Shown here one piece after another: positions 1 through 64,000 of a stretch of 64,000 nt of DNA. Both the position numbers and the translations under genes were made by a program. The notes below the pieces were generated by a model. It searched no databases, had not been told where the DNA came from, and saw nothing but the letters and a program-made list of their open reading frames with translations. Positions within the stretch are counted from its first letter, which is position 1. Every line of letters begins with the position of its first letter. The stretch is from Dyadobacter sp. Leaf189 (lineage in GTDB: Bacteria; Bacteroidota; Bacteroidia; Cytophagales; Spirosomataceae), in NCBI RefSeq assembly GCF_001424405.1, contig NZ_LMPS01000001.1:272522-336521 (forward strand). Direction: 5' to 3'.

Positions 1-1
1 T

Positions 2-241
2 GCATTTAAACCAACCATGAAGCCGAAGGCTGTTGCTGACGAAAATGTGGAAAAGCCGGTTTCTGAAACGCCTGCAGAAGCTCCGGTACCAGCGAAACCT
101 GCATTTAAACCAACCATGAAGCCGAAGGTTGTTGCGGACGAAAATGTGGAAAAGCCGGTTTCGGAAACGCCTGCGGGAGCTCCGGCACCAGCGAAGCCTG
201 CATTCAGACCAACAATGAAACCTAAGCCGCCAAAAGAGTAG
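2..241 (+). CDS. C-terminal tail of an unknown protein (5' end outside window), Lys/Pro/Ala/Glu-rich repeats
   Basis: The reading frame is open from the first base of the window and stops at 239-241, so the gene starts upstream. All that is visible is a low-complexity tail built from a 33-residue unit that begins MKPK and ends KPAFKPT, repeated at least twice, with a third unit cut short as MKPKPPKE. No folded domain is present. The gene ends 28 bp before nuoJ on the same strand, so it may be the last part of a Nuo subunit, NuoI being the usual neighbour of NuoJ. That identification rests on position only. The internal ATG at 17 is not a likely start because the repeat pattern continues upstream of it. 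Confidence 0.6.
   Translation, partial: AFKPTMKPKAVADENVEKPVSETPAEAPVPAKPAFKPTMKPKVVADENVEKPVSETPAGAPAPAKPAFRPTMKPKPPKE
17..214 (+). repeat. 99-bp in-frame tandem repeat
   Basis: Two complete units run 17-115 and 116-214. Bases 2-16 match the end of a preceding unit and a partial unit follows from 215. Because 99 is a multiple of three, each unit adds 33 residues and copy number can change without a frameshift. The units differ at only a few bases, which suggests recent duplication. Confidence 0.85.
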
Positions 242-269
242 GTGCTGGTGATTTTTATATAATAATAAC

Positions 270-791
270 ATGGAAGCAGCAGCATTTTACGCCTTTTCCC
301 TTATTGCGATTTTGGCCGCGCTCTTTATTCTTTTTTCGAAGAACCTGATTTACGGCGCATTTGCGCTTTTTCTGGCATTCCTCGGAGTAGGTGCATTGTT
401 TGTTCTTGCAGGCGCAGATTTTCTGGGCGTTTCGCAAATCATGATCTATGTGGGAGGAATTCTGGTGCTGCTGATCTTTGGTATCATGCTCACGCAAAAG
501 GCTGTCAAAAACAGTGATCCTACCAGACATAACCGAGTTGAGGTACCAATATCCCGTAAAGTTGCGGGAGTAATTGCAGGTGTTGGCTGTGGATTGGTTT
601 TACTTAGGATTATCTTCTCGGCCAACTTCAGAATGGCAGGCGAAGCTGTCGAAAACCGATCCACGATTAAAACTATCGGGGTGGAATTGATGACGAGCCA
701 TTTGTTACCTTTTGAAATTACGGCTATTTTGCTGCTGGTAGCGCTTGTTGGCGCCGCATATCTCGCTATGAACCGAAATCCTGCCAAATGA
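270..791 (+). CDS. nuoJ: NADH-quinone oxidoreductase subunit J (first of two in the window)
   Basis: This 173-residue integral membrane protein matches the NuoJ subunit of the complex I membrane arm. It has about five hydrophobic segments, including the characteristic stretch IMIYVGGILVLLIFGIML near residues 53-70, which corresponds to the NuoJ helix carrying a pi-bulge. The stop overlaps the start of nuoK by four bases (ATGA), typical of translational coupling. It is clearly divergent from the second NuoJ at 32224-32742, so the two are paralogues rather than a recent duplication. The next gene after nuoK is not nuoL, so this cluster either ends here or is rearranged. Confidence 0.9.
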   Translation: MEAAAFYAFSLIAILAALFILFSKNLIYGAFALFLAFLGVGALFVLAGADFLGVSQIMIYVGGILVLLIFGIMLTQKAVKNSDPTRHNRVEVPISRKVAGVIAGVGCGLVLLRIIFSANFRMAGEAVENRSTIKTIGVELMTSHLLPFEITAILLLVALVGAAYLAMNRNPAK

Positions 792-1099
792 CTTCCATCA
801 CAATCTACCATTACCTGATCGTAGGTGCGATTCTGTTCTCGGCCGGGCTGGGCATTGCTGTTACCAAGCGCCATTTTATCGGAATGCTCCTGGGTATTGA
901 GTTAATGCTCAATGCAGTTAATGTTAATCTGGTGGCATTCAGCCGGTACGATGGGGAGCGTTTGAGTGGACAATTGTTTGCATTGTTCGTCATGGTAGTT
1001 GCTGCTGCGGAGGTAACGGTAGCACTCGCAATCATTCTGCGCGTGTACGGTCATTACAAAACCGTTGATCCCGACGATCTGGATGAGCTGCAACAATAG
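788..1099 (+). CDS. nuoK: NADH-quinone oxidoreductase subunit K
   Basis: The 103-residue protein has the length and three-helix pattern of NuoK, a small proton-channel subunit of complex I. The two conserved membrane glutamates are seen in GIELMLNAVN (E38) and AAAEVTVALAI (E75). It overlaps nuoJ by four bases. The C-terminal tail is acidic (DPDDLDELQQ). The large nuoA-J operon at 32.2-40.2 kb has no nuoK of its own, so this copy could in principle serve both sets, although the divergence of the neighbouring NuoJ argues for a separate complex. Confidence 0.93.
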   Translation: MTSITIYHYLIVGAILFSAGLGIAVTKRHFIGMLLGIELMLNAVNVNLVAFSRYDGERLSGQLFALFVMVVAAAEVTVALAIILRVYGHYKTVDPDDLDELQQ

Positions 1100-1137
1100 G
1101 TCGCTTGCTTAATAATATGTTTATCAAAACCTCGAAA

Positions 1138-1584
1138 ATGAACTGGATTTTTCTGATCCTGGCATTCCTGATCGGCATTTCGAATGCGGTACAATCCGGT
1201 GTGAATGTGCAGTTGCGCGAGTCTATCAACAATCCGATCCTGGCGGCCATTATTTCATTTTTTGGAGGATTGGTAGTCCTGCTCATCGCCTACGCCTGCT
1301 TCAATCAAAACCCCGTTCCTTCATTCAGCGAGATCAAACAGGTTCCATGGACACGATTTATGGGCGGTGTACTGGGTGCCTTTTATGTATTGACGGTGAT
1401 TATGATCATTCGTCATATTGGTTCCGCAAATATGATCTGCCTTGTGGTAGCCGGGCAAATGGCGGCGGTAATGACAATCGATCACTTTGGTTTGCAGGGC
1501 TTCGTTGTTCACCAGATTTCAATGCCCAGGATACTGGGAGCAGTTTTACTCGTTGCGGGCGTTTACCTGATCATCAAAAACTAA
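1138..1584 (+). CDS. DMT-superfamily small membrane protein (DUF606/YdcZ-like)
   Basis: This protein of about 148 residues has five hydrophobic segments and starts MNWIFLILAFLIGISNAVQS, followed by a short polar stretch with VNVQLR. That pattern is typical of the DUF606 (YdcZ) half-size members of the drug/metabolite transporter superfamily, which usually act as dimers; no substrate can be inferred. I chose the ATG at 1138 because family members begin at the first helix; ATG 1117 and TTG 1105 are upstream alternatives. It lies 38 bp after nuoK and may be co-transcribed. A hairpin directly after the stop codon closes the unit. Confidence 0.75.
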   Translation: MNWIFLILAFLIGISNAVQSGVNVQLRESINNPILAAIISFFGGLVVLLIAYACFNQNPVPSFSEIKQVPWTRFMGGVLGAFYVLTVIMIIRHIGSANMICLVVAGQMAAVMTIDHFGLQGFVVHQISMPRILGAVLLVAGVYLIIKN

Positions 1585-1621
1585 AAAAGGTGACAGCTGC
1601 GGGGCAACTATCACCTTTTTT
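1584..1621. terminator. Bidirectional intrinsic terminator
   Basis: AAAAAGGTGA (1584-1593) pairs perfectly with TCACCTTTTT (1611-1620). The A/T ends of the stem give a U-rich 3' side on both strands. It sits between two convergent genes. Confidence 0.8.
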
Positions 1622-1637
1622 ATAGCTGTAAAGCTAT

Positions 1638-2153
1638 TTATGGAATGCGGTTGAAAACAAAAAGGTCAACAAACTCCCATTTATTGTTCTCCATTTTTCC
1701 TCTCTGGATTACCAGCTGATTTTGTGAACGTCTTTCGTAAATGATCCTTACAGAAACGTCATCTTTCTCAAACAAAGCCTGGTTCTTTTTTGCTTCGATA
1801 AAGTTGTAGGTGTCCGACACATTCTTCTCTTCCAGTGCAATCAGACCGGGTTTGAAATGCTTCACTCTCGCAATCGGCCCTTTATCGCCTTGTTCAAATG
1901 CAAATACTTCGTACAAAGCAGGCTTATCATCCTTGATCATACGGATATAGCCCATAATGTTGTTGCCGGCAGGGGCTGTCCATGAAGCTTCGATGGGTCC
2001 GCCATTGTAAGTACCAAGCCAGTGACCTTCAAGAAAAGCAATGTCGTTTAAGGTTCCTGTGGTTGTTTGTGCTTTGGAGAATGTGCTCACGAGCGAGAGC
2101 GCAATTAGAAAAGAGAAGATCTTTACAGATCTGGTCAGGTTGAAATTCATCAT
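1638..2153 (-). CDS. Secreted DUF6265-like protein
   Basis: The 171-residue protein has an N-terminal signal peptide (hydrophobic core after RSVK, likely cut after SKA). The mature part contains IAFLEGHWLGTYNGG, then EASWTAPAGNNIMGYIRM and YEVFAFE. This W/G pattern is typical of the lipocalin-like DUF6265 family common in Bacteroidota, whose function is unknown. Two adjacent ATG codons allow a start at 2153 or 2150. It is flanked by terminators on both sides, so it is probably monocistronic. Confidence 0.7.
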   Translation of the reverse strand: MMNFNLTRSVKIFSFLIALSLVSTFSKAQTTTGTLNDIAFLEGHWLGTYNGGPIEASWTAPAGNNIMGYIRMIKDDKPALYEVFAFEQGDKGPIARVKHFKPGLIALEEKNVSDTYNFIEAKKNQALFEKDDVSVRIIYERRSQNQLVIQRGKMENNKWEFVDLFVFNRIP

Positions 2154-2199
2154 TGGTTACAGGTTTATTTTAGCAGGCAATTTAGGCGAATGCGGCGTT

Positions 2200-2238
2200 T
2201 AAAAAAAATAAGCCGCCTTGTTTCCAAAGCGGCTTATT
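2200..2238 (-). terminator. Intrinsic terminator after the PurF-type gene
   Basis: AATAAGCCGC (2207-2216) pairs with GCGGCTTATT (2229-2238). On the minus strand the stem is followed by a run of T, the complement of the A-run at 2201-2207. Confidence 0.85.
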
Positions 2239-2255
2239 AGTAATGTGTTTATGAA

Positions 2256-4148
2256 TTAATATGCTCTTTCCAGCTTTCCTTCGTAAGAATTGGCAAATGC
2301 TTTGTTTACCACCTTATTACCGCCTTGGGTTGGGTAGTTTCCGGTAAAGTACCAGTCTCCCAGGTGATCAGGGCAGGCTTTGTGCAGGTTTTCAACTGTT
2401 TGGAAAACTACTGAAAGCTCTGCATTCAAATCTTTCGGACGAATGCTTTCGGCGATTTTCTGAGATATTTCCTCGTCTGTAAAAGGCTCGTAAAGTGCTT
2501 TTACAAAGTTGGTGTGATATGGATTTTTAGTCGCAATGGAAGTTACACTCCGTGTGTAAACATCTTCCAGAAGATATTCGAGATCTCTTTCTTCCAACAG
2601 TTTGAGAACGGCACGGAATGCGACAAAGTCTTTCATTTTCGACATATCGATTCCGTAACAATCAGGGAAACGGATCTGCGGTGCTGAGGATGCGACTACT
2701 ATTTTCTTTGGTTTCAAACGGTCAAGCATGGTTAATATGCTCTTTTCCAATGTTGTTCCACGTACAATGGAGTCGTCTATGATCACAACCGTGTCCACAT
2801 TCTTACGAACTACCTCAAATGTGGTATCGTAAACGCTGGATACCATATCGTCTCTCAGTGCGTCGGCGGTAATGAAAGTTCTTGATTTTACATCTTTTGT
2901 TACCAGCTTCTCGATCCTCGGACGGAATGAGAGTACTTTTTCCAGGTCTTCTTCAAAAAGAATTCCCTCCATGATCGCCTGCTTGCGTTTTTTCGCAAGA
3001 TATTCTTCCAAACCTTCAATCATTCCGAGGAATGCAGTTTCGGCGGTGTTGGGAATGTAGGAGAAAATGGTGTTTTCAAGATCATAATTGATCTCCTTCA
3101 ATATTTGCGGTATCAGCAATTTACCAAGCTGCTTGCGCTCGTAATAAATATTCGGATCGGTTCCTCTTGAGAAATAAATCCGCTCAAAGCTGCACGACCG
3201 TTTTTCCAGACGTGGCAGGATCGGGAATTCATTGTACTCTCCGTTTTTGTCAATAATTAATGCAGATCCCGGTGTGATTTCGGTAATCTGATCGTAGTCT
3301 ACATTGAAGGCAGCTTTAATAGCCTGCTTTTCGGAGGCTACAACAACAACTTCATCATCAGCATAATAGAATGCGGGACGGATACCGGCAGGATCGCGGA
3401 TCACGAATGATGCGCCATAGCCTGTCAATCCGCACATCGCATAACCTCCGTCGAAATCGCGGCACGAGCGATATAATACGCGCTGCAGATCTATGTTGTC
3501 TTCTATTACATCGGAAAGTGTCGGATTTTCATAGATTCCTTTGAACCTTTCGAACACGCGCTGGTTTTCTTCATCCAGAAAATGTCCTATTTTCTCCATT
3601 ACGGTAACGGTGTCCACTTTTTCTTTCGGATGCTGGCCAAGTGAGACCAGTTTTCCAAAAAGCTCGTCAACATTTGTCATGTTGAAGTTCCCGGCCATCA
3701 CGAGGTTGCGGCTTCTCCAGTTGCTTTGACGAAGCATCGGGTGACAGTTTTCAACCTCATTGGTACCGTGCGTACCGTAACGAAGATGTCCCAGCCACAC
3801 TTCTCCGGTAAATGCAAGATTCTCCTGAAGCCATTTGGCATCCATGGAGCGGTCTCTGTGATTCTTAAGACCTTTGCGAAATTTCTTGTGGATTTTGGAG
3901 AAAATATCCGTAAGTGGCTGAGGTTCTACGGATCTGTATCTGCTAATGTATCTTTTCCCGGGCGGTACTTCGATTTTAATGTTGGCTACTCCGGCTCCGT
4001 CTTGTCCCCGGTTTACCTGTTTTTCCATCATCACCGAAAGCTTGTGTACGGCGTACAGGGGCGTTTCGTATTTGTCGATGTAGTATTGATAGGGCTTTCT
4101 AAGACGGATAAGTGCTATGCCGCACTCATGCTTAATGGCGTCGCTCAT
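2256..4148 (-). CDS. purF: Amidophosphoribosyltransferase-type protein (class II glutamine amidotransferase + PRTase)
   Basis: The 630-residue protein begins MSDAIKHECGIA; Cys9 would be the catalytic N-terminal nucleophile after removal of an eight-residue propeptide. RGQDG (47-51) and HLRYGTHG (121-128) are glutamine amidotransferase motifs. A PRPP-binding loop, VVIIDDSIVRGTT, lies at 454-466. Together they indicate transfer of glutamine nitrogen to PRPP, the first step of purine synthesis. The protein is more than 100 residues longer than classical PurF because of inserts near residues 60-110 and 165-230. Bacteroidota often carry this long form alongside a standard PurF, so this may be a paralogue with a modified role. 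It is transcribed alone, with a terminator at 2207-2238. Confidence 0.8.
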   Translation of the reverse strand: MSDAIKHECGIALIRLRKPYQYYIDKYETPLYAVHKLSVMMEKQVNRGQDGAGVANIKIEVPPGKRYISRYRSVEPQPLTDIFSKIHKKFRKGLKNHRDRSMDAKWLQENLAFTGEVWLGHLRYGTHGTNEVENCHPMLRQSNWRSRNLVMAGNFNMTNVDELFGKLVSLGQHPKEKVDTVTVMEKIGHFLDEENQRVFERFKGIYENPTLSDVIEDNIDLQRVLYRSCRDFDGGYAMCGLTGYGASFVIRDPAGIRPAFYYADDEVVVVASEKQAIKAAFNVDYDQITEITPGSALIIDKNGEYNEFPILPRLEKRSCSFERIYFSRGTDPNIYYERKQLGKLLIPQILKEINYDLENTIFSYIPNTAETAFLGMIEGLEEYLAKKRKQAIMEGILFEEDLEKVLSFRPRIEKLVTKDVKSRTFITADALRDDMVSSVYDTTFEVVRKNVDTVVIIDDSIVRGTTLEKSILTMLDRLKPKKIVVASSAPQIRFPDCYGIDMSKMKDFVAFRAVLKLLEERDLEYLLEDVYTRSVTSIATKNPYHTNFVKALYEPFTDEEISQKIAESIRPKDLNAELSVVFQTVENLHKACPDHLGDWYFTGNYPTQGGNKVVNKAFANSYEGKLERAY

Positions 4149-4255
4149 AGGAAGAGGAATGCTTTACAAATATGAATGTTTGCAGCTACGCAAAGCGTAT
4201 TACCTTAATGTTAACTTGAACGAATTTAAACCTTGGTTTAGTTCGCTTCTTCTTA

Positions 4256-4263
4256 CAAAGGTA
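4256..4263 (-). promoter_or_regulatory. Candidate -7 promoter box for the purF-type gene
   Basis: TACCTTTG on the minus strand fits the Bacteroidota consensus TAnnTTTG. No TTG is found at the usual distance upstream. It would give a leader of about 100 nt. Confidence 0.35.
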
Positions 4264-4420
4264 CAAATCCTTTAGCTCAAAAAATTTCAAACATCGGCGA
4301 TTTTTAGAGAGTTATTAACCCCTTCAAAACGGCGAACGGTTTATCACAATAACAACGGCAGATATTTATATTGGTGCGCCGCTGCGGCTGAGATGGAAAC
4401 CTATCTAACAGAAAGATAAG

Positions 4421-4428
4421 TATTTTTG
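4421..4428 (+). promoter_or_regulatory. Candidate -7 promoter box for recO
   Basis: TATTTTTG fits TAnnTTTG and lies 17 bp before the recO start codon. No -33 element is visible. The 297-bp space between purF and recO holds only these divergent promoter candidates. Confidence 0.35.
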
Positions 4429-4445
4429 GTCAAAAAGAATCCGGT

Positions 4446-5141
4446 ATGCTTCATAAAACCCGAGGAATTGCACTGAGCTACATTCGCTACCGGGAATCTT
4501 CCATTATCTCGAAGATCTATACGGAGGCATTTGGGATACAGACCTACATAGTGAACGGTGTAAGAAGTTCGAAGTCAAAGTCTAATAAAATTGCTTTGTT
4601 CCAGCCACTTACACTTTTGGATATGGTGGTGTATCATAAAAGCAAGGAGGATACTATTCACAGGTTGTCGGAGCTGAAATGCTATGCCCCGTTTCACAGT
4701 ATCCCATTTGATGTGATCAAGTCGAGTCTTGCCTTGTTTGTTACTGAAATTCTTGGGAAAACTTTAAGAGAGGAAGAGCGGAATGAATTTTTGTTCCATT
4801 ATATCGAAGAATCGGTTCTTTTTCTCGACAATGCGGAGGGTAGCTTTGAAAACTTCCACATTCAGTTCCTGTTGCAGCTCGCATCTTTTCTGGGATTTGG
4901 AATCGAAACAATCGAGGACCTGGAAAATGAGCTGAAAGAAAACAATTACCCGCATTCGGCTGATACGGCTGAGCATGCGGCTTCCGAGCATTTACTGTAT
5001 TCAACCTTTGGCACGCGCATTGTATTGGACAGAAGTCGTCGGCTAAAAATTCTTGAGAAGCTTATTTTCTTTTACAAAATACATTTGGACGGACTTGGCG
5101 AAATCAAGTCGCTGGAAGTTCTGAAAGAAATCCTGAGATAG
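4446..5141 (+). CDS. recO: DNA repair protein RecO
   Basis: The 231-residue protein starts MLHKTRGIALSYIRYRESS and continues with IVNGVRSSKSK. This is the N-terminal OB-fold pattern of RecO, which loads RecA onto SSB-coated single-stranded DNA together with RecR. The middle part is helical (FVTEILGKTL, LLQLASFLGFG), also typical. The four-cysteine zinc motif of some RecO proteins is absent, as is common in Bacteroidota. The next gene starts 73 bp downstream and has its own promoter-like box, so recO is probably transcribed alone. Confidence 0.88.
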   Translation: MLHKTRGIALSYIRYRESSIISKIYTEAFGIQTYIVNGVRSSKSKSNKIALFQPLTLLDMVVYHKSKEDTIHRLSELKCYAPFHSIPFDVIKSSLALFVTEILGKTLREEERNEFLFHYIEESVLFLDNAEGSFENFHIQFLLQLASFLGFGIETIEDLENELKENNYPHSADTAEHAASEHLLYSTFGTRIVLDRSRRLKILEKLIFFYKIHLDGLGEIKSLEVLKEILR

Positions 5142-5171
5142 TGTAATCGCGGCTCAGGTGTAGACTTGGCA

Positions 5172-5179
5172 TAATTTTG
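5172..5179 (+). promoter_or_regulatory. Candidate -7 promoter box
   Basis: TAATTTTG fits TAnnTTTG, 35 bp upstream of the ATG of the following secreted-protein gene. No -33 element is visible at the usual spacing. Confidence 0.35.
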
Positions 5180-5214
5180 ATGACGTATATACTACCAACA
5201 AATCCAGTCAAAAA

Positions 5215-5934
5215 ATGAGACATATACTTACAACCACCCTGGCTTTGATTTCAATGATTGCTTTTGGGCAGGATAGCCTGTCGCAGGTACCCAAAGGCGC
5301 GTGGAAGTCACAGGAACCAACCGGAAGCGCATCGACTCTCATTGTCGCAGATAATTATATGGTAATTGCCTCTTACAGTGTAGGTAATAAATACTTCGAG
5401 CGCACCGAAGGCGGACCATTCACGATGAGCGGCGACCAGATGACCTACACACCTGAATTCAATTCGGCAGATACGGCCAAGATCGGGATTCCTATTGTTT
5501 TTACGGTCACTGTGAAAGACGATATCCTGACATTGAAATATGAGGAGGCGATGGTATGGATGCGTGTTGACGATGCCACGAATGTTCCTATGGCTGGCGC
5601 GTGGCATATCACCGAACGGGCAAATGGCGCGCAGGGAGAACTTGTGAAAATTCATCAGGAGGGAACGCGTAAAACCTTAAAACTGCTATCTGCAACGAGG
5701 TTCCAATGGTTTGCGATTGATCCTGCGGTAAAAGGTTTTTATGCAACCGGTGGTGGAACCTATACAGCCAAGAATGGTAAATACACCGAAAAGATCCAGT
5801 TCTTCTCGAAAGACAATAATCGGGTAGGGAGCTCATTGAGCTTCGATTTCAAGCTTGATAATGGAAGGTGGGACCACAGCGGGAAAAGCAGCGAAGGAAA
5901 ACCTATTCATGAGATCTGGGAAAAAATTAAATAG
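5215..5934 (+). CDS. Secreted protein with two lipocalin-like halves, function unknown
   Basis: The 239-residue protein has a short signal peptide (MRHILTTTLALISMIAFGQ). The mature part falls into two similar halves, each opening with a small hydrophobic-W pattern: GAWKSQEPTG near residue 28 and GAWHITERANG near residue 128. Both continue into alternating beta-strand sequence. This resembles the duplicated lipocalin-like domains annotated in Bacteroidota as membrane or secreted proteins. No catalytic motif is seen. It stands alone between recO and a small Cys-rich gene. Confidence 0.65.
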   Translation: MRHILTTTLALISMIAFGQDSLSQVPKGAWKSQEPTGSASTLIVADNYMVIASYSVGNKYFERTEGGPFTMSGDQMTYTPEFNSADTAKIGIPIVFTVTVKDDILTLKYEEAMVWMRVDDATNVPMAGAWHITERANGAQGELVKIHQEGTRKTLKLLSATRFQWFAIDPAVKGFYATGGGTYTAKNGKYTEKIQFFSKDNNRVGSSLSFDFKLDNGRWDHSGKSSEGKPIHEIWEKIK

Positions 5935-5980
5935 CCAAATGAACTTATTTAGATTTGTTCAAAATAATTAAGCGTAAAAA

Positions 5981-6011
5981 TTTGAATCATTCTAAATAGC
6001 TCTTACATTTG
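5981..6011 (+). promoter_or_regulatory. Consensus Bacteroidota promoter for the 51-residue gene
   Basis: TTTG (5981-5984), 19 bp, then TACATTTG (6004-6011). Both boxes and the spacing match the Bacteroidota sigma-A consensus TTTG-N19-21-TAnnTTTG. Transcription would start near 6016-6018, just before the ATG at 6035. Confidence 0.75.
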
Positions 6012-6034
6012 TCCGGGTTATAACTGTCAATGGG

Positions 6035-6190
6035 ATGAGCGTTTTTGTTTTAAATGAATGCAGTATGGTGTCGGAGCAGAGTGATTTGTGGATGAAATCA
6101 ATGATAGGAGAGTCTGAATGCGTCTTTAAAAAGTGCTGTGAGAAGTATAAGAAGAAAGGAAAGCACTGCAAAAAATGCCCCAAGAAATGA
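6035..6190 (+). CDS. Small Cys/Lys-rich protein (51 aa), function unknown
   Basis: The reading frame encodes 51 residues. The N-terminal half is unremarkable (MSVFVLNECSMVSEQ). The C-terminal half has clustered cysteines at 29, 34, 35, 45 and 48 within a strongly basic sequence (CVFKKCCEKYKKKGKHCKKC). There is no signal peptide or membrane segment. A full consensus promoter lies 24 bp upstream and a hairpin plus T-rich terminator 55 bp downstream, so this is very probably a real monocistronic gene. The cysteine layout could bind a metal ion, and the lysines could contact RNA or DNA; both ideas are inference. I do not recognise a named family. Confidence 0.7.
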   Translation: MSVFVLNECSMVSEQSDLWMKSMIGESECVFKKCCEKYKKKGKHCKKCPKK

Positions 6191-6244
6191 TGAACAGTTA
6201 GCCTGACAGCTTGTAATACAGTTCATGGTGAATAATTATAAGAG

Positions 6245-6275
6245 AGGGAATGCCTGGTAGCGTTCCCTTTTCTAT
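6245..6275 (+). terminator. Intrinsic terminator of the 51-residue gene
   Basis: A nine-pair stem (6245-6253 with 6260-6268, one G-T pair) has a six-base loop and is followed by TTCTATTTT on the plus strand. The lptB gene on the other strand converges on it. Confidence 0.75.
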
Positions 6276-6285
6276 TTTCCGCCTG

Positions 6286-7026
6286 TCAGACTTTGCGCTT
6301 CAATTCAAAATGCTGGCCCAGGTAAACCCGTCGCACTACTTCATCTTCGGCAAGTTCTTCTGCCGTTCCCTGCTTCAAAATCTTGCCTTCAAATAGTAGA
6401 TAAGCACGGTCCGTGATGGAAAGTGTCTCATTTACATTGTGATCAGTAATGAGGATACCGATGTTCTTATGTTTCAATCTGGCAACTATGCTCTGAATAT
6501 CTTCCACGGCAATGGGGTCAACTCCCGCAAACGGTTCATCTAACAGAATAAACTTGGGATCTACGGCAAGTGAGCGGGCAATTTCGGTTCGCCTTCTTTC
6601 TCCACCCGACAATACCATTCCTTTGCTCTTTCGCACGTGCCCCAGGTGAAATTCTTCAATGAGCTCTTCAACTTTCAACTTCTGGTCATTGCGCGACAAA
6701 TCAGTCATTTCGAGTACCGCCTTGATATTTTCCTCCACGGTAAGAGTCCGGAAAACGGAAGCTTCCTGCGCCAGATAACCCAGCCCGAGCCGTGCCCTCT
6801 TGTACATTGGCAGACTTGTAATGTCCTTATCATCAAGATATACTTTCCCGCTGTTGGGTTTAACCAGCCCCACCGCCATATAAAAGGAGGTAGTCTTGCC
6901 AGCACCATTTGGTCCGAGCAATCCTACGATTTCGCCTTGTTCTACCTGATAGCTTACATTATTATTGACGAGTCGCGCGCCATATTTTTTAACCAGGTTC
7001 TCGGTTTTCAGTATCATGTCCGTCAA
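6286..7026 (-). CDS. lptB: LPS export ABC transporter ATP-binding protein LptB
   Basis: The 246-residue ATPase powers extraction of lipopolysaccharide from the inner membrane with LptF and LptG. Walker A is GPNGAGKTT (38-46), the signature is LSGGE (139-143), Walker B is LLDEP (161-165) and the H-loop histidine is H196. The sequence after Walker B ([13 protein letters not shown]) is diagnostic of LptB rather than of a generic importer ATPase. The start codon lies one base after the recJ stop, so the two genes form an operon. LptF/G and LptC are not in this window. Confidence 0.93.
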
Positions 7027-7027
7027 T

Positions 7028-8758
7028 TCAGATTACTGCATCGTTTTCGTGCAGCTTAATGTCTTTCAAAGAGAGTTGTAACGTTTTTTTGTCGCGAAAG
7101 TTATTTTCTTCCAGCGAATAGCAGATAGAAAACGGCTTACCCGAGACAAGATCCGGATAAAACTGGGCCAGCCCAAAACCGACTGCGGTATAAACCTGGG
7201 AATTGCCTTGTTTTACATCAAACTTGATGTGTTTTTCTTTCATAATGCTCGGTCTGCCTGCCAGAGTCACTAATCTGGATTCAAAAACGGGTGTCATATT
7301 CCCTGGACCGAACGGGCCCATTTGCCGGATGATATTGTAGAATTTCGGGGAGATCGCTTCAAGATGGAGCAATGTATCGATATTGATCATAGGCACCATT
7401 TGATCCGGAAGGATCCTGCTGCTCACAATTTCATTAAAGCGCGATCTGAATGCTTCCAGGTTGTGCAGCGGCAGGGTAAGTCCGGCGGCGAAAGTATGTC
7501 CGCCGTATTGTTCAAGCAGGTCTGCACATTCTTCTATCGCCTCGTACACATCAAAACCCGGCACTGACCTGGCTGATCCTGCAGCTTTTCCATGTGAATG
7601 GGTTAATATGATCGTAGGGCGGTGATATTTTTCAATGCAGCGGCTTGCTACGATCCCAATCACACCTTTGTGCCAGTCTTCCTTGTAGAGCACGGTGCTT
7701 TTGGCTGTGGAAAACCAATCGTCGTTTTCAATCATATAAAGAGCCTGCTCCGTAATGCTGGAATCGAATGTACGCCGCTCTGTATTATGCTTGTTGATTT
7801 CCATTGCAAATTCCATTGCCTCTTCATCCTGTTCGGAGAGAAGCAATCTTACCGCCTCTTTCGCGTGCTTGATCCGGCCGGCAGCATTGATCCGCGGACT
7901 CAATCCGAATACCACATTTGTGATATCCAAATGCCCGCTCATTCCAGAAACCTGGATCAGTGCTTTGATGCCAGTTCTGGGGGATGCATTGAGCCTTTTT
8001 AAACCATAAAATGCCAGTACCCTGTTTTCTCCGGTAATTGGCACGATATCAGCGGCAATGCTGACAACGAGCAAGTCCAGGTATTCAAACAACAATTCAA
8101 TATCAATGTGCTGCTTTATACAAAAAGCCTGCAAAAGCTTAAAACCGACGCCGCAGCCGGTCAGTTCTTTGTAGGGATATTCGCAATCTTCTCTTTTTGG
8201 ATCAAGTACAGCCACTGCTTTGGGCAGTTCCGCGCCGGGCCGATGGTGGTCACAAATAATGAAGTCAATGCCTTTTTCCGTAGCTGCTTCAACCTTATCA
8301 ACTGATTTTACACCGCAGTCGAGAGTAACTATCAAAGAAAATCCATGCTCGCTTGCCCATTCAATGCTTTGCCACGAAACTCCGTAACCTTCTTCATAGC
8401 GATCGGGAATGTAGTAGTCAAGGTTTGAATAAAACCTTTTCAGAAAACCATAGAACAATGCTACCGAGGTGGTTCCGTCTACGTCATAATCTCCGTAAAC
8501 CAAAATCTTCTCGCCGCGGTCAATCGCTTCGATGAGCCTTTCGACTGCCAGATCCATATCCTTCATCAGAAATGGATCGTGAATATGGGTAAGTTCAGGT
8601 CTGAAAAAGTTTCGGGATTGCTCAAAATCGAGTATGCCCCGGCGCACCAGTAAGGATGCCAGCGAAGGGTTCAGGTTCAGGGCAGCGGCAAGTTCTGCAA
8701 CAGTCTGCTGCTGCTCAGATGTAAATTCAGGATGGTGTATCCAACGCTTGTCAATCAT
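7028..8758 (-). CDS. recJ: Single-stranded-DNA-specific exonuclease RecJ
   Basis: The 576-residue protein is a 5'-3' ssDNA exonuclease of the DHH phosphoesterase superfamily, acting in recombination and mismatch repair. The manganese-binding motifs are DYDVDG (90-95), DCG (147-149) and DHH (170-172). The DHHA1-type motif GGHTFAAG lies in the second half. The length fits RecJ. The promoter box TATATTTG ends four bases before the ATG, so the mRNA is predicted to be leaderless. It is co-transcribed with lptB. Confidence 0.95.
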
Positions 8759-8762
8759 GCCG

Positions 8763-8796
8763 CAAATATAACTGGATTCTGTGACCCCTTTTCAAA
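8763..8796 (-). promoter_or_regulatory. Promoter of recJ-lptB, predicted leaderless
   Basis: On the minus strand TTTG (8796-8793) is followed by 22 bp and then TATATTTG (8770-8763). Only CGGC separates the -7 box from the recJ ATG, which places the start codon at or next to the transcription start. Confidence 0.55.
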
Positions 8797-8841
8797 TCGG
8801 ATTATCCGTTCGTACATCGGGAAAAGCTAGTTGAAAGGTCT

Positions 8842-8849
8842 TATCTTTG
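8842..8849 (+). promoter_or_regulatory. Candidate -7 promoter box for ruvX-def-nitrilase
   Basis: TATCTTTG fits TAnnTTTG, 24 bp before the ruvX ATG. No TTG is found at 19-21 bp upstream. Confidence 0.4.
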
Positions 8850-8873
8850 CAACCTGTTAACAATCTTTAAGAA

Positions 8874-9311
8874 ATGGCGCGATTACTTGCAATTGATTAT
8901 GGATCCAAACGCAGCGGAATAGCCGTAACAGATCCATTGCAGATCATCGCGACGGCGCTGGATACGGTACCTACGCACGATTTGAGAACCTTCCTGAAAA
9001 AATATACTTCACAGGAGCAAGTCGAGGCGTTTATAGTAGGTATGCCCAAAAAAATGGATAATACCGATAGTGAAAATGCCGCCAGGGTTCAGGCTTTTAT
9101 TAAGTTGATCCAAAAAGACTTTCCTGAAATACCTGTTCATACGCACGATGAAAGATTTACCTCTTCCATGGCGCTGCAATCCATGATTTCAGCCGGATCC
9201 AAGAAGAGTGACAGGAGAGAGAAAGGAAATATAGATAAGGTAAGTGCCACTATCATTCTTCAGTCGTTTATGGAGAGCAGGGGCAATGCAAGAAATTTTA
9301 GTAGTCAATAA
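8874..9311 (+). CDS. ruvX: Putative Holliday junction resolvase RuvX/YqgF
   Basis: The 145-residue protein has the RNase H-like fold signature of YqgF: LAIDYGSKRSG (5-15, catalytic Asp8), IVGMPKKMDN (54-63), HDERFTS (91-97) and a C-terminal Asp (D121 in NIDKVSA). The family acts in 16S rRNA 5'-end maturation and/or as a Holliday junction resolvase. It is followed 12 bp later by def and then by a nitrilase-family gene, forming a probable three-gene operon. Confidence 0.93.
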   Translation: MARLLAIDYGSKRSGIAVTDPLQIIATALDTVPTHDLRTFLKKYTSQEQVEAFIVGMPKKMDNTDSENAARVQAFIKLIQKDFPEIPVHTHDERFTSSMALQSMISAGSKKSDRREKGNIDKVSATIILQSFMESRGNARNFSSQ

Positions 9312-9323
9312 AGTTAAAAACCA

Positions 9324-9905
9324 ATGATTTACCCGATTGTAGCTTACGGTGACCCGATTTTAAGAAAGCCAACCAGATTTATCGAGAAAGATGAAATGGA
9401 CTTGAAGAAGCTTTCGGAAGATATGTTCGAAACAATGCATTCTGCGAATGGAGTTGGATTGGCTGCGCCGCAGATTGGTTTGAACGTGAGGGTTTTCGTA
9501 GTAGATGCAACCCCTTTTGCAGAGAAGGAAGATGAGGATGACGAGCCAGATTTGTCACTCGCTGATTTCAAGAAAACCTTCATTAATCCCGAAATCCTCG
9601 AAGAAACCGGAAAAGAATGGGCCTTTGAAGAAGGCTGTCTGAGCATTCCGGGAATACGCGGTGATGTGTACCGCCCTGAAACCGTGCGCATCAGATACCG
9701 TGATATCGAGTGGAATGAATATGAAGAAGTATATTCAGGTATGGCCGCGAGGGTAATACAGCATGAATACGATCACCTGCTTGGTAAGTTGTTTGTCGAC
9801 TATCTTCCCACTCTGAAAAGACAGTTTATCAAAAAGAAACTGACCGACATTTCCAAAGGCAATGTGGACGCGGATTACAGAATGCGCTTTCCCGGACGTC
9901 GGTAG
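9324..9905 (+). CDS. def: Peptide deformylase
   Basis: The 193-residue metalloenzyme removes the formyl group from the N-terminal methionine of new proteins. All three motifs are present: GVGLAAPQ (43-50), EGCLS (103-107, metal-binding Cys) and QHEYDH (146-151, HExxH with two metal-binding His). An acidic insert near residues 67-80 (EKEDEDDEPD) lengthens the loop between motifs 1 and 2, as often seen in Bacteroidota. It lies 12 bp after ruvX and 38 bp before the nitrilase-family gene. Confidence 0.96.
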   Translation: MIYPIVAYGDPILRKPTRFIEKDEMDLKKLSEDMFETMHSANGVGLAAPQIGLNVRVFVVDATPFAEKEDEDDEPDLSLADFKKTFINPEILEETGKEWAFEEGCLSIPGIRGDVYRPETVRIRYRDIEWNEYEEVYSGMAARVIQHEYDHLLGKLFVDYLPTLKRQFIKKKLTDISKGNVDADYRMRFPGRR

Positions 9906-9943
9906 GTACATATATATATAGCCACTCTTAGCAGCAAGGTATT

Positions 9944-10735
9944 ATGGCCGAGATTCATTCAGATTTGTTATCAGTAGCACTGGTCCAGACAAACTTGTAC
10001 TGGGAGGATGTTACGGCGAATCTGGCTTCGCTCGAAGAAAAAATCGCCGTGATCCCCGAAACGGTAGATGTGATTGTGTTACCTGAAATGTTTAATACAG
10101 GTTTCACGATGAATACTGCTGTCGCAGAACCCGTCAATCTGACCACTACGCGATGGATGAAGCAGGTTGCGGCCCAGACTAATGCGTTGCTGATCGGAAG
10201 TTTTGCGGTGAATGAGGGCGGAAAATTTTATAACCGGGTATTTTGTGTAAAGCCTGACGGTTCGTTTGTTTACAGCGACAAGCGCCATCTTTTTACAATG
10301 GGGAAGGAAAACCTCTCTTATAAGGCAGGAAATACAAGGCTTACATTAACCTGGAAAGGCTGGAAGATTACACCGCTTATCTGTTATGATCTCCGGTTTC
10401 CGGTCTGGAGCAGAAACAATGTCGCGGATCCCTTTGATGTACTTATATATGTAGCAAATTGGCCAGCTAAGAGGGCGCACGCCTGGAATACTTTGTTGAA
10501 AGCACGGGCTATCGAGAACCAAAGCTACGTTGTAGGCGTGAACAGGGTAGGGGAAGATGCAAATGGTTTACAGTACCAGGGAGACTCTGTTGCGCTGGAT
10601 TATCTGGGAGAGCCAGCCTGTATGCTCGGCGACAGGGAAGTGATCAAGGTCGTACATTTTTCAAAGAATGAGCTCCAAACTTACCGGAATGCTTTCCCTG
10701 CATTATCCGACGCCGATCCTTTTACCCTGCATTAA
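9944..10735 (+). CDS. Nitrilase-family amidohydrolase, omega-amidase (YafV/Nit2)-like
   Basis: The 263-residue protein has the Glu-Lys-Cys triad of the nitrilase superfamily: E48 in LPEMFNTGF, K113 in SDKRHLF and C147 in LICYDLRFP. The LPEMFNTGF and CYDLRFPVW forms are closest to omega-amidase, which hydrolyses alpha-ketoglutaramate and related amides. This is a cytosolic metabolite-repair enzyme with no signal peptide. It is last in the ruvX-def operon and converges on gatC, with only 6 bp between the stops. Confidence 0.85.
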   Translation: MAEIHSDLLSVALVQTNLYWEDVTANLASLEEKIAVIPETVDVIVLPEMFNTGFTMNTAVAEPVNLTTTRWMKQVAAQTNALLIGSFAVNEGGKFYNRVFCVKPDGSFVYSDKRHLFTMGKENLSYKAGNTRLTLTWKGWKITPLICYDLRFPVWSRNNVADPFDVLIYVANWPAKRAHAWNTLLKARAIENQSYVVGVNRVGEDANGLQYQGDSVALDYLGEPACMLGDREVIKVVHFSKNELQTYRNAFPALSDADPFTLH

Positions 10736-10741
10736 CCAGGA

Positions 10742-11029
10742 TTATTCAATCACTTTCGGCACCATAATATAGCGCTCATTTTTGAGGGGCGCATTTGCTA
10801 GAGCATCTTCTCTGGTCAGCGTATTAGCAGCTTCGTCGCTGCGCCAGTTATTCACTTCATCAAGAATGTGGGTCAGCGGCTCCACTCCCTCGGTATCAAT
10901 CTCATTGAGCTGATCCATCCAGTTTAATACCGAATCCATACTCTTTAATGTCGCTTCCTCTTCTTCAGGACGTATTTCGAGGCGGGCCAGGTGGGCTACC
11001 TTGTAAAGTGCGTCGCGATCGATTTTCAT
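10742..11029 (-). CDS. gatC: Asp-tRNA(Asn)/Glu-tRNA(Gln) amidotransferase subunit C
   Basis: The 95-residue protein has the GatC layout: KVAHLARLEIRPEEE near the start, a central LNWMDQLNEIDTEGVEP, and a C-terminal ALANAPLKNERYIMVPKV. GatC stabilises GatA-GatB, which amidates misacylated tRNAs. Neither gatA nor gatB is adjacent, which is common in Bacteroidota. Confidence 0.95.
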   Translation of the reverse strand: MKIDRDALYKVAHLARLEIRPEEEEATLKSMDSVLNWMDQLNEIDTEGVEPLTHILDEVNNWRSDEAANTLTREDALANAPLKNERYIMVPKVIE

Positions 11030-11086
11030 GATATTATGAATTTGTTAAGTTGCTGTGGTACCTACTGGCAGAAAGTCAAAATTACC

Positions 11087-11094
11087 TCATTTTT
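11087..11094 (-). promoter_or_regulatory. Candidate -7 promoter box for gatC
   Basis: TAATTTTG on the minus strand fits TAnnTTTG, 57 bp before the gatC ATG. A TTTG lies only 12 bp upstream, which is too close for a normal -33 box. Confidence 0.35.
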
Positions 11095-11181
11095 GCCAAA
11101 CCGCTACTGTGGCAGGATAATTAGGCATGTTTTTAGCTGACGGATTTGCTGAAAAATTCAGCTTCGGGTGATGTTGATTTT

Positions 11182-11207
11182 TGTCAATAATGACACAAAC
11201 GGTGTCA
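11182..11207. promoter_or_regulatory. Overlapping inverted repeats, possible operator
   Basis: TGTCA (11182-11186), TGACAC (11191-11196) and GTGTCA (11202-11207) form three half-sites in alternating orientation with 4- and 5-base spacers. The outer pair TGACAC/GTGTCA is a perfect six-base palindrome arm. The position between divergent gatC and exbB promoters suits a regulator-binding site, but no regulator is identified. Confidence 0.35.
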
Positions 11208-11503
11208 ACTCTGAAATGATAGTTTAAAAATTGTTGTTAAGACACTTAGTAGGGGAAAAATAATATTTGCTTTTCTAAGTTATTCTTGAAATATTTTGAA
11301 ATGCAAAATGCTGGTTTAAAAAACATGTATGAAGACTTTCGCGCAAAGAGTACAATTAAGTTATGATGTTGAAAGATCGATATTTTGTTCTTAATCAGTA
11401 CTAAACTCAGATTTTTTAAGAAAATAGTGAGCAATGCGATCTTTAAAATATTCAATTTTTCAGCATTCAGTTGAAATCAGGAATAAAAAATCTGACCAAA
11501 AGC

Positions 11504-11537
11504 TTGCTTTTTTTTAAAAGGAAAACTCATACTTTTG
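11504..11537 (+). promoter_or_regulatory. Candidate promoter of the exbB-tonB operon
   Basis: TTG (11504-11506) and TACTTTTG (11530-11537) are separated by 23 bp, slightly more than the usual spacing. The transcript would have a leader of about 110 nt. Confidence 0.45.
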
Positions 11538-11654
11538 TAGATGTCGATAACTGAAAAAAGCAATCGAAATTTTATTTTACCAAAACCAGTTTTTACCAAA
11601 AATTTTATTTAATTCACAACCAAAATCTCAATTTAACCTTTAAAAGTAAGTCTG

Positions 11655-12494
11655 ATGGAAAAGAAAGCTACAAGTCCGGCACCTGCTCCAAAGCCTGCTG
11701 CGGCGGCAACAAAAGGCAAAGGCGGTTTAAACCCGGCATTGGTAATCCCTCTACTATTTGCGATTGCATTATGCGTGTACATTTTCGTTCTGGGAGCTCC
11801 CGAACACTTTAAAGATGGTGATCACGAAAAAGGTCCAATCGATGGTGATTACTACGGAATCGTTTACAAAGGAGGTCCTATCGTACCAATTTTGATGACC
11901 TGTTTCCTAATCGTATTAACATTTACAATCGAGCGTTTGATCACATTGAACAAAGCAAGCGGATCAGGCAGCATCGATTCATTCGTTCGTAAGGTGAGAA
12001 GCCTTTTGGACAAAAACCAAATCGAAGAAGCAATCAGAGAATGCGATAAACAAAAAGGCTCTGTTGGTAACGTAATCAAAGCAGGTCTTTTGAAATACAG
12101 ACAGCTTACTACTGAAACTGGCTTGGATAAAGAGCAAAAATTGGCGGCTCTTCAGAAAGAAATCGAAGAAGCTACTACGCTTGAACTTCCAATGCTTCAG
12201 AAAAACCTTACGATTATTGCAACACTTGCGGGTGCATCTACTCTTCTTGCACTTCTTGGAACGGTAATCGGTATGATCAAAGCGTTCGCGGCTCTTGGTA
12301 CATCAGGTTCACCTGACTCAGCGGCTCTTGCGACTGGTATCTCTGAGGCCCTTATCAATACTGCATTAGGTATCGGTACTTCGGCGATTGCTACTATTTC
12401 ATACGCTTACCTGAACAGCCGTGTTGACGATCTTACTTACAGCATTGACGAAATTGGCATGAGCCTTCAGTCAAACTTTGCTGCACATTATTGA
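11655..12494 (+). CDS. exbB: MotA/TolQ/ExbB proton channel family protein
   Basis: The 279-residue inner-membrane protein has a Lys/Ala/Pro-rich N-terminus, hydrophobic segments near 28-47 and 74-94, a cytoplasmic helical stretch, and two closely spaced C-terminal helices. The conserved MotA/TolQ/ExbB region is seen in LAGASTLLALLGTVIGMI and ISEALINTALGIGTSAIAT. It forms the proton channel that, with ExbD, energises TonB. It is the first gene of a seven-gene operon that continues with two exbD genes and tonB. The extra N-terminal helix is usual for Bacteroidota ExbB. Confidence 0.93.
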   Translation: MEKKATSPAPAPKPAAAATKGKGGLNPALVIPLLFAIALCVYIFVLGAPEHFKDGDHEKGPIDGDYYGIVYKGGPIVPILMTCFLIVLTFTIERLITLNKASGSGSIDSFVRKVRSLLDKNQIEEAIRECDKQKGSVGNVIKAGLLKYRQLTTETGLDKEQKLAALQKEIEEATTLELPMLQKNLTIIATLAGASTLLALLGTVIGMIKAFAALGTSGSPDSAALATGISEALINTALGIGTSAIATISYAYLNSRVDDLTYSIDEIGMSLQSNFAAHY

Positions 12495-12558
12495 TAGGTT
12501 AATGAACTATTTGATAGTGAAGTTTCGTTAATATAAAAAAAACTTATATATTTGATTT

Positions 12559-13173
12559 ATGGCAAAGGTAAGACCTAAGAAGCACGCCCCGCATACCGAT
12601 ATGACGGCGATGACTGATGTAGCGTTCTTACTATTGACCTTCTTCATTATGACGGCGACTTTTAAGTCGAACGATGCTGAGATTACCACTCCATCTTCGA
12701 TTTCTCAGATCAAAGTTCCGGATGATGATATCATGGTCATTAGTATTGACAAAGCAGGTAAAGTGTTCTTTGGCGTGGATGCCCAGCCCACGAGAGCGGC
12801 AATGTTGGAAAACATTGGACAATCAAAAGGGATTACATTCACAGATACTGAAAAGGCTAAGTTCGCGGTACAGTCTAGTTTTGGATTTCCTTTGAATCAA
12901 TTGAAACCCTGGCTGAACATGCCGAAGGATCAAATGACCCAAGTTAAACAACCTGGTATCCCTGTTGACTCAACAGGTGCCAGCGAATTGGCTGACTGGG
13001 TTTATGCGGCCCGTAAAGCTAACAGTCAGCTTCGTATCGCTCTGAAAGGAGATAACCTGGCGAAGTTCCCTGTGTTCAAGGATGTACTGGCTAATTTACA
13101 GTCACAGAACATTAACAAGTTCAACCTGATTACAGGTAGTGAGCAAGCGCCTGCCGGCTACACAAACGATTAG
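12559..13173 (+). CDS. exbD: Biopolymer transporter ExbD/TolR (first copy)
   Basis: The 204-residue protein has a short basic cytoplasmic N-terminus, then one membrane helix (VAFLLLTFFIMTA, 21-33) preceded by Asp20, the proton-carrying residue of ExbD, and a periplasmic domain. It pairs with ExbB to use the proton gradient. The long periplasmic insert compared with E. coli ExbD is typical of the Bacteroidota tandem ExbD pair. A TATATTTG box at 12547-12554 just before the start could be an internal promoter, but no -33 element is seen. Confidence 0.9.
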   Translation: MAKVRPKKHAPHTDMTAMTDVAFLLLTFFIMTATFKSNDAEITTPSSISQIKVPDDDIMVISIDKAGKVFFGVDAQPTRAAMLENIGQSKGITFTDTEKAKFAVQSSFGFPLNQLKPWLNMPKDQMTQVKQPGIPVDSTGASELADWVYAARKANSQLRIALKGDNLAKFPVFKDVLANLQSQNINKFNLITGSEQAPAGYTND

Positions 13174-13210
13174 GGTGTTATTAAGTAATTCATTTTAATT
13201 AAAGCAAGAA

Positions 13211-13792
13211 ATGGCAGCAATTGAAGAATCGGGTGGTGGTGGCAAAGGCGACGGTAAGGTTCGGGGTAAGAAAATGTCTACTCGCGTAGACATGACACCA
13301 ATGGTGGACTTGGGATTTTTGCTTATCACGTTTTTCATGCTTGCAACAACAATGTCGAAACCTACATCGATGTCGTTGGCAGTACCCGATAAAACTGACA
13401 AGGAAGATCAGGAAAAGACCGAACCTTTAAAAGCATCAAAAGTTTTGACCCTTTTCATGGGTGCTAATGATGATGTGTATTATCTGGATGGAGTAGCTGC
13501 TGATGATGATAAGGCGCAAGCGTCTTTGAAAACAACACGTTACGGATTTGATTTAAGAAGTGTAATTTTTGCTTCTCAGAAACGTATCAATGCTGCGAAC
13601 CCGAAGGATGAGAAAGGAAACGATGCTTTCGTGGTGGTAATTAAGCCAACGCCAGTTTCAACATACAAGAATATGGTTGACGTACTGGATGAAATGGCAA
13701 TTACGAAATCCAAAAGGTATGCGCTTGTGGAAACTTTGACGGATTCTGAAAAGAAGCTGTTGGGTGACAAGATTGTTCCGAAAGACCAATAA
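13211..13792 (+). CDS. Biopolymer transporter ExbD/TolR (second copy)
   Basis: The 193-residue protein begins with a Gly/Lys-rich cytoplasmic tail. Its membrane helix is LGFLLITFFMLATTM (34-48), with the conserved Asp at 33 in TPMVDLGF. It is clearly related to, but divergent from, the ExbD 38 bp upstream. Two different ExbD proteins next to one ExbB suggest a mixed ExbD dimer in the channel (inference). The next gene is tonB, 31 bp on. Confidence 0.9.
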   Translation: MAAIEESGGGGKGDGKVRGKKMSTRVDMTPMVDLGFLLITFFMLATTMSKPTSMSLAVPDKTDKEDQEKTEPLKASKVLTLFMGANDDVYYLDGVAADDDKAQASLKTTRYGFDLRSVIFASQKRINAANPKDEKGNDAFVVVIKPTPVSTYKNMVDVLDEMAITKSKRYALVETLTDSEKKLLGDKIVPKDQ

Positions 13793-13823
13793 TTTTTAAC
13801 TAACCTATTAACTAATACGCGCC

Positions 13824-14648
13824 ATGGCAGAACTAGGCCCGAATGCAACACTGGATGATATAGTGTTCGCTGATCGTAATAAGGCGTACGGTGCATTTGA
13901 ACTTCGTAAAGGCTATCGTGCTGACGTTACGAAGGCCACTCTGATCGGAGCTGCACTTTTTGTTCTTGCAATGTTTACTCCGTCTATCATCAATAGATTG
14001 ACAGCAGGGCAGGAAGAAGAAGAAGTAATGGTTGAAGTGGATTTAATGAAAATACCACCGCCGCCAATTGACCCGGCAGAACCACCACCGCCACCACCGC
14101 CGCCAGTAGAGCAGCCTAAGGTGAACACGGTGAAGTTCTTACCTCCCGAGGTTAAAAAGGATGAAGAAGTTCCTGAAGAGGTACCACCACCAACAGTGGA
14201 AGAGATTAAAGAAGCTGTTGTTGCTGACAAGACCATCGAAGGAGATCCTAACGCGAACGAGATCATTGTAGCTCCGGAAGCGGTTGCAGCCCCAAGTAAG
14301 GGTACGGTAGTTGAAGCGGCACCTGAGCCTGAAAAGGTTTTTACAGTGGTTGAGCAGCAACCTGAGTTTCCAGGAGGTACTACTGAGATGTACAAGTATT
14401 TAAGTAAAAACATTAAATACCCAAGTGCAGCATCTCGTGCGAACGTTTCCGGAAGGGTTTTCATGTCATTCGTTGTAAATACGGATGGAAGTATCCAGGA
14501 TGTGTCAGTGTTAAAAGGATTGGGTTTTGGTTGCGATGAAGAAGCTATCCGTGTTGTGAAAGCAATGCCGAAGTGGAAACCAGGTAAGCAATCAGGACGT
14601 GCAGTTCGTGTTAAATATAACCTGCCGATCAATTTCCAACTGGAGTAA
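13824..14648 (+). CDS. tonB: Energy transducer TonB
   Basis: The 274-residue protein has a cytoplasmic N-terminus of about 37 residues with RNKAYGAFELRKGY, the motif typical of Bacteroidota TonB proteins. A membrane helix lies at 38-56 and a proline-rich periplasmic linker starts at 78-98. The C-terminal TonB domain (about 185-274) includes KYPSAASRANVSGRVFMSF and MPKWKPGKQSGRAVRVKYNL. It carries energy from ExbB/ExbD to outer-membrane receptors, plausibly including the BtuB of this window. The operon continues 3 bp later. Confidence 0.93.
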   Translation: MAELGPNATLDDIVFADRNKAYGAFELRKGYRADVTKATLIGAALFVLAMFTPSIINRLTAGQEEEEVMVEVDLMKIPPPPIDPAEPPPPPPPPVEQPKVNTVKFLPPEVKKDEEVPEEVPPPTVEEIKEAVVADKTIEGDPNANEIIVAPEAVAAPSKGTVVEAAPEPEKVFTVVEQQPEFPGGTTEMYKYLSKNIKYPSAASRANVSGRVFMSFVVNTDGSIQDVSVLKGLGFGCDEEAIRVVKAMPKWKPGKQSGRAVRVKYNLPINFQLE

Positions 14649-14651
14649 CTC

Positions 14652-14873
14652 ATGAGGGAAAAACCATTGCATGAGAAGATCGGTGATCTGACCTCTGTGT
14701 TGATGGCTTTGACATACATAGGAGGAGGGGTCTTTTTGATCCTCTCCTCCTTGTCTTTTAGGTTGTTACCAGTTGGAAGCGTACCCAGATACGCGTTTGC
14801 TGGCACACTTATTTTGTATGGTGCTTACAGAGGATACAGGGTCTGGCGTAGAAGAAATCAGGAAGAACTATGA
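14652..14873 (+). CDS. Small two-helix membrane protein of the tonB operon, function unknown
   Basis: The 73-residue protein has two hydrophobic segments (about residues 15-34 and 47-61) and a basic C-terminus (YRVWRRRNQEEL), predicting both ends in the cytoplasm. Its start lies 3 bp after tonB and its stop overlaps the next start by four bases (ATGA), so translation is coupled on both sides. This position between tonB and a PstS-like gene suggests it works with them. I do not recognise a named family. Confidence 0.7.
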   Translation: MREKPLHEKIGDLTSVLMALTYIGGGVFLILSSLSFRLLPVGSVPRYAFAGTLILYGAYRGYRVWRRRNQEEL

Positions 14874-15826
14874 GATTCAGGTTATTAGGGCTTGCAGTAT
14901 TAGGTATTAGCGGAGTATTCGGTTTGCTGAATTGCGGGTCTGGAAATGGTAATCTGGACAACCCGAGACAGGGTACAATCACCGTTGCTTCTGATGAATC
15001 TTTCAAGCCGCTGGTTAACTCGCTTACTAATGCTTATGAAGGGATTTATCCTAACACGCATTTTAAGATCGACTATAAGCCGGAGCAAGAGGCAATCAGG
15101 CAGTTACTGAACGATAGCGCACGTATTATCTTTGCTACCAGACAGCTGAATGAGAAGGAGTTAGAAATTATTAAACGTCAAAAAGGCAGCCAAAAGTATC
15201 AGCATATCGCTACGGATGGTCTGGCATTGGTTGTCAGCAAATCTAATTCCGACAGCCTGATCACAATGGCCGAAGTGCAGGCCATTATGGAAGGAAAGAT
15301 TAAGGATTGGGCTCAATTGAAGGATGGTAATCAGCAAGGTTTGATTACACTCGTTTTTGATAATGCCAACGCAAGTAACCTCAATTATATTCTTGAGAAG
15401 TTTAAGGTCAGGGATATCAGAAATTTGAGGATTATTTCAGCAGGTTCCAACGAGAAGGTAATTGAGGACGTTAGAAAAAATCCATTACATCTCGGATTTA
15501 TTGGTGTGAACTGGATCAGCGATGGGCATTCATTGGCATCTGAGGAACTGTCTAAAGGCATTCATGTGTTAGGAGTCTCCAAGAAAACAAATCCGGATTC
15601 TTTGTCGGATTACATACAACCGTTTCAAAGTGGGTTGGAATTTAAAAGATATCCCTTGCATAGGGACCTATATATCATCAGTCGCGAAGGCTACTCAGGT
15701 TTAGGTGGTGGATTGATGACTTATATAGCCAGGGACGTAGGAGGATTGATTATTCAGAAGATGGGATTGCTTCCTACAGTACCTTACCCGCGTGAACTCG
15801 AGGTCACTACCGGGGCAAACTTTTAA
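14870..15826 (+). CDS. PstS-like substrate-binding lipoprotein
   Basis: The 318-residue protein has a lipoprotein signal peptide ending in FGLLNC, with the lipidated Cys near residue 23. The mature part resembles periplasmic phosphate-binding (PstS) proteins: GTITVASDESFKPLVN, then ARIIFATRQLNEKE, then IQPFQSGLEFKRYPLHRDLYI. No pst transporter genes are adjacent. In the Bacteroidota tonB operon such proteins are therefore more likely to serve the TonB/ExbB system or envelope sensing than classical phosphate import (inference). It overlaps the preceding gene by four bases and lies 76 bp before the TPR gene. Confidence 0.8.
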   Translation: MRFRLLGLAVLGISGVFGLLNCGSGNGNLDNPRQGTITVASDESFKPLVNSLTNAYEGIYPNTHFKIDYKPEQEAIRQLLNDSARIIFATRQLNEKELEIIKRQKGSQKYQHIATDGLALVVSKSNSDSLITMAEVQAIMEGKIKDWAQLKDGNQQGLITLVFDNANASNLNYILEKFKVRDIRNLRIISAGSNEKVIEDVRKNPLHLGFIGVNWISDGHSLASEELSKGIHVLGVSKKTNPDSLSDYIQPFQSGLEFKRYPLHRDLYIISREGYSGLGGGLMTYIARDVGGLIIQKMGLLPTVPYPRELEVTTGANF

Positions 15827-15902
15827 AGTAAACAATTTTAATAGATTTGGATTTGTTATTGAAAAAGCCAAATTTTTTATCACTATTTTAACCGGGTAAA
15901 AA

Positions 15903-17666
15903 ATGAACAGAAACATGAAAGTGAAATTAGTAGCACTAGTATTTGGATTATTGGCGTTTGTGCAATTACATGCGCAAACGGTGCAGGATGGCTTGGCATT
16001 GATACACGGAGAACGTTACAATGAAGCAGGCGAAGTATTTAAAAAGCTTGCTGAGGGCACTCCTTCCGGCGATAACCAATATTATCTGGGATATTATTAT
16101 GTTATAACTAACCAGTTGGATGAGGCGCAGAAAGCGTTTGAAAAAGGTTTGCAGGTTGACGACAAATCTTATTTGAACAAAGTTGGTCTTGGTACCGTAG
16201 CGCTTGGAAAAGGCGACAGAGCTAAGGCGAAGGAGCTTTTCGACGAAGCAGAAAAGAAGAAGAAAAAAGATGCTGAGGTTCTTTACCGCATAGGTGAAGC
16301 TTACACTTTGTTCGAAAAACAAAATGATCCTGCGGAAGCAATCAGATTGTTGGATGAAGCTGTAAAAAGAGACAAGAACTTGGCTGATGCTTACATAGCA
16401 AAAGGTGATGCATTAATGTTGCGTAATGAAGGTGGTAATGCAGTTACAGCCTATGAATATGCATTGACTGCAAAGCCTAACTATGCAGTAGCTCACAACC
16501 GCATTGGTCAAATTTACCTGCGTGGTAAAAACTACAACCTGGCTCTTGAAAACTATAAGAAGGCAATTGAAGCCGATGCGAACTTCGCACCTGCTTACAA
16601 GGATCTTGCTGAGTTGTACTTCTTCGCTCAGAAATACAAACAAGCGGCTGAGAACTTCGATATGTACATTCAGAAAAGCGGTACTACTGACCCTGAGATG
16701 AAATTGCGTGCTGCTCAGTTTGCATTTACTGCTGATGACTATGCAAAGTCACTGCAATTGCTGGAAGAGATTAAAGGTAAAATCAACAACCCTATTACAT
16801 TGCGTATGTACGGTTGGTCTTACTTTAAGCAAAACGATCCAGACAAAGCAATTGAGAACCTGAACGAGTTCATGAAAGTTGCTCCGGATAAGATCATCGG
16901 CGATGATTATAAATATCTGGGACGTGCTTACAACCAGAAAAATGGTGGCGAGAAAGGCTACGATTCAACTGGTGTGCTTTACATTCTAAAAGGTGCTGAT
17001 ATGGATACCAGTAAGGCAGAAGCTGCTACTACCTATAAAGAGGTTGCTGCGCTTTACTATGCTGCTAAGGATTATCCAAATGCTGCTTCTGCGTATGAAA
17101 AAGGTATTGCCCTTGATACGTCAAAAGCTAGTGCGAACGACTACTATTATACAGGTTTGGCTAACTTCCAGAGAGCTTCAAGCTTCGTTGTACCAACTGC
17201 TGCTGACTCGAATTATGCTGACAGCGCGAGAATTGCAATGGATAAGAAGAACCTGTATCTGAAAGCGGATTCGATCTTTGCTATTGTTACCCAGAAGTTG
17301 CCAGAATGGCCATATGGATATTACTGGAGAGCTAGTACGCTGTACAATGCATACGACAGACAAGAAAATATCGACAAAGGTATTTCAGCTCCCTATTATG
17401 CCAAGCTGGCCGAACTGGCTGAGAAAGATCCTGATCCATCCAAGTATAAATCTTATTTAAGACTTGCATATGGTTACCTGGCGTTTTACAGTCAAACTAC
17501 CCAAAAAGATCCGGCAAAAGCGAAGGAATATTGGGAGAAGCTTTTGAAAGTTGACCCTGATAATGCGTCGGCTAAGGAGGCACTGGGCCTTGCTGTTGCA
17601 ACTCCTGAGGCTGGACAAGCAGCAGGTAAGACTAAGACTGCTACTGCAACTCCAAAGAAGAAATAA
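15903..17666 (+). CDS. Secreted tetratricopeptide repeat protein of the tonB operon
   Basis: The 587-residue protein has a signal peptide (hydrophobic core after MKVK, cut near LHA/QT) and a long series of TPR helices. Clear units include DAYIAKGDALMLRNEGGNAV, VAHNRIGQIYLRGKNYNLA and FAPAYKDLAELYFFAQKYKQ. The C-terminus is low-complexity (AAGKTKTATATPKKK). TPR arrays hold protein complexes together, so this is probably a periplasmic scaffold linked to the ExbB/ExbD/TonB/PstS-like proteins. ATG 15915 is an alternative start. It is the last gene of the operon, closed by a very strong terminator. Confidence 0.85.
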   Translation: MNRNMKVKLVALVFGLLAFVQLHAQTVQDGLALIHGERYNEAGEVFKKLAEGTPSGDNQYYLGYYYVITNQLDEAQKAFEKGLQVDDKSYLNKVGLGTVALGKGDRAKAKELFDEAEKKKKKDAEVLYRIGEAYTLFEKQNDPAEAIRLLDEAVKRDKNLADAYIAKGDALMLRNEGGNAVTAYEYALTAKPNYAVAHNRIGQIYLRGKNYNLALENYKKAIEADANFAPAYKDLAELYFFAQKYKQAAENFDMYIQKSGTTDPEMKLRAAQFAFTADDYAKSLQLLEEIKGKINNPITLRMYGWSYFKQNDPDKAIENLNEFMKVAPDKIIGDDYKYLGRAYNQKNGGEKGYDSTGVLYILKGADMDTSKAEAATTYKEVAALYYAAKDYPNAASAYEKGIALDTSKASANDYYYTGLANFQRASSFVVPTAADSNYADSARIAMDKKNLYLKADSIFAIVTQKLPEWPYGYYWRASTLYNAYDRQENIDKGISAPYYAKLAELAEKDPDPSKYKSYLRLAYGYLAFYSQTTQKDPAKAKEYWEKLLKVDPDNASAKEALGLAVATPEAGQAAGKTKTATATPKKK

Positions 17667-17676
17667 TCAAGTGAGT

Positions 17677-17725
17677 TATAAAAAGAACAGCCGCCCGGAT
17701 TTTCCAGGCGGCTGTTCTTTTTATA
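17677..17725. terminator. Very strong bidirectional terminator (19-bp perfect stem)
   Basis: Bases 17677-17695 pair perfectly with 17707-17725 around an 11-base loop. The GC core (GCCGCC) is flanked by A/T-rich ends that give a U-run on each strand. It separates the tonB operon from the convergent small gene. Confidence 0.9.
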
Positions 17726-17739
17726 AAAACTACAAAAAA

Positions 17740-17943
17740 CTACGAAGGTGTAACCCGTGCAAAGCAGGTATTCAGAACAGGAAGATGCACAGAGGCATAA
17801 TGATCATAGCACCACTGCTTTAAACGCTTAACCTCAGCCGGCATCAACATACGAATCGCTTTTTTAAGCTCTTTCTCGAACAATCTGCGATCGAAGCTCA
17901 CTTTTTGCAGAATAATTTTAATGTATTCAAGCATCGAGGCCAT
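17740..17943 (-). CDS. Conserved small protein of unknown function
   Basis: The 67-residue protein is predicted helical, cytoplasmic and basic. It contains KIILQKVSFDRRLFEKELKKAI and a later LKQWCYDHY. I have the impression of similar short proteins (VSFD..LFEKEL, then a WCY motif) in other Cytophagales, but no function is known to me. It is monocistronic, between the strong terminator at 17677-17725 and the divergent batD. An ATG at 17934 is a second possible start. Confidence 0.65.
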   Translation of the reverse strand: MASMLEYIKIILQKVSFDRRLFEKELKKAIRMLMPAEVKRLKQWCYDHYASVHLPVLNTCFARVTPS

Positions 17944-17952
17944 ATGATTACT

Positions 17953-17960
17953 TAATTTTG
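17953..17960 (+). promoter_or_regulatory. Candidate -7 promoter box for batD-aroC
   Basis: TAATTTTG fits TAnnTTTG and gives a leader of about 60 nt before batD. No -33 element is visible. Confidence 0.35.
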
Positions 17961-18026
17961 TGGTTTAGGGAGGAGGAAAATGCATTCCGACATAGCAATT
18001 GCTAATAAAGATAACGAAATATTTTA

Positions 18027-19430
18027 ATGAGATTATATGCGTTATTGAATATTTTTTTGTGTTATTCTTTTATCTCCTTTGCTCAGGTTCAAAATAGCGA
18101 TGCTACTGTTGAACTTGGTCCTAAGAACTTGACACTCAATCAGCCATTCACTATTTCTGTGGTTCTGAGGGATGCAGAAACAAGACCGGCGGTACTCTTC
18201 CCGGACATTCGTGATCTGGAAAAAAGAAGCAAATCGGCAACAAGCTCAATCAGTACTGTTGATGGTAAAAAAATAGTTATCCAGACGATTACGCAGGAAT
18301 ATTACGCTTCAAAGGCCGGCAGCTATCTCATTCCTGAATTTACATTAAACATCAATGGGCAGAGACTGAGATCCGATGAAACGATGGCGGTATTTTCGGC
18401 TTCTGAAGATGTGGATGATAATGCAACAAAGCCCGTTGCAGATGTTTCTGAAGCTGAAATCGAGAATTACAATGAAGCCGTGTTCCTGGCTGTGCAAACC
18501 GACAAGAAACGGGTTTTCATACGGGAGGGCTTTGCATTAAAGATATCGCTTTATATAGCCGAGAATGCGCCGGTGGATATGGAGTTCTACCGGTTTAATG
18601 AACAGTTTCAATCTATTTTGAAAACACTGCGTCCAGCTAATTGCTGGGAAGAAAATGTTGGGATCGAAGAGATTGTTAAGAGAAGAATCACGATCAAGGG
18701 TAAGCGATATACTGAATACAATATGTACCAGGCAAGGCTCTTCCCTATCACTACTGAGAAAATCGTTTTTCCGAAAATCCGGCTTGATATGCTGGTGTCG
18801 GACAATACCGCGGCCGTAAATGTTGATAAAAAGGTCGTAAAAACCTTTCGTTCAAAAGCGGTAACCGTAGAAGTGAAGCAACTGCCGGAACATCCATTGA
18901 GAGACCAGGTTGCTGTTGGGCAGTATAGTTTAAGGGAGTCACTATCAGCTGCGCTGGTGTATCCGGGCGAGAGCATTCGATATATGTTCAAGGTGGAAGG
19001 TGTGGGAAACATTGCTGCCTTGCCCACCCCATTGGTCCTGAGCAACTCCAATCTGGACATTTATCCGCCAGAGGTAAGTCAGGTGATCAAGAGAAGTTAT
19101 CAGAATGTAATTGGAGAAAAGACTTTCGACTACTTTGTTGTGCCCCGGAAAGATGGTACATTTCCGCTCGGGAGGTATTTTCAATGGATATACTTCAACT
19201 CGCATCTTGCCAAATATGATACTCTGCGTTCTGCTAAGTCTTTGGAAGTAAAAGGAGAAGATTACAAGATTGCGAACCTCTCCCTGTCAGGTTCATCGGG
19301 CTTGTACGACAATATAGAAAGCCTCGACAGCAGTAAGCAGGGAACCGATTACAAGAAAATATTAAAGGAAGTAACCAATGCGATCGTCATCATTTTGCTG
19401 GCTACGCTGATATGGGTTTTTAGAAAATAA
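18027..19430 (+). CDS. batD: BatD family protein
   Basis: The 467-residue protein has a signal peptide (cut near SFAQ) and a large periplasmic part. It opens with the BatD pattern VELGPKNLTLNQPFTISVVL, followed by YYASKAGSYLIPEFTLNING. One C-terminal membrane helix (AIVIILLATLIWVF) anchors it. BatD proteins belong to the Bat (Bacteroides aerotolerance) systems, usually beside MoxR ATPase and BatA/BatB von Willebrand proteins. None of those is here; instead aroC follows after 3 bp. It may be a stand-alone BatD serving an unlinked bat cluster. Confidence 0.83.
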   Translation: MRLYALLNIFLCYSFISFAQVQNSDATVELGPKNLTLNQPFTISVVLRDAETRPAVLFPDIRDLEKRSKSATSSISTVDGKKIVIQTITQEYYASKAGSYLIPEFTLNINGQRLRSDETMAVFSASEDVDDNATKPVADVSEAEIENYNEAVFLAVQTDKKRVFIREGFALKISLYIAENAPVDMEFYRFNEQFQSILKTLRPANCWEENVGIEEIVKRRITIKGKRYTEYNMYQARLFPITTEKIVFPKIRLDMLVSDNTAAVNVDKKVVKTFRSKAVTVEVKQLPEHPLRDQVAVGQYSLRESLSAALVYPGESIRYMFKVEGVGNIAALPTPLVLSNSNLDIYPPEVSQVIKRSYQNVIGEKTFDYFVVPRKDGTFPLGRYFQWIYFNSHLAKYDTLRSAKSLEVKGEDYKIANLSLSGSSGLYDNIESLDSSKQGTDYKKILKEVTNAIVIILLATLIWVFRK

Positions 19431-19433
19431 ACA

Positions 19434-20513
19434 ATGGGAAGTACTTACGGAAAGATATTCAAAATAGCCACGTTTGGCGAGTCACATGGAGTCGGTATAG
19501 GTGTAATTATTGAGGGCTGCCCGGCCGGATTGGAGTTCGATTCTGATTTTATCCAAAGCGAATTGACGCGGCGCAAGCCAGGACAGTCCCGGATCACAAC
19601 CCAGCGTAAGGAAGCCGACGAATTTGAGGTTCTTTCAGGGGTTTTTGAGGGCAAAACAACCGGCACTCCAATTGCATTGATCATCCGCAATGAAGATCAG
19701 CGTAGCAAGGATTATTCTCACATCGCCACACAATACAGACCATCACACGCGGATTACACTTACCAGGAGAAATATGGAGTAAGAGACTATCGCGGCGGCG
19801 GAAGGAGCTCGGCGCGTGAAACAGCCGCAAGGGTCGCAGCTGGTGCAGTTGCAAAGCTGTTTCTGGCGAAAATGAACATCAAGATAACCGGATACGTATC
19901 GCAGGTTGGACAGATGAAGCTCGATAAAGCCTATCATGAGCTGGATCTTTCGCTGGCAGAAGAAAATGCAGTGCGCTGTCCTGACCCGGAAATGGCCGCT
20001 AAAATGTTTGATTATATCGATAATGTGCGAAAGTCAGGCGACTCAATTGGCGGAATAGTAAGCTGTGTAGTTACGGGTACTCCGGTGGGATTGGGTGAGC
20101 CGGTCTTTGATAAGCTGCATGCAGAGCTCGGAAAGGCAATGCTAAGTATCAATGCAGTAAAAGGCTTTGAATATGGAAGCGGGTTCGACGGTGTTAAACT
20201 ACTCGGATCGCAGCATAACGACGCCTTTTTTGTAGACGAAAATGAAAAGGTACACACCAGAACAAATCACTCCGGCGGCGTGCAGGGAGGTATTTCCAAT
20301 GGGCAGGATATTTATTTCAATGTAGCTTTCAAGCCTGTTGCCACGATCATGCAGGATCAGGAAAGTGTAGACCAGGATGGAAATGTGGTCATCGTGCAGG
20401 GAAAAGGCCGTCACGATCCATGCGTTGTTCCCCGTGCAGTACCGATTGTGGAAGCAATGGCGGCGTTGGTCCTGGCCGATTTTTACCTCAGGAACAAATC
20501 GAGTAAAATTTAG
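19434..20513 (+). CDS. aroC: Chorismate synthase
   Basis: The 359-residue enzyme converts EPSP to chorismate using reduced FMN, the last shared step of aromatic amino acid synthesis. Signatures are [18 protein letters not shown] (15-32), [11 protein letters not shown] near residue 121 and [14 protein letters not shown] near residue 280. The start lies 3 bp after batD, so the two are co-transcribed. The stop is one base from the stop of a convergent small gene. Confidence 0.96.
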
Positions 20514-20514
20514 C

Positions 20515-20709
20515 TTAGAGGCGGTGTTTTCTGCGTCGTTGGTTGAGGCTTAGCACAAGCCAGATTGTTCCCAGGAATTCAATTAAAAGGCCGGCAAGGA
20601 TAATGGGATTACTAACGTGCTTTTGAGAAGTGTTAAGGAATACACCGGTAAGTACTACGATCATACCGGTAAGTAGAATAAGTGCAGCGTTTCCTAATCC
20701 AAGTTTCAC
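20515..20709 (-). CDS. Small two-helix membrane protein, function unknown
   Basis: The 64-residue protein has two hydrophobic helices (about 8-25 and 35-54) joined by a short loop, and a very basic C-terminus (NQRRRKHRL), predicting both ends in the cytoplasm. It is convergent with aroC with one base between the stops. A terminator at 20844-20872 separates it from the upstream oxidoreductase gene on the same strand. No family is recognised. The reading frame could be chance, but the composition and topology look like a real small membrane protein. Confidence 0.5.
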   Translation of the reverse strand: MKLGLGNAALILLTGMIVVLTGVFLNTSQKHVSNPIILAGLLIEFLGTIWLVLSLNQRRRKHRL

Positions 20710-20843
20710 TGACTATTTGTTTCGTTCCACAATAAGATCGTAGAAGATCTCTTACCGAATGTAAAAAATTGTTTCGGTAAATGCTATTTGATCTGTGAAG
20801 TTTTTATTGATTTTACTACTGCAAAATAGCAGCTGACTTAAAC

Positions 20844-20872
20844 AAAAAATGGCTCCTTGCGAGCCATTTTTT
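20844..20872 (-). terminator. Intrinsic terminator after the Gfo/Idh oxidoreductase gene
   Basis: AAAAAATGGCTC (20844-20855) pairs with GAGCCATTTTTT (20861-20872) around a five-base loop. It lies just downstream of the minus-strand oxidoreductase gene. Confidence 0.85.
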
Positions 20873-20896
20873 GTTTTGTAATATTTAGAATAAAGA

Positions 20897-22240
20897 TCAG
20901 ATAACCTGACTTTTACCAGGAATTGCAACTGGATAAAGGCCATCTGCACCTGGCATGATCTTCGGAGAAGCGTCCCAGGCAAGTTTGTCAGGGAACAAAT
21001 TGATGTCTGAATTAAGCGCTTCATCCCACTTCACCATTTTACCGGAGTAAGTAGCCATTCTACCCATAATTGCAGTCATTGTACTTTTCGCGCCATTTTC
21101 TGCGTCAGCAAATTTGTATTCACCTTTCGCGATAGCAGCAAACAATTCGTCGTGTTCTACTTGATACGGGTTCTTATCAGCTTTGCCGTCATGCTGATAG
21201 ATAACACCGCTTTTATAATCTTTCAAAGCTGTTCTCTTGCCGTCAAAGCTGTCGATCCGGCCTTTCGTTCCCACGAATGCTTCGTCAACGCGGTTCCAGG
21301 TTCCTTCAAACTGGCGGCACTGGCTTGAAATAACCGTTCCGTCAGCATAAACCAGATCCAATGTATGGTGATCGTAAATTTCACCGTAGGCTTTACCAGT
21401 ACGAACCTGACGTCCGCCTGTTCCCTGAATTTCAACAGGGTAACCTTTTTTCACCCAGTTGGCAACATCAATATTGTGAACGTGCTGCTCTGAAATGTGG
21501 TCGCCGCATAGCCAGTTGAAGTAGTACCAGTTTCTCATTTGGTACTCCATTTCAGTCTGGTTTGGCTGGCGCTCCTTCATCCAGGGGCTGCTTCCAACCC
21601 AGTATACCTGGCCGCCTACGATATCACCGATTGCTCCGTCGTGAATCCTTTTGATTGCCTCAATATAATTGGCCTGATAGTGACGCTGCAGACCAACCAC
21701 TACATTCAACTTTTTCTTCTTAGCCTGCTCAGCAATTTCCAGCACTTTGCGGATACCTGGTGCATCGGTGGCAACCGGCTTCTCCATAAATATATGCTTG
21801 TCATTCTTCACAGCCTCTTCGAAGTGCGACGGACGGAAACCCGGAGGTGTTGCCAGGATCACCACGTCTACATCTTTCAATGCGATTGCTTTTTTGAATG
21901 CGTCAAAACCAACGAATTTGCGGTCGTCAGGAACGTTAACCTTCGTAGCGGTATCAACAGCTTTGCCTGCTGCATCTTTGTATTTCTTTGCAGTAAGGTT
22001 TTTGTATGCATCATCCAGACGGTCTTTAAATGCATCGGCCATTGCCACGATCTGCACGTTCTGAGATGTGCTCAATGCCTGTGCAGCAGCTCCAGTTCCT
22101 CTTCCTCCGCAGCCAATCAGTGCCACTCTGATTGTTTCGTTTACAGAACTATTGAAGCCGTATCCTGTCAGAGGATTCAATATCGCACCGCCGGCGATCA
22201 GGCCCGATGCTTTTAAGAAATTACGTCTGTTTTGTTCCAT
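20897..22240 (-). CDS. Gfo/Idh/MocA family oxidoreductase, Tat-exported
   Basis: The 447-residue protein starts with a twin-arginine signal (RRNFLK, 5-10) followed by a hydrophobic stretch, so it should be exported folded with its cofactor. The Rossmann motif IGCGGRGTG (42-50) binds NAD(P), and EKPVATD is the conserved catalytic-lysine motif of this family. Substrates are usually sugars or polyols; Tat-exported members include glycoside-acting enzymes, but the substrate here is unknown. A SUMF1-like gene lies 27 bp upstream on the same strand, so the two probably form an operon. Confidence 0.88.
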   Translation of the reverse strand: MEQNRRNFLKASGLIAGGAILNPLTGYGFNSSVNETIRVALIGCGGRGTGAAAQALSTSQNVQIVAMADAFKDRLDDAYKNLTAKKYKDAAGKAVDTATKVNVPDDRKFVGFDAFKKAIALKDVDVVILATPPGFRPSHFEEAVKNDKHIFMEKPVATDAPGIRKVLEIAEQAKKKKLNVVVGLQRHYQANYIEAIKRIHDGAIGDIVGGQVYWVGSSPWMKERQPNQTEMEYQMRNWYYFNWLCGDHISEQHVHNIDVANWVKKGYPVEIQGTGGRQVRTGKAYGEIYDHHTLDLVYADGTVISSQCRQFEGTWNRVDEAFVGTKGRIDSFDGKRTALKDYKSGVIYQHDGKADKNPYQVEHDELFAAIAKGEYKFADAENGAKSTMTAIMGRMATYSGKMVKWDEALNSDINLFPDKLAWDASPKIMPGADGLYPVAIPGKSQVI

Positions 22241-22267
22241 TATGCAAAAATTAAGAGTTATAGTTGA

Positions 22268-23254
22268 TCAATAGTCTTCAATTAATTTAGGGCTGTAATA
22301 AGCTTTAATTTCTTCCGGAGAAGGTGTTTTCAGAGGTCTTACCACTCTGAACCCAACGAAAGAAGCGCTGGTCAGCCACCATTCGCTTTTTGGCAATTGC
22401 GGGTCGAGTATCTTCCAGTCAGCCTTAGAAGGAATTCTTGCAGCACTTCTCAGTTCCGAAGGCTCATCATCCCATGATCCGCCACGTACAGAATTCGGGT
22501 AAAGCTCAGTAACCGGCGCGTATTTTTCACCAGCTGGCTTTTTAGCATAATAATCAGGGATATACTGATCCAGCGTCCATTCCATTACATTTCCATGCAT
22601 ATCGTGTAACCCGAATGCATTCGGTTTTTTCTGACCTACCTTTTTGTAAGCAGCGTCGCTGTTGCCACGGAACCATGCATATTCTCCCAGCTTAGAAGCG
22701 TCGTCACCGAAAGAGTAAGCAGTTTTAGAACCTGCGCGGCAGGCATATTCCCATTCAGCCTCAGTCGGCAAACGATAGAAAACACCTGTTTTTTCATAAA
22801 GCCATTTGCAAAAGTGAATAGCCGCATACTGCGTCATGTTTATCGCCGGGTAACCTTCGCGGCCCATACCAAATGACATATCCACATAAGGAGGACTCGG
22901 GCGGGTACTTGCATCTGTTTTTTGAACTGATTTTTCAGGATCCGGGTGGCGGGCTGCCATTTCTTTCTCCATATTTTTGAAAGAATACAAATCGTAGATA
23001 TCCCAGATCACTTCAAATTTTCCCATCCAGAAAGGTTCGATCTTCACCTTATGCTGGGGACCTTCGTCGGCTTTGTGGCCTTTTTCGCTGGCCGGGCTTC
23101 CCATCATGAACTCGCCGCCGGGAATAGCGACCATTTCATATACCTTTGGGCTACCTCCGATTTTTTGTGTGTAATTCTTAAAATTAGCGTCTTGGGCTAG
23201 TGCGTTGAAGGAAAATAGGAGCGTTGAGATTAAGAAAAGAGATTGTTTAGACAT
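22268..23254 (-). CDS. Secreted SUMF1/FGE-sulfatase-domain protein, probably not a formylglycine-generating enzyme
   Basis: The 328-residue protein has a signal peptide (cut near LAQ) and a SUMF1-type fold: MVAIPGGEFMMGSPASEKGH, then NMTQYAAIHFCKWL, RLPTEAEWEYACRAG and a C-terminal RGGSWDDEPSELRSAAR ... VGFRVVR. True formylglycine-generating enzymes have two active-site cysteines after the RGGSW segment; here that region has none. It is therefore more likely a binding or structural member, as are many Bacteroidota SUMF1 proteins. It precedes the Tat-exported oxidoreductase in a probable two-gene operon. Confidence 0.83.
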   Translation of the reverse strand: MSKQSLFLISTLLFSFNALAQDANFKNYTQKIGGSPKVYEMVAIPGGEFMMGSPASEKGHKADEGPQHKVKIEPFWMGKFEVIWDIYDLYSFKNMEKEMAARHPDPEKSVQKTDASTRPSPPYVDMSFGMGREGYPAINMTQYAAIHFCKWLYEKTGVFYRLPTEAEWEYACRAGSKTAYSFGDDASKLGEYAWFRGNSDAAYKKVGQKKPNAFGLHDMHGNVMEWTLDQYIPDYYAKKPAGEKYAPVTELYPNSVRGGSWDDEPSELRSAARIPSKADWKILDPQLPKSEWWLTSASFVGFRVVRPLKTPSPEEIKAYYSPKLIEDY

Positions 23255-23360
23255 AATAATAAAACGAGTCGGTTGGAACCATCTAACTGAATATAAGTGG
23301 CAATATTAGCCTATTTACCCTATGAAAACGAATTTTTTCTAAGTTGTTTGATATCTGTTC

Positions 23361-23368
23361 TAACTTTG
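23361..23368 (+). promoter_or_regulatory. Candidate -7 promoter box for the ABC-F gene
   Basis: TAACTTTG fits TAnnTTTG and is followed by CA, 25 bp before the ATG. TTG sits 14 bp upstream, closer than usual. Confidence 0.4.
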
Positions 23369-23393
23369 CAGACATTGAATTTTAGCTTTAATC

Positions 23394-25277
23394 ATGAATT
23401 ATCTTTCAGCAGAAAATATAGCAAAGTCATTTGCTGACAAATGGCTTTTCAGAAATATCAGTTTTGGAATCAGCCGCGGCGATAAAGTCGCATTGATCGG
23501 GAAAAACGGAACAGGGAAAACAACATTTCTCAATATTCTCACAGGTAAGATACCGCCGGACGAAGGCGAGGTGAGTTTCAGAAAGGACATTCGCATTGGG
23601 TATCTTGACCAAAGTCCTGCATTCGACGAAAGTCTGCCTGTGCTGGAAGTGATTTTTTCTTCCAACAATCCGGTAGCCCAAGTGGTGAAACGGTATGAAC
23701 ACGCCATTGAAACCGACAACCACGACGAACTTGCCGAGGTAATGGAGGATATGGACAAGTACAATGCGTGGGACTTTGAATACCGTACAAAGGAAGTTCT
23801 CGGCAGACTGGGCATCCATCATACAGATACTTTGTACGGCGCACTTTCAGGAGGCCAGCGTAAGAGAGTTGCAATGGCGAAGGTTTTGCTTGAAGATCCC
23901 GACTTGTTGATCCTCGATGAACCTACCAACCACCTTGACCTGGACACGGTAGAGTGGCTTGAAAATTACCTGAATACGTCGAATACTACTTTGCTGGTAG
24001 TAACTCACGACAGGTACTTCCTGGATACTGTTTGTAATCAAATGCTGGAACTGGACCACGGTTCAGCTTATCCGTATAAGGGTAACTACTCTTATTTCCT
24101 TGAGAAGAAAGCAGAAAGAGAGGAAATGGAGGCTGCGGGCATTGATAAAGCGAGAAACCTGATGCGCAAAGAGCTTGACTGGATCAGGCGACAGCCAAAG
24201 GCGCGGGGTACCAAAGCAAAATACCGCGTCGATGCTTTTGAGGAGCTGAAAGAAAAAGCCAGTCAGAAGAAATTTGATACGAAAATGGAGCTGAATGTCC
24301 GCACTTCGCGTCTGGGAAGTAAGATTATCGAGCTTGAAAAGGTAAGTAAAGGATTTGGCGATCGGCAGTTGATCAAGGATTTTGAATATACTTTCCGCAA
24401 AGGAGACAGGATCGGGATTGTTGGTAAGAATGGAATGGGCAAGTCGACGCTCCTGAATATGATCACCGGCGAGCTGTCTCCAGATCAGGGTTCGATTGTG
24501 AAAGGGGAAACCGTACAGTTCGGCTATTACAAGCAGTCTGACCTGGTTTTTAATGAAAATCAGCGGGTAATAGATATCGTGAAAGATGTGGCCGAGGTAG
24601 TGCAGCTGGGTACCGGCGAATCGGTCACCGTTAGTAAGCTGCTCGAAGCATTCCTTTTTTCCCCTTCCAAGCAATATGATTTTATCTCAAAACTGAGCGG
24701 AGGTGAAAAACGGAGGCTGCAGCTTTTGTTGATCCTGATCAAGCAACCCAACTTCCTGATCCTCGATGAGCCAACCAACGATCTGGACATTGCGAGCCTG
24801 AATGTACTCGAAGATTTTCTGATGAACTTCCCTGGCTGTCTGATGATCGTATCCCACGACCGGTATTTTCTGGACAGACTGGTTGAGCACATATTTGTTT
24901 TTGAAGGTGAGGGTAAAATCAGCGACTTTCCCGGAAACTATACCGAACTGCGGGATTACCAGGATGAGCAGGAAGCAGAGAAAAAGAGTGCAGGTTCCAA
25001 GCCCGCGCCGGTTGCAGCTCCTGAGCCGGTTCAGGAAGTTACGCCCGCTGCTAATATCACAGCCAAAAAAAAGCTGAGCTACAAAGAGCAAAAGGAAATG
25101 GAGCAGCTTGAAGCTGATATAGCTAAAATGGAAAAGCAGAAAGCGGTTCTGGTGGAAAAACTGAACACCGGCGGCTCGCACGATGAGCTGGCAAGCTGGT
25201 CGAAAGAAATCGAGACATTAACCGAAAGTCAGGCTGACAAGGAAATGCGCTGGCTCGAACTATCGGAAAATGCTTAA
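23394..25277 (+). CDS. ABC-F family ATPase (Uup-like)
   Basis: The 627-residue protein has two ABC ATPase domains and no membrane segments. Domain 1 has Walker A GKNGTGKTT (from residue 37) and signature LSGGQRKRVAMA. Domain 2 has Walker A GKNGMGKSTLLN and LSGGEKRRLQ. The inter-domain linker is rich in charged residues (about 240-290), and the C-terminal 65 residues form a predicted coiled coil after an Ala/Pro-rich hinge. ABC-F proteins act on ribosomes, and the C-terminal coiled coil is the hallmark of Uup, linked to ribosome rescue and DNA-repair phenotypes. A hairpin follows the stop codon. Confidence 0.88.
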   Translation: MNYLSAENIAKSFADKWLFRNISFGISRGDKVALIGKNGTGKTTFLNILTGKIPPDEGEVSFRKDIRIGYLDQSPAFDESLPVLEVIFSSNNPVAQVVKRYEHAIETDNHDELAEVMEDMDKYNAWDFEYRTKEVLGRLGIHHTDTLYGALSGGQRKRVAMAKVLLEDPDLLILDEPTNHLDLDTVEWLENYLNTSNTTLLVVTHDRYFLDTVCNQMLELDHGSAYPYKGNYSYFLEKKAEREEMEAAGIDKARNLMRKELDWIRRQPKARGTKAKYRVDAFEELKEKASQKKFDTKMELNVRTSRLGSKIIELEKVSKGFGDRQLIKDFEYTFRKGDRIGIVGKNGMGKSTLLNMITGELSPDQGSIVKGETVQFGYYKQSDLVFNENQRVIDIVKDVAEVVQLGTGESVTVSKLLEAFLFSPSKQYDFISKLSGGEKRRLQLLLILIKQPNFLILDEPTNDLDIASLNVLEDFLMNFPGCLMIVSHDRYFLDRLVEHIFVFEGEGKISDFPGNYTELRDYQDEQEAEKKSAGSKPAPVAAPEPVQEVTPAANITAKKKLSYKEQKEMEQLEADIAKMEKQKAVLVEKLNTGGSHDELASWSKEIETLTESQADKEMRWLELSENA

Positions 25278-25285
25278 ATTTGAAC

Positions 25286-25318
25286 AGCTCCATAGTTAGT
25301 ATGGAGCTTGTTCCTTTA
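25286..25318 (+). terminator. Possible terminator or attenuator between the ABC-F and dedA genes
   Basis: AGCTCCATA (25286-25294) pairs with TATGGAGCT (25300-25308) around GTTAG, followed by TGTTCCTTTA. The T-run is weak and the hairpin ends 20 bp before the dedA start, so it may only reduce read-through. Confidence 0.45.
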
Positions 25319-25328
25319 TCCTGACATT

Positions 25329-25964
25329 ATGAATTCAATTACCGAATTTTTCCAATATATACTCAACTCCGAGGAGATCATCCGTACCGGCGGTTTGCTG
25401 GTTATCACATTCATCGTGTTTGCCGAGAATGGATTGTTCTTCGCATTCTTCCTTCCCGGCGATTACCTGGTCTTCCTGGCTGGCGTATTCTGCGGTACAG
25501 GAATTCTGGATGTGCCGATCGGAATTTTGCTGTTGTGCATGTTTACGGCCGCAGTACTGGGCTCCTTGCTCGGATATATTTTTGGTAAATATTTCGGTGA
25601 TATGTTTGAAAACAGGCCCGATTCCTTCTTTTTCAAGAAAAAACACATTGAAACCACACGCAACTACTTTGAACGGTATGGAAGCCGCACGCTGATCATC
25701 AGCCGGTTTTTACCTGTTGTCAGAACTTTCGCTCCTATTCTTGCGGGTTTAGTCAAAATGCCTTTTGTGTCATTCCTGATCAACAATGTTGCCGGTGGTG
25801 CCATTTGGATCGGTTCTTTGACTGGCGGCGGATATCTCTTCGGAGAGCGTTTCCCCTGGATCGTTGATTACGTGCAGTACATTATCCTTTTCTTCCTCGC
25901 GATCACGACGTTTACAGTTATCAAAGGTTATCTGAATGCAAGAAAGGAAATGGGAGAAGGCTAA
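25329..25964 (+). CDS. DedA family membrane protein
   Basis: The protein of about 211 residues (from ATG 25329) has several hydrophobic segments and the DedA/SNARE-associated pattern: ENGLFFAFFLPGDYLVFLAG, then RYGSRTLIISRFLPVVRTFAPILAG. The arginine- and glycine-rich second motif is conserved in proteins that flip or transport polyprenyl phosphate or phospholipids in the inner membrane. The upstream TTG at 25308 is a less likely start. The stop overlaps the stop of the convergent carbonic anhydrase gene by four bases. Confidence 0.88.
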   Translation: MNSITEFFQYILNSEEIIRTGGLLVITFIVFAENGLFFAFFLPGDYLVFLAGVFCGTGILDVPIGILLLCMFTAAVLGSLLGYIFGKYFGDMFENRPDSFFFKKKHIETTRNYFERYGSRTLIISRFLPVVRTFAPILAGLVKMPFVSFLINNVAGGAIWIGSLTGGGYLFGERFPWIVDYVQYIILFFLAITTFTVIKGYLNARKEMGEG

Positions 25965-26482
25965 TCTTCCGTTTCTTTGAACCAGCCCGAGTAAGTAATG
26001 TAGTTGTTGGCAGTTCTGTCGATAGCCGCACTCAGTTCAGGAGAAACATCTTTCAGGTACCTGGCCGGATTTCCTGCGTAAATGGTGCCGGGAGGGATTT
26101 TGGTGCCCTGGGTCACAATTGCTCCGGCTGCCACGATAGAGCCTGTTCCTACTACCGCTCCGTCCATTACAATGGCTCCCATTCCGATCAGCACATGGTC
26201 TTCGATTGTACAGCCGTGCACAATTGCATTATGCGCAACAGACACGTAGTTGCCGATCGTGGTGGAAAAGCGCTGGTAAGTACAGTGGATAACCGCGCCG
26301 TCCTGCACATTGGAATGGTGCCCGATCCGGATGCTGTTCACATCCCCCCGGATGACGGCATTGAACCAGACAGTACAGTTTTCTCCCATTTCCACATCAC
26401 CCACAATTGTTGCATTTTCAGCAAACCAGCAGTTTTCGCCGAATTGCGGCTGATACCCCTGCACGGATTTAATTAAAGCCAT
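25961..26482 (-). CDS. Gamma-class carbonic anhydrase family protein
   Basis: The 173-residue protein (from MALIKSVQGY) is a left-handed beta-helix of hexapeptide repeats, as in GENCTVWFNAVIRGDVNSIR and IGMGAIVMDGAVVGTGS. Histidines in IGHHSNVQDG and VAHNAIVHGC match the zinc ligands of gamma carbonic anhydrases of the CaiE/PaaY/YrdA type. A longer frame to 26590 exists, but its extra 36 residues do not look like family sequence, so the internal ATG at 26482 is preferred. It is monocistronic and convergent with dedA. Confidence 0.88.
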   Translation of the reverse strand: MALIKSVQGYQPQFGENCWFAENATIVGDVEMGENCTVWFNAVIRGDVNSIRIGHHSNVQDGAVIHCTYQRFSTTIGNYVSVAHNAIVHGCTIEDHVLIGMGAIVMDGAVVGTGSIVAAGAIVTQGTKIPPGTIYAGNPARYLKDVSPELSAAIDRTANNYITYSGWFKETED

Positions 26483-26633
26483 AATCTTGTTTTCGTTGGT
26501 TTTTGCAATGCAATGGTATGCTTTTTGGTTTGCAGGAAAAATTGCCGGAAACCTATTCAATTTTGATTGTTTCGGGGTTAATGTTACCAAAAAATAAAAT
26601 ATATTCGTTCAGCATAAAAAGTTTCGTCAGAAT

Positions 26634-27194
26634 ATGTCTACAAGCATGAATGTCTCGAAAGGAAGCCTGCTAATTGCCAAACCGTTTTTGGGCGATCCAA
26701 ATTTTGAGAGAGGTGTGATCCTGATGTGTGAACACAACGATCACGGCAGCTTTGGTTTTGTGCTGAATCAAACTACGGAGCTATTTCTCGGCGATGTGCT
26801 TGAAGAAACGATTTACCAGGATATCACACTGCATCTCGGAGGTCCCGTAGAAAAGAACACGCTTCATTTCATTCACAGGCGCCCCGACCTGATCAGCGGC
26901 GGTGCTGAAATCATGAATGATGTGTACTGGGGCGGCGATTTTACAACGGTGAAAACACTGCTCAACCTCAATACCCTCAACCAGGAAGATATCCGCTTCT
27001 TTATCGGCTACTCGGGCTGGGGAGAAGGGCAGCTCGCAGAGGAGCTCAGCCAGGATTCCTGGATTATTACCCATACCAACTCTGATTTCCTTTTTACAAC
27101 TCCGCCGGGCAACTTCTGGCGCGAGATCCTGCGGAATATGGGCGGCGAGTACCGTTCCATTGCGCATTATCCCATTGATCCGCGCCTGAATTAG
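26634..27194 (+). CDS. YqgE/AlgH family protein
   Basis: The 186-residue protein matches YqgE: GSLLIAKPFLGDPNFERGVI, then HGSFGFVLNQTT, LHLGGPV and RFFIGYSGWGEGQL. The family is conserved and cytoplasmic, with no proven biochemical activity; a regulatory role was proposed for AlgH in Pseudomonas. ATG 26634 is followed by a second Met at codon 5. It ends overlapping the stop of a convergent small gene by four bases. Confidence 0.92.
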   Translation: MSTSMNVSKGSLLIAKPFLGDPNFERGVILMCEHNDHGSFGFVLNQTTELFLGDVLEETIYQDITLHLGGPVEKNTLHFIHRRPDLISGGAEIMNDVYWGGDFTTVKTLLNLNTLNQEDIRFFIGYSGWGEGQLAEELSQDSWIITHTNSDFLFTTPPGNFWREILRNMGGEYRSIAHYPIDPRLN

Positions 27195-27412
27195 TTAGGT
27201 TGGTCCAATCCTTTTACCGATTCGTAGTCAGATTTGATGCGGGCGACTTCTTTCGTCAGAAAGAACTGTAATTCTTCATTGAAGACTTTCTTTTCATCTT
27301 CCGGCAGGGCGTTATAGAGCTCTTTCAGCTCCTGATTAATCTGTGCGCGCTCCTCGGCTGTGCCTGCGTTCATTGATCTGATATGAAATCTTTTGAAATC
27401 GAAATTTCCCAT
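27191..27412 (-). CDS. Small helical protein of unknown function
   Basis: The 73-residue protein from MGNFDFKRFHIRS is predicted mostly helical and highly charged (GTAEERAQINQELKELYNAL, then PEDEKKVFNEELQFFL). It has no signal peptide or membrane helix. An upstream start at 27490 would add 26 basic residues that do not fit the rest, so 27412 is preferred. It is convergent with yqgE. No family is recognised. Confidence 0.6.
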   Translation of the reverse strand: MGNFDFKRFHIRSMNAGTAEERAQINQELKELYNALPEDEKKVFNEELQFFLTKEVARIKSDYESVKGLDQPN

Positions 27413-27569
27413 TGTATTTATATGTATTTGAAAACCATTAAACAGGCGATTTTTGCCTTTAAAAGGATGGTGAAAACCTCTGCTGTACAAACCTCAACAA
27501 TCTCCCGAGATAACCGAACGAGAAAACAAGGTCAAACGTTTACATGCAATATGAAAACGATCATTTAAA

Positions 27570-28826
27570 ATGCCCAGAACAGTCTTTTTTTTATTGCTGA
27601 CTTTTATTCTGATAGCAATAGATTTCTACGTCTGGCAAGGTTTACGATTTGCTACCCGCAATTTATCCCAGGTTTCCCAAAGGTGGATCGGAGGTATTTA
27701 CTGGGGTTTCACGCTTATCACCTTGCTGGCTTACATTGCCATGCAGCTTTTGCCGCCCGACTATTTCAAAGGTACTACGCGGACCTTCGTCGTTGCTTTT
27801 ATCGCAATTCCTTATTTGTCCAAATTACTGGCAGTCCTGATCCTGCTGGTTGATGATGTGCGCCGCTTCTTTCAGTGGATTGTGAGTTTCGTTTACCCTG
27901 GCGCTGCTACTCCGTCTCCGGAAACAGGCGAGCCTACTATCCCGAGATCACAGTTTCTGGCGACGACTGCGGTAGTAGCCGGAACAGGCTTAATGGGTAC
28001 TTTTGCATTCGGGATACTATCGGGAGCGCACGATTACCGGGTGCGCAGGGTAAAGGTTCCATTGAAGAACCTTCCAGGTGTTTTTCACGGAATGAAAATT
28101 GCACAATTGTCAGATATTCATTCAGGGAGCTTTTTCAACAAGACAGCTGTCAAGGGAGGCGTTGAAATGTTGTTAAAAGAAAAACCGGATATCGCTTTTT
28201 TTACAGGTGATCTGGTCAATGACAGGGCTTTGGAGGTGCAAGATTATATCTCCATTTTCGATAAGGTAAGAGCGCCGCTCGGCGTCCATTCCATTCTCGG
28301 GAATCATGATTACGGCGACTACTACCAGTGGCCCGACCTGAAAGCGAAAACCAATAACCTTGCTGATCTGCAAAGAGCGCATAAGCTGCTGGGGTGGAAC
28401 CTGATGCTCGACGAGCATCGTCCAATCCGTGTAGATGGTGAAGAAATTGGCCTGATTGGTATTCAGAACTGGGGTGCCGGCAATTTTGCCAAATATGGCG
28501 ATCTCGCCAAAGCCTATCAGAATACAGGTGATTACCCTGTTAAAATCCTGCTTTCCCACGATCCAAGTCACTGGGATCAGCAGGTACTTCCCAAGTACAA
28601 GGATATTGACCTCGCATTGGCAGGGCACACGCACGGAATGCAGTTTGGCGTGGAAATTGGTAAATTGAAGTGGAGCCCGGTGCAGTACAGGTACAAACGC
28701 TGGGCAGGATTGTATAAGGAAGATGAGCAATACCTGTATGTAAACCGTGGTTTCGGTTACCTGGGTTACCCGGGAAGGGTAGGTATCCTGCCGGAAATTA
28801 CTATCTTAGAACTGGTAAAAGCCTGA
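27570..28826 (+). CDS. Membrane-anchored metallophosphoesterase
   Basis: The 418-residue protein has three N-terminal membrane helices (about 3-20, 36-56, 66-85), a fourth hydrophobic stretch near 130-150, and a calcineurin-type phosphoesterase domain. The five metal-binding motifs are all present: QLSDIHSG, FTGDLVND, LGNHDYGD, LLSHDPSHWD and LAGHTHGMQ. The arrangement resembles YkuE-type phosphodiesterases, for which lipid-linked substrates have been proposed. The catalytic domain is probably periplasmic. The substrate cannot be read from the sequence. Confidence 0.88.
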   Translation: MPRTVFFLLLTFILIAIDFYVWQGLRFATRNLSQVSQRWIGGIYWGFTLITLLAYIAMQLLPPDYFKGTTRTFVVAFIAIPYLSKLLAVLILLVDDVRRFFQWIVSFVYPGAATPSPETGEPTIPRSQFLATTAVVAGTGLMGTFAFGILSGAHDYRVRRVKVPLKNLPGVFHGMKIAQLSDIHSGSFFNKTAVKGGVEMLLKEKPDIAFFTGDLVNDRALEVQDYISIFDKVRAPLGVHSILGNHDYGDYYQWPDLKAKTNNLADLQRAHKLLGWNLMLDEHRPIRVDGEEIGLIGIQNWGAGNFAKYGDLAKAYQNTGDYPVKILLSHDPSHWDQQVLPKYKDIDLALAGHTHGMQFGVEIGKLKWSPVQYRYKRWAGLYKEDEQYLYVNRGFGYLGYPGRVGILPEITILELVKA

Positions 28827-28920
28827 GTGCCGGAAATAAACGATTTATAATCAGATGCTATACAGGTTTTTGCATTCAGCGCGTTGAATATTAGATATTG
28901 TTTTCACTGCTCCCATAATC

Positions 28921-29124
28921 ATGAAGAAAATCATTCCCTGCATACTGGTACTTGGCCTGACACTTGGCTTTTCCGGCATTGAACAACTCCAAGCAAAGCC
29001 TGTTACTTCCAAGATGGAGCTAATGGGAAAGAAGAAAAAATACAAGGGTTATAAGAAGCCCAAGTCGAAAAAAATACTTGGTATTTTCAAACGCAAAACG
29101 GATTGCGGCTGCCCGAATCATTGA
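28921..29124 (+). CDS. Small secreted basic protein with CGC motif, function unknown
   Basis: The 67-residue protein has a signal peptide (MKKIIPCILVLGLTLGFSG, likely cut near LQA/KP). The mature peptide of about 40 residues is very rich in lysine (GKKKKYKGYKKPKSKK) and ends DCGCPNH. The three-codon cluster Cys-Gly-Cys near the C-terminus could bind metal or be oxidised in the periplasm (inference). It is monocistronic, between the phosphoesterase and gcvP. No family is recognised. Confidence 0.65.
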   Translation: MKKIIPCILVLGLTLGFSGIEQLQAKPVTSKMELMGKKKKYKGYKKPKSKKILGIFKRKTDCGCPNH

Positions 29125-29203
29125 TTTGCAAGGGCGCTACAAATTTGTACATAATCAAGAGTAAGCATTGAGATCATTCTCCAAAAGTTTGGTCGGATTT
29201 GCT

Positions 29204-29211
29204 TACTTTTG
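29204..29211 (+). promoter_or_regulatory. Candidate -7 promoter box for gcvP
   Basis: TACTTTTG fits TAnnTTTG, with a leader of about 40 nt before gcvP. TTTG lies only 12 bp upstream, so the -33 element is unclear. No glycine riboswitch is seen in the short leader. Confidence 0.4.
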
Positions 29212-29256
29212 TGTTTTAAAACTAGTAATCACGAACGTTTTTTGGTCCAAAACTGA

Positions 29257-32151
29257 ATGAAAATTAACCTTCGAAATCAAGATAAATTTGAAAACCGGCA
29301 TCACGGGAAAGATGTGCAGGAATTGCAGGAGATGCTGAGTACGATAGGCGCCGCGTCATTGGACGAACTGATAGATCAAACACTTCCCTCAGCGATACGT
29401 TTACAAAAGCCGCTTAATCTTCCTAAACCAAAGTCAGAACAGGAGTTTCTGGAAGGGATCAGAAGAACGGCAAGCAAGAATGCGGTCCTGAAATCTTATA
29501 TCGGCACAGGCTACTACGATACAATTACGCCTAAAGTGATTTTGCGTAACATTCTGGAAAATCCAGCCTGGTACACTGCCTATACACCTTATCAGGCTGA
29601 AATCGCGCAAGGTCGGCTTGAAATGCTGCTGAACTTTCAGACAGTAATAACTGATCTGACCGGAATGGAGATTGCGAATGCATCATTACTCGATGAAGCA
29701 ACAGCAGCTGCCGAAGCAATGACAATGCTGCACAGCCTGCGCGCCGGCAGCCGGAAGAAGGCAAATACATTCTTTGTTTCAGAACTTTGTCACCCGCAAA
29801 CCATTGACCTGATTTATACCAGGGCAAGGCCAATCGGCATTGAAGTGGTTGTGGGAAATCACGCTACTGTTGATTTGACAGACGAGAACATATATGCCGT
29901 TTTGGTACAATACCCAGCCACAAATGGGGATGTAATCGACTATACAGATTTTATCGCAGCAGCGCACGAACTCAACATTTCAGTAGCAGTTGCTGCCGAC
30001 TTGCTGTCGCTCGCATTGTTGAAATCGCCCGGGGAAATGGGAGCGGATGTGGTGGTAGGTTCATCACAACGGTTTGGTGTTCCAATGGGCTATGGCGGTC
30101 CGCATGCGGCATTTTTTGCTACGAAAGAATCATTTAAGAGAAATATCCCAGGCCGCATTATCGGAGTTTCGGTAGACGGAGAAGGTAACCGCGCATTGAG
30201 AATGGCGCTGCAAACACGTGAGCAGCACATTCGCCGTGAAAAAGCGACTTCTAACATTTGTACTGCCCAGGTTCTTTTGGCGGTAATTGCCGGAGCTTAT
30301 TCCGTGTATCATGGACCAGAAGGTATCAGGTCAATTGCTGCCCGCATTCACGGACTGGCAAAGCTTTTTGTTGATACCATCAAGAAATTCAATTACGAAG
30401 TAGTAACAGAAGAGTTTTTCGATACGGTTACCATCAAAACGCCATTAACGAGAAAAGTACGTGAGCAGGCTTTGAAATGGGGGATTAACCTTCGTTACAA
30501 TAAAGACGAAAGTATCACGATTGCATTCGACGAAGCAAAGTCTTTTGATGATGTGATCGCATTGCTGAATGTATTCGCAGAAGTCTCGGGCTTTCAAGGA
30601 GAAATGGTAATAGATGAAGAATTCGAATTTGCCTTTCCTGAAAATCTTGCGCGTGTTTCTGAATACCTGACGCACCCTGTTTTCAACACGCACCATACCG
30701 AGCATGAAATGCTGCGTTACCTGAAATCATTGGAAAACAAAGACCTTTCTTTGGTGCATTCGATGATTTCGCTGGGCAGCTGTACCATGAAGCTGAATGC
30801 AACATCAGAGATGATTCCGCTTACATGGCCTGAATTCGGACAAATACATCCATTAGCACCCACCAATCAGGTAGGCGGCTACGCACAGCTGGTGAGCGAG
30901 CTCAATACCTGGCTATGTGAGATTACGGGCTTTGCAGCAATGTCTTTCCAGCCAAATTCAGGTGCACAGGGAGAATATGCGGGCTTAATGGCGATTCGTG
31001 CTTACCACGCCAGCCGTGGCGATCATCACCGGAATGTGGCCCTGATACCTTCTTCGGCACACGGAACAAATCCAGCTTCTGCTGTAATGGCCGGGATGAA
31101 AGTGGTGGTTACCAAATGTGACGAAAGAGGAAATATCGACGTGGCTGACCTGCGTGCGAAAGCCGAGCAGTATAGCAATGATTTATCCTGTCTAATGGTC
31201 ACTTATCCTTCTACGCACGGTGTTTATGAGGAAAGTATCATTGAAATCTGCGAAATGATCCATTCATTTGGCGGGCAGGTTTATATGGACGGAGCTAATA
31301 TGAACGCCCAGGTTGGTCTGACAAGTCCGGCCAGCATAGGTGCTGATGTTTGCCATTTGAATTTGCATAAAACCTTTTGCATTCCCCACGGTGGCGGTGG
31401 CCCAGGTGTAGGTCCGATCGGCGTGGCAGAGCATTTGATGCCTTTCTTACCGGGTCACGTTAATTTCAATGTACAAGGTGAGCATCTTCCCGACGGCGAA
31501 GCAGGAGCTGTGTCCGCAGCACCTTATGGAAGCGCAAGCATTCTGACCATTTCTTACGCATACATCGCGATGATGGGTGGAGAAGGGTTAACCAATGCGA
31601 CAAAATATGCGATCCTCAATGCCAACTACATTAAAGAACGTTTGAGCGGGCATTACGAAGTGCTGTATACAGGTACAAACGGACGCTGTGCGCATGAAAT
31701 GATATTGGATTGCCGCTCGTTCAAAGCAGCTGGTGTAGAGGCCGAGGATCTGGCAAAACGCTTGATGGACTACGGCTTCCACGCACCGACCCTTTCATTC
31801 CCTGTCGCCGGAACGCTGATGATAGAACCAACAGAGTCAGAATCAAAAGCAGAGCTGGACCGTTTCTGTGATGCGATGATCGCGATCCGGAAAGAGATAC
31901 AGGAAATAGAAGAAGGCACAGCAGATCGTACAGACAATGTTTTGAAGAATGCACCACATACTTCCAGAGTATTGCTCAGCGAAGAATGGAATCGTTCTTA
32001 CAGCAGAGAGAAGGCTGCATTCCCACTTCCATACCTTCATTTTAACAAATTCTGGCCAAGTGTGAGCCGCGTTGACAGTGCTTACGGTGATCGTAACCTG
32101 ATCTGCTCATGTATCCCTGTGGAGGCTTATACAGATGCAGAAGTTAACTAA
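29257..32151 (+). CDS. gcvP: Glycine dehydrogenase (decarboxylating), P-protein of the glycine cleavage system
   Basis: The 964-residue PLP enzyme decarboxylates glycine and passes the aminomethyl group to the lipoyl H-protein. It is the full-length single-chain form, with both the N-terminal half ([20 protein letters not shown]) and the C-terminal half. The PLP-binding lysine lies in [16 protein letters not shown] near residue 700. The other subunits (GcvH, GcvT) are not nearby, as is common in Bacteroidota. It is monocistronic and closed by a 19-bp hairpin shared with the convergent nuo operon. Confidence 0.96.
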
Positions 32152-32165
32152 TTATAAGAACATAA

Positions 32166-32208
32166 AAGCATAAAGGGGAGACGCTCAGTGCGTCTCCCCT
32201 TTATGCTT
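32166..32208. terminator. Very strong bidirectional terminator (19-bp perfect stem)
   Basis: Bases 32166-32184 pair perfectly with 32190-32208 around a five-base loop. It lies between convergent gcvP and nuoJ, so it ends both transcripts and fixes nuoJ as the last gene of the nuo operon. Confidence 0.9.
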
Positions 32209-32223
32209 AAGTCTATATCAGGA

Positions 32224-32742
32224 TCAGAAATGTCTCTCTCCAATCTCGCGTTTTCCCAGCATTACCGCTCCAACCATAGCAACCAGCAGCAAAATTGAAG
32301 CCAGCTCGAATGGAAGAAGGTAATCACGGAACAACATATGCCCGAGGTTTTCAATCATTCCCACCTGAGAATCGAAATTTTCAGGATTAAAAGCAGGTAT
32401 AGCCGTTTTGCGGTACGCCCCGAACAAGATTACAAAAACGGTCCCGCCAACGATTGTGGCAGCTACTTTGGTCAGGTTTGTCTTCGATTCCTCATGGTCC
32501 TGTTTCATATTAAGGAACATGATTACAAACAGGAAGAGTACCATGATCGCGCCCGCGTAAACAATGATGTTCACCGCGGCCAGAAATTGCGCATTCAACA
32601 GAATGTAGTGCCCTGAGAGTGTAAAGAATGTGAGGATCAGGTAAAGAACGCTGTGGATCGGGTTACGTGACACTACCACCATTACCGCGCTCAGAATGGT
32701 CAGAAACGACAGGAAATAGAAAAAAGAAACAGATGGATTCAT
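32224..32742 (-). CDS. nuoJ: NADH-quinone oxidoreductase subunit J (second copy, end of nuoA-J operon)
   Basis: The 172-residue membrane protein has five helices and the NuoJ motif NIIVYAGAIMVLFLFVIMFL (about 58-77). It is the last gene of the nuoA-J operon, 33 bp after nuoI, and is followed at once by the strong terminator at 32166-32208. nuoK, L, M and N are therefore not part of this transcript. It differs greatly from the NuoJ at 270-791. Confidence 0.93.
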   Translation of the reverse strand: MNPSVSFFYFLSFLTILSAVMVVVSRNPIHSVLYLILTFFTLSGHYILLNAQFLAAVNIIVYAGAIMVLFLFVIMFLNMKQDHEESKTNLTKVAATIVGGTVFVILFGAYRKTAIPAFNPENFDSQVGMIENLGHMLFRDYLLPFELASILLLVAMVGAVMLGKREIGERHF

Positions 32743-32775
32743 AATATGTAACTGCTGAACAGCCTGGATAATGGA

Positions 32776-33369
32776 TCAGGGTATAGCTCGTGGAACAACG
32801 TTTGTAACTTCGCCTGCGGCTCTCTTTGCATCAATTGCGCGGGCTTCTTCTTTGGTCCAGGCTTCTCTGGTATACCGGTTAGTCATATCCTCAACCAAAA
32901 GATCTTTACCCCAGATTACCTGATCTCTTTCAGTAAATACGGGTACAAACTCGTCGTGACGCAAATAAACAGCCTGTTTCGGGCAAGCCTCTTCACAAAG
33001 ACCGCAGAAAATGCAGCGAAGCATATTCACTTCGTACACAGCTGCGTACTTTTCTTCACGATACAGATTTTCTTCGCCTTTTTCTCTCTCAGCAGCAACC
33101 ATTTGAATGGCCTCTGCCGGACAAGCTACCGCGCACAAGCCGCACGCAGTGCAGCGCTCACGACCGTCTTCGTCTCTCTTTAAAATATGTCTGCCCCTGA
33201 ATACAGGCCCGAGGTATCTCTTTACTTCCGGGTATTCAATTGTAACTTTCTTAGCAAAAAAGTGCTTGATGGTGATACCCAAACCCGTCACAATGGCCGG
33301 AATATAGGCGCGTTCCATCAATGTCATTTCTTTATTGCTAACCTGCTTGGAGCGATTTGTCAACTGCAT
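32776..33369 (-). CDS. nuoI: NADH-quinone oxidoreductase subunit I
   Basis: The 197-residue subunit carries two [4Fe-4S] clusters (N6a and N6b) that pass electrons towards NuoB. The ligands are Cys 73, 76, 79, 83 (CTACGLCAVACP) and 119, 122, 125, 129 (CIFCGLCEEACP). The first Cys of the second motif donates to the first cluster and vice versa, as in ferredoxins. No repeat-rich C-terminal tail like that at the left edge of the window is present. It lies 18 bp after nuoH. Confidence 0.95.
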   Translation of the reverse strand: MQLTNRSKQVSNKEMTLMERAYIPAIVTGLGITIKHFFAKKVTIEYPEVKRYLGPVFRGRHILKRDEDGRERCTACGLCAVACPAEAIQMVAAEREKGEENLYREEKYAAVYEVNMLRCIFCGLCEEACPKQAVYLRHDEFVPVFTERDQVIWGKDLLVEDMTNRYTREAWTKEEARAIDAKRAAGEVTNVVPRAIP

Positions 33370-33387
33370 AGCAATGTAATTTTTATA

Positions 33388-34467
33388 TTAATTCAACCAG
33401 GCGGTAATTACCGGCTTTAAAAAGAGCACAGCCGCGCCTGTGATAATGATGTTGAAAATAGCCAGCGGAATCAGCTTTTTCCATCCCAGGTTCATCAATT
33501 GATCATAACGGAAACGAGGGATTGTCCAGCGTACCCACATATAGAAGAATATGAAGAACAATGCTTTTCCGAAGAATACTGCAGTACCGATCAATGTGGC
33601 AATGTTGTGCCCGGTTTCCGAACCTAATGCGCTCGTAAGCTGGCTGTAAACCCAGTCCATTCCGGGATAATTGTACCCACCAAAATATAGTACGGAGATA
33701 ATTGCTGAGGAAACAAACATGTTGATATACTCGGCAAACAGGTAGAAACCCAGCTTCATACTTCCGTATTCGGTATGGTATCCTCCTACCAGCTCAGTTT
33801 CGCATTCAGGTAAGTCAAATGGAACGCGGTTACATTCAGCAAATGAACAGGTGATAAAAATAAGGAAGCCGAGCGGCTGATAAAAGATATTCCAGTTCAT
33901 TCCATGCTGCTGCGCCACGATTTCTCCAAGTGACAGCGAGCTGCTCATCATCAGAATGGCGATCAGCGAAAGGCCCATTGCTACTTCATAGCTGATGTTC
34001 TGAGAAGCCGCGCGTATAGCGCCCAGTAGTGAAAATTTATTATTGGAAGCCCAGCCTCCAACCATGATCCCGTACACTCCCAATGCAACAACACCGAAAA
34101 CATAGAGAATACCAATGTTGGACTCAACACCTTGCAAAACCACTTCATGTCCGTTGATGCGGAAAGTACTTCCAAAAGGAATTACGGCGCTCGCCAGCAA
34201 TGCAGTGAGCATAGCCAAACTTGGACCTGCGATAAACAGCCATTTGTTGGCCAAAGCAGGAATAAAATCTTCTTTAAAAAACATCTTACCCGCATCGGCA
34301 AGCGGCTGTAACAAGCCTCCCCAGCCGGCGCGGTTAGGTCCCATCCTGTCCTGGATAAAGCCTGCAACCTTACGTTCAGCCCAGGTCGAGTACATCGCGA
34401 TCACCAGGGTAAGTACGAAAACAACGAAAATCGTTGCTGTCTTAACTAGAAATTCAGTTAAATCCAT
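33388..34467 (-). CDS. nuoH: NADH-quinone oxidoreductase subunit H
   Basis: The 359-residue protein has about eight to nine membrane helices and forms the quinone-entry chamber of complex I. Typical segments are RKVAGFIQDRMGPNRAG near residue 32, CSFAECNRVPFDLPECETEL near residue 207, and YHTEYGSMKLG. The acidic residues in the FDLPE loop are the conserved quinone-site carboxylates. It lies 27 bp after the short nuoG. Confidence 0.96.
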   Translation of the reverse strand: MDLTEFLVKTATIFVVFVLTLVIAMYSTWAERKVAGFIQDRMGPNRAGWGGLLQPLADAGKMFFKEDFIPALANKWLFIAGPSLAMLTALLASAVIPFGSTFRINGHEVVLQGVESNIGILYVFGVVALGVYGIMVGGWASNNKFSLLGAIRAASQNISYEVAMGLSLIAILMMSSSLSLGEIVAQQHGMNWNIFYQPLGFLIFITCSFAECNRVPFDLPECETELVGGYHTEYGSMKLGFYLFAEYINMFVSSAIISVLYFGGYNYPGMDWVYSQLTSALGSETGHNIATLIGTAVFFGKALFFIFFYMWVRWTIPRFRYDQLMNLGWKKLIPLAIFNIIITGAAVLFLKPVITAWLN

Positions 34468-34494
34468 TTATTATCAGCAATTATAATCAGCTTG

Positions 34495-35619
34495 TTAGTT
34501 GTTCTTTGCCAGCAACGAACGATGGTTCGCCTTCTCGTTATTCTCAATACTTTGTTGACGGATCGTTTCTTCGTCAGTCACATAAGCACGGTCGTCATCA
34601 ACTGGTTTGTATTGTGAAGCCGCTAGTTTCAATGCAAAATCAGGTTTTTTAACCAGGTCAGCGCGGTATTTATTAGCTGAAATCACTGAGCTGCGTTTCA
34701 CTTTTGTTGGTCCTTCCAATACCCAGTCGCTTGTTTGTTTTTTATCAAAACGGCAGGTATTGCAAATGAAATCGTTGACTTCTCCCCATGTATTCTTGCG
34801 GGCAGTTACGCGGAGCACTTCATCGCCACGATACCAGAGTGTCACTTTTCCACAGCATTTATCACAGTCACGATGCGCATCTTCCGGTTTAGTAAACCAT
34901 ACCCTTTGTTTAAAGCGAAAAGTTTTGTCGGTCAATGCACCTACAGGACAAACGTCAATAACATTTCCTGAGAAATCGTTGTCAATCGCTTTCTCAATGT
35001 AGGTACTGATTTCGGAAGCATCTCCGCGGTTCATCACGCCGTGAACACGTTTGTTCGTGATCTGGTCGGCTGTGTAAACACAGCGATAGCACAGAATGCA
35101 GCGTGTCATGTGCAGCTGCACATAAGGACCGATATCTATTTTGTCAAAAGTCCGTCTTTCTTCCTCATACCTCGTTTTTACAGAACCGTGCTCAAATGCG
35201 AAATCCTGCAAATGACATTCTCCGGCCTGGTCACAGATAGGGCAGTCGAGCGGGTGGTTAATCAAAAGAAACTCTACGATGCTCTTGCGCGTATCCAGTA
35301 CACCCTGATTAGTTGTATTTTCAACCACCATTCCTTCCTGTACCTGTGTAATGCACGATGGTACCAGTTTAGGCATCGGACGAGGATCTTTGGCAGATCC
35401 CTGTGCAACCTTCACCAGACAAGCGCGGCATTTTCCACCCGAAGCATTAAGCGGTTTATAATAGCACATTGCCGGCGGAACCAGTGAAGCCTGACTTTCA
35501 TCAGCCTCCGCGATTTTTCGTGCCGCCTGCATGATAGTAGTACCTGGCTCTACTTCGACCTCAATTCCGTCGAAAGTAATCTTTATCAATTGGGGTTTTA
35601 TTTCTTCCATGCGAAACAA
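34495..35619 (-). CDS. nuoG: Short NuoG-type subunit: iron-sulfur domains without the molybdopterin-like domain
   Basis: The 374-residue protein carries the electron-transfer part of NuoG. A [2Fe-2S] site has Cys 52, 64, 67, 89; a His-Cys3 [4Fe-4S] site is HPLDCPICDQAGEC (His122, Cys126, 129, 135); a further [4Fe-4S] site has Cys 174, 177, 180 and 224 (CILCYRC ... CPVGAL). Cysteines at 252, 255, 256, 286 and 289 begin the molybdopterin-family module, but the protein stops soon after instead of continuing to the usual 680-900 residues. Short NuoG proteins are known in Bacteroidota. Met4 is an alternative start. Confidence 0.88.
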   Translation of the reverse strand: MFRMEEIKPQLIKITFDGIEVEVEPGTTIMQAARKIAEADESQASLVPPAMCYYKPLNASGGKCRACLVKVAQGSAKDPRPMPKLVPSCITQVQEGMVVENTTNQGVLDTRKSIVEFLLINHPLDCPICDQAGECHLQDFAFEHGSVKTRYEEERRTFDKIDIGPYVQLHMTRCILCYRCVYTADQITNKRVHGVMNRGDASEISTYIEKAIDNDFSGNVIDVCPVGALTDKTFRFKQRVWFTKPEDAHRDCDKCCGKVTLWYRGDEVLRVTARKNTWGEVNDFICNTCRFDKKQTSDWVLEGPTKVKRSSVISANKYRADLVKKPDFALKLAASQYKPVDDDRAYVTDEETIRQQSIENNEKANHRSLLAKNN

Positions 35620-35642
35620 TGTTCAAAAATCTCAATCAGCGG

Positions 35643-36983
35643 TTACGCCAGTTCCATTTCACCGCGGTAAACGGCGCCGGGCTGAGTAGCTTCATGCGGG
35701 TTTGTTATATGCCAGACAAATTCGTCGCGGAAGTGACGTATCGCACTAGCCACCGGCCATGCTGCTGCGTCTCCGAGCGGACAAATTGTATTTCCTTCAA
35801 TTTTTTTAGATATATCCACCAGCAGATCAACGTCGTGCATACTGCCATGGCCGTGTTCAATGCGATGTAAAACTTTCTCCATCCAACCGGTACCTTCACG
35901 GCACGGGCTGCATTGGCCACAAGATTCGTGGTGGTAAAAACGGGAGAAGTTCCAGGTATTTCTGACAATGCAGGCTGTTTCGTCGAAAACGATAAATCCA
36001 CCTGAACCGAGCATGGTACCTGTTGCAAAACCGCCGTCGGAAAGAGATTCATAGCTCATCAGCCTGTCCTCTCCATTCGCTGTTTTCATGATCAAATGGG
36101 CAGGCAGAATGGGAACAGAAGAACCACCAGCTACCAATGCTTTCAAATGATGACCTTTCCTGATACCGCCGCAGTATTCGTCGGAATTAAGGAATTCCTC
36201 AACACTCACACCCAGCTCGATTTCATAAACACCCGGCTTTTGAATGTGCCCGGAAGCAGAAATCAGCTTTGTACCGGTACTGCGACCTACACCAATTGCT
36301 GCATAAACATCACCGCCATTGTTGATAATCCATGGCATGTTAGAGATTGACTCTACGTTATTTACAACAGTCGGGCTTTGGTATAAACCTTTTACAGCGG
36401 GGAATGGCGGTTTGTTACGTGGATTTCCGCGCTTGCCTTCCAGAGATTCCAGCAATGCAGTTTCTTCACCACAGATATATGCGCCTCCGCCTGGTTGAAC
36501 AACCAGTTCCAGGTCATAGCCTGAACCCAGGATGTTTTTGCCAAGAAAACCCTGCGCCTTGGCTTCTTCAATTGCTTTTTCAAGAATGCGGATCACGTAC
36601 ATCAATTCACCACGTACGTAGATAAATGACTTGTTCGCACCAAGGGCAAAGCTTGATATGATCATTCCCTCGATCAATAAGTGAGGGATCGATTTCATCA
36701 GGTGGTGATCCTTGAATGTGCCTGGCTCTGATTCATCTGCATTGCAGACCAGATAGCGGGGTACTCCTTCCGGTTTTGCCAGAAAGCCCCATTTCATACC
36801 CATCGGAAATCCTGCTCCACCTCTTCCTCTTACACCGGATTTCTTCGCCTCTTCCACAACCTCCTCTGGCGTCATGGTCTTAATAGCCTTTTCAACGGCA
36901 GTATATCCACCTTGTTTCCGATATACATCGAAGGTTTCTATACCAGGTACATTGATGTGCTCCGTTAATATTTTCTTAGCCAT
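35643..36983 (-). CDS. nuoF: NADH-quinone oxidoreductase subunit F
   Basis: The 446-residue subunit binds NADH, FMN and a [4Fe-4S] cluster (N3), making it the electron entry point. GRGGAGFPMGMKWGF (53-67) is the FMN/NADH glycine-rich loop, and ESCGQCSPCREGTGW near residue 350 together with a later NTICPLG gives the four cluster cysteines. Its presence with NuoE and the iron-sulfur part of NuoG shows that this operon encodes an NADH-using complex. It lies 27 bp after nuoE and 23 bp before nuoG. Confidence 0.96.
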   Translation of the reverse strand: MAKKILTEHINVPGIETFDVYRKQGGYTAVEKAIKTMTPEEVVEEAKKSGVRGRGGAGFPMGMKWGFLAKPEGVPRYLVCNADESEPGTFKDHHLMKSIPHLLIEGMIISSFALGANKSFIYVRGELMYVIRILEKAIEEAKAQGFLGKNILGSGYDLELVVQPGGGAYICGEETALLESLEGKRGNPRNKPPFPAVKGLYQSPTVVNNVESISNMPWIINNGGDVYAAIGVGRSTGTKLISASGHIQKPGVYEIELGVSVEEFLNSDEYCGGIRKGHHLKALVAGGSSVPILPAHLIMKTANGEDRLMSYESLSDGGFATGTMLGSGGFIVFDETACIVRNTWNFSRFYHHESCGQCSPCREGTGWMEKVLHRIEHGHGSMHDVDLLVDISKKIEGNTICPLGDAAAWPVASAIRHFRDEFVWHITNPHEATQPGAVYRGEMELA

Positions 36984-37010
36984 TTCAGGATACTATTTTA
37001 AGCCGAAAGC

Positions 37011-37508
37011 CTATTTGCTTAAATCTTCAATAATTTGATCAACCTTCTCATTCGTAAGGTTCATATAAAACTGCTCGCGGATCTGGAAAACCGGTCCCCA
37101 GCCACAAGCGGCAAGGCATTCAACTTCCTTTAAAGTAAAAAGTCCGTCAGCAGTTGTTTGTCCGGCTTCTACACCGAGTTTTTGTTTCAAATACCCGTAA
37201 ACATCTTCCCCTCCCATTAAGCAGCAGGGGCCTGTCCGGCAGTATTCAATAACATGCTTTCCGACAGGATCGAGGTGGTACATCGTGTAAAACGTCGCTA
37301 CCTCATATACTTCGACAGGTTCTATGCTCAAAATGCCGGCAACGTAATCCATTACCTCACTGCTCAGCCAACCCCACTGCTCCTGTGCCACGTGCAAAAC
37401 AGGCAAAAGGGCCGACTTTTGGCGGCCTTCCGGATAACGTGCAATGATTTCTTTTACTTTTTCAAGCCGCTCTGGGGTAAAGGCTACGAAATTGGGTGTT
37501 TCGGTCAT
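37011..37508 (-). CDS. nuoE: NADH-quinone oxidoreductase subunit E
   Basis: The 165-residue thioredoxin-fold subunit binds the [2Fe-2S] cluster N1a. The ligands are Cys90 and Cys95 (EYCRTGPCC) and Cys131 and Cys135 (ECLAACGWGP). The N-terminal helical part contains LPVLHVAQEQWGWLS, also typical of the family. It lies between nuoD and nuoF with spacers of about 28 bp. Confidence 0.95.
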   Translation of the reverse strand: MTETPNFVAFTPERLEKVKEIIARYPEGRQKSALLPVLHVAQEQWGWLSSEVMDYVAGILSIEPVEVYEVATFYTMYHLDPVGKHVIEYCRTGPCCLMGGEDVYGYLKQKLGVEAGQTTADGLFTLKEVECLAACGWGPVFQIREQFYMNLTNEKVDQIIEDLSK

Positions 37509-37537
37509 TTCTTAAATGTAATCTGTTTTAGAAAAAC

Positions 37538-38764
37538 TCAGGCGTCCAGCTCGCCGGCTATCACATTGAGGCTACTCATGGTTAAAATGGCGTCGGAAAG
37601 TGTACTTCCCTTGCACATTTCAGGATAAGCCTGGTAGTAGATAAAGCTTGGTCTGCGGAAGTGTAAACGATAGGGAGCTCTTCCGCCATCGCTGATCAGG
37701 TAAAAACCTAATTCTCCATTTCCACCTTCCACAGCATGGTAAACCTCGCCAGCCGGTGCATCGATTTCACCCATCACAATTTTGAAGTGATAGATCAATG
37801 CCTCCATATTTCTGTACACTTCGTTTTTAGGAGGAAGATAGTATTCAGGGGCATCCGCGTAGTACGGACCTTCCGGCAAGTTGTTAATTGCTTGTTCTAC
37901 AATTTTCAAACTCTGCCACATTTCTTCATTCCGGACCATATAACGGTCAAAAGTATCTCCGGACTGGCCAATAGGTACTTCAAAATCGAAATCCTGGTAA
38001 GAAGAGTAGGGGTTCATTACACGCACATCATAGTCTACACCCGCAGCACGCAGGTTAGGACCAGTGAAGCCGTATGACAAAGCCCTTTCTGCTGAAATAG
38101 GACCGACGTTAATGGTTCGGTCCATGAATATCCGGTTACGGTTCAGCAGCTTTTCGAGCTCGCGCAACACAGCCGGGAATGATTTGATAAACTCGTGAAT
38201 TTTACGGATAGCTGTATTGGAAAGGTCTCTTTCCATACCGCCTAGTCGGCCCATATTTGTGGTAAGACGGGCTCCGCATACTTCTTCGTAAATCTCGTAA
38301 ACTTCCTCGCGCTTCTGCATTACATACAGGAAGCCGGTAAAAGCACCTGTATCAACACCAAGAATACTGTTGCAAATGATGTGGTCCGTGATCCTGGCCA
38401 GTTCCATCATGATCACGCGGATGTATTGTGCCCGCTTAGGCACTTCGACGCCCAACAACTTTTCGACCGTCATGTGCCACCCCAGGTTATTGATTGGGGA
38501 AGAGCAATAGTTCATGCGGTCAGTAAGCGTGGTGATCTGGTAAAATGGCCTCCGTTCGGCTATTTTCTCGAATGCACGGTGTATATATCCGATCGTCTGC
38601 TCGCCCGAAACGATTTTTTCTCCATCCATTTTCAGGATATTCTGGAAAATACCGTGTGTCGCCGGGTGAGTAGGGCCGAGGTTAAGGGTGGTTAATTCTT
38701 CAACCAGTTCAGGCAGCTCGGTTTGAGAAGGGACGTTATGGGGTAATAATTCAATATCTGCCAT
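37538..38764 (-). CDS. nuoD: NADH-quinone oxidoreductase subunit D
   Basis: The 408-residue subunit forms the quinone-binding pocket with Nuo[16 protein letters not shown] near residue 28 contains the conserved His loop, and the C-terminal [21 protein letters not shown] is also typical. NuoC and NuoD are separate genes here, not fused as in E. coli. It lies 18 bp after nuoC. Confidence 0.96.
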
Positions 38765-38782
38765 ATTTTACTCAGTATAAGG

Positions 38783-39283
38783 TCAACGGCCGAAAAGGGC
38801 ATCAGTTTTGTCTTCACGCGTGGCATCTTCCATCGGGAACTCTTTCCGCATTGGAAAATAATCCATTTCTTCAATATTCAGGATCCTGATCAGGTTAGGA
38901 TGCCCATCGAACAGAATACCGAAAAAGTCATAAGTCTCACGCTCCATCCAGTTGGCGCATGCAAAAAGCCCGGTCGCAGTAGGAATGTGCAGATCTGATT
39001 CAGCTAATGAAACTTTAATCCTGATACGGAAATTATGCACAAAGCTGTGCATGTGGTAGACTACCTGGAACTCCTTGTTCTTATTCTCAGGATAATGTAT
39101 CCCTGTAAGATCGGTCAGGAATATAACCTGGTAGTTTTTATGGTCCCGGAGAAACTCCAATATCGGCAAAATCTCCTCGCGGGTCGTAGAAAGTGTCAGA
39201 AGCCCGTATGGTTCTTCAAAATCAAAAACCTGGTCACCAAATTTTTCCAAAAGCGCCTCAGCAACTTCCTGGTTAGTCAGCAT
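38783..39283 (-). CDS. nuoC: NADH-quinone oxidoreductase subunit C
   Basis: The 166-residue subunit of the hydrophilic arm has the signature of the 30-kDa family: ERETYDFFGILFDGHPNLIRIL near residue 121, followed by REFPM-type sequence (PMRKEFPMED). It binds no cofactor. It follows nuoB by 5 bp and precedes nuoD. Confidence 0.94.
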   Translation of the reverse strand: MLTNQEVAEALLEKFGDQVFDFEEPYGLLTLSTTREEILPILEFLRDHKNYQVIFLTDLTGIHYPENKNKEFQVVYHMHSFVHNFRIRIKVSLAESDLHIPTATGLFACANWMERETYDFFGILFDGHPNLIRILNIEEMDYFPMRKEFPMEDATREDKTDALFGR

Positions 39284-39288
39284 ATGGG

Positions 39289-39831
39289 TTATTGAATGTT
39301 ATAAGATGCTAATAATTCCTGGTATTCGTCGGTATTGCGGCGGCGCAGCTTTTCATTCTGTGCCAGGTACTGGATCTGCATCAATCCGTCAATGATCTGC
39401 TCTGGCCGCGGCGGACAGCCCGGCACATACACATCGACAGGGATAATCCGGTCAATTCCCTGCAATACGCTGTAAGTATCAAAAATACCCCCGCTGGAAG
39501 CGCAGGCACCAACTGCCATTACCCAGCGCGGCTCTGCCATCTGCAGGTATACCTGCTTCACTACAGGCGCCATTTTCTTGGCGATTGTTCCCATCACCAT
39601 CAGCAAGTCAGCCTGACGGGGTGAAAAGCTCGGTCTTTCCGAACCGAACCGGGAAATATCATAATGCGCACCCATTGTTGCCATGAACTCAATGCCGCAG
39701 CAAGAGGTAGCAAACGGCAAAGGCCACAGCGAATAGCTGCGGGCCAAACCAATAGCTTCATCAAATGATGTTGCAAAAAAACCGGAACCACTATGCCCCT
39801 GCGGAGCCTCCACAATCGTTACTTCTTTCAT
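39289..39831 (-). CDS. nuoB: NADH-quinone oxidoreductase subunit B
   Basis: The 180-residue subunit holds the terminal [4Fe-4S] cluster N2, which reduces quinone. Its ligands are the adjacent Cys44-Cys45 (ATSCCGIEFM), Cys110 (GACASSGG) and Cys139 (VPGCPPRPEQ). It lies 26 bp after nuoA. Confidence 0.96.
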   Translation of the reverse strand: MKEVTIVEAPQGHSGSGFFATSFDEAIGLARSYSLWPLPFATSCCGIEFMATMGAHYDISRFGSERPSFSPRQADLLMVMGTIAKKMAPVVKQVYLQMAEPRWVMAVGACASSGGIFDTYSVLQGIDRIIPVDVYVPGCPPRPEQIIDGLMQIQYLAQNEKLRRRNTDEYQELLASYNIQ

Positions 39832-39857
39832 AATTTCCTGTATATCAAAGGTTCAGG

Positions 39858-40232
39858 CTACTCTTCCCAGTTCAGTACTCCCTTACGGATCACGTAATAG
39901 AAACCGGACAGTAGTAAAGCCATAAACAATAACATTTCAATGAAACCAAACATTCCAAGTCCCTTAAAATTAACGGCCCATGGATACATAAAAATTACTT
40001 CCACATCAAACAAAACGAAAAGAATTGCTACAAGGAAGTACTTTACTGAGATAGGAGTACGGGCATCACCTACCGACTCGATACCGCATTCAAATGGATC
40101 ATCTTTCAGTTTGCTTTTACGGCTGGGACCAATCATGTGAGTTACGATCATCGTTCCACCGATGAAAGCCGCCGCCAGGAAAAACTGGACCAGAATGGGA
40201 AGATAATCCGATGGGAGATAAGTGTTTTTCAT
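39858..40232 (-). CDS. nuoA: NADH-quinone oxidoreductase subunit A
   Basis: The 124-residue protein has three membrane helices. The conserved loop KLKDDPFECGIESVGDAR includes the cysteine near the quinone site, and the second helix carries FVLFDVEVIFMYPWAV with the conserved acidic residues. It is the first gene of the ten-gene nuo operon, with a consensus promoter 74 bp upstream. Confidence 0.95.
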   Translation of the reverse strand: MKNTYLPSDYLPILVQFFLAAAFIGGTMIVTHMIGPSRKSKLKDDPFECGIESVGDARTPISVKYFLVAILFVLFDVEVIFMYPWAVNFKGLGMFGFIEMLLFMALLLSGFYYVIRKGVLNWEE

Positions 40233-40305
40233 TGCACGAGTGCTATACCAAAATCTTTAAAAATCCTGAAAAAAACGAGGCAGGGTTGTATCCTGTCGTT
40301 TATCT

Positions 40306-40337
40306 CAAAATTAGCCTTTGCAAGTTTATCAATCAAA
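40306..40337 (-). promoter_or_regulatory. Consensus promoter of the nuoA-J operon
   Basis: On the minus strand TTTG (40337-40334), 20 bp, then TAATTTTG (40313-40306). Both boxes and the spacing match the Bacteroidota consensus. The leader to the nuoA ATG would be about 67 nt. Confidence 0.75.
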
Positions 40338-40374
40338 TTCTTGAGTTTTTCTTTTGTCTAATTAGGATCATACT

Positions 40375-40404
40375 AAATAAGCCCCGTGTTGGCGGGGCTT
40401 ATTT
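40375..40404 (-). terminator. Intrinsic terminator after the 711-residue T9SS protein gene
   Basis: AAATAAGCCCCG (40375-40386) pairs with CGGGGCTTATTT (40393-40404) around TGTTGG. It lies downstream of the minus-strand gene ending at 40427 and upstream of the nuo promoter, so it insulates the two. Confidence 0.85.
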
Positions 40405-40426
40405 AATCAATATCGGCAAGAAATAC

Positions 40427-42562
40427 TTATCTGATTACAATCTGCTTGGTTAAGCTTTGTCCCTGACCCGTAACGCGGAGGATATACTTGCCGGTTGGCA
40501 GATACCCAAGATTAACCTGCATCCGGCTATCCAGCAATTTCGGGCTGGTTGTTTTGATCACGCGGCCATGAAGGTCGAATATAGTGACAACTGCCTCGGC
40601 AATGTTGTCACGGGATTCGATGTAGATGTAGTTACCCTCGCTTGGGTTCGGGTAAATTACCACATCGTTTTGTTCGTTTGTTTTAAATTCCTGCGAAGCA
40701 GTATCTGAATAGCAGGTAATCCGGTTGTTGTCATTGATCGAGAACACGACCTGTGCTCTTGTTGAATAAACACCTGTTTTAACGATCTTAATAATATCTG
40801 CAATTGTGTCGGTTTCCGTCTCAGGCCTTCTCCATGCAAATTGCTCGTTCAACCCTGTTTCGCTGATGCTGGCAGTAATGCTGAATGGACCGGAAGCTGA
40901 GATAACCGGTTTCGAAATCTTTGGTCTGATAATAAGCGAAGAATTGGCTGAATTTTCAGAAACACATCCGAATATGTTTGCGCCGCGAACAAAGTATTCA
41001 CCGCCCTCGGCAATTTTGGCCGTCGGGCCGGTTGCCAGCGGCGTTGTTGAACCTTGCTTGAACCAGCTGTATATATCACTGCCTTCTGCTACCGAGAATT
41101 GGAAAGATGAATCGGCACAAGCTTGTTGTTGTCCCTGTTGTAAAATACTAGGGCGGGAAGGTCTGGCTTCATGGTCCAGAACTACAACAGAGGAAAGAAG
41201 CGAGTTGCCTGCCGCATCTTTAACAGTAGCCCGGTATGTGCCGGCTGCTGAAACAGTAATGCTGCTGCTCTTTTCTCCGGTGCTCCATTCGTAAGACTGG
41301 AAGCCCGTAGGAAGCGATATTCTTACTGCATTGTTTTCGGTAACGCAGGCGGCTTCAACCGTTGGGACCGGAGCAGGCGCACTTGGTGTTACAGTAGCGA
41401 AAAAGTTTCCGTCAAGAGTCTCGTTCCAGGCATTTGCAAGAATAGTCAATGCTTCTACACCAACGAAGTGGATACCATCTGGTCTGTTAGGAACAAGCGG
41501 ATCGGTTTCGGGACCAGGATAAGTCGGGTTGAAATCGGTTGCGAGTACTGCATTTTGTGCAGCGATAATCTGTGGATATACCTTCGAAGGCACTCTGCTG
41601 TCCAGTGAAGCACGGCTGGTTCTGGCAATTACCCAGGTAATGCGCTTGTTTGTATCGCTGCTCAGCTGATTGATGATCATCTGCAGGTTAGCCTGATAGA
41701 ATGACGCCGTAGTTCCGAAAGCGCCGTCTGTTTCACCCTGCATCCAGAGAATGGCTCGTACGCCATATTGATTGGCATAGTTACGGGCAGCAACACGAAG
41801 GTTGGCATATGGCATTTGCGGAGCGTAATGATAACCATAATAGCTGTCTGTTGGCAATCCCTGAGAACTGCGCGCCCAGTTTTCCACAGCCGTACCTTCC
41901 CAGGCTGTATTGATGAACATAACCGGCATATTCAGCTTTTGCACAAGCAAGTCGCCCAGAATTCCCCAGCACCACGGCGTTTGTCCGCGCGGAGACATGG
42001 TTTTAAGACCTGTTGTCAGTTTTGAAAAAACAGGCGGAACCGGATCGGTAAGCAAGTCTTTGTACATTCCCAATTCATCGTTCTCGTAATTGGAAACATA
42101 GATCACACGGTCGTCATTGGCTCCGGGGCCCGGATATTCTCTCAATCCTTGTGCATTAGACTGGCCTGCAATAATAAAAACCTCTCCGACGCCGAATCGG
42201 GAAACAACGTCCCTGCCGACGATTTTACCATCTGAAGAACCTCTTACTTCCAATGTGTACCAACCCTGAAAAAGGGTTATAGTACCTGAAAAAGTACCTC
42301 CCTTGGAAGCTACTTCAAGATCTTTCCAAGGTGCGTCAACTCCTTGTCCCTGAACAACAGGCACAGCGCGTACCTCTATTTTGTCCATTGGAACGGTAAA
42401 CGTACCGGTAACTGAAACTTGACGCTGGCCAGTAATATCTCTCTGATAAACTGACTGGAGTGAGGGAGAAGTGATTCTGATCTGAGAAAATGCTGCCGAC
42501 GTAATGATACAGATCAACAGCAGTGCCTTTGCCACTACCTGAAGGATAATTCTATAATGCAT
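40427..42562 (-). CDS. T9SS-exported SGNH/sialate O-acetylesterase-like protein (711 aa)
   Basis: The protein has a signal peptide (cut near AFSQ), an N-terminal beta domain, and an SGNH-type esterase domain. Its nucleophile block is VFIIAGQSNAQG (Ser135), it has LWMQGETDGAF, and PDGIHF supplies the Asp362/His365 pair. One or two Ig-like domains with Cys follow (about 400-545). The C-terminal 78 residues are a type A T9SS sorting domain (VVIYPNPSEGNYIYIES ... GKYILRVTGQGQSL). It is probably cell-surface or secreted and removes acetyl groups from glycans; the substrate is unknown. It is a paralogue of the larger protein encoded next to it. Confidence 0.85.
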   Translation of the reverse strand: MHYRIILQVVAKALLLICIITSAAFSQIRITSPSLQSVYQRDITGQRQVSVTGTFTVPMDKIEVRAVPVVQGQGVDAPWKDLEVASKGGTFSGTITLFQGWYTLEVRGSSDGKIVGRDVVSRFGVGEVFIIAGQSNAQGLREYPGPGANDDRVIYVSNYENDELGMYKDLLTDPVPPVFSKLTTGLKTMSPRGQTPWCWGILGDLLVQKLNMPVMFINTAWEGTAVENWARSSQGLPTDSYYGYHYAPQMPYANLRVAARNYANQYGVRAILWMQGETDGAFGTTASFYQANLQMIINQLSSDTNKRITWVIARTSRASLDSRVPSKVYPQIIAAQNAVLATDFNPTYPGPETDPLVPNRPDGIHFVGVEALTILANAWNETLDGNFFATVTPSAPAPVPTVEAACVTENNAVRISLPTGFQSYEWSTGEKSSSITVSAAGTYRATVKDAAGNSLLSSVVVLDHEARPSRPSILQQGQQQACADSSFQFSVAEGSDIYSWFKQGSTTPLATGPTAKIAEGGEYFVRGANIFGCVSENSANSSLIIRPKISKPVISASGPFSITASISETGLNEQFAWRRPETETDTIADIIKIVKTGVYSTRAQVVFSINDNNRITCYSDTASQEFKTNEQNDVVIYPNPSEGNYIYIESRDNIAEAVVTIFDLHGRVIKTTSPKLLDSRMQVNLGYLPTGKYILRVTGQGQSLTKQIVIR

Positions 42563-42649
42563 TGGGAATTCTTATACGGGTAAAGTTTCTATCTCCGGAC
42601 AATCTGGGTTTATTGGATTATTCTAACGTATTCAAACGCAAAACGGTCA

Positions 42650-42657
42650 CAAATGTA
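42650..42657 (-). promoter_or_regulatory. Candidate -7 promoter box for the 711-residue T9SS protein gene
   Basis: TACATTTG on the minus strand fits TAnnTTTG, with a leader of about 85 nt. No TTG is found at the usual -33 distance. Confidence 0.35.
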
Positions 42658-42723
42658 AATGATTATTTTGGCTAAAATATAACCACTTGCTTTTTTTGAT
42701 CAGCCGCTTACCCTAAACGTGAT

Positions 42724-45700
42724 TTACTGCACTATTATCAGTTTTTGAGTTGCGGTAAAACTGGAAGAAACTATACGGACGATATAAATACCACTGGAAA
42801 GTCCCGATAAATTGAAGAAGTGCTGGCGATCGAACTTCGCTACCCTGAAATTCTTGTGGATTACACCTCTGCTGTCGATAATCTGTACTTCTGCATTAAC
42901 GACGTTTGTAAGTGTCTCAACAGTAAGCCTGCCTGTCGCATTTGGATTTGGAAATGCCACAAAACCCGGATTTTTGGTATCAACATAGAATGTAAACGGA
43001 GCCGAGAAGTCGGAGAAGCAGGTGAGCGTGGGGCTGTAAACAATGGTATTGTTAACCACATAACTGCCTGACCGGATTGCTTTCAAAGTCGCGCTGTTTT
43101 CAGTTAACGTGATTTCGTTAAGCTTCCAAACGTGATCACCTTCATTCAGGTTATTTTCTGCAAACAATGTAAATGGCCCGATCTGCCTGATCTCCGGCGC
43201 ACTTGGCGAAGGTTTTACCTCAATAGCAACAGCAGCCGAATAAGGCGAATAGCAACCCTGCTCATCTTTTACCCTAGCCGCATAGCTGCCCGACTTGAAA
43301 ACCGATATCTCAGGACCTTGTTCCTCGTTGTTCCAAAAGAATAAACTCCCATTCCTTGCCTGTAATGTAATGGTATCACCATCGCAGAAAGTAGTTGCAC
43401 TAAGTGCCTGTACAATCGGCGAAGGGGGTAATGCAAGCGTGTTCGTAGTGATCTGGTTACTTGGATCCGAGTAGCATTGGAATTCATTGATCGTCTGAAC
43501 GGAATAGGTACCAGCTTGAGTCACCTTTAAAGTTTGTGTTGCAGCTCCATTGCTCCACAGAAATCCTGCGGCTTGTGTCGATTGCAGGTTTACACTCAGG
43601 TCCGCGCAGAAGGTAGTCGGACCGTCGGCTTTGATCATCGGAGTCGGCGGTAGGGGATTTTTTACGACCCGCACAACTGCGGATACCGGTGACACGCACC
43701 CTTTTTCATCCTTTGCAGCGATAGTGAAGTTGCCGGATTCCCGGATTTCGATGTCACGTCCATTTTCACCGTTGCTCCACAAGTATGAGAATGCCTCGCT
43801 GCTTCTTAGCGTGGTAAAATCGCGTTCACAGAAAGTAGTTGGTCGGAGTGCTGTGATCTGAGGGGTACCCGGCAGCGGATTTACTTTTACTGATACTGCA
43901 TCGGAAGTAGATTCACACCCATTGGCGTCGCGTTGTTTTAATGTAAAATTCCCGGTTGTTGTAACAGAAATGGACTTCGTTGTTGCCTCGGTACTCCAGA
44001 TGTTTCCGGTTTCGTAGCTGGATGTTAATGCTACGTTTCCACCTGCACAGAATTCAGTGTCGCCGCTCACAGCAATAGCAGGCTTTGCAGGCAGCGGATT
44101 TACTTTCACGTCAACTGCGTCAGAAGCAGGGGAGTAGCAGCCTACTTCGTCCAATGCGCGCACCGTATATGCACCTGATGATCTGACAACAATACTGGAT
44201 TCCTGACCTCCATTAGACCAAACGTTCTTTTCTTTCGAGTCGGAAGTTAGTTTTACCTCGCCGCCGTCACAGAAGGTAATTGCGCCGGAAGCAGCAATCT
44301 TAGGTTTCGCTGGCAGTGGCGAGTTCAGGACTTTCATATTGATTTTATCCGAAGATGCTTCGCAGCCGTACACATTTGTGGTGGTCACAAAATAATCGCC
44401 CCCCGTCGTCACGTTCAGTCGGTCACCCGTTGATCCGTTGTTCCATCTTATATTTTCGGAGGTGCTGGAAACCAGAACTGCTGTGTTGCCAAGGCAAACC
44501 GGGTTACTGCCTTCAATTGAAATTGTCGGCTGGTTTGGCTGAATGCTTTCATAAACGCGGATTTCGGGAGAGTAAATGAAGTTTCCGCGACCGTCTCTCG
44601 CATACGCACGGTAACTGCCATTTCCCACCTGGATACTATTGGAATTCTGACCGTTGTTCCAGTTAAAGGAATTGAGATTGTCATTCTCAATAGTCAGTGT
44701 AATATTCCCATTCCCCGCACAGGAACTGTTAATACGCATTGGGCTCTCACCCTTATACGGTTCCGAGTTAGCAAAGAAGTTATCATTCAGCTGCTGAGTC
44801 CAGGCGTCTGCAAGTTGGGAGAGGCCTTCGTTCATGAAGTGCACACCCTCACCATCAATGCGGGGAATCTGGATCTGGTCAGTAGAAGGTCCTTCAAATA
44901 CCTGGTTTACGTTGTTGATTACCCTGCGCTGGCCTTCAATTACCCTTTGATCTATTCCGTTCCTGTTGTTGTAAGATGTGAGTGAAACCACCCATGATAT
45001 ATTGTGCCCGGATTCATTTCTTATACTTTCAATAACCGTTTTAAGATCGTTTGCATAATTGTCTGTGGAGGTATTTATATCATTGTCAGCTTCTCCTTGC
45101 AACCATAAAATTCCTCTCAATCCTGTTATCGGGGCATACCGTTGCACAACTGAGCGCATATTGCCGTAAGGCATTCCGCTGGGCTCTATGGGGACGCCTG
45201 TATAAACAGAGTAACCAGTTCCGTTGATACTTTCCCGCCATGTTTTCACTGCAGTACCATACCAGCCTGCATTATAAAAAAGGATCGGCACATTGAGGCG
45301 GGCAGCCAGATTGTCACCCAGCTTGCCCCAGCACCAGGCCGAGAAGCCGCGGGGAGCAATTTCAGAATCGGCACCCAAATGTTCAAAATGCGGATAGGGT
45401 AAATCTTCGTAAAGCCTAGGAGCATCTGTGTTGTTGTACCTGATACAATTTACGCGGTCATCCTGAGCACCTTGTGCACCCATATTCTGATAACCCTGTG
45501 AATTTGATTGTCCTGCAATAAGGAAAACTTCTCCCACGCCAACGTGGTCAACCCGCGATGAACCGACAATCTGATCGCCCTTCCAGGCTCTTACTTCCAG
45601 ATTGTACCAGCCGCCTCTCACATCATCCAGCCTGCCTGAGTAGAAGCCGCCTTTGGGATCGGACTTAATGGGTTTCCAATCCACAGGGGAGCCTTGTCCT

Positions 45701-45900
45701 TCGTTTCTCGGGGTGAGCTTTGCTTCAATTCTATCAACAACTTTTGTATAACTTCCTGAGATGTAAATAGTCGCCAAATTGTTTTTATCACGTTGAAAGA
45801 CCAGGCGGTCTGACGGATAATCGATGCTTATTTGTCCGAAAGTATTGAATGATAAAAGGCTGATTCCTACCCAGATAATGTATGGTAGATAGTGTTTCAT
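42724..45900 (-). CDS. T9SS-exported SGNH/sialate O-acetylesterase-like protein with six Ig-like repeats (1058 aa)
   Basis: From MKHYLPYIIW the protein has a signal peptide (cut near TFGQ), the same N-terminal domain and SGNH esterase as its neighbour (VFLIAGQSNSQG with Ser132; DGEGVHF), then a long stalk of six 73-75-residue repeats (about 452-896). The C-terminal 80 residues are a T9SS sorting domain (FVAFPNPNATGRLTVE ... SSGIYIVRIVSS). Each repeat has two Cys exactly 44 residues apart, so six disulfides are likely. The upstream start at 45939 would put 13 extra residues before the signal peptide and is not preferred. The stalk may hold the esterase away from the cell or bind polysaccharide. 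Confidence 0.85.
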   Translation of the reverse strand: MKHYLPYIIWVGISLLSFNTFGQISIDYPSDRLVFQRDKNNLATIYISGSYTKVVDRIEAKLTPRNEGQGSPVDWKPIKSDPKGGFYSGRLDDVRGGWYNLEVRAWKGDQIVGSSRVDHVGVGEVFLIAGQSNSQGYQNMGAQGAQDDRVNCIRYNNTDAPRLYEDLPYPHFEHLGADSEIAPRGFSAWCWGKLGDNLAARLNVPILFYNAGWYGTAVKTWRESINGTGYSVYTGVPIEPSGMPYGNMRSVVQRYAPITGLRGILWLQGEADNDINTSTDNYANDLKTVIESIRNESGHNISWVVSLTSYNNRNGIDQRVIEGQRRVINNVNQVFEGPSTDQIQIPRIDGEGVHFMNEGLSQLADAWTQQLNDNFFANSEPYKGESPMRINSSCAGNGNITLTIENDNLNSFNWNNGQNSNSIQVGNGSYRAYARDGRGNFIYSPEIRVYESIQPNQPTISIEGSNPVCLGNTAVLVSSTSENIRWNNGSTGDRLNVTTGGDYFVTTTNVYGCEASSDKINMKVLNSPLPAKPKIAASGAITFCDGGEVKLTSDSKEKNVWSNGGQESSIVVRSSGAYTVRALDEVGCYSPASDAVDVKVNPLPAKPAIAVSGDTEFCAGGNVALTSSYETGNIWSTEATTKSISVTTTGNFTLKQRDANGCESTSDAVSVKVNPLPGTPQITALRPTTFCERDFTTLRSSEAFSYLWSNGENGRDIEIRESGNFTIAAKDEKGCVSPVSAVVRVVKNPLPPTPMIKADGPTTFCADLSVNLQSTQAAGFLWSNGAATQTLKVTQAGTYSVQTINEFQCYSDPSNQITTNTLALPPSPIVQALSATTFCDGDTITLQARNGSLFFWNNEEQGPEISVFKSGSYAARVKDEQGCYSPYSAAVAIEVKPSPSAPEIRQIGPFTLFAENNLNEGDHVWKLNEITLTENSATLKAIRSGSYVVNNTIVYSPTLTCFSDFSAPFTFYVDTKNPGFVAFPNPNATGRLTVETLTNVVNAEVQIIDSRGVIHKNFRVAKFDRQHFFNLSGLSSGIYIVRIVSSSFTATQKLIIVQ
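43213..44547 (-). repeat. Six protein-level Ig-like repeats, about 222 bp each
   Basis: Six units of 73-75 residues share the pattern NPLPxxPxI ... TxFCxGxxxxL ... WSNG ... GxYxVxxxDExGCYS. The DNA copies are well diverged, so this is an old expansion, not a recent tandem duplication. Confidence 0.8.
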
Positions 45901-45975
45901 AGTGGCTGTATATTCTATTACGTAACTAACCGGACACACAAGATGCGTCAGTTGGTTGCTTGTTTCAAGAAATTA

Positions 45976-46983
45976 TTATTTTACGGAAAACGGCGAATTG
46001 ATCAGCTCCCATATTTTGTCTTTCAATTGTTCAATTCCTTCTTGGGTTATTGCTGAAATTAAAATTGCGGGGATGTTTTGAGGGAGTTGGTGTTTCAGAC
46101 CGGCTTTTTCTTGGTCTGTCAGGACGTCAGTCTTAGAAACGGCGAGGATACGATTTTTGTCTAGGAGGGAGGGGTTATAAATCTTTAGTTCTTGTAGCAA
46201 GGTCTGATATTCAGCGTTAATATCCTCGCTGTCAGCAGGTACCAGGAACAGTAGAATGGAGTTTCTTTCAATGTGGCGAAGGAAGCGTAATCCCAGACCT
46301 TTGCCCTGCGAAGCGCCTTCGATAATACCCGGAATGTCGGCCATTACAAAGGATTTATAGTCGCGGTAGGACACTACACCAAGGTTAGGGACAAGCGTAG
46401 TAAAGGGATAATCGGCAATTTCAGGCTTTGCGGCAGAAACAACCGAAAGCAATGTCGATTTTCCTGCATTAGGAAAGCCTACCAGACCTACGTCGGCAAG
46501 CACTTTAAGTTCGAGAATAATCCACGCTTCAAGGCCGGGTTCTCCGGGTTGAGCGTGCTGGGGAGTCTGGTTGGTAGCGGATTTGAAATGGTCATTCCCC
46601 ATTCCGCCGCGCCCGCCCCTGAGCAGGATTACTTCCTGTCCATCTTCGGTGATCTCAAACAGCTCTTCACCGGTCTCGCCGTTTTTGGCGATAGTCCCAA
46701 GCGGAACTTCGAGGATGATATCTTTACCAATTGCGCCTGTTCTTCTTCCACCTTCACCACCTTTTCCGTCAAAAGCTTTAACGTGCTTGGTGTATTTCAG
46801 GTGGAGTAATGTCCAGAGCTGTGCATTTCCTTTCAGGATCACATGGCCGCCGCGACCGCCGTCGCCGCCGTCGGGACCTCCTTTTTCAACGTGTTTTTCA
46901 CGCCGGAAATGAAGAGAACCAGCTCCACCTGCGCCCGATCGGGCATTTATTTTTACGTAGTCGATGAAGTTGGAGGAGGCCAT
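45976..46983 (-). CDS. obgE: GTPase ObgE
   Basis: The 335-residue protein has the glycine-rich Obg fold at the N-terminus ([22 protein letters not shown]) and a GTPase domain with G1 GFPNAGKST near residue 168, DIPG, and SKTD. It acts in late assembly of the 50S ribosomal subunit. The variable C-terminal domain is nearly absent, as in other Bacteroidota. It follows adk by 27 bp in an adk-obgE operon. Confidence 0.95.
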
Positions 46984-47010
46984 GTGTAGTATAGTGTAAA
47001 TTCAGAACGG

Positions 47011-47586
47011 TTACTGCAGACTTGAAATGCTGGCAGTGATCTCACTGAAAATGTGCTCGATCTCACCAATTCCGTCTATGGCTACAAACTTACCTTGTTC
47101 CTGGTAGTAATCGGCCACAGGTCTTGTTTTATTATTGTATTCCTGGATGCGCTTGCTGATCAGCTCTACATTCTGATCATCCGGACGACCCGAGGTTTTG
47201 CCTCTGTTCAGGAGGCGGGCAAGCAGCTCATCGTCACTTACGGACAATGCGACCATCACAGAAATGCTTTCATTGTAAGTAGCCAGCAGCTGATCAAGTG
47301 CCTCTGCCTGCTTTACAGTCCGCGGAAATCCGTCGAAAATAAACCCCGCAGCATCTTTATGTTCTTTCAGTTTATTATCGATCATTCCAATCACCACTTC
47401 ATCCGGAACCAGAATCCCTTGGTCCATTAATGTCTTGGCCCTCAGCCCCAATTCAGATCCCGCCTGTATTTCGGAACGGAGTAAATCGCCGGTTGAAAGG
47501 TGGATCAGATTGTACTTGGCAATGATTTTTTCACTCTGGGTACCTTTGCCCGCACCGGGAGGGCCAAACAGTATAAGATTCAGCAT
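47011..47586 (-). CDS. adk: Adenylate kinase
   Basis: The 191-residue enzyme (from MLNLILFGPPGAGKGTQ) interconverts ATP + AMP and 2 ADP. The P-loop GPPGAGKGT lies at 8-16, the AMP-site motif DGFPRT is in the middle, and the lid is the short form without a zinc site (RGKTSGRPDD). An upstream start at 47631 would put 15 unrelated residues before the P-loop, so 47586 is preferred. It is the first gene of the adk-obgE operon. Confidence 0.96.
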   Translation of the reverse strand: MLNLILFGPPGAGKGTQSEKIIAKYNLIHLSTGDLLRSEIQAGSELGLRAKTLMDQGILVPDEVVIGMIDNKLKEHKDAAGFIFDGFPRTVKQAEALDQLLATYNESISVMVALSVSDDELLARLLNRGKTSGRPDDQNVELISKRIQEYNNKTRPVADYYQEQGKFVAIDGIGEIEHIFSEITASISSLQ

Positions 47587-47628
47587 ATTGCTCTGGAAAT
47601 TGATGTCGCAGTCTGTGGTGATTTTCGG

Positions 47629-47636
47629 CAAATTTA
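47629..47636 (-). promoter_or_regulatory. Candidate -7 promoter box for adk-obgE
   Basis: TAAATTTG on the minus strand fits TAnnTTTG, 42 bp before the adk ATG. The -33 element is not clear. Confidence 0.4.
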
Positions 47637-47687
47637 CAATTCTTACTAAATGTCAGCCTAATTGTCCAATAAATTTTACAAATAAAA

Positions 47688-47717
47688 AATCCCCTCAATG
47701 TTTATTTTGAGGGGATT
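47688..47717 (-). terminator. Intrinsic terminator
   Basis: AATCCCCTCAA (47688-47698) pairs with TTGAGGGGATT (47707-47717), followed on the minus strand by a T-run. It lies between the secreted-protein gene and adk on the same strand. Confidence 0.85.
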
Positions 47718-47736
47718 ACAGGGGTAATCTACCAAT

Positions 47737-48537
47737 TCAGGGAATCACAATCCGCTTTACGGCACCGTCTTCATTTTGTACAACCGTGACAAACAGCGTA
47801 CCCTTCGTGTTCTTTTTCAGCTCTACCTGGCCCACAAATTCACCTTCAAAATCTTTGATCTCCTTGCTGCCAACTTCTTTGCCCCTGGTGTCTGTTACAG
47901 TTACTTTTACATCGCCTTTTACAGGTACGTCAAAGCGGAGGTTGATTGTTCCATTATCAGGATTATTGCCGTAAACCTGCAATGCGCGCACGCTGGCCGG
48001 TTTGGCAGATCCCTTCTCCCAAACGCTGCCCATGCTTTTTCCGAAATCTTCCATATCACGCATAAAAACCTTTGCTTTCGGACCAATCTCCCTTTCTAAA
48101 TTCCGGAAATTGTTTCGGAATTTTTCTGAGTCAAAATCGTAGGAAAAGTTATTGTCCCAGTTAAATGCCAGCGGTTCCCGGTCGTCGCGGTAGTCTATAA
48201 TTGTTTTCCTGCGCTTCTTTGTAATCGTGTTATCGGCTCCGTCGTCCATTGTAATGGAGATCGTCTGCTTTTTCTTGTTATCTACATTCAGAGAGTCGAG
48301 TACCTTTTCAACAAACCTGTCCTTTTCTTCCCGGGTCATCGCGCCAACTTCATAGTCTTTTTCAATTTTCTTCATTTTACCATTTTCATCTTCGGTAACC
48401 TGAATGTGAATACGCGACTTTCTGCCTTTTTCTTCCTGCTTTCGGTCGTCGTCAGACTGTGCGTACAGGTTATTCGCAGCCAGCGCGGAAATTACCAGCA
48501 TAGCAAGGGTAAGCTTTTGCATAAAAACAGCTTTCAT
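47737..48537 (-). CDS. Secreted protein with T9SS-type C-terminal domain, function unknown
   Basis: The protein of about 266 residues has a signal peptide (cut near LYAQ), a highly charged middle part (SDDDRKQEEKGRKSR; repeated DDREP and FRNNFRNLEREIG stretches) and no recognised enzyme domain. The C-terminal 80 residues (LQVYGNNPDNGTINLRFDV ... GTLFVTVVQNEDGAVKRIVI) resemble a type A T9SS sorting domain. It is divergent from the histidine kinase gene, with about 170 bp between them. Starts at 48546 and 48522 are also possible. Confidence 0.7.
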   Translation of the reverse strand: MKAVFMQKLTLAMLVISALAANNLYAQSDDDRKQEEKGRKSRIHIQVTEDENGKMKKIEKDYEVGAMTREEKDRFVEKVLDSLNVDNKKKQTISITMDDGADNTITKKRRKTIIDYRDDREPLAFNWDNNFSYDFDSEKFRNNFRNLEREIGPKAKVFMRDMEDFGKSMGSVWEKGSAKPASVRALQVYGNNPDNGTINLRFDVPVKGDVKVTVTDTRGKEVGSKEIKDFEGEFVGQVELKKNTKGTLFVTVVQNEDGAVKRIVIP

Positions 48538-48642
48538 AGGTTGCATTTGGTTATGTGTATGAATGGATTATACTCGTATAAGGAGCAGGATCTGGCCGTT
48601 GTTAAATAATGTTAAAAGCAAATGCGGCAGAACCTGATACCT

Positions 48643-48650
48643 TAAATTTG
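48643..48650 (+). promoter_or_regulatory. Candidate -7 promoter box for the histidine kinase gene
   Basis: TAAATTTG fits TAnnTTTG, 58 bp before the kinase ATG. No clear -33 element is seen. Confidence 0.35.
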
Positions 48651-48708
48651 TTACAGCAAGAATGTCGGTGAAGTGGAGGGAGGTGTTGCACCGGCGAAAT
48701 GAAATTTT

Positions 48709-50526
48709 ATGACAAAGCGGAAAATTCAGATAATAGTTGGTTTGATGTGCATTGCATTGATTGGCCTCATCGGTTTTCAGTGGTACTGGATCCGGGAAGC
48801 TATCGCGATCCGCAATGACCAGTTTAACCAGAAAGTGTCGGAGTCGGTGCAGGAAGTAGTACACCGGCTGGAAAAGCAGGAAATGATGTATCTCCTGCAA
48901 AGGAGGATCGAAGCAGAGCAGCAGAAAAGCAAGCTCGACCGCATCGCGCAGCTCAGGAATATGCCGATGAAGCGCGTCACCCCACAAACCACTCAGCCGC
49001 GACCGGAGCAAACCAGGGTTGTACAGCCCAAGCTGGAAATAGCGATCGGACCCAATGGGGAAGAAATCCATTACCAGATTATCACCGAAGCGGTACCTAC
49101 CGACGTGCTGAGTCCCAACTTCCGCATTATGGTGGATCATCAGCAGCGCATTATGGAGGAGTTTTTCCAGGCGCAGCAATATGGTATGGCGGGTATAGAC
49201 GAATTTATGCGCCGCCGGCTGGATGATGAAAAAAGGCTGGGAAATGCATTCAGGAGCGTTTATGATCCCGAAGCTTCAAGAAACGGCGTAAAATCACATG
49301 CAAACCGGGATTCGGTATCGGGTTCCATTGCAAACCGGAAAGTCGCTTTGCCCAGCAGTAAATCCGGGCGCAGGTCGGGCGTTGTGATGAATGTAGCTGA
49401 GCCTGACCGGGCTGAGTTGCTGAAAGAAGTAATGAAGGATTTTATCTATACCAAAAGACCTATTGAACAACGCGTCAACCGCTTTTTGCTGGATACTCTG
49501 CTCAAAAAGCAACTCGTGCAGAACGGAATCAGTTTGCCTTATGAATTTGCAGTGCGCGGACAGGCAGGCGATAGCCTGATCTTTTCCACTGCCAGCCTGC
49601 GGCCGGGTGAATGGGAGCAGAAATCTTATAAGGCATCCCTTTTTCCAAGTGAAACGCTCAATGCACAAAGTGCTTTATATGTGTTTTTCCCGGATCAGCA
49701 GCGGTATATCCTGAGCAATATGGGCGTGATGTTTGGCGGGTCAGGTATTCTGATCCTGGTAATACTCGCTTGTTTTTACATGGCTGTTACCACAATCCTT
49801 CGCCAGAAAAAGCTTTCGGATATTAAAAACGACTTCATCAATAACATGACGCACGAGTTCAAAACGCCGATTTCGACGATCGCACTGGCTGCGGAAATGG
49901 CGCATGAGAACTCGGCCAGACAACCTCAGGAAGGTAACTCCCGGCTGGACAGGTACCTGGGCATTATTCGGGAGGAGAACAAGCGATTGGGGACACACGT
50001 GGAGAAGGTACTGCAAATGGCGTTGCTCGACAAAGGTCACGTCAAGCTGAAAATCAGCGAAGCTAATATGCACGACCTGATCGGAAAAGCATTGAATGGA
50101 CAGAGCGTACAGATAGAGCAGCAGGATGGAGACGTAGATCTTGATTTTGAAGCAACCGAGGAGATTGTGGCGGCTGACGAAGTACACATTTCCAACATCC
50201 TGAACAACCTGATCGACAATGCGATCAAATACTCGCCCGAAAAGCTGCATATCGCCATCAGGACTTGGAATGAAAATGAAGGTATTGCCATTTCGATAGC
50301 CGACAAGGGAATAGGAATGACCTGCGAGCAGCAGCAGCGCATTTTCGACACATTCTACCGGGTACCTACCGGGAATGTGCACGACGTAAAGGGTTTTGGG
50401 CTGGGATTAAGTTATGTCAAGAAAATGGTTGAGGCGCACGAAGGCACTGTTAAAGTCCAGAGCAAACCCGGCGAAGGCAGTGTATTTACGGTCTGGCTGC
50501 CACTAACCAAAGCGGTGATTTCTTAG
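48709..50526 (+). CDS. Orphan sensor histidine kinase
   Basis: The 605-residue protein has a membrane helix at 8-28, a periplasmic sensor region of about 310 residues (30-340) with no domain I recognise, a second helix at 343-363, and a kinase core. The phosphorylated histidine is His382 in NNMTHEFKTPIST. The N-box is ILNNLIDNAIKY (497-508), G1 DKGIGM (532-537), and G2 GFGLGLSY (562-569). No response regulator is adjacent, so the partner is elsewhere. The sensor region is rich in Gln/Arg and contains a predicted coiled coil near 35-85. Confidence 0.9.
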   Translation: MTKRKIQIIVGLMCIALIGLIGFQWYWIREAIAIRNDQFNQKVSESVQEVVHRLEKQEMMYLLQRRIEAEQQKSKLDRIAQLRNMPMKRVTPQTTQPRPEQTRVVQPKLEIAIGPNGEEIHYQIITEAVPTDVLSPNFRIMVDHQQRIMEEFFQAQQYGMAGIDEFMRRRLDDEKRLGNAFRSVYDPEASRNGVKSHANRDSVSGSIANRKVALPSSKSGRRSGVVMNVAEPDRAELLKEVMKDFIYTKRPIEQRVNRFLLDTLLKKQLVQNGISLPYEFAVRGQAGDSLIFSTASLRPGEWEQKSYKASLFPSETLNAQSALYVFFPDQQRYILSNMGVMFGGSGILILVILACFYMAVTTILRQKKLSDIKNDFINNMTHEFKTPISTIALAAEMAHENSARQPQEGNSRLDRYLGIIREENKRLGTHVEKVLQMALLDKGHVKLKISEANMHDLIGKALNGQSVQIEQQDGDVDLDFEATEEIVAADEVHISNILNNLIDNAIKYSPEKLHIAIRTWNENEGIAISIADKGIGMTCEQQQRIFDTFYRVPTGNVHDVKGFGLGLSYVKKMVEAHEGTVKVQSKPGEGSVFTVWLPLTKAVIS

Positions 50527-50601
50527 AAATATCAGCCGCAAATCCTAACTTGCCTGCTTTTTATGAGCAATCGCCAGTTTAGGTAAATTTCTGACTACAC
50601 A

Positions 50602-53244
50602 ATGATTTCCAAAACATACGCTCCCCAGGAAATTGAGGACAAATGGTATTCTTATTGGATAGATAACCGTTTTTTCAACTCAAAACCCAATCCTGACAAA
50701 GAGCCTTACACGATCGTAATCCCCCCTCCCAATGTGACAGGCGTACTGCACATGGGCCACATGCTTAATAATACGATTCAGGATATCCTTATCCGGAAAG
50801 CCAGAATGGAAGGCAAAGAAGCTTGCTGGGTGCCGGGTACCGACCATGCTTCTATTGCCACCGAAGCCAAGGTAGTGGCAATGCTCAAAGAAAAAGGGAT
50901 TAACAAACAGGACCTTACGCGCGAGGAGTTTCTTGAATATTGCTGGGAATGGACCCACAAATATGGCGGGATTATTCTCAAACAACTCCGTAAGCTTGGC
51001 GCTTCCTGCGACTGGGAGCGTACGCGTTTCACAATGGAGCCGGACCTGTACGATTCGGTGATCGACGTTTTCATTGACTTATATAATAAAGGTGATATTT
51101 ACCGGGGCCACCGGATGGTTAACTGGGACCCGCAGGCGCGGACTACCGTTTCCGACGAGGAGGTGATCATGAAGGAGGTGAACCAGAAGCTGGTTTACTT
51201 GCGGTATCCTTTGGTTTTGGAGAATGGAGGAGGGAGTATGGAGGAAGGAGTTACAGTTGCTACTACCCGGCCGGAGACGATCATGGCGGATGTGGGGATT
51301 TGCGTGAACCCCAATGACGAGCGGTATCAGCATTTGATTGGTAAAAAGGTTCTAATCCCTTTGATCAATCGCGCAATCCCGGTTATTGCAGATGAATATG
51401 TAGAGATGGAGTTTGGTACAGGCGCATTAAAAGTGACGCCGGCGCACGATACCAACGATTACGAGCTTGGGAAAAAGCATAACCTGCCAATCATTGATTT
51501 GCTCAATGAAGATGGTACACTGAATGAAAAGGCGCAGATATTGGTAGGTGAAGACCGTTTTGCAGCGCGTAAAAAGATCATTAAACTCCTCGAAGAATCG
51601 GGTAACCTCGTTAAAACGGAGGAATATAAATCCAATGTAGGTCACTCGGAGCGTACCAATTCAGTGATCGAGCCGCGGCTTTCGGAGCAATGGTTTTTGA
51701 AGATGGAGAAAATCAGCAAGCCTGCATTCGAGAATGTAATGAACGATACAGTTCAGCTGCTGCCGCCTAAATTTAAAAATACTTACCGCCACTGGATGGA
51801 GAATGTGCGTGACTGGAACATCAGCCGCCAGCTCTGGTGGGGCCACCGCATTCCGGCTTATTATCTGAATGACGGGACGGTCATTATTGCCAAGTCCAAA
51901 AGAGAAGCTTTGCGAAAAGCGCAGCACGAGTACCAGCTTTTTGCATTGACAGAAGAAGACATTACCCAGGATCCCGACGTACTCGATACCTGGTTTTCAT
52001 CGTGGCTGTGGCCGATATCTGTTTTCAATGGAATTAAAGAACCTGAGAATGAAGAGGTAAATTACTATTACCCGACGAATGATCTCGTTACTGCACCTGA
52101 AATCCTGTTTTTCTGGGTTGCGCGTATGATCATCGCAGGTTATGAATACCGTGGTCAGTATCCATTCAAAAATGTGTATCTCACTGGTATTGTACGGGAT
52201 AAGCTTGGTCGCAAAATGTCCAAGTCACTCGGTAACTCGCCCGATCCGATTGACCTGGTCGAACAATATGGTGCAGATAGTATCCGTACCGGGATGCTTT
52301 TCAGCTCGCAGGCAGGAAATGACTTGCCTTATGATGAAAAGCTGGTGGAGCAGGGCAGGAACTTTGGTAATAAGATCTGGAACGCATTCAGGCTTGTAAA
52401 AGGCTGGACAGTTGATACTCAGATCGCAAGTCCGGAAGGCTCGTTACTGGCGGTTCGCTGGTTCGACAGCAAGCTGAACCAGACTCTGGCAGAGGTACAC
52501 GATCATTTCTCGAAATTTCGTATTTCCGATGCGCTGAATTCGGTTTACAAATTGATCTGGGATGATTTCTGTGCGCAGTATCTGGAAATGATCAAGCCGG
52601 GTTTCGAACAGCCGATCGACGCGGAGACATATAATGCAACGCTTGAATTCTTCGATCATTTAATGCGGATCCTGCATCCATTTATGCCTTTTATTTCGGA
52701 AGAAATATGGCAGAATATCATTGAGCGGGCACAAAACGATTCTATTTGCATTGCTCCTTATCCGCAGGCAAAGGAAAGTGATCAGGCGCTGCTCACGGAC
52801 TTTGAGATACTTTTCGAGCTGGTATCGTCTGTGCGTAATATCAGGAATACCAAAGGAATCAGTCCTAAAATTGAGCTGCCATTATCAATCCGTACCGACG
52901 CCGCAGAACGCTATAACCGTCTGGAAAGTCTTATCCGGAAGCTCGCCAATGTAGAGGCGATCAACTATGTGACCGGTGAAGGCGAAGGGACTTCATTCAG
53001 GGTAAAATCGGATGAATTCTATGTGAATCTGGCAGACGAGGTTGACCCGGAATCAGAACGGGAAAATCTGCAGAAAGAACTGGAATACACGCAGGGATTT
53101 CTTGATGCTGTATTAAAGAAACTTTCCAATGAGCGTTTTGTCCAGAATGCAAAAGGAGATATCGTTGAAAAAGAGCGGCAAAAGCAGGCTGACGCAGAAG
53201 CAAAAATTGAAACTTTAAAAGAAGCGCTGGCCAGGTTAGGTTAA
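50602..53244 (+). CDS. valS: Valyl-tRNA synthetase
   Basis: The 880-residue class Ia synthetase has the HIGH motif as HMGH (50-53, in PPPNVTGVLHMGH) and KMSKS near residues 538-542 (RKMSKSLGN). The editing domain lies between (TTRPETIMADVGICVNP), and the C-terminal 70 residues form the tRNA-binding coiled coil. It joins valine to tRNA(Val) and removes misactivated threonine. It has its own terminator at 53263-53293. Confidence 0.97.
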   Translation: MISKTYAPQEIEDKWYSYWIDNRFFNSKPNPDKEPYTIVIPPPNVTGVLHMGHMLNNTIQDILIRKARMEGKEACWVPGTDHASIATEAKVVAMLKEKGINKQDLTREEFLEYCWEWTHKYGGIILKQLRKLGASCDWERTRFTMEPDLYDSVIDVFIDLYNKGDIYRGHRMVNWDPQARTTVSDEEVIMKEVNQKLVYLRYPLVLENGGGSMEEGVTVATTRPETIMADVGICVNPNDERYQHLIGKKVLIPLINRAIPVIADEYVEMEFGTGALKVTPAHDTNDYELGKKHNLPIIDLLNEDGTLNEKAQILVGEDRFAARKKIIKLLEESGNLVKTEEYKSNVGHSERTNSVIEPRLSEQWFLKMEKISKPAFENVMNDTVQLLPPKFKNTYRHWMENVRDWNISRQLWWGHRIPAYYLNDGTVIIAKSKREALRKAQHEYQLFALTEEDITQDPDVLDTWFSSWLWPISVFNGIKEPENEEVNYYYPTNDLVTAPEILFFWVARMIIAGYEYRGQYPFKNVYLTGIVRDKLGRKMSKSLGNSPDPIDLVEQYGADSIRTGMLFSSQAGNDLPYDEKLVEQGRNFGNKIWNAFRLVKGWTVDTQIASPEGSLLAVRWFDSKLNQTLAEVHDHFSKFRISDALNSVYKLIWDDFCAQYLEMIKPGFEQPIDAETYNATLEFFDHLMRILHPFMPFISEEIWQNIIERAQNDSICIAPYPQAKESDQALLTDFEILFELVSSVRNIRNTKGISPKIELPLSIRTDAAERYNRLESLIRKLANVEAINYVTGEGEGTSFRVKSDEFYVNLADEVDPESERENLQKELEYTQGFLDAVLKKLSNERFVQNAKGDIVEKERQKQADAEAKIETLKEALARLG

Positions 53245-53262
53245 GGCTTGATAAAATCAGGG

Positions 53263-53293
53263 AAGCACGGTGTGAAAGCGCCGTGCTTTTTTT
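53263..53293 (+). terminator. Intrinsic terminator of valS
   Basis: AAGCACGG (53263-53270) pairs with CCGTGCTT (53281-53288), followed by a run of T. Confidence 0.85.
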
Positions 53294-53343
53294 GTTGGCC
53301 GGAGTAGTAAGTGGCTTAAAGGTCACTACTGTATTAGTTTTCG

Positions 53344-53351
53344 TAACTTTG
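53344..53351 (+). promoter_or_regulatory. Promoter -7 box of the DEAD-box helicase gene, predicted leaderless
   Basis: TAACTTTG fits TAnnTTTG and is separated from the ATG by only CAGA. The start codon would be at or beside the transcription start, as for recJ. No TTG is seen at the usual -33 distance. Confidence 0.45.
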
Positions 53352-53355
53352 CAGA

Positions 53356-54693
53356 ATGCAGACTACGCAAAACAAATTTGAGCAGTTCAAGCTCAACCGC
53401 CAATTACTGAATGCAATTGAAGAAGCGGGCTACACAGAACCGACGCCCATTCAGGAGCAGGCGATCCCGCTTGCATTGGCAGGACAGGATATTTTAGGCA
53501 TCGCACAAACGGGCACCGGAAAAACGGCCGCCTATACATTGCCACTTTTAATGCGGATCAAGTTCGCGCAGGGTGAACATCCGCGTGCATTGATTATGGC
53601 GCCAACGCGGGAACTCGCCATGCAGATCTCTGAGGCAATTCATGCATTGTCCAAGTATACGGATGTACGCACCGTGGTTTTATACGGAGGAGTTGGTCCT
53701 AAAACGCAGATCGAGAATTTGCGAAAGGGCGTTGATATCATCGTTGCGACGCCCGGGCGGTTTATGGACCTGTATTTCCAGGAAGAGATCGTAGTGAAGC
53801 ACCTGAATGTGATGGTACTTGATGAAGCAGATAAAATGATGGATATGGGCTTTATGCCGCAGATCAGAAAGCTGCTGGAAATCATCCCGACAAAGCGCCA
53901 GAACATGCTTTTCTCGGCCACTTTTTCCGAGAAAGTGGAGCGTCTATCCCATGAATTCCTTGAATTTCCAACACGTATAGAAGTTACACCGCAAGCAACT
54001 ACGGCGGAAATGGTGTCGCAGACTTTGTACGAAGTGCCTAATTTCCGCACAAAAATCAACCTGCTTTCTTACTTCCTGAAAACCAGGGAGGATTTCAACC
54101 GCGTACTTGTATTTACGAGAAGTAGGGAAGTGGCCGGGTTGGTACATGACAATCTGCTCAACCGGGTTGTAAGAGAAAATGAAATGAAAGTGATTCACGC
54201 CAACAAAGGGCAGAACACACGTATCAATGCAATGGAAGCATTTCGCGCCGGTTCTGTGCGCGTCATGGTAGCTACGGACGTGGTAGCGCGGGGGATTGAT
54301 ATTACGGAGGTAAGCCACGTGATCAATTTCGATGTTCCGCTTATTTATGAAGATTATGTGCACAGGATCGGCCGCACTGGCCGCGCTAATAAGATAGGGG
54401 AGGCGATTACATTTATGACAATGGCGGACGAATACCACATCCGCAAGATCGAGCAGATCATCCGGATGGAGATCCCGCGAGAGGAATTGCCGGAGGATTT
54501 GGAAATTGCGTCAACCCCAATTCCTGAACGACAGGATATGCTCCGGGAAATGGATAATCAGCGTCGGAGAGAAGATCCTACCTTTCTCGGCGCCTTTCAT
54601 GAGAAGAAAAAAGTTTTCCACAGCAAGCCCAAAGATTTGTCAAAAAACGGGCAAAAACGCAAAGGTTCTATGGGAAGAAGTAAACGTAAATAA
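53356..54693 (+). CDS. DEAD-box RNA helicase (RhlE-like)
   Basis: The 445-residue helicase has the Q motif (FEQFKLN ... GYTEPTPIQEQAIP), Walker A AQTGTGKT (50-57), the DEAD box (VLDEADKMMDMGF, near 153-165), SAT (FSATFS) and HRIGRTGR. The C-terminal tail is short and very basic (KDLSKNGQKRKGSMGRSKRK), which helps bind RNA. It belongs to the RhlE group, active in ribosome assembly and RNA turnover. Confidence 0.93.
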   Translation: MQTTQNKFEQFKLNRQLLNAIEEAGYTEPTPIQEQAIPLALAGQDILGIAQTGTGKTAAYTLPLLMRIKFAQGEHPRALIMAPTRELAMQISEAIHALSKYTDVRTVVLYGGVGPKTQIENLRKGVDIIVATPGRFMDLYFQEEIVVKHLNVMVLDEADKMMDMGFMPQIRKLLEIIPTKRQNMLFSATFSEKVERLSHEFLEFPTRIEVTPQATTAEMVSQTLYEVPNFRTKINLLSYFLKTREDFNRVLVFTRSREVAGLVHDNLLNRVVRENEMKVIHANKGQNTRINAMEAFRAGSVRVMVATDVVARGIDITEVSHVINFDVPLIYEDYVHRIGRTGRANKIGEAITFMTMADEYHIRKIEQIIRMEIPREELPEDLEIASTPIPERQDMLREMDNQRRREDPTFLGAFHEKKKVFHSKPKDLSKNGQKRKGSMGRSKRK

Positions 54694-54761
54694 TGCAATA
54701 CATTCCCGATAAAACCGTTTAACTTGGACAATAGAAAACCTGTTTCTCTATTTAGTTTCAT

Positions 54762-55505
54762 ATGAAAGAATCTGTTTTTGTTTGGCTTGCGGTGCTTATA
54801 CCTGTCTTCGGCCTTGCGCAAAACACGCATCTTGCAAGCGCCGGCGCTGCCAGCTCGGGTACGAACACGGCGCAGAAAAAACCTCTTGAATTAAAAGAAA
54901 GACGTATTCTTCCGCTGTTTGGTGAGGTAAGTAAAACTTCCGAGCAGATCGACGAAGAAATTAAATTCCTGAGTGAATGCGACAAATCCTTTTCGAGCCG
55001 CACTGAGGCGAGCAGCTTTTTCGCTGCGCGCGCGTGGGAATATTTGCAGGAGGGTTCACTTGATACTGCCTGCTACCGTTTCAATCTAGCACAGCTTCTG
55101 AATGACAAGAATGTGGAGGCTTACTGGGGCCTGGGAGTAGTGTCTTATCAGCGTGAAAACTGGGTAGATGCAAAGCGGATGCTGAGTAAGGGAGTTAGCT
55201 TGCAGGGCGACAATGTGCCTTTGCTGGTGGATCTTTCTACTGTTGATCTAAAACTTTATGCAATTACCAGCCGGAAAGAAGAGCTGGATGAAGCAGCCGA
55301 GCTTTTGAAACATGCCACTGCGGTGGACTCCACTTACGCACTTGGACAGTATAATTTGTCGCTTTTGCATTATAACCTTAATGAGCTAGACAAGTCTTGG
55401 GAGCATTTACATAAAGGCAGAGTGCTGGATTTATCACAAATGAATTTCGAATTTGTGGAACTGCTGAAAGCCAAAATGCCAGATCCGCAAGGTTTCTTCA
55501 AATAG
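54762..55505 (+). CDS. Secreted TPR-like protein, function unknown
   Basis: The 247-residue protein has a signal peptide (cut near GLAQ), a low-complexity Ala/Ser/Gly segment, then helical repeats of the TPR type: ACYRFNLAQLLNDKNVEAYW, VVSYQRENWVDAKRMLSKG and LGQYNLSLLHYNLNELDKSW. It is probably a periplasmic protein-interaction module. It starts 68 bp after the helicase gene and ends before a terminator; no functional partner is visible. Confidence 0.75.
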   Translation: MKESVFVWLAVLIPVFGLAQNTHLASAGAASSGTNTAQKKPLELKERRILPLFGEVSKTSEQIDEEIKFLSECDKSFSSRTEASSFFAARAWEYLQEGSLDTACYRFNLAQLLNDKNVEAYWGLGVVSYQRENWVDAKRMLSKGVSLQGDNVPLLVDLSTVDLKLYAITSRKEELDEAAELLKHATAVDSTYALGQYNLSLLHYNLNELDKSWEHLHKGRVLDLSQMNFEFVELLKAKMPDPQGFFK

Positions 55506-55524
55506 TTATCAAGATATATGATGC

Positions 55525-55560
55525 AAAAAAGCGCCCCTGAATGTTCAGAGGCGCTTTTTT
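55525..55560. terminator. Bidirectional intrinsic terminator
   Basis: Bases 55525-55541 pair with 55544-55560 with one C-A mismatch and a tight loop; A and T runs lie at the ends. It lies between the TPR gene and the convergent BtuG-like gene. Confidence 0.85.
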
Positions 55561-55580
55561 TGTTGTTATATGAAATGAGC

Positions 55581-56657
55581 TTACTGGAAGAAAAATCCTG
55601 TTGGGGCAACATTTACTTTCACAGAATCAACTACCGAGCCGTCGGCGCGGTAGCGGATCGCGTAACCTGCCTGCGCGTACGATGGTGTTACACCTGCATA
55701 GATTAAACCTTGCGCAGGGTCCACTGCAAGTCCGGTGAACATTCTTCTGATGAGCGGAGTCGCAAGGCTGATCTGCGTATCATTGATCCCAAATTTGTAG
55801 GTTTCTCCGTGTGAAACGAAGTTGGCGTCAAAGTAGGACAATGTGAAAACAATGGATTTCAGATCATTGGTCAATGCAAAATTGCCTGCTATTTTGTTTG
55901 CATCAGTTCCTATCGGCAAAGTTGTCTCCACCGCGTAGGAAGTCGGATCAATTTTCATTGTTTTGATACCGGCACCTACCCAAAGCTTGCCGTTTGCATC
56001 CAAACCGATCGGTGTCGGTGTAGCGTCCAGGGCAATTGTTTTGGTGACTGTTTCTGCATTCGTATCAATAACATACAAAGTTTTGCCTTCGCCATAGGAA
56101 ACTGTTCCCACGAACAGTTTACCTGTTGTAAATACCAGATTTTCCGGTCCGCCGGCAATAGGGATTTTCTTTGTTACTTTTCTTGTAGTAATGTCAACCA
56201 CAGCAATATAACCGGAGCTATAATCGCTCGTATAAGATCCCCAGCAGGATACATAGGCGCGGTTTCCTGCAACCACAACTTCCCTCGGATTCTCAATATC
56301 CGGCGCGCCGATGGTGCCTTGTTTTTGAAAAGTATAAGCATTAACAAATTCAATCTTGTCCATTCCTGCATTGGAATTGTCAACCAGAATCACACCGTAC
56401 TCACCCGTAGCTGCGTAACCTTGTACACCGCCGGTCAGCGCGGAGCCATTTACTTTGGAGAAAATATCGGCTTCGGCAGTGGTATTTTCGCGTTTCAAAA
56501 ATGAAATAGCGCCATTATTCTGACTGAAGTTACCTTCGTTCACCACGAAAACGCCTTTCGCAAAATCCCCCTTCGGCTCGGGATCACTTTGATTACATGA
56601 CGATACTGCTGCTGAGAATGCGATGAAGTAAAGTACTCTTGATAATCGTTGTTTCAT
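55581..56657 (-). CDS. YncE-like beta-propeller lipoprotein, probable BtuG (cobalamin-binding surface protein)
   Basis: The 358-residue lipoprotein (from MKQRLSRVLY) has a lipobox ending SSC (Cys21), followed by the acidic stretch SDPEP, which fits surface-export signals of Bacteroidota lipoproteins. The rest consists of repeated propeller blades, for example NPREVVVAGNRAYVSCWGSY, GPENLVFTTGKLFVGTVSYG and TPIGLDANGKLWVGAGIKTM. It lies 34 bp after btuB behind the cobalamin riboswitch. In Bacteroides, the BtuB partner BtuG is a seven-bladed propeller lipoprotein that captures B12 very tightly; the fold and context match. A start at 56783 would read back into btuB and lacks the lipoprotein signal at its beginning. 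Confidence 0.78.
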   Translation of the reverse strand: MKQRLSRVLYFIAFSAAVSSCNQSDPEPKGDFAKGVFVVNEGNFSQNNGAISFLKRENTTAEADIFSKVNGSALTGGVQGYAATGEYGVILVDNSNAGMDKIEFVNAYTFQKQGTIGAPDIENPREVVVAGNRAYVSCWGSYTSDYSSGYIAVVDITTRKVTKKIPIAGGPENLVFTTGKLFVGTVSYGEGKTLYVIDTNAETVTKTIALDATPTPIGLDANGKLWVGAGIKTMKIDPTSYAVETTLPIGTDANKIAGNFALTNDLKSIVFTLSYFDANFVSHGETYKFGINDTQISLATPLIRRMFTGLAVDPAQGLIYAGVTPSYAQAGYAIRYRADGSVVDSVKVNVAPTGFFFQ

Positions 56658-56691
56658 CTTAATTGGATTTATATATAACTGTATTGCAAAT

Positions 56692-58638
56692 TTAAAACTC
56701 GTCTTGTCGTACCCGCGCCTGTTTTGTTTTTGAATCAAATGCCGCAATGAGGTTGATCGCGAAGCTTCTGCCAGGCAATGCATTGTTTTGTACGCTCAGG
56801 TAAAACGTATTTGTTACATTGTTGATCTGCCCCTGCACCCGCAAATATACTTTCCCAAATGAAACGGAAGTTTCCGCCAGCAGATGCAACAGCGCGTACT
56901 CTTTCAAAAAAGTGGAATTGTCGAAAGTAGTGTACCGTTTGCCCGCAAATTGCAATTGGCCTGTCAGCTTTGTGTTGCGGTACTGTGCAAATGTACTCAG
57001 CCCGGCAGTATAAAGCGGCACGAAACGTAGCTGCTTTCCAATCACATCAACAGAGTATGCGTCGTAAGCTCTTTCCTGAATGCTTTTATTATAAGCATAA
57101 GTAATGTTCGTTCCAAGTTGCGTTACATCTATACTCCCGCGCCAGCCTGCCTGTATTTCCACGCCGCGGGCAAGTACCTGTTGTAAGTTTTCGATGCGAT
57201 AATTTTTTACAGGATTCCAGTAAGTCCAGTCTTTGATCCGGTTGTGATAAGCTGTTACCGAAACATCCAGCTGGCTCTTGGGAGAAATAACGAAGGCCTG
57301 TTCTATGCCGGCTTCCTTGTTCCAGCCATTCTCAGGCCTGATATTCGGGTCACCCAGTACTTTCCAGTAACGTTCATTCAAGGTAGGTACACGGTAGCTT
57401 CTGGCAACCGAGCTTTTTATTTTCAGCTTATATCCGGGCAGTTCAATCAACTGGTATTCAGCGCCCAGTGAGGGGGTAAAAGGCGGGTTGTACCCTGTTA
57501 CCAGCGCCTGGCGGAGATTCACGGACACGACCAGCGGTGCATTGACCTGCCAGCGGGTGAGGAGAAAGAAGTCGCCGCGGTTTTCTGTGATAACCGGCGT
57601 TTCGTAGCCAGGTACTCTGGTCCGGTAATGCGTCCATTCAGCTCCCGCCTTCATGGATATGTTGCTTCCGTTTTGATTCAGGATAAAGTCGAAATCCTTT
57701 TCAATGCGGTTGGAAAATTTATCAGTTACAGCATGGTCGAGCTGGCGATAATTGCCTTTCGCATAATCGATGATATCCCGCACCCAGGCCGCACGTGCTG
57801 TAAAATCCCCGACACTGTATCTAAGCATCGCCCGGTAAGCTTTGGTTAATGTGAGCTCGCGACCAGCTGTATCAGCCGGTGAGGTGGTCAGTTTGTTGCT
57901 GGTAATCCAGGCATGCGCAGAGATTTCCTGATTGTTTTTGCCACTAATAAAAATATCCTGAACCAGACCGCGCTGGAATGCTTCGGAAGGCAGCAATGCA
58001 TATTCCCTCCGTTGTCGATAGGGAAATTGGTTGTTCATCCGATTGTCGTAAAGACTCGTTTTTCCCGAAATCCGCCAGTTGTTCCGTAGCGCGGACCCAT
58101 AGCGGGCAGCAACCTGGGTCTGGTGATTGTGAAAGCTTTCGACCTGCTGTCCCAATAAAACTTTAAACCCATTCTCTCCCGCAGCACTGTTCAGCAAAAT
58201 GCTGCCGCCTACTGCATCGGTTCCAACAATGCTCGCAGCTGAACCATATTGAATGGAAAGTGCATCGAAGCCAGCGACAGGTATGGTCGAAAAATCGGTT
58301 TGGCCCAAAGTGGGAGAGTTGATATTCAGGCCATTCCAGAGTACAGCCGTGTGATTGGCGGAGGTTCCGCGGAAGAAAGCAGTGGTAAGTTGTCCCGGTC
58401 CATATTTGTTAAAAGAAACCGGTGTTTGAATTGCCAGCAGATCACTGATATTCTGAAATTGAAAGGCGAGCAGACTGGCTGAATCAATCCGCTGCACTTT
58501 CAGTCCGCTCATGAACTTTTCGGGTACGAAACCCTTGATATTAACCGGCTGCAAAGAGATCGAGTCCGTTTGGGCGTGGGTTATGGCCGGAAGAAAAGTC
58601 CCTGCCGCAATAACTGCCGTAATCAAAATCCGCTTCAC
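56692..58638 (-). CDS. btuB: TonB-dependent cobalamin receptor BtuB
   Basis: The protein of about 648 residues starts at GTG 58638 (first residues MKRILITAVIAAG), followed by a signal peptide cut near THAQ. A TonB-box-like segment, a plug domain (VQRIDSASLLAFQFQNISDL ... GTSANHTAVLWNGLNINSPT) and a 22-strand beta-barrel end in a Phe residue (VRQDEF). It imports cobalamin across the outer membrane using ExbB/ExbD/TonB energy. The riboswitch directly upstream supports cobalamin as substrate. A frame open to 58893 runs through the riboswitch and is not translated. GTG 58647 is another possible start. Confidence 0.9.
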   Translation of the reverse strand: MKRILITAVIAAGTFLPAITHAQTDSISLQPVNIKGFVPEKFMSGLKVQRIDSASLLAFQFQNISDLLAIQTPVSFNKYGPGQLTTAFFRGTSANHTAVLWNGLNINSPTLGQTDFSTIPVAGFDALSIQYGSAASIVGTDAVGGSILLNSAAGENGFKVLLGQQVESFHNHQTQVAARYGSALRNNWRISGKTSLYDNRMNNQFPYRQRREYALLPSEAFQRGLVQDIFISGKNNQEISAHAWITSNKLTTSPADTAGRELTLTKAYRAMLRYSVGDFTARAAWVRDIIDYAKGNYRQLDHAVTDKFSNRIEKDFDFILNQNGSNISMKAGAEWTHYRTRVPGYETPVITENRGDFFLLTRWQVNAPLVVSVNLRQALVTGYNPPFTPSLGAEYQLIELPGYKLKIKSSVARSYRVPTLNERYWKVLGDPNIRPENGWNKEAGIEQAFVISPKSQLDVSVTAYHNRIKDWTYWNPVKNYRIENLQQVLARGVEIQAGWRGSIDVTQLGTNITYAYNKSIQERAYDAYSVDVIGKQLRFVPLYTAGLSTFAQYRNTKLTGQLQFAGKRYTTFDNSTFLKEYALLHLLAETSVSFGKVYLRVQGQINNVTNTFYLSVQNNALPGRSFAINLIAAFDSKTKQARVRQDEF

Positions 58639-58715
58639 AAAAATCACCTGGGTATTCTCTGGATAGTAACAGGCTCGCTGCTTTTCCTCCGAAAGCGGTG
58701 TAGCACGAATGATCT

Positions 58716-58884
58716 GGCAGGTCTCCTGGCTCGCCTTTTGGCCCGGTGCCTTCCCGTTTTTCAACAGTGGCTTCGAAGATCGGGTCAATGGAACAGACTT
58801 ACAGTTGCGGGGACAGCTTCCGGTTTTAACGGAATTCCCTATTAAGCCACGAAAAGCAACATGGAAATTGCTACGGGCACCAAA
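58716..58884 (-). ncRNA. Cobalamin (B12) riboswitch upstream of btuB
   Basis: On the minus strand, TTGGTGCC (58883-58876) opens the aptamer and pairs with GGCACC (58750-58745) to close P1. Conserved elements follow in order: TTAATAGGGAAT, a CCGTTAAAACCGG stem, GCTGTCCCCGCAACTGTAAG, then the B12-box core AGCCACTG and GGGAAGGC. The 3' end is the typical GGAGACCTGCC. About 78 nt separate it from the btuB GTG, enough for an expression platform. It should reduce btuB-btuG expression when adenosylcobalamin is present. Confidence 0.95.
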
Positions 58885-58890
58885 CGGTCG

Positions 58891-58898
58891 CAAAGGTA
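58891..58898 (-). promoter_or_regulatory. Candidate -7 promoter box for the riboswitch-btuB transcript
   Basis: TACCTTTG on the minus strand fits TAnnTTTG and ends a few bases before the riboswitch 5' edge, where a transcript start is expected. No clear -33 box is seen. Confidence 0.5.
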
Positions 58899-58937
58899 GC
58901 TAATTGCATTCGTTTTACGACCGAATGCCCAATCGCT

Positions 58938-58945
58938 TATCTTTG
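58938..58945 (+). promoter_or_regulatory. Candidate -7 promoter box for the EamA transporter gene
   Basis: TATCTTTG fits TAnnTTTG, 16 bp before the GTG start at 58962 and back-to-back with the btuB promoter. Confidence 0.4.
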
Positions 58946-58961
58946 TCCCAAAATCTATAAG

Positions 58962-59885
58962 GTGGCCTCTTCTGCACACATTCCTGGCAACGCATCCCGT
59001 AAAGGCATTTACCTTATGCTTGGAGCGGCATTTTTCTTTTCATTGACTTCTGCATTATCCAAGTGGCTGGGCCGTGATTTCCATATTGTTCAGCTGGTGT
59101 TTTTCCGGAATATAGTTGGTGTGGTGTTCGTGCTCAGCAGTATCCGGCAGCGGCCGCTCGTTCAGCAGGGCGGGAAGCTGGGCTTGCTGATTTTCAGGGG
59201 AGTTGTAGGTACGCTGTCACTATACATGCTTTTTTATGCCATTCAAACGCTCGGACTCGGACGGGCTTCTACCTACCAGTATACTTACCCGATTTTCCTG
59301 GCATTACTTTCCTGGTTATTGATTGGAGAAACCCTGAATGGAGGAGAGTGGGCTGCTATTTTCATTGGCTTCACAGGTATCCTGCTTGTGTTCAGGCCGG
59401 ATCTTTCCATCTCGTTGCGGGACAATGCGCTGGGCTTGGGGAATGCACTTTTAACAGCAATTTCCTATCTGTCAATCCGGCAGCTCGGGCTGGTTTATGA
59501 TACCCGCGCCATCATTTTGTCATTTATGCTCAGTGGGATCGTAATGCCCATTATCTCCATGCTGGTAGGTACTTACTATCCTGTCGAACACCTCGATTTT
59601 CTGATCGGGACATTTAAATGGCCTGATAACATGTGGCAGTGGCTGGGATTTCTGGCACTCGGACTAACTGCTTTGGCAGGTCAGAAAATGCTGACACAAT
59701 CTTTCACATTCGACAAAGCAGGCCGGGTGGCGGCAATTGGTTATTCCAATATTCTCTTTTCAGTCCTGATCGGGTTTTTGATGGGAGAAGCAATTCCTTC
59801 TGTCCCGATGCTGGCTGGTATGCTGCTGATTGTTGCGGGGGGCATTCTTATTTCATTTGCCAAATCCAAAGTCGCAGTGAAATAA
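58962..59885 (+). CDS. EamA-family (DMT) transporter
   Basis: The 307-residue inner-membrane protein has about ten hydrophobic helices in two homologous halves, typical of EamA. Repeated motifs are RKGIYLMLGAAFFFSLTSAL, FFRNIVGVVFVLS, LGLGRASTYQYTYPIFLALL and, in the second half, LLTAISYLSIRQL. It is expected to export small metabolites; no substrate can be read. The start is GTG (58962), just after a promoter-like box. It is divergent from btuB, but nothing ties it to cobalamin. Confidence 0.87.
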   Translation: MASSAHIPGNASRKGIYLMLGAAFFFSLTSALSKWLGRDFHIVQLVFFRNIVGVVFVLSSIRQRPLVQQGGKLGLLIFRGVVGTLSLYMLFYAIQTLGLGRASTYQYTYPIFLALLSWLLIGETLNGGEWAAIFIGFTGILLVFRPDLSISLRDNALGLGNALLTAISYLSIRQLGLVYDTRAIILSFMLSGIVMPIISMLVGTYYPVEHLDFLIGTFKWPDNMWQWLGFLALGLTALAGQKMLTQSFTFDKAGRVAAIGYSNILFSVLIGFLMGEAIPSVPMLAGMLLIVAGGILISFAKSKVAVK

Positions 59886-59928
59886 ACCGCTAGTAATTCT
59901 TGTTCTTTGGTCAGAAAATAAGACTTGT

Positions 59929-60489
59929 ATGAAAAACCTCATTTTAAACTGCCTGATCGTTGCAGCTGTGGCATTTATGTCAACTGGTTTTAAATCCGAT
60001 ATGGAGAAAAAAGATGCAGCGCAGATCCAATGGATGACGATTGAAGAGGCTTATGCAAAAATCCAGAAAGAGCCGCGGAAGATCATGATCGATCTTTATA
60101 CTGATTGGTGTGGTTGGTGTAAAGTAATGGACCGGGAAACTTTCAAGAACAAGGCCGTTGTCGAGTACGTCAACAAGACTTACTATGCTGTGAAGCTCGA
60201 TGCAGAGCAAAAAGCAACGATTACATTAGGAGATAAGAAATTTCAATTTCTGCCGCAGGGCAGCAAGGGAATCAATGAGATTGCATTGGCACTGACCAAC
60301 AATCAGCCAAGTTACCCCACAACCGTTTTCCTGGACGATAAATTCAACATGATCCAGCCGCTCGCAGGTTACCTTAAATCCAAGGAATTCCACGAGGTAA
60401 TCACCTTCATCGGCGGCGATTTTTACAAAAAAGAAGAGTTCGACAGCTACAAAGCCAAAACTTACAAGGAGAAGTATCAGGTTAAGTAG
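59929..60489 (+). CDS. Exported thioredoxin-fold protein
   Basis: The 186-residue protein has a signal peptide (hydrophobic 3-20) and a thioredoxin-like domain with active site WCGWC (Cys61, Cys64) in MIDLYTDWCGWCKVMDRETF. The arrangement, with YYAVKLDAEQ and SYPTTVFLDDK, resembles DsbD-gamma/DUF255-like thioredoxins. A redox role in the periplasm is likely. Its stop is 3 bp from that of the convergent prfA. Confidence 0.85.
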   Translation: MKNLILNCLIVAAVAFMSTGFKSDMEKKDAAQIQWMTIEEAYAKIQKEPRKIMIDLYTDWCGWCKVMDRETFKNKAVVEYVNKTYYAVKLDAEQKATITLGDKKFQFLPQGSKGINEIALALTNNQPSYPTTVFLDDKFNMIQPLAGYLKSKEFHEVITFIGGDFYKKEEFDSYKAKTYKEKYQVK

Positions 60490-60492
60490 GGT

Positions 60493-61566
60493 CTAAACCA
60501 CTTCGCCTTCCTGCATTCTTTCTGCATTTTCGGCAATTCTCAATCTTTCGATAAATTCAGCTATATCGCCTTCCATGACAGCAGGCAAATTGTAAACCGT
60601 ATATCCAATGCGGTGATCGGTAATGCGGCTCTGAGGATAGTTATATGTCCGGATCTTGTCAGAGCGGTCGCCGCTTCCTACCATTGATTTGCGTTGCGAA
60701 CTGATTGCGTCGTTATGCTCTTTAAGCTTGATCTCATACAGGCGCGAACGAAGTACACTCAATGCGCGGTCTTTATTTTTAAGCTGCGAACGTTCGTCCT
60801 GGCAGCTTACAACCAGACCAGAGGGAATGTGAGTCAAGCGAACCGCTGAGTAAGTCGTGTTCACCGATTGTCCACCTGCGCCGGACGATTGAAAAGTATC
60901 TACACGCACATCATTCATATTGATCTGCACGTCAACCTCCTCAGCTTCGGGAAGCACAGCCACAGAAGCAGCCGATGTATGGATCCTGCCCTGAGATTCC
61001 GTTTGAGGAACGCGCTGCACGCGGTGTACACCCGATTCAAACTTCATCTTGCCATACACATCCTCGCCTTCTACCTTACAGATAATCTCTTTGTAGCCGC
61101 CATTGGTACCTTCTGTAAAATCCATGATTGAGGAGCGCCAGCCCATTTTTTCGAAAAAGCGCTGATACATCCGGAACAAATCGCCTGCGAAAATAGCAGC
61201 CTCGTCACCACCAGTACCACCGCGGATTTCCAGGATGATGTTCCGGCTGTCATTCGGATCTTTCGGAATCAGTAATTCTTTAATAACCTGCTCCAACTCT
61301 TCCAGTTTGGGAGTGAGCTCATCGAGCTCTTCTTTCGCCATTTCGCGCAGTTCTTCGTCTTTCTCGGTCGCGATAAGCTCCTTGGTGCCGGCGATATCTT
61401 TCTGGATTTTTTGATAAAGCTCATAATGCTCCACGATTCTGCCAAGATCCTTGTACTCCTTGCTTAACTTGGAATACCGGCTGGAATCAGATACGATTTC
61501 CGGTTGAATAATCTGTTGGGAAACCTCTTCGAAGCGTTCTTTTATGGCTGCTAACTTATCGATCAT
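60493..61566 (-). CDS. prfA: Peptide chain release factor 1
   Basis: The 357-residue protein ends translation at UAA and UAG. The peptidyl-hydrolysis motif GGQ lies at 231-233 (SGAGGQSVN), and the stop-codon recognition motif is PQT (187-189) in RVPQTESQGRIHTSAA, the PxT form of RF1 rather than the SPF of RF2. The N-terminal third is a charged helical domain. It is monocistronic with a -7 box at 61604-61611. Confidence 0.96.
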   Translation of the reverse strand: MIDKLAAIKERFEEVSQQIIQPEIVSDSSRYSKLSKEYKDLGRIVEHYELYQKIQKDIAGTKELIATEKDEELREMAKEELDELTPKLEELEQVIKELLIPKDPNDSRNIILEIRGGTGGDEAAIFAGDLFRMYQRFFEKMGWRSSIMDFTEGTNGGYKEIICKVEGEDVYGKMKFESGVHRVQRVPQTESQGRIHTSAASVAVLPEAEEVDVQINMNDVRVDTFQSSGAGGQSVNTTYSAVRLTHIPSGLVVSCQDERSQLKNKDRALSVLRSRLYEIKLKEHNDAISSQRKSMVGSGDRSDKIRTYNYPQSRITDHRIGYTVYNLPAVMEGDIAEFIERLRIAENAERMQEGEVV

Positions 61567-61603
61567 CTTTATTGAATATCTTTGGCACGCTGTATTTGGG
61601 GCA

Positions 61604-61611
61604 CAAAGATA
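61604..61611 (-). promoter_or_regulatory. Candidate -7 promoter box for prfA
   Basis: TATCTTTG on the minus strand fits TAnnTTTG, 37 bp before the prfA ATG. No clear -33 element is seen. Confidence 0.4.
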
Positions 61612-61683
61612 CGCATTTTAGCTGGAATGAACCGTTGAGACAGTGGTCACTGCATCAGGCAAATACAAAAGATCAGAAGTTTT

Positions 61684-62265
61684 ATGAAAAAGGCTGTATA
61701 CATTTTAATGGTAACGATGCTGGTCGCTGCCTGTAATTCAAGTAACAGGATCGAGCAAACCAGCGAGCTGAAAAGCGAGATGAAATCGGTTGAGATCAAG
61801 CGCGTAACGAATACGCAGCTGGTTTATTCAGCCAATGAATGGGGTAAGAAAATAGCTCAAATCACGGAAAAGTCACTGCAGAAAGAGCTGGAAAAAGATC
61901 CGGCAAAAGGAAAGCAATTGTGCGGGGCTCTGGACCAGATTCCTGTCGTGGCTGCTTTACAGAAGGAGTATGGGGTGAAGATCGAACTGCTGGGCGCAAG
62001 TGATTTGAATAATTCGAAACTTGATCCGAAGGAGCGGGAGTTGCTCGGTGCCTACCTGTACAGTGCGAAAAACAAAGCCAATGCGGGAGACAATCTGCAA
62101 AGACTGGGCGATACATTAATGGTTTATAATGCGCCGGTAGCGACCGAAAGCCTGGTATGTAAAAGCTGCGCAGATAACCCTGATCAGCCTTTTGCGGTTT
62201 GGAGATTACTTTTCAACAAAAAAGACATCATCCGGAAACTGGATGCGAAACAGCTGAAAAAATAG
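61684..62265 (+). CDS. Lipoprotein resembling DUF3365 but lacking the haem-binding histidine
   Basis: The 193-residue protein has a lipoprotein signal peptide ending VAAC (Cys17). The mature part is helical, with pattern GKQLCGALDQIPVVAALQKEYG and a later RLGDTLMVYNAPVATESLVC, resembling DUF3365/Tll0287-type proteins that normally carry CxxCH for covalent haem. Here the site reads CKSCA (159-163), so the axial histidine is missing and haem c attachment is unlikely. Its role is unknown. It is divergent from prfA. Confidence 0.6.
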   Translation: MKKAVYILMVTMLVAACNSSNRIEQTSELKSEMKSVEIKRVTNTQLVYSANEWGKKIAQITEKSLQKELEKDPAKGKQLCGALDQIPVVAALQKEYGVKIELLGASDLNNSKLDPKERELLGAYLYSAKNKANAGDNLQRLGDTLMVYNAPVATESLVCKSCADNPDQPFAVWRLLFNKKDIIRKLDAKQLKK

Positions 62266-62295
62266 AAGCGTACTGGTGACGGGCAAAAGAAAAAT

Positions 62296-62334
62296 GGGTA
62301 AGCAGCGGCGACAAATGGCGCGCTTTGCTTACCC
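62296..62334. terminator. Inverted repeat between convergent genes, weak terminator candidate
   Basis: GGGTAAGCA (62296-62304) pairs with TGCTTACCC (62326-62334) around a 21-base loop. There is no clean T-run on the plus strand, only CTTTTAAC a few bases on. Confidence 0.4.
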
Positions 62335-62349
62335 GATAGCTTTTAACAA

Positions 62350-63225
62350 TTATTTTCCGGAAGCGTGGTAGATCTCATACCAATCTTCCCGGCTCAGCTT
62401 GATATCCGATGCACTTGCAGCGTTTCTGATCCGCGCCTCCGAGAGCGAGCCTATAATGGGCAGCGTTCCCAGCTTCATTAACCAGGCTACTGCAGTTTGT
62501 TCAATATTTGCATTGTATTTACGGCCGATTTCTTCCAGTTTCGCCCTCAAACGCACTGCCTTTTCTTCGGTACCGTTCAAAATCTTTCCTCCGGCAAGTG
62601 GTGCCCAGGCCAGCGGCTTGCTAAAACTCTGTTTAATGAAATCAATGCGTCCGTCTTCTATCGCCGACGTATTCATCAGGTTCAGCTCGATGTGGTTGGT
62701 CACAATCGGAATGCGAAGGTAGGATGCGAGCAGCTGGTGCTGAAAAACGGTGAAGTTGGCAACACCAATGTGCTTCGTCTTGCCCGACTTGACTATCTCC
62801 GCCAATGCCGTCGCAGTTTCTTCCGGATCTGAAAGAAAGTCACTTTGATGCAGGAGAAAAATGTCCAGATAATCAGTACGTAACCTTTTTAAAGAACCAT
62901 TGATACTTTCAACGATATGGTCGCGGGAAGTGTCGTAATACTTCGAATACTTATTCCCGGAATGCCTGATGCCGCATTTGCTGAATAGGACAATTTCTTC
63001 ACGTTTAAAAGATTTATTGTGAATGATTTTGCCGAAATGTTCTTCGATTGTCTGATCTCCGTAAATATCCGCGTGGTCAAAAGTATTGATACCCAGTTCC
63101 AGACAGAGGTTAACTGTTTTTTCGATTTGTGAGGTAGTCGCAGTACCTTCATCCGCCCATCTCCAGAAGCCGTAAATCGCTTCTGATACTTTTGGACCGG
63201 AGTCGCTCAGGCTTACTTTTTTCAT
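62350..63225 (-). CDS. Aldo/keto reductase
   Basis: The 291-residue NADPH-dependent TIM-barrel enzyme has the catalytic tetrad of the family: Asp50 and Tyr55 in NTFDHADIYG, Lys83 in VLFSKCGIR and His in DIFLLHQSD. The cofactor-binding C-terminal motif is PIIGSLSEARIRNA. The sequence is closest to the YdhF-type group. The substrate is not apparent. It has 31 bp of upstream space before the zinc-ribbon gene on the same strand, so the two may be co-transcribed. Confidence 0.9.
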   Translation of the reverse strand: MKKVSLSDSGPKVSEAIYGFWRWADEGTATTSQIEKTVNLCLELGINTFDHADIYGDQTIEEHFGKIIHNKSFKREEIVLFSKCGIRHSGNKYSKYYDTSRDHIVESINGSLKRLRTDYLDIFLLHQSDFLSDPEETATALAEIVKSGKTKHIGVANFTVFQHQLLASYLRIPIVTNHIELNLMNTSAIEDGRIDFIKQSFSKPLAWAPLAGGKILNGTEEKAVRLRAKLEEIGRKYNANIEQTAVAWLMKLGTLPIIGSLSEARIRNAASASDIKLSREDWYEIYHASGK

Positions 63226-63256
63226 TCCGGGGATATTTGATTCGGTGCAAAAATAT

Positions 63257-63616
63257 TTATTTCTCGAGACGTTTGTCTTTCACGATCAGATAAAAATCGT
63301 TTTCGAGTTCAAGATAGCCATAATCATAAACGAAATGGTAAATGCTGCCTTTCAGGGTGGGACGAATACTTGTGATCAGGTTGAAGTCAAAACCTTTGCT
63401 CAGCAATGCACTTTTGGTAGTCTTTGATTTATCCTCCGGGCAAAATTCTTCCAGGATCCTCCTGTTTTTCCGGAGCTGGTTGTTCATATTTCTTACAACA
63501 TTGTAAGCATCTGAATTGAGCCGGTTGTTGTAGCTGTTCCGGCACATATCGGAGCAGAATTTCTTATCTACTCTCCCCATTAACGGTTTTTCGCATTCAA
63601 GGCAATTCTTCATCAT
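63257..63616 (-). CDS. Zinc-ribbon protein of unknown function
   Basis: The 119-residue protein begins MMKNCLECEKPLMGRVDKKF and has four cysteines (Cys5, 8, 21, 25) spaced CxxC-x12-CxxxC, a likely zinc-binding site. The rest is basic (NNRLNSDAYNVVRNMNNQLR) with a C-terminal hydrophobic-aromatic region (YHFVYDYGYLELENDFYLIV). It could bind nucleic acid (inference). An upstream start at 63661 adds 15 residues without matching the zinc-ribbon start; Met2 (63613) is also possible. It is divergent from ssb. Confidence 0.7.
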   Translation of the reverse strand: MMKNCLECEKPLMGRVDKKFCSDMCRNSYNNRLNSDAYNVVRNMNNQLRKNRRILEEFCPEDKSKTTKSALLSKGFDFNLITSIRPTLKGSIYHFVYDYGYLELENDFYLIVKDKRLEK

Positions 63617-63850
63617 TCCATATTTTGCTAAGATCCCGGAAGGATCTTTTACAGTGTGCATACCTCTCTGAATGCAATATAGTAAAATTCATTTGACACC
63701 AATAAACGCCCTTTTCCGCTTGCAAATGGCTGCAAATGTTTTCATATGCTTATAAATGATTAACAACCGAATCAATTTCCAGCTCACAAACATCTTTGCA
63801 TTGTCGCTGGGTCGACAGTAGATACTATTCAATTCTAAACATCATTATCA

Positions 63851-64000
63851 TGAACTCAGTAAAATTGGTCGGTAACGTAGGACGTGAAATCAATGTAAAG
63901 GATTTTGACGGAGGGAAAATGGCCACCTTTTCGCTTGCCACTAACGAGGTATATACGAACAGGAACAAGGAGGAAGTTAAAACAACGGCCTGGCATTCCA
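63851..64000 (+). CDS. ssb: Single-stranded DNA-binding protein (3' end outside window)
   Basis: The first 50 residues are visible: MNSVKLVGNVGREINVK, then MATFSLATNE and a final TTAWHS segment at the edge. This is the OB-fold start of SSB, which coats single-stranded DNA in replication and repair; WH is part of the conserved DNA-binding strand. The gene runs off the right edge. The 234-bp spacer from the zinc-ribbon gene shows no clear TAnnTTTG box; the closest is CATCTTTG near 63791. Confidence 0.93.

Follow-up and report, generated by a model that had tools for sequence, protein, structure and literature searches.

A cobalamin riboswitch-btuB operon with a BtuG-type lipoprotein in Dyadobacter, and the extent of the gene pair in other lineages

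The closest described systems to the locus reported here are BtuB2G2 and BtuB3G3 of Bacteroides thetaiotaomicron (PDB 8bmx, 8p97, 8p98; Wexler 2018, Abellon-Ruiz 2023). According to the available parts of PMC6143338, BtuG is needed in this organism and B12 represses the system; the same parts describe a survey of BtuG homologues in 313 human gut genomes and propose the gut as one possible reason for the evolution of BtuG. As far as the available excerpts of the literature go, it is already in print that BtuG is a Bacteroidetes protein found in Bacteroidetes cobamide transport loci, and B. thetaiotaomicron BtuG2 serves as a reagent (PMC11287211, in the portion available). Here we describe an operon from a window of 64,000 nucleotides (the whole stretch of DNA analysed) of Dyadobacter sp. 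Leaf189. It has in common with BtuB2G2 and BtuB3G3 a riboswitch-controlled btuB adjoining btuG, and the combination of a TonB transporter with a propeller lipoprotein. What is new is the extent of this arrangement: the btuB-btuG pair is usual across the order to which the window belongs and is present in other lineages, including Balneolota.

Operon layout and leader

The minus-strand operon was confirmed to consist of a cobalamin aptamer, a BtuB-type TonB transporter and a propeller lipoprotein, followed by a terminator. Its features, in window coordinates, are as follows.

58891..58898, minus strand: -7-type promoter box TACCTTTG, a TAnnTTTG match that overlaps the 5' end of the aptamer match
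58699..58898, minus strand: cobalamin riboswitch aptamer, RF00174 (93.6 bits)
58680..58696, minus strand: candidate regulatory hairpin GCTTT-CGGAGGA-AAAGC (same-genus alignment)
56692..58638, minus strand: btuB, TonB-dependent outer-membrane cobalamin transporter (Pfam Plug, PDB match, AlphaFold)
55581..56657, minus strand: btuG, predicted surface lipoprotein, DUF5074 beta-propeller (Pfam, PDB match, AlphaFold)
56595..56657, minus strand: BtuG signal peptide and lipobox, residues 1-21, Cys21 (sequence; same-genus orthologues)
56565..56594, minus strand: BtuG acidic stretch NQSDPEPKGD after Cys21 (sequence; same-genus orthologues)
55505..55580, no single strand: terminator between btuG and the convergent TPR gene (fold energy; U/A runs)

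A preliminary description of this DNA had reported a riboswitch, btuB and a lipoprotein in that order, and this was borne out by the RF00174 match, the gene order, the lipobox and the fold. The gap between the two genes is exactly the 34 bp that had been claimed (btuB ends at 56692 and the lipoprotein starts at 56657). btuB does lie downstream of the aptamer, with 60 nt between the last position of the aptamer model and the GTG at 58638; the claimed 78 nt depends on where the aptamer and the btuB start are placed. Both genes fall inside the limits originally given (55581-58884), but the operon reaches slightly further, to the promoter box at 58898-58891 and the terminator at 55505-55580. The terminator is strong, with a fold energy of -26.7 kcal/mol (z -8.4), and, having U/A runs on both strands, is probably a two-way element for btuG and the TPR gene that converges on it.

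The aptamer, which had been called nearly textbook, matched RF00174 at 58898-58699 (minus strand) over the full length of the model (positions 1-189 of 189), scoring 93.6 bits (cut-off 31.5) with an E of 5.6e-22; a genome-wide search found it again at the same place. The -7 promoter consensus of Bacteroidota is TAnnTTTG. A promoter-type box is visible in the same-genus leader alignment, and the consensus occurred in 32/35 leaders (the window plus 34 same-genus loci) compared with 1.1 in shuffles. Cobalamin riboswitches also feature an L5-L13 kissing loop. The hairpin at 58680..58696 is conserved in the shown part of the same-genus alignment, and its loop, which is partially complementary to aptamer L5 (UCCCCG) with one mismatch and one G-U pair, may kiss L5. 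With 60 shuffles for each leader, p for the kissing loop was at most 0.05 in 17/61 leaders outside the genus and in 1/35 inside it, with 8/104 leaders having no recognised L5 and some scripted L5 picks appearing wrong. Folded in isolation, the window leader was no better than its shuffles and the hairpin was not favoured. The kissing loop is thus left as a candidate.

Transporter and predicted lid

btuB runs from a GTG start at 58638 to 56692 and encodes 648 aa. The protein contains a Pfam Plug domain (1e-13), its best PDB match is BtuB3 of the BtuB3G3 complex (8p97_A/8p98_A, 1.4e-50), and its AlphaFold model (pLDDT 89.2) aligns with 8p98_A at Z 42.1. By sequence and structure comparison, the plug and TonB-transporter barrel are nearest to Bacteroides BtuB3/BtuB2, in agreement with the identity first assigned to the gene. 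In EL8, Tyr480 aligns with Tyr538 of BtuB3, a position that by eye is aromatic in 45/49 rows and Ser in L126, L127, L178 and L087. However, another TonB receptor of the same genome, also judged by eye, seems to share the aromatic, so that the residue does not discriminate; as proof of an ejection mechanism it was rejected as not specific.

An acidic stretch after the lipobox Cys is a surface-export signal of lipoproteins. The downstream protein (56657-55581, 358 aa) begins with MKQRLSRVLYFIAFSAAVSSC followed by NQSDPEPKGD, that is, with a lipobox and an acidic stretch, and to judge from its sequence the latter is likely to be such a signal. Under our own loosened rule a lipobox was found in 36/36 same-genus orthologues, and SCNQSDP in at least 29/36. 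The protein matched Pfam DUF5074 (70.7 bits against a cut-off of 27.2, 1.5e-19), and its best PDB match was BtuG3 (8p97_B, 3.3e-19). Its AlphaFold model (pLDDT 95.1) is a predicted seven-bladed propeller of the BtuG type. The preliminary description had named a beta-propeller lipoprotein with an acidic stretch and proposed a structural comparison with BtuG; in that comparison the 11 BtuG entries listed formed a separate top group (Z 34.9-37.2, next fold 30.6). The B12-binding protein BtuK1 (PDB 9s6c) has the propeller fold in common at Z 28.2, clearly under the BtuG entries. The fold is a common one (1,046 Foldseek matches to the model with E no higher than 0.001), and no function has been assigned to the DUF5074 family, which would suit a generic YVTN/DUF5074 propeller that stands behind btuB by chance and does not bind B12. 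However, the separate BtuG group and the linkage to a cobalamin riboswitch that recurs across the sampled phylum (see below) make this reading very improbable.

A closer comparison with BtuG2 found 75 of 322 aligned residues identical. The N-terminal NEGNF loop common to B. thetaiotaomicron BtuG is retained, and two pocket positions remain aromatic (W194 to Tyr188, Y335 to Tyr327). Three others differ (Y316 to Thr308, W272 to Ile256, Y239 to a gap), the beta5A loop has 5 residues versus 17 in BtuG2, and the mature protein carries a net charge of -5 versus -19. Pocket conservation was therefore rejected as proof of B12 binding, the published BtuG2 contacts being kept only in part. Since the lid of the window lacks the beta5A loop and several of the aromatics in the pocket, its set of corrinoid contacts is probably somewhat different from that of BtuG2.

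Elsewhere in the genome, B12-binding domains occur in frames of a size that suggests MetH and methylmalonyl-CoA mutase, a riboswitch stands ahead of metE, and late steps of cobalamin synthesis (cobN, cobB, cobQ) are encoded, so that salvage of precursors would be useful. These late steps and the altered pocket would both fit a BtuBG-type importer tuned to another or incomplete corrinoid rather than to cobalamin. However, BtuG2 itself binds several corrinoids according to the available part of PMC10404256, which makes such tuning only a matter of degree, and we regard it as unlikely.

Extent of the btuB-btuG pair

Within the genus, btuB was followed by btuG in 36/36 loci, and RF00174 was found upstream in 34/36. 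The survey of btuB neighbours suggested in the preliminary description covered 98 genomes of the window's order. Its counts refer to strong BtuB and to full-length BtuG among the best 150 propeller matches listed, and exclude one partial BtuG row (G509:C40), lower-scoring propeller matches and 27 weaker BtuB rows, one of which (G454) adjoins a BtuG. Among the matches listed, full-length BtuG was present in 73/73 genomes with strong BtuB, and for 61/77 BtuB genes a BtuG lay no further than 2.5 kb away, in every case downstream; RF00174 preceded 60 of these 61 adjoining pairs. No BtuG was found within 2.5 kb of the remaining 16/77 strong BtuB among the propeller matches listed, and a riboswitch lies 51-243 nt ahead of six btuG genes that stand away from btuB. 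Eleven genomes had a cobalamin riboswitch and no BtuG among the matches listed, and five had BtuG and no strong BtuB.

The riboswitch-btuB-btuG order was also conserved in genomes sampled from the phylum's other classes, and the gene pair was found in Balneolota, a separate NCBI phylum. The pairing seen at 96/115 loci of the combined sample is not a phylum frequency, because the 60 phylum loci were hand-picked from matches, unevenly per family (mostly 1-3, up to six in f42), and six came from the window's order. BtuG2 of B. thetaiotaomicron falls inside the wider BtuG tree, which was built without L182, L184 and L188 (named duplicates of other loci), L153 (open-ended frame), L102 (masked run) and 33/36 genus members. 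The earlier suggestion that the pair is wider than the gut lineage is thus upheld by its conservation across the window's order and in the sampled other classes, and we infer that gut competition was not the origin of BtuG. A mirror-tree correlation between BtuB and BtuG (0.96 over all rows; 0.67 over 61 rows when the window alone stands for the genus) was rejected as docking evidence, since shared descent alone can produce such a correlation.

The lipoprotein could instead be a free surface scavenger like BtuH, which passes corrinoids on and does not stay on BtuB as a lid. This would accommodate the 16/77 strong BtuB of the window's order that stand apart from btuG among the matches listed, as well as the tailed relatives described below, which no longer have a lipid anchor and lack part of the linker. 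However, btuB and btuG lie together and in the same order in most sampled genomes, and in B. thetaiotaomicron BtuG copurifies with BtuB (PMC10404256, in the part available), which renders a free scavenger distinctly unlikely.

Taken together, the data point strongly to an operon that is repressed by B12 and serves to import corrinoids through the outer membrane by way of BtuB with a BtuG lid. The riboswitch, the order of the genes, the lipobox, the fold predictions and the conservation of the pair bear on this directly; that BtuG binds B12, that it joins BtuB in a complex, that the lid goes through a cycle and in which direction control runs are extrapolated from the B. thetaiotaomicron system. 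At low cellular B12 the leader would be read through and BtuB and BtuG made, the latter being lipidated at Cys21 and then moved to the cell surface. BtuG would sit over the mouth of BtuB and capture corrinoid in the central propeller cavity; as the lid closes, an extracellular loop of BtuB would displace the ligand, and TonB energy would carry it into the periplasm. Plentiful B12 would bind the aptamer and shut off expression, with L5 probably docking on the loop of the downstream hairpin.

Tailed lids and known systems

Among 143 BtuG homologues (a set that includes the duplicates L182, L184 and L188), 125 had a lipobox and no tail, 17 a type IX tail and no lipobox, none both and one neither, with the lipobox called by our own sequence rule. 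A stricter rule, in which Trp at -2 is forbidden, gave 82 with a lipobox, 44 with neither and 17 with a tail; it was loosened because 33/36 genus proteins failed despite a plain WSC or like motif. The 17 tailed proteins represent 14 distinct ones and also have a shortened N-terminal linker, which in Bacteroides is the lid hinge. In Balneolia and some related lineages the tailed BtuG is encoded directly after the riboswitch and btuB, and the isolate Gracilimonas mengyeensis (Balneolota) carries one. The tail model was made from nine named Balneolia tails, so that the matches of these tails, and of the three duplicate loci, to the model are by construction. As independent checks, NCBIfam TIGR04183 placed 10/10 tailed proteins over its cut-off and Pfam PF18962 placed 6/7 of those tested (L133 was below), with 0/3 untailed BtuG proteins tested in the same search. 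Median net charge was -31.5 for tailed propellers (n=14) and -3 for lipid-anchored ones (n=93), with overlapping ranges.

We lean slightly towards a BtuB lid with two interchangeable routes to the surface, a lipid anchor or type IX delivery without leash and hinge. The type IX system would deliver the tailed lid, which would function without the lipid leash and hinge of the pedal-bin model; it might be held by the BtuB interface or by a C-terminal sugar-lipid, or be released as a secreted B12 catcher. No published description of BtuG exported by type IX secretion was found in our literature searches, within the portions of the sources available. The tailed BtuG would put the pedal-bin model to a natural test. 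If the lid works with a shortened linker and no lipid anchor, the hinge is not essential, and in that case lidded TonB transporters may outnumber what lipoprotein searches suggest.

Compared with BtuB2G2 and BtuB3G3, the window proteins share approximately 23-26% identity in structural alignments, and the window BtuG is less acidic and without the beta5A clamp loop. No BtuH was found among the three neighbouring genes examined, and the genome, unlike the B. thetaiotaomicron systems, also has late cobalamin synthesis genes. A cobalamin riboswitch was found in E. coli as well, as a control of the genome-wide search; it precedes btuB there. E. coli BtuB (1nqe) has the TonB transporter fold in common at Z 40.7, nearly equal to BtuB3 (42.1), but is without a lid, and the available part of PMC6143338 reports no BtuG homologue in this organism. 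The window BtuB falls far below the cut-off of the proteobacterial BtuB equivalog TIGR01779 of NCBIfam (95.1 versus 599.7 bits). Of the other lidded transporters, those of the SusCD type have a SusD fold that differs from the BtuG propeller. By the description in the available part of PMC10404256, SusD is a weak glycan binder and SusC is larger, and what these systems have in common with the operon described here is a TonB transporter with a lipoprotein lid.

Operon structure, predicted folds and leader

The operon lies on the minus strand of the window and comprises the following parts.

Features of the btuB-btuG operon
58898-58699, minus strand: cobalamin aptamer, full length (Infernal, 93.6 bits against a cut-off of 31.5)
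58638-56692, minus strand: btuB, TonB-dependent transporter, 648 aa (solved-structure matches)
56657-55581, minus strand: btuG, lipoprotein, 358 aa, with a DUF5074 domain (domain search and solved-structure match)

The full-length match bears out the RF00174-type aptamer of the preliminary description. The two genes are separated by 34 bp, and the operon ends in a strong hairpin; both strands have U runs there. The best solved relatives of the window BtuB are BtuB3 (8p97_A, 1.4e-50) and BtuB2 (8bmx_C, 2.3e-44) of Bacteroides thetaiotaomicron; that of the window BtuG is 8p97_B (3.3e-19), the partner chain in the same complex as 8p97_A. AlphaFold models, built from alignments of 60 rows for BtuG and 49 for BtuB, had pLDDT values of 95.1 and 89.2, respectively. 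The lipoprotein had been proposed to be a BtuG, and comparison with solved structures agrees: its model matched the 11 BtuG entries listed with Z scores of 34.9-37.2 (1.8-2.2 Å over ~300 residues), the next fold scoring 30.6, a lactonase 29.0 and BtuK1 28.2. By fold alone, the window BtuB does not fall clearly with lidded or with lidless BtuB, because the Z scores of its model are so close (BtuB3 42.1, BtuB2 41.8, E. coli BtuB (1nqe) 40.7, BtuB1 38.0). As a member of the BtuBG system, the window operon is ordinary but well defined.

A TAnnTTTG box, which we take to be the Bacteroidota -7 consensus, overlaps the aptamer match at its 5′ end and is kept in 32/35 leaders (the window and 34 same-genus loci; shuffles expect 1.1). 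A further box, TATCTTTG, lies at 58938-58962, immediately 5′ of a divergent EamA transporter gene; the promoter of this gene and the btuB leader region probably overlap. Two nucleotides past the end of the aptamer model is a hairpin, conserved among the genus rows listed, whose loop (CGGAGG) could pair with aptamer L5 (UCCCCG) with one mismatch and one G-U, making it a candidate kissing loop partner of L5. Outside the genus, 17/61 leaders have a downstream loop matching their own L5 better than shuffles (p <= 0.05), six of these with a perfect score and differing L5 letters; within the genus, the fit passes the shuffle test in only 1/35.

The window's genome contains four cobalamin riboswitches, including that of the btuB operon. 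Two form a divergent pair (L120:10200-14439) with cobN/chelatase/cobB/cobQ on one side and a transporter and another TonB receptor on the other; the fourth precedes metE. In the receptor frame of L120, almost the first 200 residues are CHAERSRS-like repeats, which are probably non-coding DNA translated ahead of the true start. B12-binding domains occur in two frames, whose lengths of 1274 aa and 723 aa suggest MetH and methylmalonyl-CoA mutase, respectively.

Distribution of the btuB-btuG pair

All 36 other same-genus genomes searched contain btuB followed by btuG, with RF00174 detected upstream of the pair in 34. An unselected survey took 98 genomes evenly across the window's order, which the preliminary description names Cytophagales. 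Queried with BtuG, BtuB and RF00174, it found full-length BtuG in 78 and strong BtuB in 73, BtuG being present in all 73 of the latter; five genomes had BtuG without strong BtuB. The preliminary description suggested that the BtuB-BtuG pedal-bin mechanism is older or wider than the gut lineage, and this survey of neighbours supports a wider spread of the gene pair: for 61/77 strong BtuB genes a same-strand BtuG lies no more than 2.5 kb away, in each case downstream of BtuB, and a riboswitch precedes 60 of these pairs. Among the BtuG genes not next to BtuB, six follow a cobalamin riboswitch at a distance of 51-243 nt. Counter to this pattern, however, 11 genomes with a riboswitch have no BtuG. 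In four of these (G040, G054, G242, G504) the gene right behind the riboswitch encodes a TonB receptor of lower score (e.g. G040:C1:7986562-7988776), possibly a lidless receptor type for B12 or another corrinoid.

The wider sample was selected by hits (115 loci: 36 from the genus, 19 from the order search and 60 hand-picked from the phylum search). The pair lies within 1.5 kb in 96, with BtuB first in 93 and a riboswitch ahead in 91. The DUF5074 profile matches 158/395 genomes of the phylum sample, which is no measure of BtuG absence because the profile scores many BtuG weakly. In five loci (L090, L092, L142, L164, L160) btuG is directly 3′ of its own riboswitch without a strong btuB adjoining, and in others (L199-L201, L203, L205-L212, L088, L089) ~1 kb separates btuB and btuG, space for an extra gene.

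In a quick tree of 107 BtuG rows, B. thetaiotaomicron BtuG2 nests in a 52-row set together with the window BtuG (support 96). The claim drawn from this tree is one of breadth and nesting, not of a dated origin. A btuB-btuG pair from a metagenome bin labelled Chlorobiota (L191:3-2994) adjoins BtuG2 in the tree (support 92). The value of the window operon is that it leads to a pair usual across its order and spread over the phylum.

Lipid-anchored and tailed BtuG

Some non-Bacteroidia BtuG behind a riboswitch and btuB are ~90 residues longer and lack a lipobox, the extension being a type IX secretion sorting domain (Pfam, NCBIfam). Of 143 BtuG homologues, 125 carry a lipobox but no tail and 17 the reverse; no protein combines the two, and the only one lacking both is an open-ended frame. 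The 17 include three loci present in two collections, leaving 14 distinct.

Loci with a tailed BtuG, without lipobox, adjoining btuB
L126:6011-7351
L127:5992-7338
L130:250-1749
L133:5628-6992
L136:1442-2767
L137:5430-6779
L147:5412-6773
L183:7943-9289
L185, L186, L189, L190, L194

A cobalamin riboswitch is upstream in all seven of L126, L127, L130, L133, L136, L137 and L147. L183 is from an isolate, Gracilimonas mengyeensis DSM 21985 (NCBI phylum Balneolota). Every complete BtuG gene from a named Balneolia record, nine in all, is tailed, but tailed lineages served as the search query, and within the same family (f42) 3/6 genomes fetched have lipobox BtuG. The remaining distinct tailed protein (L139) is a divergent second propeller next to a lipid-anchored one; L139:3345-6874 reads cobalamin riboswitch, lipid-anchored BtuG, divergent tailed propeller and third propeller-like frame, and no btuB-type receptor scored within this stretch.

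The lipobox-or-tail label requires five changes on the BtuG tree, at least two changes being forced by well-supported branches. The type IX translocon gene sprA does not separate tailed from untailed, because it is present in each of the 16 genomes checked, among them that of the window. From Cys to the NEGNF-type motif, lipid-anchored BtuG have a median of 22 residues (111/125 measured), and tailed BtuG have 10 from the likely signal-peptide end (15 measured, 12 distinct). According to PMC10404256, BtuB loops bind this linker in BtuB2G2, and a hinge role has been proposed for it. The EL8 position of BtuB is aromatic in 45/49 alignment rows; it is Ser in two BtuB paired with tailed BtuG (L126:4075-6003, L127:4062-5987), and Trp is kept in other tailed pairs. 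Judged from sequence, a putative BtuG lid with an alternative export signal is the second result to which the window leads, and no description of one was found in the literature searched.

Comparison with BtuG2

Residues were assigned by sequence alignment at low identity (75/322 aligned residues identical). The published affinity of BtuG2 is not transferable to the window BtuG. The window protein retains the N-terminal NEGNF loop and aromatics at two positions (Trp194 to Tyr188, Tyr335 to Tyr327), whereas two others are replaced (Tyr316 to Thr308, Trp272 to Ile256) and Tyr239 is without an equivalent, since the beta5A loop has 5 residues as against 17 in BtuG2. In BtuG2 simulations this loop closes on the vitamin (PMC10404256). 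Loops of <=7 residues occur in 13/60 alignment rows, including all eight genus rows and both rows of other same-family genera. The mature net charge is -5 for the window BtuG, in contrast to -19 for BtuG2.
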